A DNA stretch of 41,844 nt, taken from Candidatus Acidiferrum typicum (lineage in GTDB: Bacteria; Acidobacteriota; Terriglobia; Acidiferrales; UBA7541). Made by a program: the position numbers and the translations under genes. Location: the NCBI GenBank assembly GCA_025463055.1, contig JAOAPV010000041.1:1-41844 (forward strand). The letters run 5' to 3'. Below, in pieces: positions 1 through 41,844 of the stretch (positions are counted from its first letter, which is position 1; each line of letters starts with the position of its first letter). Under the pieces are notes generated by a model. That model saw only the letters and a list, made by a program, of their open reading frames with translations, was not told where the DNA came from and did not search any database.

Positions 1-1063
<1,063 letters not shown>

Positions 1064-1083
1064 CGCATGTCAAAGAATGAAAA

Positions 1084-2004
1084 TTATTGCGGGTATTGCT
1101 TGATGCTGGCAACGCGATCGCCCATGAAGCGAATGAAAACCGTTTTCGAGGGCGGCTGGCCATAAATCCAGTCTTCAATCTCGTTCCCCTCGGAGTCGCG
1201 CTCGCGCACTTTGTGTTCCGGCTTGCCAATCGCGGCGACCACTTCCTCGCGGTCCATACCAACCGCGGGGCGCCGCTCCTGAATAGCCTTCTTCATTTCC
1301 GGCGGCAGCGTATCGACCCACTGCACGGAAGCGGAGCGCTGCTTCGCAAAATCCAAAAACGGCGAGAGAATCTGCTTCAGTTCGTCCGGCGTTAAATCCG
1401 GCAAAGCCTTGCTGAATTCCAAAAAAATCGTGCTGCCCATACCGGGTTGCATTCCTGGAGGCCCGCTTTCCTGGTCCGGCGTAGTGGTTGTAGTTCGCGC
1501 GGTCGGAATCGATCCGCCCATGCCGATTTGAATATGATCGCGCCAGCGTTTCTTTCCGCGGCCGCCGCCATTCACATCCACTACGATCGAATGATCGCGG
1601 AATTCCAACTTCGTGATCTGCGCGCTGTCGCCGATGTGTACCGCGGCTCCATGCGTGGCCACCGCACGCTCCAACAGTTCCGGGCTCAGCGGCTTGCCGA
1701 CATACAGCAAAAACCCTTCCTTGCCGGCCGGCAGGTTTCTTGTAGCTTTGGCGAATTCACCCGAAACATAGCGGATCAAGTCCAGCTTCGTGTGCTCTTG
1801 CAGTGTGGCGGACTTGGATTTGTTCTGCGCATCCGATTGCGCGGCCTGCTGCTCCCCTGGACCATCTTCGGGCAACACGGAGATTTCGTCCGCGGACGAA
1901 AATGTCCCGCCAGGCGTAGGGGATGAGCGCAGACGTTCCGCGACAGGAATGTCCGCACCCGCCAGCAGTAAGAAACCCAAACTAAAAGTGAGCAACTTGG
2001 CCAT
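1084..2004 (-). CDS. exported protein of unknown function with BamE/SmpA-like C-terminal domain
   Basis: 306 residues. The N-terminus (MAKLLTFSLGFLLLAGA) is a short hydrophobic signal sequence, followed by a low-complexity polar stretch to about residue 70. The middle contains a Gly/Arg-rich patch (GGGRGKKRWRDH) and a Thr/Pro/Gly-rich linker. The last 65 residues (GMDREEVVAAIGKPEHKVRE... then EDWIYG and a closing strand IRFMGDRVASIKQY) have the pattern of the SmpA/OmlA/BamE fold, where a helix with GMxxxxVxxxxGxP is followed by a W-Y strand. That resemblance is from the motif only. No lipobox Cys is seen. A perfect 7-bp hairpin (2028-2034 with 2040-2046) lies in the leader about 24 bases before the ATG. 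The gene stands between the sugar kinase and gap on the same strand. Role unknown; an envelope location is likely. Confidence 0.7.
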   Translation of the reverse strand: MAKLLTFSLGFLLLAGADIPVAERLRSSPTPGGTFSSADEISVLPEDGPGEQQAAQSDAQNKSKSATLQEHTKLDLIRYVSGEFAKATRNLPAGKEGFLLYVGKPLSPELLERAVATHGAAVHIGDSAQITKLEFRDHSIVVDVNGGGRGKKRWRDHIQIGMGGSIPTARTTTTTPDQESGPPGMQPGMGSTIFLEFSKALPDLTPDELKQILSPFLDFAKQRSASVQWVDTLPPEMKKAIQERRPAVGMDREEVVAAIGKPEHKVRERDSEGNEIEDWIYGQPPSKTVFIRFMGDRVASIKQYPQ

Positions 2005-2110
2005 ACAACCCCGGCATCGCGCACGCCGGACCGCCCTCCGCGGTCCGCAGGCTATATTCTATGATGCGAAAAGCTCCGTGAACAGTAGTCGTCTTGCGGG
2101 AAATACCTTA

Positions 2111-2154
2111 GGGCTTCATGGGCTTCATGGGCTTCATGGGCTTCATGGGCTTCA
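2111..2154. repeat. 9-bp tandem repeat (gggcttcat, four perfect copies plus a partial fifth)
   Basis: Four exact copies of gggcttcat fill 2111-2146 and a fifth incomplete copy runs into the stop codon of the sugar kinase gene (TGA on the minus strand, 2152-2154). The array therefore begins at the kinase stop and lies in the spacer before the 306-residue gene. Copy number would be expected to vary by slippage. A frame through it (MGFMGFMGF on the plus strand) is not a credible gene. Confidence 0.9.
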
Positions 2155-3162
2155 AGAGACATTCACTTGCACCCCAGAGCGGTCGATTTTCATCGGCAGG
2201 ACTTCCCCGCCGGCTTCTACGACCGCCACTTCAACCTTTTCGCGGGTCTCAGGTTCGATTAGGAGAACCACGCAGCCACCGCCGCCCGCGCCGCAAACTT
2301 TACCGGCCAAGGCGCCTTTGCGCCTCGTGTTGTCCACGATTTTGTCTATCGTCTTCGTTGTGATATTTGGCAGATTGCGCTTGCGGAAACTCCATTCCTC
2401 GCGCATTAGCCTCCCAACATCCGTCCAATCGGAACGCTCGAGTGCGCCGCGCAATTCTTGCGCTACCTCCGAAATGCGAGCGAGATTGCGAAACACTCCG
2501 CTGTCGCCATTGATGTGCGCGCGGAACACGTCCCAATTATTGATCGCCGATTTCCTCGGCTTGCCCGTGTAGCAGAGCACAATGCGGCGTTCGAGCTCGG
2601 ACAAATCGACGCGCAGCTCTGTGCGCCTTTCGCCACCCGGCGGAAGTTCGATAGCCGCTGCGCCTCCGAATGCCGGAGGATAATGGTCCTGCGTTCCCGT
2701 GGGCACGCGAATCACGATTGCTTCGGCGTCGCGGCTAATGTGAATCCAATCCGCTTTGCTCTTGCCTGCTCCGGTGTAGCGGTCCAGCGCGGCGCAGATG
2801 GCGACCGCCATTGCGCTCGAGCCGCCGATGCCAGCCCCCGCGGGAGCTTCCGAATCAGTGGTCAGCGTAAAACCGCTTTGCGGCTGAAAGAATTTCACGA
2901 TTTCCGCTAGCAACGGAAGCTTGTAACGCTTCCCTTTCACTAGTTCGGCAAAAGATGCAAAAGCTTCCTCACGCTGCGTGTCGCGAGAAACGAGCCGGAT
3001 GCGTGGGTCGTCCTGTGCATGAGTTTCGATTCTGCAGGAAGCGTACCGGGTGATCGCGGCGTTCACCGTTACTGCGCCCGGATGAAATAGATAGAGCGGC
3101 CAGATGTCGAGTGTTCCGCCTGCCAAGTCCACACGAGTGGGAGCTTTGGATTCGATTCGCAT
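2152..3162 (-). CDS. GHMP-family sugar kinase, heptose-7-phosphate-kinase-like
   Basis: 336-residue cytosolic kinase of the GHMP (galacto-, homoserine, mevalonate, phosphomevalonate) superfamily. The N-terminal strand SKAPTRVDLAGGTLDIWP is typical of the sugar-1-kinase branch that includes D-glycero-D-manno-heptose 7-phosphate kinase (HddA) and fucokinase-like enzymes. The phosphate-binding motif PAGAGIGGSSA is at residues 107-117 and the C-terminal glycine-rich motif KVCGAGGGGCVVLL at 288-301. The ATG at 3160-3162 has only a weak ribosome site. No partner heptose genes (isomerase, nucleotidyltransferase, phosphatase) are in the window, so the exact sugar is not settled. It may serve surface glycan synthesis. 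The stop codon lies inside a 9-bp tandem repeat. Confidence 0.85.
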   Translation of the reverse strand: MRIESKAPTRVDLAGGTLDIWPLYLFHPGAVTVNAAITRYASCRIETHAQDDPRIRLVSRDTQREEAFASFAELVKGKRYKLPLLAEIVKFFQPQSGFTLTTDSEAPAGAGIGGSSAMAVAICAALDRYTGAGKSKADWIHISRDAEAIVIRVPTGTQDHYPPAFGGAAAIELPPGGERRTELRVDLSELERRIVLCYTGKPRKSAINNWDVFRAHINGDSGVFRNLARISEVAQELRGALERSDWTDVGRLMREEWSFRKRNLPNITTKTIDKIVDNTRRKGALAGKVCGAGGGGCVVLLIEPETREKVEVAVVEAGGEVLPMKIDRSGVQVNVS

Positions 3163-3656
3163 TTTAATTCCGCAAGCCTAGTCTGAGACCCCGCAGAGCC
3201 GCGTCAGTGTGCCGGAAGAAGGCGGCAAGCTCAAGATGGAATCTAGACGGTGTTTCCCGGCTTGTCGTGAGGCTGTCATGGGATTCTGCGCCACAGCCCC
3301 TTGGCAAGGCGGATGGTTCAAGGATTCGCAGGAAAAGCGGTTCGTAAGGATATGAAAACAAAGGACGCGAAAAAGAGACACTGCCGTGTACGGCCGTGTG
3401 AATCGGCGTGACAGAGACAACGGGGGGGTACCACCCCCGTTGCGATGAAAAGAGTGCGGAAACCATTGAGCCCTAAAGAGATAGCCAGGCGCCGTTGCGG
3501 AAAAGAGTGCGTAATCGCATGAAACTGCTGGGTTTGCAGGGATGTTATAGGAGACAAAGGACTTGAGAAGTTTCTTCGAGGGAACACGAAGAAATGTATC
3601 ATCGAATTGATGATAAGTCAATAGTAAACTTGGTGCGGCCGCCGGAGTGGCTGGCC
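3163..3656. other. 494-bp spacer with a strong hairpin and a duplicated 12-mer, no credible gene
   Basis: Open frames here (for example minus strand 3178-3621) have no recognisable motif and a composition expected of random translation, so I do not call them. Visible structure: a perfect inverted repeat, caacggggg at 3418-3426 and cccccgttg at 3434-3442 around ggtacca; and a direct repeat gaaaagagtgcg at 3447-3458 and 3500-3511, each copy preceded by gttgcg. The spacer lies downstream of tdk and upstream of the sugar kinase, so it should hold that gene's promoter and may hold a structured RNA. I recognise no known RNA family. Confidence 0.5.
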
Positions 3657-4280
3657 TTAGGACTTTCCCGCGGCGCGGTTGCGCATAAGCAGTGGCGTGT
3701 CTTTCTTCTCGTGCGCTTGCTCCGGATTGGGCTCAAAGCAGCGGCGGCAGCGCGCTTCATACATTCCCGTTGCGCCTACGACAATCAACTCCTCACTTTC
3801 CACTAGTCGCTGCGTGTGTACGGCCGGATTGCCGCAGCGGACGCAAATGGCGAGCAGCTTGGTGATCTCTTCGGCAATGGCAAGCAAGCGCGGCATTGGC
3901 TCGAATGGGCGTCCACGATAATCAGTGTCGAGACCGGTGACGATTACGCGCTTGCCTAAGTTGGCGAGCTTAGTACATACATCGACCACTTCGTCGCCCA
4001 AGAATTGCGCCTCGTCGATCCCAATCACTTCCGTACGCGGCTGCACCTTTTCCATGATCTCGCTGGCCTTAAGAATATTGTCTGAGGCGATGCCCAGACC
4101 GGAATGGGAAATGATCTCGTTCGCGGCGTAGCGCTCGTCAATCGCCGGCTTGAAAATTTGAACGCGTTGACGCGCAATTTCCGCGCGCCGCAGCCGACGA
4201 ATCAATTCCTCGCTCTTACCCGAAAACATGGGGCCGACCACAACTTCGATCCAGCCCATATTCCCCTTAACAATGTCCAC
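3657..4280 (-). CDS. tdk: thymidine kinase
   Basis: Type II thymidine kinase (bacterial TK1-like), salvage of thymidine to dTMP with ATP, cytosolic. The P-loop [17 protein letters not shown] is near the N-terminus, the Walker-B/catalytic motif is IDEAQF, and a zinc-binding Cys4 site is formed by CVRCG and CRRC. The C-terminal lasso motif includes [10 protein letters not shown]. Length of about 200 residues fits the family. Two starts are possible: GTG at 4278-4280 with AGGAG spaced about 6 bases, or ATG at 4257-4259 with AAGGGG just upstream; the second gives an N-terminus ([12 protein letters not shown]) closer to the family norm. It follows the YjjX-type phosphatase gene by 59 bases on the same strand, making a small nucleotide-metabolism pair. 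Confidence 0.95.
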
Positions 4281-4339
4281 TGGTGTCTCCTGGCGAAATT
4301 CCCCTAGCCAACACGTATGCGCGATCCATTCTTCTCTTA

Positions 4340-4933
4340 TTATCGCGCAGCCGACGCCGCATGATACATCTTTGCATTATAAAAAGGGGCGAAGGCGGCC
4401 ACGACTGCGACGCGAAACGCTTCCGTTCGGCTAATGAGTCCGCCAGACAGAACGCCCCAAGCGCCTTGGGCGTCGCGAATGCCTACGGCTCCCGCAAAGC
4501 GATCTATCGCGACGGAGAGTTCGACGCCGTGCTCCAATACTTCTCGCGCGAGAGCGTCTGGAATCTCGACGCCACCCGAACGTCCATAATGCCCGTTGCG
4601 GCCATCTGATACGTAGGCCCAGCTTTCCAGCAGGACGCGGCGCCCGTCTTCTTGCTCGATAACGTCCAGCCCACCTTCCAGCCCCACGAAATAGTGCCAG
4701 GATTCCGCTTTTTCGCTCGCCACGACCATTACGCCTTCGGCCCGTTGTCTCGCGCCGAGCATCAATTCCTGTCGATTGGCAGGCGTGTGGCCGACTCCGC
4801 TCTCAACCTCCACGCCGATGACCTCGAACTCGGCCCCTTGTCCCAGCAGTGCGCCGAAATCCCGAAGCGCTTCATTCACGGCAGCCAGTTTCGGTCGCCG
4901 TGTACTGCCTACCGCAATTTGAATTTTCCTCAC
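4340..4933 (-). CDS. yjjX: inosine/xanthosine triphosphatase (DUF84/YjjX family)
   Basis: 197 residues. The family hydrolyses non-canonical purine triphosphates (ITP, XTP) and so keeps them out of nucleic acids. The family pattern is clear: [17 protein letters not shown] at the N-terminus, [20 protein letters not shown], then FVGLEGGLD, a central [22 protein letters not shown], and the closing [25 protein letters not shown]. Start is a GTG at 4931-4933 with AAGGGG spaced 7 bases, which decides the start. It is followed by tdk on the same strand, consistent with a nucleotide salvage/house-cleaning operon. The gene name follows the E. coli family member; the substrate has not been shown here. 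Confidence 0.88.
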
Positions 4934-5102
4934 GCGGATACCCCTTCGATGTGGAGAGCGGCGCCGATTGTAACGTGGTCGGACCTTAGCAGAAGCGGGA
5001 TGAAAGAAAAAGCCGCAGGGCTACGCGGACTCCGACCCTTCGAGGCCCAGGGTAAATGTGCGCTATAGGTGATGCGTACTGGGTAGGCGACTGCTCCATT
5101 CA

Positions 5103-5140
5103 TCACATATAGTGAATTTCCACTGAAAAATACTATGTGA
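5103..5140. other. imperfect inverted repeat between amidase and yjjX
   Basis: tcacatatagt (5103-5113) and actatgtga (5132-5140) pair except for one bulged base around an AT-rich loop. It lies just downstream of the amidase stop and upstream of the yjjX leader on the minus strand. It has no T-tract typical of a terminator, so it could be a weak terminator or an operator. Confidence 0.35.
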
Positions 5141-5142
5141 GG

Positions 5143-6951
5143 TCAGAACGACGGGGGGCGCTCCTGGCTGACGGCGAAGGCGCGTTCGAGGGCTATACCT
5201 ACTCGACCTAGCGTGCCTTCCTCAAAGAGCCGCCCGATCAGAGTGATGCCGTGGGGGACGCGGCGCGGCGGCGAGAATTTTGGCAACGGGTGATTCGGGT
5301 CGGGTGCCCAGTCGGACCGCGCCTCGGACACTTCCACGAAGCCCGCTCGCAGCGTGAGGGATGGCTGCCCGGTGTTGTTGCTGATGGTGAGCATCTCGTC
5401 GCGCAGCGACGGCACGAGCAACAAGTCTACTTGCGAAAAAATCCGCGCCATCTCTTCGGCCACTTTGCGGCGGAAACGATCAGCCTGCACAAAATCCACC
5501 GCGGAAAGAAAACGGGCCTGCCGGAACAAGTTGGGCCAGGCATCAGGCGTTTGCACTTTCAGTTGATTCAAGCCGCCGGAGAGCGTGAGCTCCTCGAAAG
5601 CCGCGGCACCTTCGGCGAAAAGCACCAGGTTCAGAGCCTGATAAGGCCAATCGGGAAGAGAGACTTCCACGGGAATCATGCCGAGCTTTGGAAGCATCGC
5701 TAGGGCTGCGCGATCTACGTCGGTCGCGGGATTCTCCTTCATCCACGCTGGAAAGTATCCGACGCGTAGCCCTTTGATTTGACCGTTGGCCTCAAAATCC
5801 AGCCGGCTGGGTAGGCTCGAGACATCGCCGGCATCGGGTCCGGTGATTTCCTTGAGCACGAGCATGGCGTCTTCCACGCTGCGGGTCATCGGGCCGAGCT
5901 TGTCGAGCGACCAGCAGAGCGTCATCGCGCCGGTCCGGGCTACGCGACCGTACGTGGGCCGGAGCCCGGTGATTCCGCAACGCATACTTGGGGCGATGAT
6001 GCTTCCGCCGGTCTCGCTGCCAATTGCAAAGCCGACAAGTCCCGCCGCGGTGGCCGCGCCAGGTCCAGCGCTCGAGCCCGATGCACCCTCCTCCAACAAC
6101 CAAGGGTTCACGGTTTGCCCGCCGAACCAGATATCGTTCAGCGCCAGGGCACCGAGGCTGAGCTTCGCTACTAGCACGGCGCCCGCCGCGTGCAGCCGCT
6201 TCACGACTGCGGCGTCTTCTTTAGGAATACGATTGCGGTAAGGCTCGGCGCCATACGTGGTGGGGATTCCCGCCGTATCCAACAAATCCTTGGCGCCCCA
6301 CGGAATACCGTGAAGCGGGCCGCGGTACTTCCCTGCCGCGATTTCCTGGTCAGCTTTTTTCGCCTGCGCCAGAGCCAAATCCTGGGTGAGGGTAATCACG
6401 CACCGGAGCTTGGGATTGAACTGTTCCAGGCGACGCAAGTAGATCCGCGTCAGCCGCTCCGAGGTGAGCCTGCGCTGCTCGATCCATCGCGAGAGCCGCG
6501 TAACGGGAGCGAACGCGATATCGCCGTCGCTAACCGGCAACGGACCTGGATCACCTTCGCTGCGAAGGAACTGGTCACGCTGCGGACCGACGCGCTCCCC
6601 TGGCAATGCGGACACATAACGCGACCACGGCGCCACGCTTGGTTCCAGCGCAACCTTGCGTGGTCCGGTGCGCCGCTCGTATACCGAGGCCAGGTTCACG
6701 CGCCAGCTTTCCGCCGCGAGGGTGCGGTCCGCGCTGGTCAATTGCACCTGGGCCAGCTTTTCTGCTTGCGCGAAGGTTGTCGGCGAGACCTCCGGGCCGA
6801 CCGCAGGCCCAGTGCCGAAGGCGGGTGGCGCTCCAGGCGTCGGTGGCGTTGGCTCCTGAGAATGTTCGCCTACAGAAATAGCGGGAGTGACAGCAGCGGC
6901 CACGAGACCGAAAGAAGTTCGAGTAAGGAACTCTCTGCGCGATTTGGACAT
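5143..6951 (-). CDS. Tat-exported amidase (amidase signature family)
   Basis: 602 residues from the ATG at 6949-6951, chosen because GGAGGATTC precedes it and because the protein then begins with a twin-arginine signal (MSKSRREFLTRTSFGLVAAAVTPAIS). The mature part carries the amidase-signature Ser-cisSer-Lys triad: Lys263 in VAKLSLGAL, the glycine/serine loop GASGSSAGPGAA near 290, and the nucleophile Ser317 in GSETGGSIIAPS. GITGLRPTYGRVARTG and the closing RVPHGITLIGRLFEEG are also typical. About 170 residues between the signal and the LHGIPWGAKDLLDTAGIPTT motif are an N-terminal extension. Substrate is unknown; secreted or periplasmic acyl-amide hydrolysis is the safe statement. It follows the XRE gene by 58 bases on the same strand and may be co-transcribed with it. 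Confidence 0.9.
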   Translation of the reverse strand: MSKSRREFLTRTSFGLVAAAVTPAISVGEHSQEPTPPTPGAPPAFGTGPAVGPEVSPTTFAQAEKLAQVQLTSADRTLAAESWRVNLASVYERRTGPRKVALEPSVAPWSRYVSALPGERVGPQRDQFLRSEGDPGPLPVSDGDIAFAPVTRLSRWIEQRRLTSERLTRIYLRRLEQFNPKLRCVITLTQDLALAQAKKADQEIAAGKYRGPLHGIPWGAKDLLDTAGIPTTYGAEPYRNRIPKEDAAVVKRLHAAGAVLVAKLSLGALALNDIWFGGQTVNPWLLEEGASGSSAGPGAATAAGLVGFAIGSETGGSIIAPSMRCGITGLRPTYGRVARTGAMTLCWSLDKLGPMTRSVEDAMLVLKEITGPDAGDVSSLPSRLDFEANGQIKGLRVGYFPAWMKENPATDVDRAALAMLPKLGMIPVEVSLPDWPYQALNLVLFAEGAAAFEELTLSGGLNQLKVQTPDAWPNLFRQARFLSAVDFVQADRFRRKVAEEMARIFSQVDLLLVPSLRDEMLTISNNTGQPSLTLRAGFVEVSEARSDWAPDPNHPLPKFSPPRRVPHGITLIGRLFEEGTLGRVGIALERAFAVSQERPPSF

Positions 6952-7009
6952 GAATCCTCCGCGCAGCATTGTAATCGAAAGGAAGATTCCGTCCTGCAAA
7001 CAAGCTGTT

Positions 7010-7429
7010 CTATGCGGTAGGGCGGCGGACCAAAGCCTTCTTCGTTGCTGGTGGCGGGATTAGCGTGGCCATTTTGCGAATCATGGCTAGGACCAGGCGC
7101 TTGTCGCCATCCGATAGCGTGGTGCTGAAGCGCTTGATTTCGCCGAGGAAGCGGATTTCGTCTTGCGATAGCTCGCCGAGCATCTTTTGTGTTTCGCGGT
7201 CGCGCGGCGTTTCGGTGCCGGGAAAAAAGTCGGCGAGCGAAATGTCCATGGCTTCGGCGATTTTCGCCAGCGTCTCAAGCGACGGCACGGTGTGGCCGTT
7301 TTCCACGCGCGAGAGGTAGCAGCGCAGCAGGCCGGTGCGGCGTTCGATGTCGCCCTGCGACAATCCGCGTTGGCTGCGGTAGGTTTTGATGACTTCGCCG
7401 ATGTTTACGCGCGGCTTTTCTTTTGGCAT
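7010..7429 (-). CDS. XRE-family helix-turn-helix regulator
   Basis: About 139 residues from the ATG at 7427-7429, favoured because GAGGG lies 8 bases upstream; an alternative GTG at 7442-7444 has no purine-rich site. The N-terminal half is a Cro/CI-type helix-turn-helix: IGEVIKTYRSQRGLSQGDIERRTGLLRCYLSRVENGHTVPSLETLAKIAEAM. The LRCYLSRVENG segment is the recognition helix region. The C-terminal half is helical (SQDEIRFLGEIKRFSTTLSDGDKRLVLAMIRKMA) with no ligand domain that I recognise. It is divergent from the sedolisin gene and just upstream of the amidase, so either could be its target. A partly palindromic gttagccactaagc on the minus strand about 30 bases upstream could be an operator, but this is weak. 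Confidence 0.88.
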   Translation of the reverse strand: MPKEKPRVNIGEVIKTYRSQRGLSQGDIERRTGLLRCYLSRVENGHTVPSLETLAKIAEAMDISLADFFPGTETPRDRETQKMLGELSQDEIRFLGEIKRFSTTLSDGDKRLVLAMIRKMATLIPPPATKKALVRRPTA

Positions 7430-7859
7430 GTCGATGACCCTCACTACTGCAAGGGGGGTAGCTTAGTGGCTAACAGTAGAACTGGCAAGGGGGAATTCCC
7501 CAGGCGTGACGCGAATTTGACAATCCCCCCATTTCGCTGCTGCTGGCCGCCTGTGCATCCACGCTCACGCGGGAACTTACCTCGCAGGTTCCGGGAATAC
7601 CAAACGGCAGTGTGGCCCAGCGCGACCGGCGGCACCCATTTTTCGGGCCCAACTTGTTACGCAACAGGGGAACACCCGGCTGACCGCGCGGGCAGCTCGA
7701 AGACTGTCCCTTGTATACGTTGCCTTATGAGCAATTGACGGCGGAAAACAAGGGCGCGGGCAACCAATTTCGGATTAAATCAATCTTCTCAACATGCGTT
7801 GTGTGGTTGTGTTCGATCTTACTCGCTGATGTGTAGACAAATTTAGCCTTGGGCGGATT
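7430..7859. other. divergent spacer between the XRE gene and the sedolisin gene
   Basis: 430 bases with no convincing gene. It must hold the promoters for both divergent genes. The right end is AT-richer (7740-7859) and ends in gggcggatt before the sedolisin ATG. An interrupted match cgcgggaac / gttcc around 7568-7592 is the only other structure seen. No clear -35/-10 pair could be assigned by eye. Confidence 0.4.
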
Positions 7860-10800
7860 ATGAGAATCTACAAGACTGGCTTGGGTCGAGGTGTACTGGT
7901 TTGGAGTTCGCTGCTAGCGCTTTCGTGTCTGCAAGCGGGTGCGCAGACGACGGCGGCGCAATCGGGCGCGGAACAGACAAAACGAGTGCCGGCGCGAGTA
8001 ACGCAGACGGTGGACGATACGAATCGCGTGGCACTGCGCGGGAACGTGCACCCAAACGCGCGGGCAGAGTTTGATGGCGGCGTGGTAGTCGACGCGCAGC
8101 CCATGACGCGGATTATGCTGCTGTTCCAGCGCAGCGCGGAGCAGGAAGCGGCGCTGCGGCAGTTGATGGAGGAGCAGCAGGCGAAAGGATCGGCGAATTA
8201 TCACGCGTGGCTGACTCCGCAAGACTTCGGGAAAAAGTTTGGTCCCGCCGATGCGGATGTGCAGGCCGTAACGGACTGGCTGACATCGCGGGGATTCCAG
8301 AGCATCAAGGTGTCAAAGGGCAAGACGGTTGTGGAGTTTTCCGGGAACGTCGGGCAGGTGCGCAACGCATTCGGGACGGAAATTCACAAGTACAACGTGA
8401 ACGGCAAAGAACAGTTCGCAAACGTGAACAACCCGCAGATACCCGCAGCCTTAGCACCCGTGCTGCGCGGCGTGGTGGCCTTACACAATTTTCGGCCGAA
8501 GCCGATGTATCAACGCTTGGGCACGTTTCAGCGCAACGCGAAAACCGGCGAGGTCAAGCCAGCGTTGACGTTTACCGATGTCAACGGAACCTTTTATGCG
8601 ATGGGTCCGGCCGACTTCGCGACGATCTATAACATCCCGAGTACAGCTACCGGCGCAGGACAGAGCATTGCCATCGTGGGACAAAGCAACATCAACGTGG
8701 CGGACGTGACGGCTTTTCGGTCGATTTTCGGCTTGCCAGCGTATTCGTCAGGGCAATTGAATGTCATCTTGAATGGCCCAGATCCAGGACTTGTGGATGG
8801 CGACGAGGGAGAATCCGATCTGGACGTGGAATGGGCCGGAGCAGTCGCGCCCGCCGCTACGATTGATTTCGTGGTGACGCAAACCTCCCTCACAGACGCG
8901 GCAGCAGGGATTGATGGATCCGCGCTCTACATTGTGGATAACAATGTGGCTCCCATTCTCAGTGAGAGCTACGGAGCTTGCGAGTCCGGATTGGGAACCG
9001 CTGGGAATGCGTTCTATAACGCTTTGTGGCAGCAGGCTGCGGCGGAAGGAATTACGGTGGTGATTTCCGCCGGTGATAATGGATCGGCGGGTTGCGACAA
9101 TCCCGGCGCTCCGGCGTCGGGCGGTGTTGCGGTTAGCGGGCTGGCGTCGACACCATTTAATGTGGCGATGGGCGGGACGGATTTCGACGACGCCAACAAC
9201 CAGACAACTTTCTGGAAGCCCCCGAACACTTCAAACAATCCGCCCGTACCGCCTTCGGCCAAAAGTTACATCCCGGAAACGACGTGGAATGATTCCTGCG
9301 CCGGAACCGGCATAACTGGCTGCGTAGGGCTGAGCAGCACGGCGATCTCATTGAACTCCGTGGCCGGGAGCGGAGGGCCGAGTTCGGTGTACACCGGTTC
9401 TCTTAAGCCGAGTTGGCAAACGGGCTTGGGGGATACGGCGCGAGACCTTCCGGACGTGTCGCTGTTCTCGAGCGATGGCCAGAATAAGAGCTTCTACATT
9501 GTGTGCCAATCGGATCAGGACATCCCCGGGGACACTGGCTGCGACCTCAACAAATTCGTCACCACTTCCCCGTTTCACGATTTCCAGGCGGTGGGCGGGA
9601 CATCAGCCGCGACGCCGACTTTTGCTGGGATCGTTGCTTTGGTCAATCAGAAACTCGCTACGGTGGGAAATCCCACGCCGCGCCAGGGAAACGTGAACTA
9701 TGTTCTGTATGGATTAGCAAAGACGCCGGCCAACGTCTGCGCTTCGATCGCGGCCGTTCCACCGGCTGGGTGCGTTTTCAATGACATCGTGAAGGGCAAC
9801 GTTTCCGTGGCGTGCGTGGCAAACAGCGCGGACTGCAGCAACGTCAGCACAACGGCAAACCAGTTTGGCGCCATGGCCACGACCAAGGGCGGAACCACCC
9901 CGGCCTTCAACGCTGCTGCTGGATACGACTTGGCGACTGGGTTGGGTTCGGTCAATGTGGCGAATTTGCTCACGAAATGGGCGGCACCGGGCCGAACTGC
10001 TTCGACAACTACTTTGGTCATTCCCTCAACCGCAGTTACAGTCGATACGGCCGTCGCCGTCAGCGGCACCGTCGCACCGAATACGGCTACTGGGCTAGTT
10101 ACTTTGTTTCAAGGAAGCATAAACGGCCCGGCCCTCGACACATTTACGCTTTCAGGCGGAGCATTCAATACAACCACGACATTTCTTCCCGGCGGGTCGT
10201 ACAACGTGATCGCACACTATGGAGGCGACGGTACCTTTGCGGCAAGCGACTCCGCGCCGATGCCGGTAACAGTGAATCCGCAAACGAGCCAGACGGTGGT
10301 AAGCTTTGTGACGTTCAGCAGCACGAATGTTCCCATAATAAATCCCCCGGGGCCAATCAGCGTGCCGTACGGCTCGCCATACATTCTTCGGATTGATGTA
10401 AAGAACAGCAGCGGTCAAACTTGCCAAAATCTGAGCACAGGTACGGTAAGTTTTGTGTGTCCTACTGGCACGGTAAGTCTGACAAGTAATGGATCGGCGT
10501 TAAATGACTTTCCGAACGCACAGACGCCAAATGCCACTAGCGTGGCTAAACTGAACGACCGAGGCTTTGCCGAGGATCAGCCCATTCAATTAGGAGCCGG
10601 CACTTACGGCATAGTGGCAAGCTATTCCGGCGACTCCAGCTATAACGCGAGCACGTCTACCGCTGAAAACGTAACGATTACAAAGGCGGCTACGACGGCA
10701 GCAGTTACCAGCAATGTGACTAGCATCGCCTCGGGCGGAAGCGTGACGCTGACTGCATTGATTTCGAGTACGAGCAATGGGGCCGGACTGACCGGGACCG

Positions 10801-11261
10801 TGCAGTTCAAGAATGGAGCGAATAACCTGGGCAGCGCGGTAACGTGCACCCCGGCGGCGGCTGGTGCAACCGCTGCGTCGTGCACAGCGGCTCTCACGAC
10901 CACGTTGTCTCAATTTGTTCCGTTGAGCAGGCCGCAACCACGACTGCGCATTCCTGCCTCGCCGCTGTGGATCGCGGGATGGCTCTTGCTTTTGTTCTTG
11001 GCCTTGACGTGGCATGCTGCGCCACTGCGGAACAGATGGCCGCGGTCGGGTAAGCGTCTCGGCTATGCAGCCGCGGGCCTGATTCTGTTCGCGTGTGTTG
11101 CCGCGGGTTTCGCGGGCTGCAGTTCCACGGGGAGCAGCTCAAGCAGCGGCGGCGGCGGCGGTGGTGGCGGGACGCACACAGACAGCATTACGGCCGTGTA
11201 CAGCGGTGACGCAAATTACGCTGGCTCAACATCGGCAGCAGTCACAGTCACCATTCAATAG
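7860..11261 (+). CDS. secreted S53 (sedolisin/kumamolisin-type) peptidase with Ig-like repeats and an interrupted last repeat
   Basis: 1133 residues. A signal peptide (about 1-29, ending LQAGAQ) is followed by a pro-kumamolisin activation domain (about 45-210) and the S53 catalytic domain. Catalytic residues can be placed: Glu318 and Asp322 in GESDLDVEW, oxyanion Asp406 in SAGDNGSAG, and Ser582 in GGTSAATPTF. GYDLATGLGSVN closes the catalytic domain and includes the calcium-site region. The rest is bacterial Ig-like repeats recognised by endings such as YGGDGTFAASDSAPMPVTV and YSGDSSYNASTSTAENVTI. The final repeat is split: after TAALTTTLSQ come two hydrophobic segments (about 1035-1050 and 1068-1085) with an Arg/Lys-rich stretch between them, a Cys in FAGCSS, a Ser/Gly run, and only then the closing strands ITAVYSGDANYAGSTSAAVTVTIQ. 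Expected to be an acid-active endopeptidase outside the cell or tethered to a membrane. Confidence 0.93.
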   Translation: MRIYKTGLGRGVLVWSSLLALSCLQAGAQTTAAQSGAEQTKRVPARVTQTVDDTNRVALRGNVHPNARAEFDGGVVVDAQPMTRIMLLFQRSAEQEAALRQLMEEQQAKGSANYHAWLTPQDFGKKFGPADADVQAVTDWLTSRGFQSIKVSKGKTVVEFSGNVGQVRNAFGTEIHKYNVNGKEQFANVNNPQIPAALAPVLRGVVALHNFRPKPMYQRLGTFQRNAKTGEVKPALTFTDVNGTFYAMGPADFATIYNIPSTATGAGQSIAIVGQSNINVADVTAFRSIFGLPAYSSGQLNVILNGPDPGLVDGDEGESDLDVEWAGAVAPAATIDFVVTQTSLTDAAAGIDGSALYIVDNNVAPILSESYGACESGLGTAGNAFYNALWQQAAAEGITVVISAGDNGSAGCDNPGAPASGGVAVSGLASTPFNVAMGGTDFDDANNQTTFWKPPNTSNNPPVPPSAKSYIPETTWNDSCAGTGITGCVGLSSTAISLNSVAGSGGPSSVYTGSLKPSWQTGLGDTARDLPDVSLFSSDGQNKSFYIVCQSDQDIPGDTGCDLNKFVTTSPFHDFQAVGGTSAATPTFAGIVALVNQKLATVGNPTPRQGNVNYVLYGLAKTPANVCASIAAVPPAGCVFNDIVKGNVSVACVANSADCSNVSTTANQFGAMATTKGGTTPAFNAAAGYDLATGLGSVNVANLLTKWAAPGRTASTTTLVIPSTAVTVDTAVAVSGTVAPNTATGLVTLFQGSINGPALDTFTLSGGAFNTTTTFLPGGSYNVIAHYGGDGTFAASDSAPMPVTVNPQTSQTVVSFVTFSSTNVPIINPPGPISVPYGSPYILRIDVKNSSGQTCQNLSTGTVSFVCPTGTVSLTSNGSALNDFPNAQTPNATSVAKLNDRGFAEDQPIQLGAGTYGIVASYSGDSSYNASTSTAENVTITKAATTAAVTSNVTSIASGGSVTLTALISSTSNGAGLTGTVQFKNGANNLGSAVTCTPAAAGATAASCTAALTTTLSQFVPLSRPQPRLRIPASPLWIAGWLLLLFLALTWHAAPLRNRWPRSGKRLGYAAAGLILFACVAAGFAGCSSTGSSSSSGGGGGGGGTHTDSITAVYSGDANYAGSTSAAVTVTIQ

Positions 11262-11282
11262 CGAGAGCGTCGTAAGTCGGAG

Positions 11283-11313
11283 ACGGCCTCGGTGATCGGG
11301 GCCGTTTTCTTTT
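11283..11313 (+). terminator. Rho-independent terminator after the sedolisin gene
   Basis: acggcctc pairs with ggggccgt (one G-T pair) around a 7-base loop, followed by ttttcttttg. It lies about 20 bases beyond the stop codon. Confidence 0.8.
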
Positions 11314-11380
11314 GTCCGCACAAAAATGCGGTAACGCCGCAGGCACGAACTCCGCGGAACAACACAATCTAAAATGCAGC

Positions 11381-11761
11381 TTAATTGGTGAATGGCGGGA
11401 AGAAAATGTTCCAAAAGGTTGGCGAGGGCACGGCAAACTCCACCGGAACTAGCGAACCTTCCTGATTCATCTGCGGCGGGCGGACGACCTTGGCTTCAAC
11501 CTTAATCTTGGTCGCGGGATTCTCGACGGTAACCTTCGTGCCTTCGCCGATGCCTTCCTTGAGAATCACCATTGCGCCGCCAGCGCTCACCGTATGCGTG
11601 TTGCCCGGCAGCACTTTCCCGGCGACGTGGATGATAACCGGCATGCGCACCAGAACGCGCTGCGAGCGGCGACGCTCTTCCGCGGTCGGCTGACGCGCGA
11701 CTGCCGGCCGCGCGGAGGGATGCGGCATCGCCGGTTTCAGATTTGGTGTTGGCGGCTTCAT
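11381..11761 (-). CDS. PilZ-domain protein (second gene of a pair)
   Basis: 126 residues. A disordered Pro-rich N-terminus leads to a PilZ domain starting RRSQRVLVRMPVIIHVAG, which supplies the Arg-rich cyclic-di-GMP entry motif, then THTVSAGGAMVILKEGIGEGTKVTVENP. The second canonical motif, D/N-x-S-x-x-G, reads TVSAGG, with Thr57 at the first position, so binding of cyclic-di-GMP is possible but not certain. Its ATG overlaps the stop codon of the upstream PilZ gene by ATGA, so the two are translationally coupled. Acidobacterial genomes carry many such single-domain PilZ proteins; function is unknown. Confidence 0.85.
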   Translation of the reverse strand: MKPPTPNLKPAMPHPSARPAVARQPTAEERRRSQRVLVRMPVIIHVAGKVLPGNTHTVSAGGAMVILKEGIGEGTKVTVENPATKIKVEAKVVRPPQMNQEGSLVPVEFAVPSPTFWNIFFPPFTN

Positions 11762-12129
11762 AGTTCAAGCCCCCAGAAGTCCATTGCAGGCGCGACCAGT
11801 TCCACGCCGTATTCCCAGCCGCCTTCGGGGCGCACGTCGCTTTTCCACACGATCACGGCGGCGTTGCTAGCGCTCATCGGCACGTTGGTGAGCGCAATGC
11901 GATGCTCGAGCGGGAGATCGTGCTCCAGAACAACCATGCAGCCGTACGGATTGACCACGCGGGTGTGCGCTTCCGCTTTGATGCGCTTGCCGGAGGGCAA
12001 ATCCCATTCCAGGCGCACAGGAACGCGCGAATTCATACGGTGGCCGCGGCGCTTCTCTTTATAGCGCGATTCCGTGAGCTTCGACTGCGGCCGCAGCTCT
12101 TTCTTTTGTTCTTTGGTCTGGACGGACAT
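11758..12129 (-). CDS. PilZ-like protein (first gene of a pair)
   Basis: 123 residues. The charged N-terminal region (KEQKKELRPQSKLTESRYKEKRRGHRMNSRVPVRLEW) ends in a basic PilZ-like motif and continues into a beta-barrel pattern (AEAHTRVVNPYGCMVVLEHDLPLEHRIALTN ... AAVIVWKSDVRPEGGWEYGVELV). The usual D/N-x-S-x-x-G is degraded to VVNPYG, so this copy may have lost cyclic-di-GMP binding and act as a structural partner of the downstream PilZ protein. GAGG lies 5 bases before the ATG. It shares a four-base stop/start overlap with the next gene and is divergent from the ChbG/HpnK gene. Confidence 0.8.
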   Translation of the reverse strand: MSVQTKEQKKELRPQSKLTESRYKEKRRGHRMNSRVPVRLEWDLPSGKRIKAEAHTRVVNPYGCMVVLEHDLPLEHRIALTNVPMSASNAAVIVWKSDVRPEGGWEYGVELVAPAMDFWGLEL

Positions 12130-12249
12130 ACCTGCCTCTAAATTGCCATGCTAAAGTTGGTGCCCGAGCCGGTCAATGGTACGTAAGCACGTTGGCGCAG
12201 TACTGTGCAGCTGGCCGGAAGGACAGGGCTGCGCGAAGGGACAGTACAG

Positions 12250-13134
12250 GTGCCCAGAAATCTGATCGTGAATGCGGATGACCTCGGCTGGACCGCGGGA
12301 GTGAACCGCGGCGTGGCGGAGGCACACGGCAACGGGATTGTGACCAGCGCATCACTGCTGGCAAACGGCGAGGCGTTTGCCGAGGCCGTGGAACTGGCTC
12401 GCCAGACCCGCGGACTTGGCGTGGGCGTGCACTTGAACTTGAGCGATGGTCCGCCGGTCGCGGCGCGCGAAGCGGTGCGCAGTTTCGTGAACGACTCAGG
12501 GGAGTTCGAGGGCGGACCCGATGGCTTGCTGCTGAAGATTGCCACACGCGCACTCTCCATGCGCGAAGTAGAGACGGAGTGGGAGGCGCAAATCTCAAAG
12601 ATTCGCGCTGCGGGAATTGAGCCGACACATCTGGATGGTCACAAGCACGTGCATATGCTGCCGGGATTGTTTGAGATTGCGTTGCGGCTGGCGAAGCGGC
12701 ACGGAATCGGAGCGATTCGCGTGTCGCACGAAGCGTCGAATCTACGGGCCGCGCTGTCCGCGGGCGATCTGCGTGCCTCTGTAGTGCTCAAGCAAGGAGT
12801 GCAAGCGCGCGGGCTGAAGTTGCTGGCGCGAGACGCACGGGAGCAGGCGGACAGGGCGGGCGTGTCGACATCGGATTATTTTTGCGGGATTGCGCAGACC
12901 GGCGAATTAACCAAGGAAGGCGTGGCGCGCTTGCTGCGGAGCCTGCCGGAAGGCACGACCGAGCTTATGTGCCACCCGGGTTATGCGGACGAAGCGCTGC
13001 GGAAAACCGCAACACGGCTCCAGGGTTCCCGTGAAAAAGAGGTCGAAATCTTGACCGACACCGAAATACGAAATCTTGTCGCATCGCAGGGGATACGCCT
13101 GATAGACTATGGCTTCGTAGGCAGTGCCGTATGA
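12250..13134 (+). CDS. ChbG/HpnK (YdjC-like) family carbohydrate deacetylase
   Basis: 294 residues from a GTG at 12250, chosen because AGGGA lies about 8 bases upstream; an in-frame GTG at 12205 has no such site. The family are metal-dependent deacetylases acting on N-acetylated sugars (chito-oligosaccharides for ChbG) and in hopanoid biosynthesis (HpnK). The metal-site motif NADDLGW is at residues 7-13, GVGVHLNLSDGPP follows, and THLDGHKHVHMLPG is the second conserved block. Near the C-terminus TTELMCHPGYADEALR is typical. Its stop overlaps the glycosyltransferase start (ATGA, 13131-13134), so the two act together. No other hopanoid gene is in view, so a lipid-linked sugar deacetylase is at least as likely as HpnK proper. 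Confidence 0.87.
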   Translation: MPRNLIVNADDLGWTAGVNRGVAEAHGNGIVTSASLLANGEAFAEAVELARQTRGLGVGVHLNLSDGPPVAAREAVRSFVNDSGEFEGGPDGLLLKIATRALSMREVETEWEAQISKIRAAGIEPTHLDGHKHVHMLPGLFEIALRLAKRHGIGAIRVSHEASNLRAALSAGDLRASVVLKQGVQARGLKLLARDAREQADRAGVSTSDYFCGIAQTGELTKEGVARLLRSLPEGTTELMCHPGYADEALRKTATRLQGSREKEVEILTDTEIRNLVASQGIRLIDYGFVGSAV

Positions 13135-14150
13135 GAAGCGAATCCAGCGTCCGATATTCCATCGTCGTCCCGTTCTACAACGAGCAGGAGAATATTCCAC
13201 CTCTGTACATGAAACTCACCGAAGTGATGGACTCCATCGGTGAGAGCTATGAGCTGATTTTTATTGACGACGGCAGCCGCGATAATTCCTTCAAGGTGCT
13301 TTCCGATATTTACGAGCACGATCGCCGCGTGAATTTGATTCGGCTGCGGCGGAATTTTGGGCAAACGCCGGCGTTGAAGGCGGGCTTCGATTTTGCGCGC
13401 GGTGAAGTGATCATCTCCATGGATGGAGATTTGCAGCACGACCCCGAAGAGATTCCGCGCTTCCTGGAAAAAATCGAAGAAGGCTACGACTTAGTGAGCG
13501 GTTGGCGCTACGCTCGGCGCGATCACTGGTTGTTGAGGCAAGTGCCGAGTCGCGCGGCGAACTGGATGATGGCGAAGCTGTCGGGGATTGAGCTCCACGA
13601 TTTCGGGACAACCTTCAAAGCGTACCGGCGCGAAATCATTCAGGAGATCCAATTGTACGGCGAGCTGCACCGCTTCATTCCGGCGCTGGCCAGCTCGACG
13701 GGCGCGCGCATCACCGAAGTGCCGATAACGGATGGGGAGCGCAAGAGCGGCAAGAGCAACTACGGAATTGGGCGCACGATTCGGGTCTTCCTGGATTTGC
13801 TGATTGTGAAGTTTCTGCTGGATTACTCGACGCGGCCGTTGCAATTTTTTGGGTTGCTGGGTGTTGGTGGCACGGCGCTGGGGATGGCTCTGGCCGGCTA
13901 CCTGGCGTTCGAAAAATTTGCTCATGGCGTTAACGTCATGACCCAACACGGGCCGTTGATGCTGCTAGCGGTGGCACTGTTTATCAGCGGCGTGCAATTC
14001 GTGTCCATGGGATTGCTCGGCGAACTGATTGCGCGCACCTATTACGAATCGCAGAACAAGCCGGTGTACGCGTTGCGCGAAGTGAAAAGCCACCGCAAAG
14101 ATGTTGGCGACACCGAGCAGACGCGGCCCTCGGGAAGTTCGGAGCGATAA
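13131..14150 (+). CDS. family 2 glycosyltransferase, polyprenyl-phosphate type (GtrB/ArnC/DPM1-like)
   Basis: 339 residues. The N-terminal GT-A domain starts YSIVVPFYNEQENIPPLY and has the motifs IFIDDGSRDNSF, RLRRNFGQTPALKAGFDFARG and the DxD block SMDGDLQHDPEEIP. The C-terminal third has two strong membrane helices (about 235-260 and 270-295) joined by a short loop, as in enzymes that move a sugar from a nucleotide donor to undecaprenyl phosphate on the inner face of the cytoplasmic membrane. The donor sugar is not evident. Translational coupling with the upstream deacetylase recalls the ArnC/ArnD logic, where the transferred sugar is deacylated afterwards. Confidence 0.9.
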   Translation: MRSESSVRYSIVVPFYNEQENIPPLYMKLTEVMDSIGESYELIFIDDGSRDNSFKVLSDIYEHDRRVNLIRLRRNFGQTPALKAGFDFARGEVIISMDGDLQHDPEEIPRFLEKIEEGYDLVSGWRYARRDHWLLRQVPSRAANWMMAKLSGIELHDFGTTFKAYRREIIQEIQLYGELHRFIPALASSTGARITEVPITDGERKSGKSNYGIGRTIRVFLDLLIVKFLLDYSTRPLQFFGLLGVGGTALGMALAGYLAFEKFAHGVNVMTQHGPLMLLAVALFISGVQFVSMGLLGELIARTYYESQNKPVYALREVKSHRKDVGDTEQTRPSGSSER

Positions 14151-14274
14151 TTCTCAATCCAATAGGCTCGCTTCTGTTTTTGTCCCGCCGATTTATCCCC
14201 GTCTTCACAATTTGCGGTACCCTCAAAATAGATTTACGACTGCTATGGTTTTGGCGCGCTATGGAGGCATCGTT

Positions 14275-15015
14275 GTGAACCGCGAACAGTTTTACGCGAT
14301 TATGGGCGGCGAGGGCACGCTCGATTATGAGTTGTATCTGAATACAAAGACGCTGCTTTCTTGCCAGACGAAATTCGGAGAGCTATGCAACGCCGACGAG
14401 TTGCAATTTCAGGTTGTTCACCAGGTCGAAGAATTGTGGATGAAGCTGATCGCGTACACGCTGCTCGATATCGACGATTATCTACAACAGGAAAATACAA
14501 ATCGCGTGATGACGCTATTTCGGCGCGTGCATACGGCGCAGCGGCTGATGATCCATCAGATCGCTTTGCTCGAGATCATGTCGCCCAAGGAATATCAGGA
14601 AATTCGCTTGCGGCTCGGAAACGGCAGCGGGCAGGAATCGCCGGGATTTCGCGTGCTGCTGAAAATGTACCAGCCGCTGTGGAGTTCGTTCCAGCAGCAC
14701 TATTTGGACAAACATGGGCTGACGCTGGAAAAAGTCTACGACACGGAGTACACGCACAGCGACGCGTACGTGATCGCGGAAGCGCTGGCGGAATTTGATG
14801 AGTTGTTTCAGAAATTCCGGTACGAGCACATGCAGTTGATTCACCGCACGATTGGCTTTGGATCGAAATCGCTGAAGGGCCGTCCTGTCGAAATTCTCGA
14901 AGAAGGCATGCGGCACAAGTTTTTCCCGGAGCTGTGGGAGATTCGCTCACGCATGACCGACAAGTGGGGTGCGGAATATGGCGTAAAGCGCGACCCGCTC
15001 GGCGGGCATCACTGA
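14275..15015 (+). CDS. tryptophan 2,3-dioxygenase-like haem protein
   Basis: About 246 residues from a GTG at 14275, chosen for the ggagg at 14263-14267 spaced 7 bases; upstream in-frame codons would overlap the glycosyltransferase. The N-terminal TDO signature is clear: TLDYELYLNTKTLLSCQ and DELQFQVVHQVEELWMKLI. Near the C-terminus YEHMQLIHRTIGFGSK contains the candidate proximal haem His, and KFFPELWEIRSRM matches the family end. The GTGGS-like loop that contacts the tryptophan amino/carboxylate group in known TDOs is not visible; the stretch reads GSKSLKGRPVEIL instead. The protein is also shorter than typical bacterial TDOs (about 280 residues or more). Either a divergent TDO or a related haem dioxygenase with another substrate. 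No kynurenine-pathway genes are adjacent. Confidence 0.8.
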   Translation: MNREQFYAIMGGEGTLDYELYLNTKTLLSCQTKFGELCNADELQFQVVHQVEELWMKLIAYTLLDIDDYLQQENTNRVMTLFRRVHTAQRLMIHQIALLEIMSPKEYQEIRLRLGNGSGQESPGFRVLLKMYQPLWSSFQQHYLDKHGLTLEKVYDTEYTHSDAYVIAEALAEFDELFQKFRYEHMQLIHRTIGFGSKSLKGRPVEILEEGMRHKFFPELWEIRSRMTDKWGAEYGVKRDPLGGHH

Positions 15016-15050
15016 TTTAGGTCTTCTTCATCGCTGAACGGTATAGATCG

Positions 15051-15548
15051 CTAGCTGCACAGACTTCGGTAGTTTCCGCACAAGTACAGGAGCGGCTTGC
15101 CTTCGTGAACGTCCAGGCTTTCCACCTCGCCGATAAAAATGGTGTGGTCACCGGCCGCCTGTTCGGAAACAACTTTACAGGCAAGGTGCGCCAGCGCATC
15201 TTCCAATAAGGGAATGCCTGTTTCCGTCCAGCGGTAATGAATGCCCAAGCGTCTCTCGATTTGCGAATCCTCGACAGTCTGCGCGAAATACTCTGAAAGC
15301 GCTCGCTGATCTTCCCGTAGGATGCTCACACCAAAACGCTTCTGCCTCTGTATGAGAGGAAGCAACTGGGCCTGATGAGCGACGCAGATGAGAATCAGCA
15401 GCGGTCTGAGCGATACCGAGGTGAAAGAGTTCGCCGTCATGCCGTGTACTTGGCCAGGCGCCCGCTCCGCGGTCACTACCGTGACGCCGGTCGCAAATTG
15501 CCCGAGCGCATGGCGGAAGTCGGACGTGCTTGGAGTTGTCGGCGCCAT
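15051..15548 (-). CDS. flavin reductase-like (FMN-binding) domain protein
   Basis: 165 residues from the ATG at 15546-15548; a frame open to 15614 gives a less typical N-terminus. The domain starts DFRHALGQFATGVTVVTAE and continues HGMTANSFTSVSLRPLLILICV, the standard FMN/FAD-binding split-barrel of HpaC-type flavin reductases. The central SQIERRLGIHYRWTETGIPLLEDALAHLACKV and the end HTIFIGEVESLDVHEGKPLLYLCGNYRSL also match. It likely reduces flavin with NAD(P)H for a partner oxygenase, or acts as such an oxidoreductase alone; no large monooxygenase component is adjacent. It is divergent from the F420:NADP oxidoreductase gene and convergent with the TDO-like gene. Confidence 0.87.
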   Translation of the reverse strand: MAPTTPSTSDFRHALGQFATGVTVVTAERAPGQVHGMTANSFTSVSLRPLLILICVAHQAQLLPLIQRQKRFGVSILREDQRALSEYFAQTVEDSQIERRLGIHYRWTETGIPLLEDALAHLACKVVSEQAAGDHTIFIGEVESLDVHEGKPLLYLCGNYRSLCS

Positions 15549-15644
15549 TGTGGAAGTTTTTGAAGATAACACAGACGCGGCGCAAGGTCGCGTCCGTGTG
15601 TCACGTATAATCATCGCAAATGGTGGACGAGAAGGAGTAGCACG

Positions 15645-16322
15645 ATGGCACGGACAATTGCGATTTTAGGCGGCACGGGGCCCGAAGGCTCAGGGTTGGC
15701 CGCCCGGTTGGCGCGCGCGGGCGAGCACATCGTGATCGGCTCTCGCGAAGCGTTGCGCGCGCAAGAAACGGCGCAACAGCTTCGGGCGGGCCTCGGTGGC
15801 GGGGCGCAAATCGATGGAGCGGAAAACGCCGCGGCTGTGGCGCAGTGCCAAATCGCTGTGCTGACGCTTCCCTTCTCCGGCCAAGCGCCGCTGCTGAAGC
15901 AATTGAAAAGCGTTTGGAAGCCGGGGACGATCGTAATTGATACCACCGTGCCGCTGGCCGCCACGGTCGGCGGATCGCCCACGCGCATGATCGGCGTGTG
16001 GCAGGGCTCCGCGGCAGAAGCGGCGGCAGAGTTGCTGCCGGCCGGGGTCAGCATTGCAGCAGCGTTTCACAATTTGAGCGCGGAGCTGTTGGCCGGCGAT
16101 GCTCCGGTAGATTGCGACGTGCTGGTTTGCAGCGACGATGAAGACGCCAAAAAAGTGGCGATGGAGCTGGCCGTTAAAATTCCAGGAGTCCGCGCGCTAA
16201 ATGGCGGCAAGCTGGAGAATGCGCGCATCGTCGAGTCAGTCACTGCGTTGCTGATCGGACTAAATATTCGCTACAAAGTGCACAGCGCCGGAGTGCGCTT
16301 TACCGGCTTGCCTGCGAAGTAG
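15645..16322 (+). CDS. npdG: NADPH-dependent F420 reductase (F420:NADP oxidoreductase)
   Basis: 225 residues. A Rossmann NADP site opens the protein (TIAILGGTGPEGSGLAARLA, residues 4-23) with a GSRE motif at the end of the second strand that selects NADP. The family pattern continues with AQCQIAVLTLPFSGQ, GTIVIDTTVPLA, SIAAAFHNLSAELLAG and GGKLENARIVESVTALLIGLNIRYK. The enzyme passes hydride between NADPH and the deazaflavin F420, so the cell probably makes F420. A TATAAT box at 15606-15611 and GGAG 8 bases before the ATG support expression. The last 23 bases overlap the 3' end of the convergent DUF5996 gene. The neighbouring flavin-reductase-domain gene may be functionally linked. Confidence 0.9.
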   Translation: MARTIAILGGTGPEGSGLAARLARAGEHIVIGSREALRAQETAQQLRAGLGGGAQIDGAENAAAVAQCQIAVLTLPFSGQAPLLKQLKSVWKPGTIVIDTTVPLAATVGGSPTRMIGVWQGSAAEAAAELLPAGVSIAAAFHNLSAELLAGDAPVDCDVLVCSDDEDAKKVAMELAVKIPGVRALNGGKLENARIVESVTALLIGLNIRYKVHSAGVRFTGLPAK

Positions 16323-17259
16323 TGTTAGAGCCGAGATGCTGACGTTCCAAGTTCTTGCGGTCCCACTTGCCCAGGTCCGCGGCCGCATCGTACGTGCTTT
16401 GAAGAAATTCTGTTAGCGCAGCCTTTGGCGATGCCGCACCTCGCACGTCATCGTACATCAGCAAGAACTCTTTCATTTGCGGGTGGTAAAAGGCTGCTTC
16501 TGGACGAACGCGCTGCTCTGCAAAACCTGCCGGTTCCGGCGCAGCATAGGAGTAGAAAGCAGGGCCCTGGATGTCTCCTCCGCCGGGCCAGAATCCGGCG
16601 CTGCTTACTTCATGGGAGTACGCCTCCCGCGTGATGGAGTCCGCGCCCGGCCGCTCCGGCGCGGGCCTGCCGGAGAACCGAGTAACCGCGATATCGAAAC
16701 TTCCCCAGAAAAAATGTACCGGACTATCCTTTCCTTGAAAGCCGGCGCGGAATTCTTTGAATACCTGATCGACCCATACCACGGTGCGCCAGAATTTATG
16801 AACCGCTTCCGGATCATAAGCGGCGTGAACACGGTCTTGCTCAAATGGAATCGGATTGGGAACCTCACATGGCGTCGTCCAGATATTCACAATTACGCCG
16901 AGTTCGGTCAGCGCCGCCATGAACTTCTTATAAAAATCTGCGACACTTTCCGCCGCCAGAGGCATGGTGACCACGCGACCCTCGCTGGTCGTGATGGTGA
17001 GCTTGTGGTCGATAAAATCGAACTGCACCTCGATTGTGCGTTGCTTGTACGGCATCGCCGAGGTGGTCATGCCCCGCGCGGTCAGGTAAAACGGCACGTT
17101 CCACCAGTGATTGACGATCGGGGACAATTTCAGGCGCACTTTCCCCACAATCTGCATCCACATATGCAAAGTAGCTTGCGTATCTTTCCAAGAGTCGAAA
17201 GGCAACGCCGGCAAAACCTCGTCATCGCTCGCCCTGCTACGAATGGCTTCTGGCGTCAT
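16300..17259 (-). CDS. DUF5996 family protein
   Basis: About 319 residues from the ATG at 17257-17259 (GAGG 9 bases upstream); a TTG 21 bases further out also opens the frame. The protein is rich in aromatic residues, with the family-like blocks LPFDSWKDTQATLHMWMQIVGK, HWWNVPFYLTARGMTTSAMP, DFIDHKLTI, SPVHFFWGSFDIAVTRFSGR and a late SHEVSSAGFWPGG. No catalytic function is known to me for this family. It is predicted to be cytosolic; no signal or membrane segment is seen. The 3' end overlaps the convergent npdG gene by 23 bases, which is tolerable for convergent genes. Confidence 0.8.
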   Translation of the reverse strand: MTPEAIRSRASDDEVLPALPFDSWKDTQATLHMWMQIVGKVRLKLSPIVNHWWNVPFYLTARGMTTSAMPYKQRTIEVQFDFIDHKLTITTSEGRVVTMPLAAESVADFYKKFMAALTELGVIVNIWTTPCEVPNPIPFEQDRVHAAYDPEAVHKFWRTVVWVDQVFKEFRAGFQGKDSPVHFFWGSFDIAVTRFSGRPAPERPGADSITREAYSHEVSSAGFWPGGGDIQGPAFYSYAAPEPAGFAEQRVRPEAAFYHPQMKEFLLMYDDVRGAASPKAALTEFLQSTYDAAADLGKWDRKNLERQHLGSNTTSQASR

Positions 17260-17350
17260 GAATGTCGTCCTCACCACCAATGTACACCCAGAGGCAACTG
17301 ATCACGTACAGAGGAATGACTAGGCAACACATCAGAAATGGCTGCCTAAC

Positions 17351-17359
17351 TGTTATAAT
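17351..17359 (+). promoter_or_regulatory. extended -10 promoter of purS, positioned for a leaderless transcript
   Basis: TGtTATAAT (extended -10) ends 6 bases before the purS ATG at 17366, so transcription would begin at or next to the start codon. No convincing -35 and no ribosome binding site lie upstream. Confidence 0.6.
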
Positions 17360-17365
17360 TAGGTT

Positions 17366-17608
17366 ATGAAAGCACACGTTTGGGTGATGCCGAAGCGCAC
17401 CGTTCTCGATCCGCAGGGACAAACCATTCAGCACGCGTTGTCGGGGCTCGGCTATAACCAAGTTCGCGATGTGCGGCAGGGAAAATTCTTTGTGCTCAAT
17501 CTCGATGGCTGGAGCCGTGACGAGGCGCAGTCGCAGCTCGAACGCATTTCCAAAGAAGTGCTAACCAACCCGGTGATCGAGGAATATCGATTCGAAATTG
17601 TGGACTGA
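17366..17608 (+). CDS. purS: phosphoribosylformylglycinamidine synthase subunit PurS
   Basis: 80 residues, the usual size. PurS bridges PurQ and PurL in the fourth step of purine synthesis (FGAR to FGAM). The match is MKAHVWVMPKRTVLDPQGQTIQHALSGLGY, then VRDVRQGKFFVLNLDG and LLTNPVIEEYRFEIVD-like ending (VLTNPVIEEYRFEIV). purQ and purL are not next to it; the following gene is glmS, another glutamine amidotransferase. The start codon sits 6 bases from a TATAAT box with no ribosome site, so it may be translated from a leaderless message. Confidence 0.95.
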   Translation: MKAHVWVMPKRTVLDPQGQTIQHALSGLGYNQVRDVRQGKFFVLNLDGWSRDEAQSQLERISKEVLTNPVIEEYRFEIVD

Positions 17609-17683
17609 GCCCGGATACGCCTCGCGTGCTCACTTTATTTCGCAACTCGTCCTCGACCCCGTGACGGCGCTCAGAAACTCCGT

Positions 17684-17739
17684 GTTACGCTCTTAAGATT
17701 AGCCACGCTCTTAAGATTTAGTTACGCTCTTAAGATTTA
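17684..17739 (+). repeat. three direct repeats of gttacgctcttaagattta before glmS
   Basis: Copies at 17684-17701 (18 bases, one T missing), 17702-17720 (gcc instead of gtt at the start) and 17721-17739. Each contains the palindrome cttaag. The array ends 23 bases before the glmS start codon, so it is in the leader or promoter. It could be a regulatory tandem site or a recent slippage duplication. Confidence 0.85.
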
Positions 17740-17762
17740 GGTCCCCTCAGGAGAACCGCGTT

Positions 17763-19622
17763 ATGTGCGGAATTGTCGGTTATATAGGGCCGAAAAAGGT
17801 CGTACCCGTCATCATCGAAGGCTTGCGTAAGCTCGAATACCGCGGCTACGACTCGGCGGGAATCGCCGTGGTCAATGACGGCAAGCTGGAAGTCCGCCGC
17901 GCGCCAGGAAAATTGCGCAATTTGGAAGAAGTCCTGCGGAAATCTCCCATCGAAGGCACCTACGGGATCGGGCACACACGCTGGGCAACGCATGGCCGCC
18001 CAACCGAAGAGAACGCGCATCCACATCGCGACTGCACCGGGCAGATCGTAGTGGTGCACAACGGAATAATCGAAAATTATCTAGAACTGAAAGAGCAATT
18101 GCAGCGCGAGGGGCACAAGTTCGTTACGGAAACGGATACCGAGATCGTTGCGCACCTGGTAGAAAAGAATTCCAAGAATGCGCCGCTCGAGGAAGCCGTC
18201 CGGCGTTCGCTGAAAGAATTACGCGGCATCTACTCGCTCGTGTTCCTGTCCGCAAAAGATCCGCATAAGATTGTGGCCGCGCGAATGGGACCGCCTTCGG
18301 TAATCGGTCTGGGAGAAGGCGAATTTTTTGTAGCCAGCGATATCCCAGCGCTCCTGGAGCACACGCGCGAAATCTTTTTCCTCGCTGATGGCGACATCGC
18401 CGTGCTGACGCAACAAGGCGTCTGCGTGATGGATCATGACGGCCGCCCGGTCAACCGCCCCGCGCAACACGTCACCTGGGACCCGATCATGGCCGAAAAA
18501 GGCGGTTACAAGCATTTCATGCAGAAAGAAATCTTCGAGCAGCCGCGCGCCGTGCGCGACACTCTGCTTGGCCGCATCTCGCAGGATACCGGAAAGATTT
18601 TCCTCGACGACATGCAGATTACCGAGCAACAGTTCCGCGATTTCCAGCAGGTGCGCATCGTAGCCTGCGGAACGAGCTGGCACGCAGGGTTGGCCGGGAA
18701 ATTCATGATCGAGCGGTTGGCTCGGATGCAGGTGGAAGTTGATTACGGCAGCGAATTCCGGTATCGCGATCCCATTCTGGACGGCAAAACGCTGACCGTG
18801 TGCATCAGCCAGTCCGGCGAAACCGCTGACACCCTGGCCGGGCAGCGCGAGGCTAAGCTGAAGGGTTCGCCGACGCTGGCGATCTGCAATGTGATGGGCT
18901 CGATGGTCACCCGCGAAGCAGCGGGCACGATATTGACGCACGCGGGACCGGAAATTGGTGTTGCGTCCACGAAAGCTTTCACGTCTCAGTTGACTGCCCT
19001 GCTGTTGCTGGCCGCGCATTTGGGGCAAGTGCGCGACAAATTGACCGGCGAAGCCGCCAAGACGTTACTGCAGGAATTCACGCGCATTCCGCACAAAATC
19101 GAGATGGTGCTGCAAGGCGATGAAACGGGCCTTTACGAGACGCTCGCGCGGCAATTTTTCCGCAACACGGATTTTCTCTATCTCGGACGCGGCATTCATT
19201 ACCCGATTGCGCTCGAAGGCGCGCTCAAGCTCAAGGAAATTTCCTACATCCATGCGGAAGGGTATCCGGCGGGCGAAATGAAGCACGGACCAAACGCGTT
19301 GATCGACGAAAATCTTCCGGTAGTTGTTTTGGCCACGCACGACGAAAACGATCCGGATTCGGTCACGCGCTATGAGAAGAGCGTCTCAAATATCCAAGAG
19401 GTACGCGCACGCGACGGCATCGTTATCTCCGTGGTGACTGCCGGCGACCACCTTGCCCGTGAGGCCTCCAATCATGTCATCGAGATTCCCCAAGCTCCAG
19501 AGCTGCTCTCGCCGCTACTGGAAATCATCCCATTGCAACTGCTCGCGTATCACATCGCGGTGCGCCGTGGATGCGACGTAGACCAGCCTCGCAACTTAGC
19601 CAAATCCGTCACCGTCGAATAA
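17763..19622 (+). CDS. glmS: glutamine--fructose-6-phosphate aminotransferase (isomerizing)
   Basis: 619 residues, full length. First committed step of amino-sugar synthesis for peptidoglycan and LPS: fructose-6-phosphate plus glutamine to glucosamine-6-phosphate. The N-terminal MCGIVGYIG exposes the nucleophile Cys after Met removal; [19 protein letters not shown] and [10 protein letters not shown] complete the class II glutamine amidotransferase half (to about 225). Two SIS domains follow: ACGTSWHAG and [12 protein letters not shown], then [40 protein letters not shown]. The C-terminus ends [12 protein letters not shown] as in the family. AGGAG lies about 9 bases before the ATG. It is preceded by a triple direct repeat and followed by a terminator. 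Confidence 0.98.
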
Positions 19623-19633
19623 GCATTTTCCCA

Positions 19634-19657
19634 GGGGCGGCATGCTGCGCCCCTTTT
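19634..19657 (+). terminator. Rho-independent terminator after glmS
   Basis: ggggcg (19634-19639) pairs with cgcccc (19648-19653), followed by tttt. It starts 12 bases after the glmS stop. Confidence 0.75.
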
Positions 19658-19726
19658 CGGTACAATGTAATCCGGTCAACTGCACGGGCCTCGGCAGCCA
19701 CCAACATTTTTCGGTAAACTAAACTC

Positions 19727-21040
19727 ATGCACGCGAATATTCGTTGTACCGCTTGGCTTCTCGCCACGGCTTTCGCATTTTCGACATGGGCGCAAACACC
19801 CCCCCCTGCCGCGGTCGCAACCGCACCTCTCCGCGAAATTCGCGCCGAAGGACTGAAGTCCCTATCCGAACCGCAGGTCGCCGCTTTGACGGGTCTACAA
19901 ACCGGCGCGCAAGTTGGAAAGGACGACCTGCAAACCGCCGCGGACAAATTGGTGCAGAGCGGCCTGTTTGCCAAAGTGAAATATAACTTTCAGTCCCGCC
20001 CGGATGGCGTCGTGGTGACTTTCCATGTGGAAGAAGCGCCGCGCATTCCAGCCTACTTCGATAATCTGCCGTGGTTCGCGGATAGCGAGCTAAACGAGGC
20101 CATTCGCGCCAAGCTTCCTTTTTACGATGGCACGCTGCCCGAAGCAGGCGCCGTCGTCGACCACGCCGCCGAGGCGCTCGGGCAATTTCTGGTGACGCAT
20201 GGGCTGCAAGCGGCGATCGAACATCAAGTCGCAGCGAACCCAGTTGGCGACGGGGGCGTGCAGCAATTCCGCATCAATGCGGAAGCCTTGCACATCGCCG
20301 GAGTGGAATTCGGCGATGCCGCGCTGAATTCGTCGCCGGCTGTTCGTCAGGAGCTTCCCGAGTTGCTCGGCAAGCCATATTCGCGCACAGCAATCGACAT
20401 GTTCTTGACCGAACAGATTCGGCCGACCTTTTTGCAAAAGGGATTTCTACGCGCGAAACTCGGTCCGCCAGAAGTACGACTCAGCGGCAACCCAAATAAA
20501 AAACTGCCCGAGCAAATTCCCGTCTTCGTGCCAATCAATCCCGGCGCGGTCTATCACTTTAAAGGAGTGGAGTGGAGCGGGAATAATGTGCTTTCGACCA
20601 GCACCCTGGCGAATAGCGTCGGACTGAAATCCGGCGATGTCGCCGACGGCATGGCCATTGAAGCAGGTTGGGAACATGTGCGCGAAGAATATGGGCGCCG
20701 TGGGTACATGCAGGCAAAAGTGGAACCGATGGCTACCTACGATGACGCGACGCACACCATTGCCTACCACGTGCGCGTTGAAGAGGGGAAGCCGTTTCAC
20801 TTCGGTTCGATGACAATCACGGGACTCTCCGTGAACGCTGAAAAACATTTGCGTGACGCATGGCCTATTCCACAAGGCCAACTATTCGATAAGGCCAAGT
20901 ACGAAGAATTCCTCACCAAGCTGCAGGCGCATTCGACGGAAATTTTCAAGGACCTGCCGATTCATTACGATGAAGTAGGTCACTGGTTGCAGCCTGACGA
21001 GGCCAAGGGAACGGTCGACGTGCTGTTGGACTTCAAGTAG
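19727..21040 (+). CDS. exported POTRA-repeat protein without an outer-membrane barrel
   Basis: 437 residues. A signal peptide (residues 1-23, ending AFAFSTWAQ) leads to POTRA-type repeats as in BamA/TamA: LREIRAEGLKSLSEPQVAALTGLQTGAQV with LVQSGLFAKVKYNFQSRPDGVVVTFHVEE; a middle repeat; VYHFKGVEWSGNNVLSTSTLANSVGLKSGDV with YGRRGYMQAKVEPMATYDDATHTIAYHVRVEEGKPFHFG; and a last partial repeat MTITGLSVNAEKHLRD. The gene stops there, at about half the length of BamA, so the beta-barrel is absent. It is likely a periplasmic chaperone or docking protein of outer-membrane biogenesis. TAAACT ends 6 bases before the ATG and there is no ribosome site. Confidence 0.85.
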   Translation: MHANIRCTAWLLATAFAFSTWAQTPPPAAVATAPLREIRAEGLKSLSEPQVAALTGLQTGAQVGKDDLQTAADKLVQSGLFAKVKYNFQSRPDGVVVTFHVEEAPRIPAYFDNLPWFADSELNEAIRAKLPFYDGTLPEAGAVVDHAAEALGQFLVTHGLQAAIEHQVAANPVGDGGVQQFRINAEALHIAGVEFGDAALNSSPAVRQELPELLGKPYSRTAIDMFLTEQIRPTFLQKGFLRAKLGPPEVRLSGNPNKKLPEQIPVFVPINPGAVYHFKGVEWSGNNVLSTSTLANSVGLKSGDVADGMAIEAGWEHVREEYGRRGYMQAKVEPMATYDDATHTIAYHVRVEEGKPFHFGSMTITGLSVNAEKHLRDAWPIPQGQLFDKAKYEEFLTKLQAHSTEIFKDLPIHYDEVGHWLQPDEAKGTVDVLLDFK

Positions 21041-21120
21041 ACGCTTGGCTCCTTGCACGACCCACGCTGAGCCATTTCAAAGCGGCTCTGCATCTTAACT
21101 GTGCGTTATACTGATTCCGA

Positions 21121-21984
21121 ATGACCGCCTTCGTTCCAATTCGCATTCCGGAAAACCCTGGCCTTTCGCCGGAACAAAAAGAAACTTCGCTCCTGGCGCG
21201 TCTTGCCGAGTCTCGATCTCTGATCGTTGCGCTCTCCGGAGGCGCCGACTCCGCATACTTGGCTTGGGCGGCGCAACGTGCGCTCGGCGCCCGCGCGCTT
21301 TCCGTCACCGCGCTTTCACCGAGTTTCTCCGCGCACGATCGTGCGGCGGCGGACGATTTTGTCCGCGCTTTCGAAATTCATCACGAATTCGTTGACACGC
21401 ACGAGATGGAAAATCCGGCTTATCGCGCAAACGCTGCCGACCGCTGCTTTTACTGCAAAGATGAACTTTTCTCCGTGCTGGATGCGATGGCCCTGCGGCG
21501 GGGCTTCGCAGCCACAGCTTACGGGGTCAATGCGGATGACACGCTGGACTTCCGCCCCGGTCATCGAGCCGCAAAAGAACATCGCGTGCTGGCCCCACTG
21601 CTTGATGCCGGCCTGAGAAAGTCCGAGATCAGGCATCTCTCCCAACGCGTGGGATTGCCAACTTGGGACCGCCCCGCCTCCGCATGCCTTGCCTCGCGCG
21701 TGCCGTACGGCACCGAAGTTACTCCCGAGCGGCTGACGCTCATCGAGCGCGGCGAAGCCGCGCTGCGTGAACTCGGCTTCCGCCAATTCCGTGTGCGCTT
21801 GCACGATAAGCTGGCGCGCGTTGAAATCGCACCCGAAGAAATGGATCGCGCGTTCTCGAGAGATACGAGCGCAGCGATCTCGCAAGCTTTGAAACGCGCC
21901 GGCTTCACCTACGTCGCGCTCGACCTCGAGGGATATCGCCAAGGTTCGCTGAACGAAACGCTCCCCCATCAGAAACGCTCTTGA
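21121..21984 (+). CDS. larE: ATP-dependent sulfur transferase LarE (nickel-pincer cofactor synthesis)
   Basis: 287 residues. LarE adds sulfur to the carboxylated, nicotinate-derived precursor of the nickel-pincer nucleotide used by lactate racemase and related enzymes. The PP-loop motif SGGADSAYLAWA is at residues 39-50. RCFYCKDEL gives Cys109 and Cys112, and RPASACLASRVPYGTEVT gives Cys189 at the position of the sacrificial Cys of L. plantarum LarE. The three-Cys set recalls the LarE variant described as binding an iron-sulfur cluster; that link is from memory. A TATACT box (21107-21112) ends 8 bases before the ATG with no ribosome site between. LarC is encoded at 28.1-29.3 kb; larB is outside the window. 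A terminator follows. Confidence 0.93.
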   Translation: MTAFVPIRIPENPGLSPEQKETSLLARLAESRSLIVALSGGADSAYLAWAAQRALGARALSVTALSPSFSAHDRAAADDFVRAFEIHHEFVDTHEMENPAYRANAADRCFYCKDELFSVLDAMALRRGFAATAYGVNADDTLDFRPGHRAAKEHRVLAPLLDAGLRKSEIRHLSQRVGLPTWDRPASACLASRVPYGTEVTPERLTLIERGEAALRELGFRQFRVRLHDKLARVEIAPEEMDRAFSRDTSAAISQALKRAGFTYVALDLEGYRQGSLNETLPHQKRS

Positions 21985-21988
21985 GCGT

Positions 21989-22023
21989 ATCCCCGCGATC
22001 GGAACATAATTCCGGGGATTTTC
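21989..22023 (+). terminator. Rho-independent terminator after larE
   Basis: atccc(c) pairs with (g)gggat outside an inner stem cggaa/ttccg with loop cataa, followed by a short T-run (tttt, then cgtatatt). It begins 5 bases after the larE stop. Confidence 0.75.
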
Positions 22024-22092
22024 GTATATTCCTTTAGACAGGCTTTAGACTGTTGCAAGACAGCCTGCGGGTTGACTTCGCATGGAGGCACG

Positions 22093-23073
22093 ATGAGGTA
22101 TCGCAAATTTGCGGCCCTGGCAGGTTTCCTCTTCGCCGCACTGGCGGGCGCGGGCTGCGCGATGGGTCCATCGGCCAGCGGCAGCTTCGATCGCACGCTC
22201 AGCGTTAGCGGGCCAATTCGCCTCGAGATCACCAACACGTCCGGCGACGTTTCCATTACCGGCAGTGCCGACGGAAAAGTACACGTTCACGCGGATGCTC
22301 ACGCGTCCGGCATTGGATTCGAAAGCCCCGAGAAGCGCATGAATGAGCTGCTTGCCAATCCCCCCGTCGAGCAGCACGGGAATACAATCCGTATTGGCGA
22401 GGAAATGCGCCGCCTGCGCAATGTGAATGTCAGCTACGTCATCGAAGTTCCGCGCGACACGGAAGTTGCGTGTTCGGTGCTCTCCGGAGCGCAGACGATT
22501 CAAGATGTGCGCGGCCCGGTAAAAGCGGAAGCGGCATCCGGCTCCATTCGCGTCAGCCATATCGAACGGCAGACACAACTTTCGACGCTCAGCGGCTCCA
22601 TTCGCGCCGACAATATCGGCGACGACATCCGCGCCAACAGCGCTTCCGGGACGGTAACGGTTTCCAATATTAAAGGCGATGCGCGCATCAGCGCGCTTTC
22701 CGGTTCCACGCAGATCACCAAGCCAGGCGGCCGCGTCGATGCTTCCACTGCGAGCGGCTCAGTCGATGTCGAAGGCGCGACCAGTGACGTGAAAGCGCAT
22801 GCGGCATCCGGTCGCGTGAACGTGCAAGGCAACCCCGGCGCAAGCAGCTATTGGGATCTCAAGACAGCTTCGGGAAGCGTGCTTCTAGGTGTGCCGTCAA
22901 ACGCGAGCTTTCATCTAGCCGCCGAGGCCGTTTCCGGCGAAATCAAGACGGACATTCCTGTCGTGGTGGAGGAGCAAGGAAAGCACTCGCTGCGCGCACG
23001 CGTTGGCAGCGGCAATGGCGGCCGCATCGAGATTCACACCGTATCAGGCGAGATTCGTCTGCGCGCCTCTTAA
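22093..23073 (+). CDS. DUF4097-type lipoprotein (beta-helix repeat protein)
   Basis: 326 residues from the ATG at 22093 (GGAGG 4 bases upstream); an earlier in-frame codon at 22072 is less likely. The N-terminus carries a lipoprotein signal with the lipobox LAGAGCAM, so it is probably anchored in the outer or inner membrane. The rest is a regular series of short strands with repeated SGS/ASG turns (AASGSIRVSHI, LSGSIRADNI, SASGTVTVSNI, LSGSTQI, TASGSVDVEG, ASGRVNVQG, VSGEIKTDI), the pattern of the DUF4097 'putative adhesin' family, expected to form a solenoid. Molecular role is unknown. It is transcribed towards the convergent deacetylase gene. Confidence 0.87.
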   Translation: MRYRKFAALAGFLFAALAGAGCAMGPSASGSFDRTLSVSGPIRLEITNTSGDVSITGSADGKVHVHADAHASGIGFESPEKRMNELLANPPVEQHGNTIRIGEEMRRLRNVNVSYVIEVPRDTEVACSVLSGAQTIQDVRGPVKAEAASGSIRVSHIERQTQLSTLSGSIRADNIGDDIRANSASGTVTVSNIKGDARISALSGSTQITKPGGRVDASTASGSVDVEGATSDVKAHAASGRVNVQGNPGASSYWDLKTASGSVLLGVPSNASFHLAAEAVSGEIKTDIPVVVEEQGKHSLRARVGSGNGGRIEIHTVSGEIRLRAS

Positions 23074-23100
23074 AGCGCCGCTCTCAGCTTCGCAACAACA

Positions 23101-23136
23101 GTGTCATCCCGAACGGAGTGAGGGACCTGCTTTTTT
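23101..23136. repeat. dispersed repeat of the tgtcatcccgaacggagtga type
   Basis: The sequence from 23102 to 23130, followed by a T-run, is a member of a short intergenic repeat that I recognise from Acidobacteria and other environmental genomes, often mis-translated as CHPERSEGPA. It lies in the 74-base gap between two convergent genes and may also help to end transcription there. Confidence 0.7.
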
Positions 23137-23147
23137 CTTCGCCGCGC

Positions 23148-24083
23148 TCATCCCCGCGACGCCGCCTTCAACGGAAAGTTCTCCGAGACTTCCCGCGCAG
23201 CCAAAATGGTATTCACGTGGATGCGCACCGTGTCCTCAATGCGCCGCGCATATCCGCCCGCGAGCGTGGTCACTACCGGAATGCCGCGACGGCGCGCTTC
23301 TTCAAATACGCGCCGGTCGCGTTCCATTAGGCCTTTTTTGGTCAGCATCAGTCCGCCCAGTTGGTCTTCGCAGAATGGGTCCGCTCCTCCGACATAAAAC
23401 AAAATCTCCGGGCGAAATTCGTCAAGCGACTTTTGCACCGCAGGCAGCAGTGCGCCGAGATATTCCTCATCATCGACGCGATCCGCCATGTTCAGATCAA
23501 TGCTCGATGGCGGCTTGTGCCCCGGATAATTGTTCAACTGGTGGATGGAAATCGTGAAGACGGAGGGATCATTGCGAAAGATTGCCGCCGTGCCATTGCC
23601 ATGATGCACGTCCGTATCAACCACGATGGCCTTTCGGATCGCTCCATCCGCCTGCAATCGCCGGATCGCTACGGCCACATCGTGGATTGCGCAGAACCCT
23701 TCCCCGTGGTCGGGGTAAGCATGGTGAAATCCGCCGCCAAGATTCGCCCCAAAGCCGTCGCGCAGCGCGCATTGCGCCGCAGCAATCGACCCGCCCGCAG
23801 CAAGCCACACTGCGTCCACCAGCTCGCGCGAGTATGGAATTTCCAGCAGCATCACGTCGCTCGCAGTCAGCGTGCCTGTTTTGAGCTTCCGCACCCATTC
23901 CGGCGTATGGACGCGAAGAATATCGTCATCGCTCGCCGGTTTCGGCTGCACGAAATCTTCGCGGCTCGCAATCTTCTCCGCGACGAGCGCTTCCGCGATG
24001 AGCCGAAACTTCTGCGACGGGAAAACGTGCGGCCCAAGATTCAAATCATATTTATCGTGGTACACAACCTTGAAGGGAAGCAT
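23148..24083 (-). CDS. histone deacetylase family (AcuC/HDAC-like) hydrolase
   Basis: 311 residues. Zinc-dependent deacetylase fold, cytosolic; bacterial members deacetylate small acetylated amines or protein lysines. N-terminal VVYHDKYDLNLGPHVFPSQKFRLIAE, then LGGGFHHAYPDHGEGFCAIHDVA with the catalytic His pair, the metal-ligand block VVDTDVHHGNGTAAIF, and the second ligand in FYVGGADPFCEDQLGGL, followed by the Gly-rich TTLAGGYAR near the end. The start MLPFKVVYH fits the family. The protein is close to the group annotated 'histone deacetylase' in bacteria rather than to acetoin-utilisation AcuC. The specific substrate cannot be read from context; the polyprenyl synthase gene lies 80 bases upstream on the same strand. 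Confidence 0.92.
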   Translation of the reverse strand: MLPFKVVYHDKYDLNLGPHVFPSQKFRLIAEALVAEKIASREDFVQPKPASDDDILRVHTPEWVRKLKTGTLTASDVMLLEIPYSRELVDAVWLAAGGSIAAAQCALRDGFGANLGGGFHHAYPDHGEGFCAIHDVAVAIRRLQADGAIRKAIVVDTDVHHGNGTAAIFRNDPSVFTISIHQLNNYPGHKPPSSIDLNMADRVDDEEYLGALLPAVQKSLDEFRPEILFYVGGADPFCEDQLGGLMLTKKGLMERDRRVFEEARRRGIPVVTTLAGGYARRIEDTVRIHVNTILAAREVSENFPLKAASRG

Positions 24084-24163
24084 GTTTCTCGTAAGGGCGG
24101 CAGCACCGCTGCGCCCATCTAGGCAAGATCAATCCGTTAGGCGACAGCGTACCTGCTGTGTGG

Positions 24164-25192
24164 TTAGTTTTCCCGCTCCAAAATAAAATCCGGCAACGTC
24201 AGCAGCGCCCGCGCGTATTCCGAATCCCCATGCCCGTTCAGACAAGCCTTCGCGCGACGCGCATACTCGTGCGCGAGATTGCGAGCGCGATCCAGCGCAC
24301 CGGACTCCTGCACCAAAGCAACAATCGTCTCCGGCCGCACCGAGTCAAATTCCTTTTCCTCGAGCACCCGGGCCACGAGTTCCCTCGCATCGCGATGCCC
24401 GTTTTCCATGGCATAAATCAGAGGCAGCGTGACTTTGCCTTCCTTCAAATCGCTGAGCACCGGCTTGCCAAGCTGCTCGGCAGAGGCCGTGAAATCCAAG
24501 AGGTCATCCACCAACTGAAACGCAAGTCCCGCATAACGCCCGTACTCCGCAAGCGCCTCTTCTCCCGCATCTTCAAGTCCGCCAAGCACCGCGCCCAGGC
24601 GCGCGCAGCCACTGAATAGGCAAGCCGTCTTGTAAGTCGCCAGGCGCAACGCGTCCTCTTCGGTAACGTCGATGCGGCCGATTTTCTCGAGCTGAATCAG
24701 CTCGCCTTCCACCATTTTTTGCGTGAGATCGATCAGAATGTCGAGGATACGAAAATTGCGCTCTTCGAGGGCCATCTGAAAGGACAGCATGTAGAGCCAG
24801 TCACCGACCAGCACGCTGCGATGATTTCCCCACCGCGAATTCGCTGAAGGCCGCCCGCGCCGCGTGTTCGCGCTGTCAATCACGTCGTCATGAATCAGCG
24901 TGGCGCTGTGCAGCAGCTCGACGACGGCGCCCAGCCGAATCGCGCCATCGCTCTTGGTGCGGCCGGCGTAGCGCGCGGAAAGCAGCAATAGCGCCGGACG
25001 CAAACGCTTCCCGCCTCCTCCCAAAAGATAGCTGGTGATTTCGGAAACCGGCTCGAACGAGACGGAAGTTTGCCGCGCCAACTCCTGCTCGACGAGGACA
25101 AGGTCGTCCCGGACGAGATCAAAAATTTCCCTGGCCGTCAGCAGTGCGATGACTTTCTCCCTGGCCTGCTTCGATCCTGCGTCAGTTGGCAT
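24164..25192 (-). CDS. long-chain polyprenyl diphosphate synthase
   Basis: 342 residues. Trans-prenyltransferase condensing isopentenyl diphosphate units to make the side chain of a respiratory quinone (menaquinone in most Acidobacteria, inferred). The substrate-binding motif GGGGKRLRPALLLLS is at 58-72. The first Asp-rich motif is LIHDDVIDSANTRRGRPS (DDxxD as DDVID) and the second is LAFQLVDDLLDFTAS. The bulky-residue region before the first motif (VELLHSATLI) suggests a long product, but I would not give the chain length. It follows tatD by 40 bases on the same strand, at the end of the larC-metG-tatD run. Confidence 0.92.
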   Translation of the reverse strand: MPTDAGSKQAREKVIALLTAREIFDLVRDDLVLVEQELARQTSVSFEPVSEITSYLLGGGGKRLRPALLLLSARYAGRTKSDGAIRLGAVVELLHSATLIHDDVIDSANTRRGRPSANSRWGNHRSVLVGDWLYMLSFQMALEERNFRILDILIDLTQKMVEGELIQLEKIGRIDVTEEDALRLATYKTACLFSGCARLGAVLGGLEDAGEEALAEYGRYAGLAFQLVDDLLDFTASAEQLGKPVLSDLKEGKVTLPLIYAMENGHRDARELVARVLEEKEFDSVRPETIVALVQESGALDRARNLAHEYARRAKACLNGHGDSEYARALLTLPDFILEREN

Positions 25193-25232
25193 TGGACAAT
25201 ATCATGAACCATGCGTATGCACGCGGTTCGAT

Positions 25233-26051
25233 TCAGTGCGGTTCCGCTGTCACGGATCTTGCCGGCTCGTCGGAGCTTAGGCCAAAAAAGCGCCGAAAAT
25301 TTCCCGCCGTGGCCAACGCAACTTCTTCCGCGGCTAAGTTTCTCACACTACCGATGGCCTTAGCTACCTCGCCGACGTAGGCCGGCTCGTTGCGCTTGCC
25401 GCGATAGGGTTGCGGCGCAAGAAACGGACAGTCCGTCTCAATCAAAAGTTTCTCAAGGGGCAAGGCTTTCGCCACGTCGCGCAGGTTCTGCGCTTTCGGA
25501 TATGTCGAATTTCCCGCAAAGGAAATCATAAAGCCCATGTCCAGCCCGTGCTTGGCATCTTCGAGGGTGCTGGTGAAGCAATGCAGGATGCCGCCAAGCC
25601 CCGTCGGGCGCCAGTTTCGCTCGAGCGAGTCCATGCAGTCCGCCCAGGCGTCGCGGCAATGAATGATAATCGGGAGCTTCGCGTTAGCAGCCAACTCCAT
25701 TTGCTCGCGAAAAACGCGTTGCTGCACATCGCGCGGCGAGTGGTCGTAAAAATAATCCAGCCCAATCTCGCCGTAAGCAATCACGCGCGGATGTTTCGCG
25801 AGCTCGGCCAGGCGCTCGAGGTGCGCGGGCGTAAGTTCCTTGGCCTCGTGCGGGTGGGTGCCCACCGTGGCGTAAATCCAATCGTGCTGCTCAGCAAAAG
25901 GAATGGCCGCGTCCAACTTTTCCGGCCCCGGCCCGGACCCAATGGCGAGCAGAGTCGTGACCCCAGCGGCTCGGGCGCGCTCGAGCATCGCGTCGCGATC
26001 TTCCGCAAATTGCGGAAAATCAATATGCGCATGTGAATCGATGAGTTCCAT
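25233..26051 (-). CDS. tatD: TatD-family metal-dependent hydrolase
   Basis: 272 residues, TIM-barrel amidohydrolase superfamily; TatD proteins are deoxyribonucleases with proposed roles in DNA repair and quality control. Metal ligands and motifs appear in order: DSHAHIDFPQF, GTHPHEAKEL, GEIGLDYFYDHSPRDVQQRVF, PIIIHCRDAWAD, LHCFTSTLEDA, and IETDCPFLAPQPYRGKRNEP. Length fits the family. It lies between metG and the polyprenyl synthase, the metG-tatD order being common in bacteria. The spacer to metG carries two related palindromes. Confidence 0.93.
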   Translation of the reverse strand: MELIDSHAHIDFPQFAEDRDAMLERARAAGVTTLLAIGSGPGPEKLDAAIPFAEQHDWIYATVGTHPHEAKELTPAHLERLAELAKHPRVIAYGEIGLDYFYDHSPRDVQQRVFREQMELAANAKLPIIIHCRDAWADCMDSLERNWRPTGLGGILHCFTSTLEDAKHGLDMGFMISFAGNSTYPKAQNLRDVAKALPLEKLLIETDCPFLAPQPYRGKRNEPAYVGEVAKAIGSVRNLAAEEVALATAGNFRRFFGLSSDEPARSVTAEPH

Positions 26052-26058
26052 CTAAGTA

Positions 26059-26130
26059 GCACAGACACTCTTGTCTGCGCGGTCCAACAACGGGCGAACA
26101 TTCAACCGGCACAGGCAATAGTGCCTGTGC
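26059..26130. repeat. two related REP-like palindromes between metG and tatD
   Basis: gcacagaca-ctct-tgtctgcgc (26059-26080) and gcacaggca-atag-tgcctgtgc (26109-26130) share the same stem sequence with compensating changes (gca/tgc, gac/gtc or ggc/gcc). The second begins at the metG stop codon. They look like copies of one short dispersed palindrome and could act as RNA hairpins within the operon message. Confidence 0.7.
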
Positions 26131-28106
26131 TATTTCAAGCGCGCGCCGACTTCTACGTCCTCGGTGAACGCGGCTAAAACTGGGCGACCTTCGGGGCCTA
26201 CGCTGGCGGCGACGATCATCCCGTTGGACTCGACGCCGCGCAGCTTGCGCGGGGCGAGGTTCACCACCACGACCACCTTGCGTCCCACCAGGGACTCCGG
26301 CTCGTAAAATTGAGCGATGCCGGCGCAAATCTGGCGCACTTCGCTGCCGATGTCGACCGTCAGCTTCAGCAGCTTATCCGCGCCAACAATGCGCTCGGCC
26401 GTTTTGACTTGGCCAACGCGCATCTCCACTTTTGCGAAATCTTCAATCGCGATCTTTTCGGGCGCGGTCTGTGACACCGCACCGGACGGACCCGGTCCCG
26501 CTGGCACGCTGGCGGTCGGCGCCGGAGTTACTGCAGGTTTCTGAGGTTCACTTTCCATCGCTTCCATCCTCTCCACAGCTTCTTGTTTTTCAATTCGCGG
26601 AAAAAGCCCTTCCGCTTTTGCAATCTTTGTTCCTGCGCGCAGGGTTCCCCACTGCAGGTCGTCAATTCCCTGCTCTCCCACGGAGCCGCTCTGGCCCAGG
26701 GCTCGCCACAGCTTTTCCGTCGCGGTAGGAATCACCGGATGGGCCAGCACAGCGACAACACGCAGGGTGTCGGCCGCAATCCACAGCACCGTTTCCAGTT
26801 GCGCGCGCTTCGCAGGATCTTCCGCGAGCGCCCACGGCTTTTGTTCCGAAATCAGCAAATCCACGTCCGTGATCAGACGCCAGATTTCCTCGAGCGCGCG
26901 CGTGAAGTGATACTGCTCGTAAAGCGAACGAACCTGCTGAATTCGCTCCGGCACGCGCCATGGCGCAAGCGAAATGGATAAATCAGCGCTGCCTTTCGGA
27001 AACGCGCCGCCGCAGTATTTCTCGATCATCGTCAGCGTGCGGCTCGCCAGATTGCCGAGACCGTTCGCAAGATCGCTGTTATATCGCTGCACCAAGGCGT
27101 CGTAGCTGAAATTGCCGTCCTGACCGAAGACAGTCTCCCGCAGCATGTAATAACGCAGCGCATCCATCCCAAGCACGTGCGCAATGGGGCGCGGCTGCAC
27201 AACGTTACCCTTGGACTTGCTCATCTTGCCGGCGTCAATCAGGAACCACCCGTGCGCCCACACCTGCTTCGGCACGGGCAGTCCCGCGGCCATCAGAAAT
27301 GCCGGCCAGTAAACGGTGTGAAAGCGAATGATATCTTTGCCGACGAGGTGCAAATCCGCGGGCCAGAAGCCCCGCCGCTCATATTCGGGACCGCCAACCG
27401 CGCTGAGGTACGCCGTAAGCGCGTCAAACCACACGTAAAACACGTGAGGCTCTTCACCGGGAACGGGAATGCCCCAGCGAATCGAAGTGCGCGTGATGCT
27501 CAGGTCTCGAAGACCACCTGCCACGAAACTGAGAATTTCGTTGCGCCGCGTTTCCGGCTGAATGAAATTAGGATTCTTCTTGTAAAAATCTAGAAGCGGT
27601 TGCTGAAACGCGGAGAGCTTGAAGAAATAGTTTTCTTCGGTGACCGTCTCCGTGGGCCGTCCGCAATCCGGGCAATTCTCTCCAGGTTTTACGTCTACAT
27701 ACGCGTTATCGTAAATGCAGTATTGCCCCGTGTAGTGCCCGGGGTAAACAAATCCGTTTTCGCGGCACAACTTGAACAGCCACTGCACCGTGCGCGCGTG
27801 CCGCACTTCCGTAGTGCGAATGAACTCATCCGCGGGAACACCCAACTCTTCCCACAAGGAACGCCACGCTTCCGCCATTTTGGCGACGAATTCCGATTCT
27901 GGCACGCCGGCCTTCTGCGCGGCGCGCTCGACATTGACGCCGTGCTCGTCTGTGCCGGTGGTCATCACGACTTCGTAGCCCTGCATGCGCTTGTAGCGGC
28001 GAATCGTGTCGGCGACGACGGTCGTGTAGGTGTGCCCGATGTGCGGCAAGCCGTTCGTGTAGTAGATCGGTGTGGTCAGATAAAACTTTGGTTTCGCTTG
28101 CGCCAT
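26130..28106 (-). CDS. metG: methionyl-tRNA synthetase with C-terminal tRNA-binding domain
   Basis: 658 residues. Class I synthetase charging tRNA-Met. HIGH is exact at 22-25 (GLPHIGHTYTT), KMSKS at about 293-297, and a CP-domain zinc knuckle is visible (QYCIYDNAYV ... ENCPDCGRPTE). The anticodon-binding domain follows, and after a Pro/Ala/Val-rich linker (about 545-570) comes the EMAPII/Trbp111-type tRNA-binding domain: DFAKVEMRVGQVKTAERIVGADKL, RQICAGIAQFY, VVVVNLAPRKLRGVESNGMIVAA. Start ATG at 28104-28106 lies 3 bases after the larC stop, so it is probably coupled to larC translation. Ribosome site is weak (ACTGAAAA). Confidence 0.98.
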   Translation of the reverse strand: MAQAKPKFYLTTPIYYTNGLPHIGHTYTTVVADTIRRYKRMQGYEVVMTTGTDEHGVNVERAAQKAGVPESEFVAKMAEAWRSLWEELGVPADEFIRTTEVRHARTVQWLFKLCRENGFVYPGHYTGQYCIYDNAYVDVKPGENCPDCGRPTETVTEENYFFKLSAFQQPLLDFYKKNPNFIQPETRRNEILSFVAGGLRDLSITRTSIRWGIPVPGEEPHVFYVWFDALTAYLSAVGGPEYERRGFWPADLHLVGKDIIRFHTVYWPAFLMAAGLPVPKQVWAHGWFLIDAGKMSKSKGNVVQPRPIAHVLGMDALRYYMLRETVFGQDGNFSYDALVQRYNSDLANGLGNLASRTLTMIEKYCGGAFPKGSADLSISLAPWRVPERIQQVRSLYEQYHFTRALEEIWRLITDVDLLISEQKPWALAEDPAKRAQLETVLWIAADTLRVVAVLAHPVIPTATEKLWRALGQSGSVGEQGIDDLQWGTLRAGTKIAKAEGLFPRIEKQEAVERMEAMESEPQKPAVTPAPTASVPAGPGPSGAVSQTAPEKIAIEDFAKVEMRVGQVKTAERIVGADKLLKLTVDIGSEVRQICAGIAQFYEPESLVGRKVVVVVNLAPRKLRGVESNGMIVAASVGPEGRPVLAAFTEDVEVGARLK

Positions 28107-28109
28107 TTT

Positions 28110-29297
28110 TCAGTTGTTCGCTGTTTGCTGCTCGTAATTGCGTAGCGCCTCATTAATAACGCGCTGCAGCGGCACGTTTTTTTCCTCGGCTAGTTTGCGG
28201 CAGTCTTCGTATTCGGGGGCAACGTGCAGAATGCGCCCGTTCACGCGGGACAACTTAACTCGCACTTCACCGAATTTTGTGTTCACCTTTACGGACTCGC
28301 GCGGAAGTACGCGCCGCTGGGCAGTATGGGTCCGAACGCCAAAAGTTGTTGTCTCCGCGAAAATGAGCGACATGAGCGTCTGTGCGTCGGCCGGCTTGCA
28401 CAAAACGGTGAGAAGTGTTCCGGGCCGGTTCTTCTTCATCTGCACCGGCGTGGTGAAAACGTCGAGCGCCCCTGCTGCCAGCGCCTTCTCCTGAAAATAT
28501 CCGTAAATCTGCGGGTTCATATCATCGAGATTTGCTTCAATGACGGTGATCTCTTGGTCGTACGTCGGCAAAGCTTTTTCGGTTGCTTCGCCAATCATGA
28601 TGCGCAACACATTCGGCTGGCCTTCGAGGTCCGCAGTGCCAGCGCCGTATCCAATCGCCGAAACACTCATCGCCGGCTGTGGACCAAATGAATCGCACAC
28701 CGTCGCAACGATTGCCGCGCCTGTCGGCGTGACCAACTCTCGCTGGACCCCATTCGAGTACGTGGGCTTGCCTTGCAGCAAATTCGCCGTTGCCGGAGCA
28801 GGCACCGGCAAAACGCCGTGCGCCATTTTCGCCGTTCCGCCGCCGACGTTCAGCGGCGAACACGCAAACCTCTCGATGCCAAGCGCGTGAAACGCGATGC
28901 ACGCGCCGACGATATCGACAATCGCGTCCACGGCGCCCACTTCGTGAAAATGAATTTTCTCGAGCGGCACATCGTGCACACGCGCTTCGGCTTCGCCCAG
29001 CTTCTGGAAAATGGCGGCCGCACGCTCGCGCACAGGAGGTGCAAGTTGCGAACTCTTCAAGATTTCCAAAATCGTGCTCAGCGAGCGATGCTTCTGCTGA
29101 TCCTCCGTCTTCACACGTGCGTAGGTCGCTGCCATGCCATTCTTCCAAACTTTTTGGGCGGACAGCTCCCACCCGGGCACCTGCAACCCCCGCAGCTCGC
29201 CCCGCAGATGATCGAGGTCGCAGCCGGCATCGAGCAGCGCGCCAAGAGTCATGTCGCCACTAATGCCCGAAAAGCAGTCAAAATACGCGAGTTTCAT
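28110..29297 (-). CDS. larC: nickel insertion protein LarC (nickel-pincer cofactor synthesis)
   Basis: 395 residues from the ATG at 29295-29297; a longer frame to 29321 adds an atypical MPRLWRTP. LarC is the CTP-dependent cyclometallase that inserts nickel into the pincer nucleotide. The N-terminus MKLAYFDCFSGISGDMTLGALLDAGC is diagnostic, followed by RSLSTILEILKSSQL, HFHEVGAVDAIVDIVGAC, GNGG-like VGGGTAKMAHGVLPVPAPAT, and the C-terminal half VIEANLDDMNPQIYGYF ... KKNRPGTLLTVLC. In Lactobacillus the protein is made by programmed frameshift from larC1 and larC2; here it is one continuous frame. It heads the run larC-metG-tatD-polyprenyl synthase. With larE 7 kb away it implies cofactor synthesis in this organism. 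Confidence 0.95.
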   Translation of the reverse strand: MKLAYFDCFSGISGDMTLGALLDAGCDLDHLRGELRGLQVPGWELSAQKVWKNGMAATYARVKTEDQQKHRSLSTILEILKSSQLAPPVRERAAAIFQKLGEAEARVHDVPLEKIHFHEVGAVDAIVDIVGACIAFHALGIERFACSPLNVGGGTAKMAHGVLPVPAPATANLLQGKPTYSNGVQRELVTPTGAAIVATVCDSFGPQPAMSVSAIGYGAGTADLEGQPNVLRIMIGEATEKALPTYDQEITVIEANLDDMNPQIYGYFQEKALAAGALDVFTTPVQMKKNRPGTLLTVLCKPADAQTLMSLIFAETTTFGVRTHTAQRRVLPRESVKVNTKFGEVRVKLSRVNGRILHVAPEYEDCRKLAEEKNVPLQRVINEALRNYEQQTANN

Positions 29298-29475
29298 GGG
29301 AGTACGCCACAACCGTGGCAAGCCTCGGGGCGGTTACGCCTGACCCGCAAGAAATGTGTCCGACGGGAGCATTTCGATACTATCGGCGGGGTGGCAGGGG
29401 TGTCAAATTGAAGCCGTCTCGGCTTCGACTTGAAGAGCGGCGAGGAGCGCGTGCCGGTCTCCTCTGAAACCCTTT

Positions 29476-29504
29476 TTGACCCCACGTGTCGCGCTCTCTA
29501 TACT
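29476..29504 (+). promoter_or_regulatory. sigma70-type promoter of argS
   Basis: TTGACC (29476-29481), 17-base spacer, TATACT (29499-29504). The start point would be about 29 bases before the argS start codon. This is the clearest -35/-10 pair in the window. Confidence 0.7.
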
Positions 29505-29539
29505 GTGGTGCCCTACTCGCCGGGGATGATTGAGGCTGC

Positions 29540-31552
29540 GTGTATCTAGAGATCACTACAAGATTCCGCGATGCTCTTGCGAAGCATATTCGCGCTAAGT
29601 ACCACCTGGAGCTGCCGATCGTGCTCGAGCGGCCGCCGAAGATTGAGATGGGCGAGGCAGCTTCGCCCGTTTGCTTTGAATTGGCGAAGCGGCTGAAGCG
29701 CGCGCCACGTCAGATCGCGCAGGAAATTCAGAACGCGCTGCCGCCTGTCCCGGGGGTCGCCAAGTTAGAGGTGGCCGGAGCAGGCTACTTAAATGCTTAC
29801 TTTGACCGTGGCGCATTCTGGGAAGCGGCCCAAACCGAAGCGAAAAGCGGAGATCGCAAGGACAGCCAAAATCGCCTGTCCCACAAAATTATTGTCGAGC
29901 ACACCAGCATTAACCCCAATAAGGCGGCGCACATCGGACACGTCCGAAATGCGGTCCTAGGCGACACCATGGCGCGCACGCTGCGGCAGGCCGGGCGCAA
30001 CGTGCAGGTGCAAAACTATATTGACAACACGGGCGTGCAAGTCGCGGACGTGGTCATCGGCTTTTTGCACATGGAGAAGCGCACTCCTGTCAGCGTGAAG
30101 ATGATGGCGATGGAACCGCGCTTCGATTATTACTGTTGGGATTTGTATGCGAAGACAACGCAATTTTTGGCGGAGAACAAGGAACAAGCCGCGAAACTGC
30201 GCGGCGATACGCTGAAAGCGATCGAAGAAGGGCGCGGCGAGGAAGCGGAAGTCGGGCAAGTGGTAGCGGATGCGATTGTCACTTGTCACTTGCGGACCAT
30301 GGCTCGGTTGGGGATTTTTTATCAGTTGCTGGCGCGCGAGAGCGAAATCTTGCATTTGCATTTTTGGGATTTGGCGTTTGCGAAGCTGAAGGAAACAGGC
30401 ACGATTCAGTTTGTAACCAGCGGAAAAATGGCCGGTTGCTGGGTGATGCCGTGGAAGGAAGAAAAATCAGGAGTTAATGCCGAGAGCGCGGACATCAAGA
30501 ACGCAGAAGGAACGGAGGAAGAAGAGAATACGCAGGACAAAATTATTGTGCGCTCGAATGGCACGGTTACCTACGTGGGGAAAGATATTGCCTATCAGCT
30601 CTGGAAATTTGGGCTGCTTGGTAAAGACTTTCATTATTCGAAATGGCCGAAGGCGCCCGAGGGCGAAGACGTCTGGTCGACAACGAGCGGCGAGAATGAT
30701 CCTCATGCTCCGCCCTTTGGAGCGCCGGCGAAGACCGTATACAACGTGATCGATGCGCGGCAGGCGTATTTGCAGGATGTTGTGGCGCAGGGGCTCCGCG
30801 GATTGGGACATGCCGAGGCCGCAGAGAATTCGATTCATTTGTCGTACGAGATTGTGGCACTGACGCCACGCTGTGCGGCGGAAATGGGATACGAGCTGTC
30901 GCCGGAGGAAGCGAAGAAACCATATGTTGAAGTGAGCGGACGCAAGGGACTTGGCGTAAAGGCGGATGATTTGATCGACCAACTGGAGGCGGCGGCGCTT
31001 GGCGAAGTGCAGCAGCGGCACGCGGAGATGACTCCTGAAGAACAAAAGAGCACGGCGCACGCCATTGCGGTTGGCGCGCTGCGCTTTTTCCTGCTGAAGT
31101 TCACACGCAACGCTATCATTGCCTTTGATTTCAAGGACGCCTTGAGCTTTGAGGGCGAGACGGGTCCGTATTGCCAATACGCGGTGGTGCGCATCCGCGG
31201 AATTCGTCGCAAAGGCGTGGAAGCCGGCGCGGCGCGTGTCGCGGTAACGCCGGAAACGGCACAGAAGTTCTTAGCCGGGACAGAAGGCAATGGATTGTGG
31301 GAAGTGTTGCTGGCGGCGGGTTCGCTGGACTATGCCGTGGATGCCGCGATAGTCGCGCAAGAGCCGGCATTCGTTGCGAAGTATGCGTTCCAATTGGCGC
31401 AAGCGTTCAACAATTTTTACCACAAGCATCACATCTTGTCGGAAGCCGATGAGCAGAAGCGCGCATTTTTATTGGGTTTGACGGAATTGGTGGAAGCGCA
31501 ATTGGTGCGCGCATTAAATTTGATGGGGATCGACGCACCGGAGAAAATGTAG
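29540..31552 (+). CDS. argS: arginyl-tRNA synthetase
   Basis: 670 residues, longer than the usual 560-590. Start is GTG at 29540 with GAGG 5 bases upstream. Class I motifs: the HIGH equivalent in NPNKAAHIGHVRNAVLGDTMAR, the QVQNYIDNTGVQ block, and the KMSKS-region equivalent VSGRKGLGVKADDL. LRFFLLKFTRNAIIAFDFKDALSFEGETGPYCQYA and the DALR-type C-terminus (FQLAQAFNNFYHKHHIL) confirm ArgRS. Part of the extra length is a charged, low-complexity insertion at about residues 310-335 (NAESADIKNAEGTEEEE), just before the IVRSNGTVTYVGKDIAYQLWKF motif. It ends 6 bases before the convergent agmatinase-like gene. Confidence 0.97.
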   Translation: MYLEITTRFRDALAKHIRAKYHLELPIVLERPPKIEMGEAASPVCFELAKRLKRAPRQIAQEIQNALPPVPGVAKLEVAGAGYLNAYFDRGAFWEAAQTEAKSGDRKDSQNRLSHKIIVEHTSINPNKAAHIGHVRNAVLGDTMARTLRQAGRNVQVQNYIDNTGVQVADVVIGFLHMEKRTPVSVKMMAMEPRFDYYCWDLYAKTTQFLAENKEQAAKLRGDTLKAIEEGRGEEAEVGQVVADAIVTCHLRTMARLGIFYQLLARESEILHLHFWDLAFAKLKETGTIQFVTSGKMAGCWVMPWKEEKSGVNAESADIKNAEGTEEEENTQDKIIVRSNGTVTYVGKDIAYQLWKFGLLGKDFHYSKWPKAPEGEDVWSTTSGENDPHAPPFGAPAKTVYNVIDARQAYLQDVVAQGLRGLGHAEAAENSIHLSYEIVALTPRCAAEMGYELSPEEAKKPYVEVSGRKGLGVKADDLIDQLEAAALGEVQQRHAEMTPEEQKSTAHAIAVGALRFFLLKFTRNAIIAFDFKDALSFEGETGPYCQYAVVRIRGIRRKGVEAGAARVAVTPETAQKFLAGTEGNGLWEVLLAAGSLDYAVDAAIVAQEPAFVAKYAFQLAQAFNNFYHKHHILSEADEQKRAFLLGLTELVEAQLVRALNLMGIDAPEKM

Positions 31553-31558
31553 CGTGCA

Positions 31559-32560
31559 TCAATGAAAAGCGGCGCCGAGGAGATCGACCAGTAGCCGAAT
31601 GGCGGTCTGTGCGGTTCGGCCGCTGGGGTCGCGATAGGGATTTACTTCGACTATATCCACACCTACCAGTTTTCCTTTTTTCGGAATTCCCAACATTAGT
31701 TCATCTATTTCAGGGAACGTCAGGCCACCAGGTTCTAGAGTTCCGGTGCCGGGCGCTAGTGTGGGGTCCATGGAATCGATGTCAAACGTTACGTATATAT
31801 TTTCGCTCTGAGGTATAGCTTCCAGGGCCGCGGAGACGCCGCGGCGATGTATTTCTTCGCCGGTCACAATTCTTGTTCCTAGCGCTTTCGCGTTACCGGC
31901 CGCTTCCGGATCATTGGCAATGCCGCGCATGCCGAGCTGAACGATTTTCTTAACGGAGGGCAGTTTCGCTACGCGGAGCACCCACGAAGCGTGATCGAGG
32001 TTACCCTTCGCGCCATTCCAAGTGTCGAGGTGCGCATCGATATGCACGACGGTGAGCGGCACGTCGTATGCGCGAATCACAGGGAAGGTGATGCTGTGGT
32101 CGCCACCCAGGATAATCGGAAATGATTTCTTGGCGAGAATCGCTTTGACCGCCTCTGTAATTTTCTGGCCAGTTTCGGCAGGCACGGTCGGATAGACGAT
32201 CACGTCGCCGACGTCTACCCAGTGCTTGCCCTTAAGCAGTGTGCGGTCCCCATCAATGTAATAAAAGCCTTCGGTGAGATCGTGCGCATATTCCTGCGAA
32301 TTCTCGCGTAAATCGCGCGGGCCGTAGCGCTCCCCCGGCTGTCCCCAAGTCCCTTCATCAAAGGGAACACCAAGCACCGCGAAATCCGCATTGAGCTTCG
32401 CGAGATCGGGCTGATACGGCGCGCTAAGAAATGTCCTGATACCCACAAACGTGGGGGCAGTCTGCGCCGGAGTCGATACCGGCAGCACGATCAACAGCGC
32501 TCCTAGTAGCCAAGTCGCGCAGGTACGCTTACACACTAGAAATTTTTGAGTTCTGAGCAT
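31559..32560 (-). CDS. exported agmatinase/arginase-family ureohydrolase
   Basis: 333 residues from the ATG at 32558-32560. Ureohydrolase fold with both manganese-binding motifs: GGDHS, HIDAHLDTW, and YVTFDIDSMDPTLAPGTGTLEPGG. Residue spacing and GVPFDEGTWGQPGERYGPRDLREN are like agmatinase (agmatine to putrescine and urea) more than arginase. The N-terminus is a clear signal peptide (basic KFLVCKRT, hydrophobic WLLGALLIVLPV, cleavage near TPAQ), which is unusual for this cytosolic family. It may therefore act outside the cytoplasm on guanidino compounds. It follows pepA on the same strand with a 63-base gap and converges with argS. Confidence 0.88.
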   Translation of the reverse strand: MLRTQKFLVCKRTCATWLLGALLIVLPVSTPAQTAPTFVGIRTFLSAPYQPDLAKLNADFAVLGVPFDEGTWGQPGERYGPRDLRENSQEYAHDLTEGFYYIDGDRTLLKGKHWVDVGDVIVYPTVPAETGQKITEAVKAILAKKSFPIILGGDHSITFPVIRAYDVPLTVVHIDAHLDTWNGAKGNLDHASWVLRVAKLPSVKKIVQLGMRGIANDPEAAGNAKALGTRIVTGEEIHRRGVSAALEAIPQSENIYVTFDIDSMDPTLAPGTGTLEPGGLTFPEIDELMLGIPKKGKLVGVDIVEVNPYRDPSGRTAQTAIRLLVDLLGAAFH

Positions 32561-32623
32561 TAGCAACGCGCGATTCTACTGACTCTCGGCAGATGCGCAA
32601 CGAATCAATCGAAGCGCTCAAGC

Positions 32624-34114
32624 TCAATAAGACATCACGAGATTGATTAGTGTGCGCAGGGCTACGCCGGTGGGGCCTTTGGCGAGCCAGGGTTTGGCGT
32701 CGTCATTCCAGGCCGTGCCGGCTATGTCGAGGTGAATCCACGGTGAGTCGCCAGTGAATTCCTTAATGAACATGGCGCCGGTAATAGCGCCGCCGCCTTT
32801 GCCGCTGCCGATGTTCTGGATATCGGCGACCGTACCTTTGATGAACTCGCGATATTCATCGTCGAGCGGCATTTGCCACATTTTTTCCCCGGCAGCCTTT
32901 GCGCTCGCGAGAAACTTGTCCGTAAAGGCCTGGTCGGAGCCAAACACGCCGACGTTGACGTTGGCGAGGGCAACCACGATGGCGCCGGTAAGTGTAGCAG
33001 CATCAATCAAATGCGTCGCGCCGAGCTGCTTGGCGTAATGAATGCCGTCCGCCAGGATTAAGCGCCCCTCGGCATCGGTGTTGAGCACCTCAATGGTCTT
33101 GCCGGACATTGCGGTCTGAATGTCGCCGGGCTTTTGCGCGCGCCCACCCGGCATGTTCTCCGTGCTGGGCACCACGCAAATTACTTTGACGTTTGGCTTT
33201 AGTGCCGCGAGGGCACGCATCACGCCGAGCATGGTGGCACCGCCCGCCATGTCGTACTTCATTTTTTCCATGCCGTCAGATGGCTTGATGGAAATGCCGC
33301 CGGTATCGAAGGTAACCGCTTTTCCGATGAGGCCGATGACGGGAGCGCCAGGCTTGGGATTGGGCGGCGTATAGGTGATGACCATCATGCGCGGCGGCTC
33401 GACGCTGCCCTGCGCCACGCTGAGGAGAGCACCCATTTTCAGATCGGCGATGCGCTTTTCGTCGAGAATGTCGACGGCTAGCCCAGCTTCTTTCGCCATA
33501 GCTTCCGCTTTTTCGGCCAAAGTCTTTGGAGTCAGTTTGTTGGAAGGCTCGTTGACCAGATCGCGAGCAAAATTCTGCGCATCGGCGATCACGCGACCGC
33601 GCGCCAGACCTTTTTCAGCCGCAGCGCGATCCTGCTCGGGAAAGCCGGCCAGACTAATGGAATCGACGGACTTGACGTCTTTCTTGTCCGTTTTGTACTT
33701 GTCGGATTCAAAATTCGCGGTGAGCGCGCCCTCGGCAACGGCTTGCGCAACAGCTTCCACCGATTCGTTTTCGCGCAGAACAAACGCGAACTGCTTCACA
33801 CCACGTGACTTAAGATAACGCAGCGCAGCACCGGCGACCTTGCGGAGCACGGCGGTATCGAATTTCTCGCGCTTCCCTGCTCCCACCAACAGCAAGCGAG
33901 AGCTTTTCAGGCCACGCGGCGCGTGTACCAACGTCATTTCCAACGTCTTACCGGTAAGTTCGCTACCGGTGGCCAGCTTGCGCAGCAGCCCCTCGGTAAA
34001 TTGATCGAGTTCCGCGATACGGCCTTGCACGGGGTCCTTGTCTTCAAAGACATACGAGACCAAGGCATCGGTCTCGAGCGTAGCAAACGGCTTTGTTTCC
34101 AACGTGATCTGCAT
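32624..34114 (-). CDS. pepA: leucyl aminopeptidase (M17)
   Basis: 496 residues, full length. Two-zinc cytosolic aminopeptidase removing N-terminal residues from peptides. The N-terminal alpha/beta domain is less conserved (DKDPVQGRIAELDQFTEGLL). The catalytic domain has GKAVTFDTGGISIKPSDGMEKMKYDMAGGA (Lys and Asp ligands), the signature NTDAEGRLILADGIHYA, and GAIVVALANVNVGVFGSD. The end VALRTLINLVMSY is usual. It starts 8 bases after the smpB stop and so forms an operon with smpB, with the exported agmatinase-like gene next. Confidence 0.97.
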   Translation of the reverse strand: MQITLETKPFATLETDALVSYVFEDKDPVQGRIAELDQFTEGLLRKLATGSELTGKTLEMTLVHAPRGLKSSRLLLVGAGKREKFDTAVLRKVAGAALRYLKSRGVKQFAFVLRENESVEAVAQAVAEGALTANFESDKYKTDKKDVKSVDSISLAGFPEQDRAAAEKGLARGRVIADAQNFARDLVNEPSNKLTPKTLAEKAEAMAKEAGLAVDILDEKRIADLKMGALLSVAQGSVEPPRMMVITYTPPNPKPGAPVIGLIGKAVTFDTGGISIKPSDGMEKMKYDMAGGATMLGVMRALAALKPNVKVICVVPSTENMPGGRAQKPGDIQTAMSGKTIEVLNTDAEGRLILADGIHYAKQLGATHLIDAATLTGAIVVALANVNVGVFGSDQAFTDKFLASAKAAGEKMWQMPLDDEYREFIKGTVADIQNIGSGKGGGAITGAMFIKEFTGDSPWIHLDIAGTAWNDDAKPWLAKGPTGVALRTLINLVMSY

Positions 34115-34122
34115 GACTGTGG

Positions 34123-34629
34123 TTATCGCCTCCGATTGCGATACATAGCTTGTTCTGCTTCCCTGCGAGCGTCCTTGTTGCGCTCATCCTCCCGACGGTC
34201 CCAAGTCTTCTTGCCTTGCGCCAAGGCGATCTCGCACTTGGCAATGCCGTCGCGAAAGTATATGCGCAGAGGAATTACGGTCAAACCCTTGGCCTCGGTG
34301 CGGCCGGCCAGCTTGTGAATTTCGTTCTTGTGCAGCAGTAGCTTGCGCGAGCCGAGTGGTTCGTGATTCCAAGGGCCTCCGGGCATGTACTGGGCGATGT
34401 GCGCGTTTACGAGCCAGGGACCACTCGGCTTGAAATCCACGAACGCATCTCGGATATTCGCCTTTCCTTCGCGAAGAGCTTTCACTTCCGTGCCATGAAG
34501 CACGAGCCCAGCTTCATATCGATCAAGCAAATGGTAATTGTAGGAGGCGGAGCGGTTCTGCGCCACCACCTGCTCTTTGCTTTTTTCGGCCTTTTCGGTC
34601 TTTTTCGGTGGCTTCGGCACTAGGTCCAA
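34123..34629 (-). CDS. smpB: SsrA-binding protein SmpB
   Basis: 168 residues if started at the TTG at 34627-34629, about 165 from the GTG at 34618-34620; neither has a strong ribosome site. SmpB brings tmRNA to stalled ribosomes for trans-translation. The oligonucleotide-binding barrel is clear: NRSASYNYHLLDRYEAGLVLHGTEVKALREGKANIRDAFV, then LLLHKNEIHKL and GLTVIPLRIYFRDGIAKCEIALAQGKKTWDRRE, with the basic C-terminal tail RREAEQAMYRNRRR that enters the decoding centre. The N-terminal extension is Lys-rich. The ssrA gene is not in the window. On this strand TTGCAT-N18-TAAGAT upstream is a possible promoter. pepA follows after 8 bases. Confidence 0.96.
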   Translation of the reverse strand: MDLVPKPPKKTEKAEKSKEQVVAQNRSASYNYHLLDRYEAGLVLHGTEVKALREGKANIRDAFVDFKPSGPWLVNAHIAQYMPGGPWNHEPLGSRKLLLHKNEIHKLAGRTEAKGLTVIPLRIYFRDGIAKCEIALAQGKKTWDRREDERNKDARREAEQAMYRNRRR

Positions 34630-34699
34630 TCACGTAGCGGCACAACTAAATCTTAGCTGTGAGGGGTTACTGTATGCAAGACAGCCAACCCGCCGTACC

Positions 34700-34728
34700 T
34701 TGCCCGACCTCTAACCCGATGCTAGACT
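34700..34728 (+). promoter_or_regulatory. candidate promoter of the secretin gene
   Basis: TTGCCC (34700-34705), 17-base spacer, TAGACT (34723-34728), about 35 bases before the ATG of the secretin gene, which is preceded by a GGAG ribosome site. Confidence 0.45.
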
Positions 34729-34762
34729 CGATTTCGCTTATTTTGAAAAAAATGGAGAGTGC

Positions 34763-37120
34763 ATGCGTCGTTTCAGCAAGCTGATTTTATGCCTCGGAGC
34801 CGTGTTTTTGGCGGCGGGCTGCCCGAAAAGTAGGAAGGACTACAGTCAAGGGCGCAAGGCCGAGCATCTCCAGGATTACGACGCTGCGTACGATTATTAC
34901 CAGAAAGCGCTGAAGAACGACCCAGAGAACGCCGAATACCTGATCAAATTCAACCAGGCAAGGTTTGAGGCTAGTTCGCTGCACGTGAAAAATGGCGTTA
35001 AGTTGCGCGAGCGCGGCCAATTGGAAGCCGCGGCCTCGGAGTTTCAGCGCGCGGTGGCTATCGATCCTTCCAGCCCCATTGCGGAGCAGGAATTTCGCAA
35101 GACGGTGAACGCAATCGAAGAGAAGAATCGTGCGAACAATGCGGCCACCGAACCGCCCAGGAACGAAGGCACCGGCGAACCGCCGTTGGCTTCGATGCCG
35201 CCGGAGCTCAAGCCGCTTCCCAACACAGCGATTAGCCTTTCGATGACCAACGACGCGAAGATCGTGTTTGAAACAATCGCGAAGCTTGCAGGCGTAACTG
35301 TAATTTTTGACCCGGACTTTCCTGCGCGGCGAATCCCAGTACAACTGAACAACGTGACATTGCAGCAGGCGCTGGATATCGTGTCGCTGGAGAGCAAAGC
35401 ATTTTGGAAACCGGTGACGGAAAACATTATTTTCGTGATTCCGGACCAGCCGGCGAAGCGCCGAGATTATGAAGAAAACATCGTGCGCACCTTCTATCTC
35501 TCGAATACCGTGCAAGCACAAGACTTAACGGAAGTTGTGACGGGCCTGCGGCAATTGCTGGATTTGAAACGCATATTTCAGATCAATGGGCAGAACGCGA
35601 TTGTTATTCGTGACTCTCCGGACAAGCTGCTGGTTGCGGAGAAGATGATCAATGACATCGACAAAGCCAAGCCAGAAGTCGTGATTGAGGTCCAGGTCGT
35701 GGAAGCGCGCGTGGACAAATTGCGCAGTTTGGGAATCGCGCCCGGACAAACGGCGAGCATCGCGGTGGTTCCCCCAGGCACCACGACAACCACGCCCACC
35801 ACTAACGCTAATGGAACCCCGACGACTACTAACAATGCGATCACCTTGCAAAATTTGGGACACCTCACCGGGGCAGACTATGTCGTCAACCTGCCGAGCT
35901 TTACGGCCAATGCGCTGCTAAATGATTCGACCACGAAGATCATTCAGAACCCGGAAGTTCGCTCGGTGGATGGGCAGCCGGCGAAGCTGCGCATCGGCGA
36001 TAAAGTGCCGATTGCTACGGGCAGCTTTCAGGCCGGCGTTGGTGTTGGCGGAACAGCTGGCACCGGATTTGTGAACCCCCTGGTGAACACGCAGTTCCAA
36101 TATCAAGATGTGGGCGTAAACGTAGACATCACACCACGCGTCCATCCGAACCACGAAGTGAGCATGAAGTTGAGCGTGGAAGTATCTTCGGTCACCGGGC
36201 AGTCCACAATCGGCGGAATTCAGCAGCCCATTATCAGCCAACGCAAGATTGAGCACGAAATTCGCTTGAAAGAAGGCGAAGCGAACGTTTTGGGCGGGTT
36301 GATAACACGAAGCGATACGAAGAGCATTAACGGGTGGCCGGGGCTCGCGCGCATACCCCTCTTGCGGTATTTCTTCTCCGAGGACACGCACAACAGCGAA
36401 GATGACGAGATCCTGATCATACTGACGCCGCACATCGTTCGCATGCCGGAATGGACGCGCGCGAATTTGCGGCCGCTGTATACCGGCTCGGAGTCGCAAG
36501 TGCAGGTGCGGCGCGAATCGGAAGTGCGCTCGCCAAATTCCGAGCAACGACCGTCGCCGCAGCAGGGTGGCGCCAATTCCGGACAACAAGCTCCGGGCGC
36601 AGCAACGGTTCCTTCCGCGCCGGGAACGTCGCCAACCGTGCCCACTTCGCTGGGAGCTGCAACAACCGTGCCGAGCGGCACGAATGCGGCGCAAATTCGG
36701 TTTGAGCCGCGCAGCCTGTCGCTAAAGGTTGGGCAGACACAAACGATCGGCGTTGTGGTCGAGAACGTAAACGATTTGTTCTCGATTCCCTTCTTGCTGC
36801 AATACAATCCCGCGGTAATTAGCGTGGAAGAAGTGCAGCACGGAGGATTTTTGTCCGGCGGAAACCAGGAGATCGCCATCGTGTGTTCCGGGTGCGGGTC
36901 AAATCGCAATGACCAGCAGCACGGGCAGGCGATTATTTCCGCAACGCGGCAGCCGAACACGGCGGGAGTCAGCGGCACGGGCACGATCATGGGAATCGTC
37001 GTGAAGGCGATTGCGCCGGGCTCTTCGAACTTGTCGATCGTGCAAGTGAACGCCAAGGACTCGCAGCAAAAGCCCATCGCGCTTGTGACCGGTGAAGCTA
37101 CGCTGCAAGTCCAGCCGTAG
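34763..37120 (+). CDS. secretin lipoprotein with TPR-like N-terminus and cohesin-like C-terminus
   Basis: 785 residues. Signal with lipobox LAAGCPKS (Cys20). Residues 25-130 hold TPR-like helices (HLQDYDAAYDYYQKALKNDPENAEY and LEAAASEFQRAVAIDPSSP). About 155-240 is an STN-type secretin N-domain (ISLSMTNDAKIVFETIAKLAGVTVIFD), about 242-310 a NolW-like domain, and about 310-562 the secretin core (VRSVDGQPAKLRIGDKVPI, YQDVGVNVDITPRVHP, LKEGEANVLGGLIT, IPLLRYFFSED, EILIILTPHIVR). A Pro/Ser/Thr-rich linker leads to a cohesin-like beta-domain (about 643-785). It would form the outer-membrane channel of a type II secretion or type IV pilus-like system. Two pseudopilin genes follow; no ATPase or inner-membrane platform gene is in view. 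Confidence 0.9.
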   Translation: MRRFSKLILCLGAVFLAAGCPKSRKDYSQGRKAEHLQDYDAAYDYYQKALKNDPENAEYLIKFNQARFEASSLHVKNGVKLRERGQLEAAASEFQRAVAIDPSSPIAEQEFRKTVNAIEEKNRANNAATEPPRNEGTGEPPLASMPPELKPLPNTAISLSMTNDAKIVFETIAKLAGVTVIFDPDFPARRIPVQLNNVTLQQALDIVSLESKAFWKPVTENIIFVIPDQPAKRRDYEENIVRTFYLSNTVQAQDLTEVVTGLRQLLDLKRIFQINGQNAIVIRDSPDKLLVAEKMINDIDKAKPEVVIEVQVVEARVDKLRSLGIAPGQTASIAVVPPGTTTTTPTTNANGTPTTTNNAITLQNLGHLTGADYVVNLPSFTANALLNDSTTKIIQNPEVRSVDGQPAKLRIGDKVPIATGSFQAGVGVGGTAGTGFVNPLVNTQFQYQDVGVNVDITPRVHPNHEVSMKLSVEVSSVTGQSTIGGIQQPIISQRKIEHEIRLKEGEANVLGGLITRSDTKSINGWPGLARIPLLRYFFSEDTHNSEDDEILIILTPHIVRMPEWTRANLRPLYTGSESQVQVRRESEVRSPNSEQRPSPQQGGANSGQQAPGAATVPSAPGTSPTVPTSLGAATTVPSGTNAAQIRFEPRSLSLKVGQTQTIGVVVENVNDLFSIPFLLQYNPAVISVEEVQHGGFLSGGNQEIAIVCSGCGSNRNDQQHGQAIISATRQPNTAGVSGTGTIMGIVVKAIAPGSSNLSIVQVNAKDSQQKPIALVTGEATLQVQP

Positions 37121-37138
37121 TCTGCAAGGGTTTGTAAC

Positions 37139-37624
37139 ATGCGCAAATTTCCCAAATGTGGCAGCCGAGGTCATTCCCAACATGGCATGACCTTGCTGGA
37201 ATTGATTCTGGCTTGCGCGATACTGATGATCCTATCTTCCGCGGCGCTGCCCGTTGCACGCTACACTCTCGTTCACAAAAAAGAGGAGTTGCTGCATTAC
37301 CAACTACGGCAGATGAAAGACGCGATCGACAGGTATAAGGACCTGGCCGATACAAACAAGATTCGCGTAGAAATAGGAAGCGAAGGATATCCACCGGATC
37401 TGGACACGCTCGTTAAGGGCGTGAAGTTGGGTGCGGGTGACGATAAGAAAATTCGTTTTTTGCGCCGGATTCCAGTGGACCCCATGACCGGACATGCTGA
37501 GTGGGGCTTGCGGTGCGTATCAGACGATCCTGACTCCACGAGTTGGTGTGGCAAGAATGTTTTTGACGTGTACTCGAAATCGCAAGCTACGGCGAGCGAT
37601 GGCACGCGATATGCGGACTGGTAA
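37139..37624 (+). CDS. type II secretion pseudopilin (GspG-like), first copy
   Basis: 161 residues. A 16-residue basic leader ends QHG, then MTLLELILACAILMILSSAALPVA, the class III (prepilin) signal with Glu5 after cleavage and Met rather than Phe at +1. The soluble domain resembles GspG: a long helix KKEELLHYQLRQMKDAIDRYKDLADT, then GYPPDLDTLVKGV, RFLRRIPVDPMTGHAEWGLR and a final VFDVYSKSQATASDGTRYADW. It begins 18 bases after the secretin stop and overlaps the next pseudopilin gene if that starts at 37611, so the three form an operon. It would be a minor or major pseudopilin of the secretin's system. Confidence 0.9.
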   Translation: MRKFPKCGSRGHSQHGMTLLELILACAILMILSSAALPVARYTLVHKKEELLHYQLRQMKDAIDRYKDLADTNKIRVEIGSEGYPPDLDTLVKGVKLGAGDDKKIRFLRRIPVDPMTGHAEWGLRCVSDDPDSTSWCGKNVFDVYSKSQATASDGTRYADW

Positions 37625-38123
37625 AAGGATGAGCAAGGCGAAAAAATTTAGCTCTCGTGAATCACCATTAATTGCGCTCCTATGCCCCGCGCTGGCAAAA
37701 GGGCGGCTCTGCCGAGCCTCGTCGAGTAAAGCCACAAACGGCGGCTTCACGCTAATTGAACTGATGATTGTAATAGCGATCATCATGATCTTGATCGGCA
37801 TCGCGGCCGGAATGTATCAGCGTTCGGTGCATCGCGCGAGAGAAGCGACCTTGCGCAGTGACCTTTCTGTGATGCGGCAGGCGATAGATCACTACACGCT
37901 CGACAAGGAAGCGGCGCCGCAATCGCTAGAAGATTTGGTGAATCCGCAATCGCAGTACTTGCGCGAAATTCCGACAGACCCGATCACGAATGCCAAGGAT
38001 TGGCACGTAGATACGGGCGACACAGTGATGAGCCCTGACCAGTCGACGACGGGAATCGTCGATGTACATTCCAATTCAGATAAACTCTCGCCTTTCGACG
38101 GCTCGCATTACAACACCTGGTAG
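37611..38123 (+). CDS. type II secretion pseudopilin (GspG-like), second copy with long leader
   Basis: About 170 residues from the ATG at 37611 (overlapping the previous gene by 14 bases), or 164 from the ATG at 37629, where AAGG is too close to serve as a normal ribosome site. The prepilin signal is TNGGFTLIELMIVIAIIMILIG, preceded by a leader of 39-45 residues, much longer than usual, that includes LIALLCPALAKGRLC. The helix HRAREATLRSDLSVMRQAIDHYTLD and the motif PQSLEDLVNPQSQYLREIPTDPIT are GspG-like, ending IVDVHSNSDKLSPFDGSHYNTW. It is the last gene of the secretin operon. Confidence 0.88.
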   Translation: MRTGKRMSKAKKFSSRESPLIALLCPALAKGRLCRASSSKATNGGFTLIELMIVIAIIMILIGIAAGMYQRSVHRAREATLRSDLSVMRQAIDHYTLDKEAAPQSLEDLVNPQSQYLREIPTDPITNAKDWHVDTGDTVMSPDQSTTGIVDVHSNSDKLSPFDGSHYNTW

Positions 38124-38227
38124 AAACGGAAGTTTGACAGCCAACTAGAAGATGGTTGCGGGCACCCGACAGTTGCCAACGCTCGATACGTACCGAAATT
38201 ACAATCACTCTCGGTTTAGTGGCTGGT

Positions 38228-38806
38228 TCAGGAGGATGCCGGCAATGGCGATTGTGCCGTTTGCGATTGCCCCTTTCTCCTCAGGACCCCCGCGGAAATC
38301 AGCGTGATGACAAGCCCAATCGGCAAAGGCTCGATGAACGTCATCGCTGCGTTGAAGAACGGGTTTTCGTACAGTTCCTTGTATTTCTTCAGTTCCTCAA
38401 GTTTCACCTGTACGGCTGCAGCACTCGCGCCTGAGGCTTTAAGCTTCTCAACCATATAGGCGGCGTATTTGTCCATGAAACCGTGCAGGAAGTTGAAGTA
38501 GAGAATCTCCCAGGTCACGACATAGCAGATGCAGGAAATCAGCGTAATCGAGATCCCGACGGCAAACGCTTTGCTGAACGTGATCTGGCCGTTGCCAACG
38601 TTATCGCGGTACGAGCGGATGCCGAAAAACACCAGCAAGAACGAGAGCACAATAATCGTATAGCCGACCACCTCGCCCTTGTCGAAACCTATCTTGTCGG
38701 CGAACGGTACAGTGGCCACCATCATCAGCGAGGAAATGGCGCCCGAAATTAGTCCGAAGATTAGTACGGTCTTTTTCATAGGTCTTTCCACTCGGGTTTC
38801 AGACAT
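38228..38806 (-). CDS. DUF4199 membrane protein
   Basis: 192 residues from the ATG at 38804-38806, or 183 from the ATG at 38777-38779, which gives the usual MKKTVLIFGLISGAISS. Four likely membrane helices: 11-30, 45-63 (VVGYTIIVLSFLLVFFGI), 80-105 (FAVGISITLISCICYVVTWEILYF) and 155-178 (FIEPLPIGLVITLISAGVL), with a charged helical stretch MVEKLKASGASAAAVQVKLEELKKYKELYE between the last two. Function is unknown. The 38806 start overlaps the ancestral end of the upstream VOC gene by 8 bases (ATGTCTGA), showing that the two were an operon before the VOC gene decayed. A LuxR-type regulator with membrane helices lies upstream. Confidence 0.85.
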   Translation of the reverse strand: MSETRVERPMKKTVLIFGLISGAISSLMMVATVPFADKIGFDKGEVVGYTIIVLSFLLVFFGIRSYRDNVGNGQITFSKAFAVGISITLISCICYVVTWEILYFNFLHGFMDKYAAYMVEKLKASGASAAAVQVKLEELKKYKELYENPFFNAAMTFIEPLPIGLVITLISAGVLRRKGQSQTAQSPLPASS

Positions 38807-39171
38807 GCTGATCTACTAGAAATTGAATTTCCGTCAGGGTCAACTGCGGTAAAACTCGCTGGTCCCGTGGATGTCTCGTCTGCTTAGGTTGTTAGCTGTA
38901 CACCTTGTGCTTTCAATGCGCGCTGTAGATCGCGAACGTCGGTGAATGTATTGAGCTTGCAAGCGTTACTCTCCCACCCAGGATTGAACGTTAGAATGTT
39001 CTTTGGGAACATGCCTTGAAACAGACCGATTGCGTGAGGCCCATTTTTTAAAATCAGCCAGTGCCGCGAGGCGTCTCCCGCGAAGACCTTGAAGCCAAAC
39101 TCTTCGTAGAAAGCCTTCGAAGCTTCAATGTCTTTGACCGCCAAGCTGATTGAAAATGCACCGAGTTCCAT
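38799..39171 (-). pseudogene. VOC (glyoxalase/bleomycin-resistance) family pseudogene
   Basis: The first 95 codons ([27 protein letters not shown] ... [21 protein letters not shown]) are a normal VOC protein with GGAG 5 bases before the ATG. They end at TAA (38884-38886), where the family usually has Glu. Beyond the stop the same frame continues ADETSTGPASFTAVDPDGNSI, the expected family C-terminus. After one extra base it reads LVDQHV and stops at 38799-38801. So one nonsense change and one single-base frameshift separate it from an intact gene of about 122 codons. A truncated 95-residue protein might still be made but lacks the last strands of the fold. It lies in an operon between the LuxR-type regulator and DUF4199. 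Confidence 0.85.
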
Positions 39172-39311
39172 GGTCGCTCCTTTGTAATCGGTATCGGAAT
39201 GTTAAGCGCGCAAGCCATGAACGCACCATACCCTCAAGGCGGGTCTCTGTCGTCATCCTTTCGGGTGATTTTGGCTGCGGGAGAGAAAAATCATTCGTTC
39301 GCGTGAGGAGT

Positions 39312-39776
39312 TCAAGGAAGTAAGCCGAACTCCTTGCCGAGCTGCACCGCCTGCGTCCGTCGCTTAGCTCCTAATTTGTCAAAAACACGGCTGGAATGGG
39401 TCTTCACCGTGTTCTCGCTCACATAGAGCTTCCCGGCAATCTCGCGGTTGCTCAGGCCTTGGGCTATCAGCTCAAGGATCTCAAACTCGCGGCGCGTGAT
39501 GCCGAGGTCCTCTCGTTTTCTCTCGTCCGGGACGAACGTTTCGCTGGCCGGGACTGAGACTCCCTTTACGACGGAGACTTGCTTCACAATGACCCGCTGC
39601 CGCGTTCCCGTCAGCTTGAGGCCAAGCCAGATACCAAGAACGGCAAAGGTGGCCGCGATCAATCCGCCGTAGATTTCGAACGAATGTTCGATTACCAGGA
39701 ATCGGTACTCAGTCCACTTCAGCACGCTAATCAGGATTCCCCCGATTAGCCCGTAAATTAGCACGTGCCGTTTCAT
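39312..39776 (-). CDS. membrane-anchored LuxR-type transcriptional regulator
   Basis: 154 residues. Two N-terminal membrane helices (residues 4-20 HVLIYGLIGGILISVLK and 34-55 EIYGGLIAATFAVLGIWLGLKL) are joined to a C-terminal GerE/LuxR helix-turn-helix: LGITRREFEILELIAQGLSNREIAGKLYVSENTVKTHSSRVFDKLGAKRRTQAVQ. There is no receiver or autoinducer domain, so a signal would have to come through the membrane helices. It is first in a minus-strand group with the VOC pseudogene and DUF4199. Its target is probably this group. Confidence 0.9.
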   Translation of the reverse strand: MKRHVLIYGLIGGILISVLKWTEYRFLVIEHSFEIYGGLIAATFAVLGIWLGLKLTGTRQRVIVKQVSVVKGVSVPASETFVPDERKREDLGITRREFEILELIAQGLSNREIAGKLYVSENTVKTHSSRVFDKLGAKRRTQAVQLGKEFGLLP

Positions 39777-39871
39777 AAGTTCCGTACCAGAGGATTCAGG
39801 CCAAGATTATTTGGGCCGCGGCGCTGTCGATCATACTACTGCGGCGACGTGAGCTCTGTCAGCCTAACGCA

Positions 39872-39914
39872 ATTAAAGAAAAAAGGGCTTCTTGGTGGAG
39901 TCCAAGAAGCCCTT
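39872..39914 (-). terminator. strong Rho-independent terminator downstream of the tRNA remnant
   Basis: A perfect 13-bp stem (39883-39895 with 39902-39914) around a 6-base loop. On the minus strand it is followed by TTTTTTCTTTAATT. It lies 21 bases beyond the tRNA 3' end and points the same way, so it is probably the original tRNA terminator. Confidence 0.85.
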
Positions 39915-39935
39915 GCTGCTTAAGCAGATAAATGA

Positions 39936-39972
39936 TTGCGGGGGTCAGATTTGAACTGACGACCTTCGGCCC
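39936..39972 (-). pseudogene. tRNA 3'-end remnant (T-arm and acceptor strand only)
   Basis: On the minus strand the order is gccgaaggtc, T-stem gtcag, T-loop ttcaaat, T-stem ctgac, acceptor ccccgca, discriminator A; CCA is not encoded. The stem is perfect. Upstream there is no anticodon loop with U33, no D-arm, and no tgcgggg partner for the acceptor, so only the 3' part is present. The plus-strand reading GVRFELTTFG is the well-known shadow of such tRNA ends. This pattern is left by elements that integrate into a tRNA 3' end. The parent isoacceptor cannot be told from this part. Confidence 0.75.
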
Positions 39973-40244
39973 CGAGTCTCGCCGTATTTGCGAGAATCGC
40001 ATGAAATTGTCAGCCCGATTTTTCGGGCTCATCAGCCACAAAAAAGGCCGGGCGCCTGTGCCTTCCAAAACATCTGTGATACCGGTCGTTCTTTCGCGCG
40101 TGAAAACTCTGCGAGCACGTCGGCCAACTCTTGATCTTTCAGGTGCACGCAGCACTCTGAATCGCACCGGCTAAAAGCGCATCGGACGGTGCATCCCCGC
40201 ACACCGACTGAAACCGTCGCCTGGGCCCCCTGCCTTTATATACC
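39973..40244. other. spacer between tRNA remnant and ArsR operon
   Basis: 272 bases without a credible gene. It holds a small hairpin gcccg-attttt-cgggc near 40013-40028. Translations in this stretch show no integrase or other motif. Under the island model this would be the inner flank of the attachment site. Confidence 0.4.
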
Positions 40245-40274
40245 TTGACACGTATATGCTCTGTGGAGTATACT
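40245..40274 (+). promoter_or_regulatory. promoter and possible ArsR operator, leaderless arrangement
   Basis: TTGACA (40245-40250), 18-base spacer, TATACT (40269-40274), ending 6 bases before the arsR-like ATG. gtata (40252-40256) and tatac (40269-40273) form an inverted repeat over the spacer and -10, a plausible site for self-repression. Confidence 0.65.
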
Positions 40275-40280
40275 AAGAAA

Positions 40281-40622
40281 ATGGAATCTGTGTTCGAAAT
40301 CATTGCGGAGCCGAACCGCCGCGCGATATTGAGTCTCCTGGTCTCGTCACAACAGTCGGTTGGAGAGATCGAGCGTCAACTTCGTATGCCGCAGCCGACC
40401 GTGTCAAAGCACCTGCGAGTGCTGCGCGAGGCCGGTTTCGTGGAATCCACGGTGGACGCACAGCGCCGTCTCTACCGACTGAAACCTGAACCACTTCAGG
40501 AGGTGGATGCCTGGCTGGCTCCGTTCCGTCGGTTCTGGTCCGCTCACCTAGATGCTCTCGAACGCCACCTCGACCGCATGGAACAGTCAACACCAACGAA
40601 AAGGAAGAGGAAAAGAAGATGA
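40281..40622 (+). CDS. ArsR-family winged-helix regulator
   Basis: 113 residues from the ATG at 40281. Typical of the ArsR subgroup that sits before SRPBCC genes: MESVFEIIAEPNRRAILSLLVSSQQSVGEIERQLRMPQPTVSKHLRVLREAGFVESTVDAQRRLYRLKPEPLQEVDAWLAPFRRFW. The recognition helix is MPQPTVSKHLRVLREAG. No Cys metal site is seen, so it is not a classical metal sensor. A basic tail (KRKRKRR) closes it. The -10 box lies 6 bases before the ATG. Its stop overlaps the SRPBCC start (ATGA, 40619-40622), so the genes are coupled and it probably represses its own operon. Confidence 0.92.
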   Translation: MESVFEIIAEPNRRAILSLLVSSQQSVGEIERQLRMPQPTVSKHLRVLREAGFVESTVDAQRRLYRLKPEPLQEVDAWLAPFRRFWSAHLDALERHLDRMEQSTPTKRKRKRR

Positions 40623-41188
40623 CCGATCGCGAGCAGTACACACCGGGTCCGGCCAACGGGGCCCAGGTACGAAAGGACGGAGAGAAGTGGACGCTCATTC
40701 TCGTCAGAGAACTGCACCACTCGCCGGAAAAAGTGTGGCAGGCGCTTACCGACCCAGCGCATCTGCGCGAGTGGGCTCCCTTTGAAGCCGATGGGAGCCT
40801 GGGTACGGTTGGAACCACGGTGAAGCTCACCACGGTGGGAGCGCCCACGCCGCAGGTTTCCGAAACAACGGTGACGCGAGCCGACGCTCCCAAGGTGCTT
40901 GTGTACAACTGGGGTGCCCAGGATATCCGGTGGGAGCTCGAGGTGCTCGGCAGCGGCACGCGCCTCACGCTCTGGCACAACATCGATCGCCGCTTCATCT
41001 CGTGGGGCGCCGCGGGCTGGCACATCTGCTTCGACGTCCTTGAGCGGCTCCTCGCGGGTGGGCCGATTGGACGCATCGTCGGCGCCGGGGCCATGAAGTT
41101 CGGCGGCTGGCAGCGATTGAACGCCGAGTACGCAAAGCAGTTCGGCGTTGACACCCCCGGTTTGCCGACCAACGCCCCGAAGCGTTGA
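40619..41188 (+). CDS. SRPBCC (AHSA1-like) domain protein
   Basis: 189 residues. START/Bet v1-like hydrophobic-pocket fold: LILVRELHHSPEKVWQALTDPAHLREWAPFEADGSLGTVGTTVKL, LVYNWGAQDIRWELEVLGSGTRLTLWHNID, then the helix SWGAAGWHICFDVLERLLAGG. The family binds lipophilic ligands; no catalytic role can be assigned. It is translationally coupled to the ArsR gene and 20 bases upstream of the DoxX-like gene. Base composition is richer in G and C than in the genes left of 39.9 kb. Confidence 0.9.
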   Translation: MTDREQYTPGPANGAQVRKDGEKWTLILVRELHHSPEKVWQALTDPAHLREWAPFEADGSLGTVGTTVKLTTVGAPTPQVSETTVTRADAPKVLVYNWGAQDIRWELEVLGSGTRLTLWHNIDRRFISWGAAGWHICFDVLERLLAGGPIGRIVGAGAMKFGGWQRLNAEYAKQFGVDTPGLPTNAPKR

Positions 41189-41208
41189 ATCCTAGGAGGA
41201 AAAAACCC

Positions 41209-41616
41209 ATGGAATCGACCCTGCAGAAGCCCACGGACCTGCTCATGCCCCGCCCCAAAGGAATAGTCATCGGCTTCTATATCGTCACCGCGCTCTTCTG
41301 CCTGCAGATGAGCTTCACCGCCTACGCGGAACTGCGCCTGCCGCAGGTGGCGGAGGCGTTCACCCACCTCGGCTTCCCCGCCTACTTCCGGGTGGAGCTC
41401 TCGTGGGCCAAGCTTCTCGGCGTCGTGCTGCTACTTGCGCCGGTGCCGGCGCGGCTCAAGGAGTGGGCCTACGCCGGCTTCGCCATCGACCTCGCCTCGG
41501 CGCTCATCGCCCACCTCTCGGTGGGCGATGGCCCGGAGGCGTGGGGCTGGGCGGCGGCCACCGGCGTGCTGTGGGGGCTCTCGTATTTCTTCTGGCGCCG
41601 CCTGCAGAGCGCCTGA
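41209..41616 (+). CDS. DoxX-like membrane protein
   Basis: 135 residues from the ATG at 41209, set by AGGAGGA 8 bases upstream. Four membrane helices: IVIGFYIVTALFCLQMSFTAYA, LSWAKLLGVVLLLAPVPARL, WAYAGFAIDLASALIAHLSVG and WGWAAATGVLWGLSYFFW. The FPAYFRVELSWAKLLG block is the DoxX-like family mark. DoxX family proteins are quinol-related or of unknown function. GC is very high here, with strong preference for C/G at third codon positions. It is the third gene of the ArsR-SRPBCC operon. Confidence 0.88.
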   Translation: MESTLQKPTDLLMPRPKGIVIGFYIVTALFCLQMSFTAYAELRLPQVAEAFTHLGFPAYFRVELSWAKLLGVVLLLAPVPARLKEWAYAGFAIDLASALIAHLSVGDGPEAWGWAAATGVLWGLSYFFWRRLQSA

Positions 41617-41773
41617 CCGCGCACGGCCGGCTGTTTAGGTCGTAGGAGTGCGAGGAGCCGACCTTGGCGATGCTGAGCCCGTTGAGTCGAGAGGCCAGCG
41701 TGGGGATGTTGTTTGCGGAGGTTGCAGGTTACGCTGAGCGCAGCTAAATTAGGTGCGAGAGTTGGAGCTGTAC

Positions 41774-41844
41774 ATGAAAAGGCCCGTCCCGGTGGAATCT
41801 GCCTCGGCATTAATCGACGAGAGATCAACGAACTTGGGGACTGG
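41774..41844 (+). pseudogene. DUF1801-like gene start, apparently frameshifted, cut by window edge
   Basis: From the ATG at 41774 (GGAG 6 bases upstream) the frame reads MKRPVPVESASALIDER. The sequence that should follow in this family (INELGDWRG) is present as INELGDW but one frame over, from 41824 to the end. One base seems to be missing near 41822-41824. DUF1801 genes often accompany ArsR-SRPBCC-DoxX sets, which supports the call. With only 71 bases visible it could also be a sequencing error in an intact gene. The 157 bases before it (41617-41773) show no gene. Confidence 0.5.

Follow-up and report, generated by a model that had tools for sequence, protein, structure and literature searches.

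The C-terminal sorting signals PEP-CTERM and GlyGly-CTERM run from a motif through one helix to an Arg cluster and the end of the protein. MYXO-CTERM runs from a Cys through one helix to an Arg end and, according to the available part of the report describing it (PMC11980579), is C-terminal, contains an invariant Cys predicted to be lipidated and is carried by many proteins per genome. NCBIfam release 20 already models tails of the kind described here as NF058595 ('invert_tail', lipo-invert putative C-terminal anchoring domain), an entry compared here by name and scores. A literature search found no paper on this tail, on 'lipo-invert' or on NF058595.

The window, that is, the whole stretch of DNA analysed, comprises 41,844 nucleotides from Candidatus Acidiferrum typicum, a member of the Ca. 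Acidiferrales, which NCBI taxonomy places in class Terriglobia. The tail belongs to an S53 (kumamolisin-like) peptidase, which occupies positions 7860..11261 of the forward strand as one unbroken reading frame of 1133 aa with an ATG start. Pfam matches place the activation domain of S53 peptidases (Pro-kuma_activ) at residues 92-211 (E 9.5e-31) and Big_3_5 in four stretches (E 4e-26), of which the best in the final 193 aa covers profile positions 61-87 of 88 and is located past the insert described below. A GGTSAATP sequence, read by eye, is presumably the S53 active-site motif. The frame begins with a putative signal peptide, MRIYKTGLGRGVLVWSSLLALSCLQAGAQ (7860..7946, + strand), which satisfies a permissive signal-peptide rule and in which LALSC precedes AGAQ, a weak N-terminal lipobox being possible there. 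Directly past the peptidase lie two small overlapping genes on the reverse strand that look PilZ-type by eye (11381-12129), and elsewhere in the window (34763-37624) a secretin with TPR repeats adjoins a protein whose N-methylation motif resembles that of type IV pilins.

The last Big_3_5 domain of the peptidase is split, all of its parts lying on the forward strand. Its first part, strands A to E (10686..10913; HMM positions 2-62 of 86 and AF2 strands), ends at ...TTTLSQ (10913) and is followed in the E-F loop by an insert of 91 aa (10914..11186), delimited from the sequence, an alignment of 16 tails and the HMM. Within the insert a Pro/Arg-rich stretch leads to TM1, the putative re-entry helix (10965..11021; hydropathy and AF2 helix 97-113), and then to the Arg/Lys-rich loop PLRNRWPRSGKR (11022..11057; net charge +5), the candidate n-region, which is expected to be cytoplasmic. 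TM2, the candidate h-region (11058..11117; hydropathy and AF2 helix 127-149), ends in the lipobox residues F-A-G and is followed by Cys1087 (11118..11120), the predicted lipidation site, which recurs in other tails, and by a Ser/Gly-rich tether recognizable in the sequence (11121..11186). The closing strands F and G, ITAVYSGDANYAG...VTVTIQ (11187..11258; HMM positions 65-85 and AF2 strands 167-175 and 189-193), complete the domain, and the stop codon follows VTVTIQ at once. Since the Cys is residue 1087 of 1133, the signal is not N-terminal as in ordinary bacterial lipoproteins; the lipobox sits past a hydrophobic segment with K/R before it and fits a PROSITE-like lipoprotein core pattern. A first-pass annotation of the locus had described an insert with two membrane segments, an Arg-rich loop, a lipobox-like Cys and a Ser/Gly run that splits the last Ig repeat, past which the missing Ig strands return, and this description is borne out in each of its elements (91 aa; FAG-C; HMM 65-85).

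The assignment of both flanks to one domain rests on an HMM of uninterrupted repeats (86 positions), trained solely on control ORFs and on protein regions that precede tails; in the window it aligns over positions 2-62 ahead of the insert and resumes at 65 past it. Big_3_5 (PF16640) is complete when both sides of the insert are combined, as judged by this HMM, by AF2 and by alignment to whole Ig domains. The best HMM score did not rise over that of the single parts when the flanks were joined (medians -1.1 and -0.2 bits; gain in 3/69 and 7/16), and the split is therefore argued from profile positions. In three proteins (L171-L173) an uninterrupted Big_3_5 repeat lies directly upstream of the split repeat, and alignment with this neighbour places the insert in the loop before the F strand. 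Furthermore, when the closing type is called by regular expression, Big_3_5 first halves are paired with a YxGDxNY closing in 15/16 tails and common-type first halves with another closing in 82/83, 2 of the 101 tails being unclassed (Fisher p 1e-15, which overstates independence, as the tails are related). One exception, L161, loses its frame at two unread bases past the Cys; in the other, L166 (also L226; G249 contig 17), a whole additional Big_3_5 domain separates the closing strands from the lipobox Cys (140 residues counted from the Cys). The presence of a whole Ig domain past the Cys in L166 suggests that this side is outside. An earlier test of type, with a model of the C-terminal part that ended early, was noisy (85/101 concordant, 16 discordant). 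An insert-only HMM built from common tails scores the Big_3_5 inserts at 20-31 bits, against a mean of 15 and a maximum of 29 for block-shuffled sequences, and shared descent of the insert in common and Big_3_5 tails is, on this comparison, likely. The window type may be a single event, and the occurrence of the device in the same loop of two Ig types speaks for a structural reason.

Structure prediction is consistent with this anatomy. AF2 models of the window tail and of L171 were obtained with 8 sequences as input. In the window tail, strands at 6-12, 22-31, 42-46, 49-54 and 68-76 are followed by helices at 97-113 and 127-149 and then by two further strands, at 167-175 and 189-193; the mean pLDDT is 66, and block values lie at 64-82 across the first half and at 72-83 from residue 171 onward. 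The L171 model has a mean pLDDT of 74; block values in its split domain are 75-84 ahead of the insert and 60-80 past it, and the closing strands are spaced as in the uninterrupted neighbour. A Foldseek search with the window model returned 1517 matches up to E 10, none of them at or below 0.001. In VIA-align, whole Ig domains pair with window residues 2 to 194, the best being 9kvu (91/94 residues, Z 11.2, rmsd 2.2). With moderate confidence, the predicted structure is an Ig fold rebuilt with the hairpin looped out.

Against NF058595 the window tail scores 27 to 31.7 bits, below the cut-off of 37 (E 2.7e-7 at 30.9 bits); at 31.7 bits the match covers positions 2-113 of 113 and ends at the last residue of the protein. 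Three other tails in the same genome score above the cut-off. Strand E, both helices, the lipobox and the closing strands are found in equal places in the model and in the window tail, the difference being the host domain, which is Big_3_5 in the window and another Ig type in most tails read. Under the cut-off are 11/16 window-type tails (of the 15 others, 5 pass and 10 do not), and many window-type matches stop at profile positions 77-95, where the closing strands begin. The window-type tail belongs with the invert_tail kind, as a variant most of whose members score below the threshold; the signal, which the first-pass annotation took to be possibly uncharacterised, is not wholly so. At E 1e-9, NF058595 matches 119/200 genomes of class Terriglobia, of which 46 are in f1 (the family of the window), 47 in f2, 25 in f72 and one, 9% contaminated, in f74; tail matches occur in three families of the class, with up to 21 in one genome, in agreement with the earlier suggestion that similar inserts exist in other acidobacterial surface proteins. 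A search of the phylum, in which only about 22 candidates per genome were scored, gave matches at E 1e-7 in 26/197 genomes, and all 21 f2 genomes among those listed match. The same-order families f68 and f69 (3 genomes) gave no match, nor did genomes of other families among the unmatched genomes listed. Four phylum hits outside the class were rejected as tails and are taken as partial closing-strand matches, because a lipobox scan printed no hydrophobic lipobox in their loci. Plasmid records searched with three common-type tails gave no match. A model-free hairpin scan found three tails, all in stretches selected for having tails; in 0.8 Mb of control stretches the same scan gave one hairpin, which lacks the Cys and is not a tail.

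With the last 193 aa of the window protein as query, matches were found in 20/89 genomes of f1, of which 14, including that of the window, have complete window-type tails; G377 and G307 have partial ones, and the remaining four gave common-type tails or matches to uninterrupted repeats. The order of parts seen in the window insert is kept in 16/16 aligned window-type tails, in which R126, G146, C147, Y174, G176 and Y180 are invariant, as are G, T, V and F of the first half, a further Tyr, and S in the closing strands. Passengers of window-type tails are S53 peptidases (L170-L172) and sortilin/Vps10-like proteins (L174, and L175 just under the Pfam cut-off). Across the scanned tail proteins (64 in a Pfam survey, without the window protein, eight further full ORFs and the ORFs with an incomplete N-terminus), the passengers include S53 and S8 peptidases, sortilin/Vps10-like proteins and DUF7948/SBBP proteins, as well as one glycosidase and one GDSL lipase. 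In short, an Ig-like domain split by a membrane hairpin that ends in a lipoprotein-like signal forms the C-terminus of many exported proteins in certain soil Acidobacteria.

The common features were compared in 101 of 102 tails (L163, a 65-aa fragment, was left out); these are a part of the matches, mostly the best-scoring, so that weak or Cys-less variants could be under-seen. Two helices are present in all 101, and the hydropathy of TM1 exceeds 1.0 in all and 1.6 in 91. The loop between the helices is net positive in 100/101, with a mean charge of +4.0 compared with +1.4 before TM1 and +0.2 past the Cys (100 tails, without L140), and is more positive than either flank in 91/100. The exception, L072 (G000 contig 146, 16884-17207), is a decayed-looking tail in a 164-aa frame, with no Arg cluster and with a first Ig half that is unreadable in frame. 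The Cys has G, A or S at -1 in every one of the 101 tails (62, 23 and 16, respectively), and in an initial count of the same tails position +1 is G in 80, S in 12, A in 6 and N in 3, with D or E in none. The PROSITE-like core fits 77/101 tails, 24/101 departing from it, and is found at 54/1530 internal Cys in controls (stop-to-stop frames of at least 350 aa from 40 control stretches) and at 5/23 Cys located at similar ends of helices. Just three columns are invariant in the full-length alignments (37 and 27 proteins), and the lipobox Cys is among them; it is also present in 14 further tails picked for atypical matches, in four more tails from the phylum search, and in both L216 and L221 when these are read in frame. 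The median number of residues past the Cys is 42, and at least 5 of the first 7 are G or S in 77/101 tails. The Gly/Ser run seems dispensable, because one tail (L229, G007 contig 71) has the Cys and closing strands without such a run. An N-terminal signal-peptide rule is satisfied by 70/73 full tail ORFs (L072 by its own TM1) and also by 102/179 control ORFs, and therefore supports export weakly.

Read in sequence, the tail has a re-entry helix and then the three parts of a lipoprotein signal peptide (n-region, h-region and lipobox). On balance, it is considered probable, by a slight measure, that the E-F loop of a C-terminal Ig domain here harbours an entire lipoprotein signal, and that the tail is lipidated, cut and retained as a strand-complemented anchor. 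The protein would be exported via its N-terminal signal peptide until TM1 stops transfer and takes the chain back to the cytoplasmic side, where the Arg loop, TM2 and FAG-C, in the roles of n-region, h-region and lipobox, would make up another type II signal inside the protein. Lgt would add diacylglycerol to the Cys, and LspA would cleave before it, producing a short piece with an acylated N-terminus (47 aa in the window) that comprises the Gly/Ser tether together with strands F and G. The two strands would stay in, or go back to, the Ig fold, non-covalent strand complementation holding the body, and the hairpin would be left on the body as a second anchor or be taken off by a further cut. 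In other words, the lipid anchoring the protein to the cell may sit on the last two strands of the domain. While the topology and site of anchoring are predictions, as are lipidation and cleavage, the last two are favoured because of a predicted N-in signal with an outer-face lipobox, the arrangement in L166 and the pathway genes. The genome of the window encodes Lgt, one LspA, Lnt and two LolA-like matches. The same genome has an ORF (L178, G000 contig 144) with an N-terminal lipoprotein-like start, in which a basic and a hydrophobic segment, CAG-CGGGGGSS and an Ig-like repeat follow one another, that is, the same parts as the tail in normal order; the control set of N-terminal lipoproteins is small (14/660 ORFs, several doubtful).

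The weak point of the embedded-signal reading is the hairpin left on the body. An LspA cut alone leaves a two-helix inner-membrane anchor on the body, so that outer-membrane delivery needs a second cut; no enzyme for a second cut freeing the body from the hairpin was found, and the reading asks either for such a cut or for residence in the inner membrane. The full form of the proposal is put forward tentatively: an Ig domain would be made as one chain, cut in its E-F loop by the lipoprotein pathway and then reassembled from the two resulting chains; a short acylated two-strand peptide would thereby hold the enzyme to the membrane non-covalently, with two or more Ig families using the device at one and the same loop. 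The order of parts, its recurrence, the conservation of the Cys, the matched closing strands and the pathway genes can be observed in the sequences, and the rebuilt fold is a prediction.

Other readings of the same features were weighed. The helices could remain as an uncleaved hairpin anchor in the inner membrane, the Ig domain folding around them in the periplasm and the Cys being lipidated without a cut or otherwise used. Two helices are found in each of the 101 tails, the AF2 models rebuild the Ig fold without any cut, and a second protease would be unnecessary; the arrangement nevertheless leaves unexplained both the Cys with G, A or S before it in all tails and the lipoprotein-like Gly/Ser run in 77/101, and is judged unlikely. 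A sequence accident confined to the window gene (gene fusion, frameshift or assembly chimera) has a practically negligible probability, as nothing in its favour was found, the frame is continuous and the architecture recurs in many genomes and with several passengers; recurrence rules out an assembly or frameshift artefact. In fact, none of the outcomes that would speak against the first-pass reading (an insert unique to this protein, a frameshift or chimera, an ordinary anchor with no rebuilt Ig fold) was found when looked for.

A dedicated sorting enzyme could instead cut at or in TM1, as for PEP-CTERM, GlyGly-CTERM and MYXO-CTERM, the body staying on the C-terminal piece or being joined elsewhere. 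The many targets per genome (up to 21 matches) suit such many-to-one pairing. Also in favour is the conservation of Pro (99%) and Trp (91%) before TM1 in the 78 aligned common tails (seven tails and 16 window-type ones were left out of this alignment). The order of the tail is not tripartite, however, the own genome has a single LspA, a duplicated LspA having been sought there and one match obtained, and the distribution of exosortase does not track the tail. Exosortase (PF09721) is missing in 14/47 genomes of the three tail-bearing families, all 14 of which have tails, and is present in 17/18 genomes of f3, a family without a listed tail match; exosortase as the tail partner is ruled out by this distribution, and the sorting-enzyme explanation as a whole is considered rather improbable.

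If the embedded-signal reading is true, the lipoprotein pathway acts here on an internal signal in a way not yet described, the tail is a natural split-Ig system that couples translation order, membrane insertion and folding, and it shows at which site these bacteria retain many of their large exported proteins. The likeness to PEP-CTERM and GlyGly-CTERM drawn in the first-pass annotation does not extend to the order of parts, since the tail runs helix, Arg cluster, helix and Cys, with at least 34 residues past the Cys in 101/101 tails. Mid-protein processing has been proposed before, as the name of another NCBIfam model (NF033207, midcut-by-XrtH), compared here by name only, suggests a protein cut mid-chain by an exosortase; this model gave one chance-level match among the tails (L168, E 3), and a literature search on it found no relevant paper. 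In the surface lipoproteins of Acinetobacter exported by the T2SS, GGG right past the Cys is one of two sorting motifs and GspN is needed, according to the available part of the source (PMC12802150). GGG directly past the Cys is found in 54/101 tails, the window having SST instead. A T2SS/GspN route for tail proteins is not supported: in 20 genomes from the three tail-bearing families no GspN match exceeded the cut-off of 29.6 bits (G228 reached 24.3), and in the genome of the window all matches to the GspD model are below its cut-off. With MYXO-CTERM, as far as the available part of its description extends, the tail shares the C-terminal position, the invariant Cys predicted to be lipidated and the many proteins per genome; it differs in that its Cys follows a second helix and is itself followed by folded strands. 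With the N-terminal bacterial lipoproteins processed by Lgt, LspA and Lnt, the tail shares the n-region, the h-region, the lipobox and a Gly/Ser tether past the Cys, whereas the signal in the window is internal, is reached after about 1000 residues and has a re-entry helix ahead of it, and lipidation would fall on a short piece from the C-terminus.
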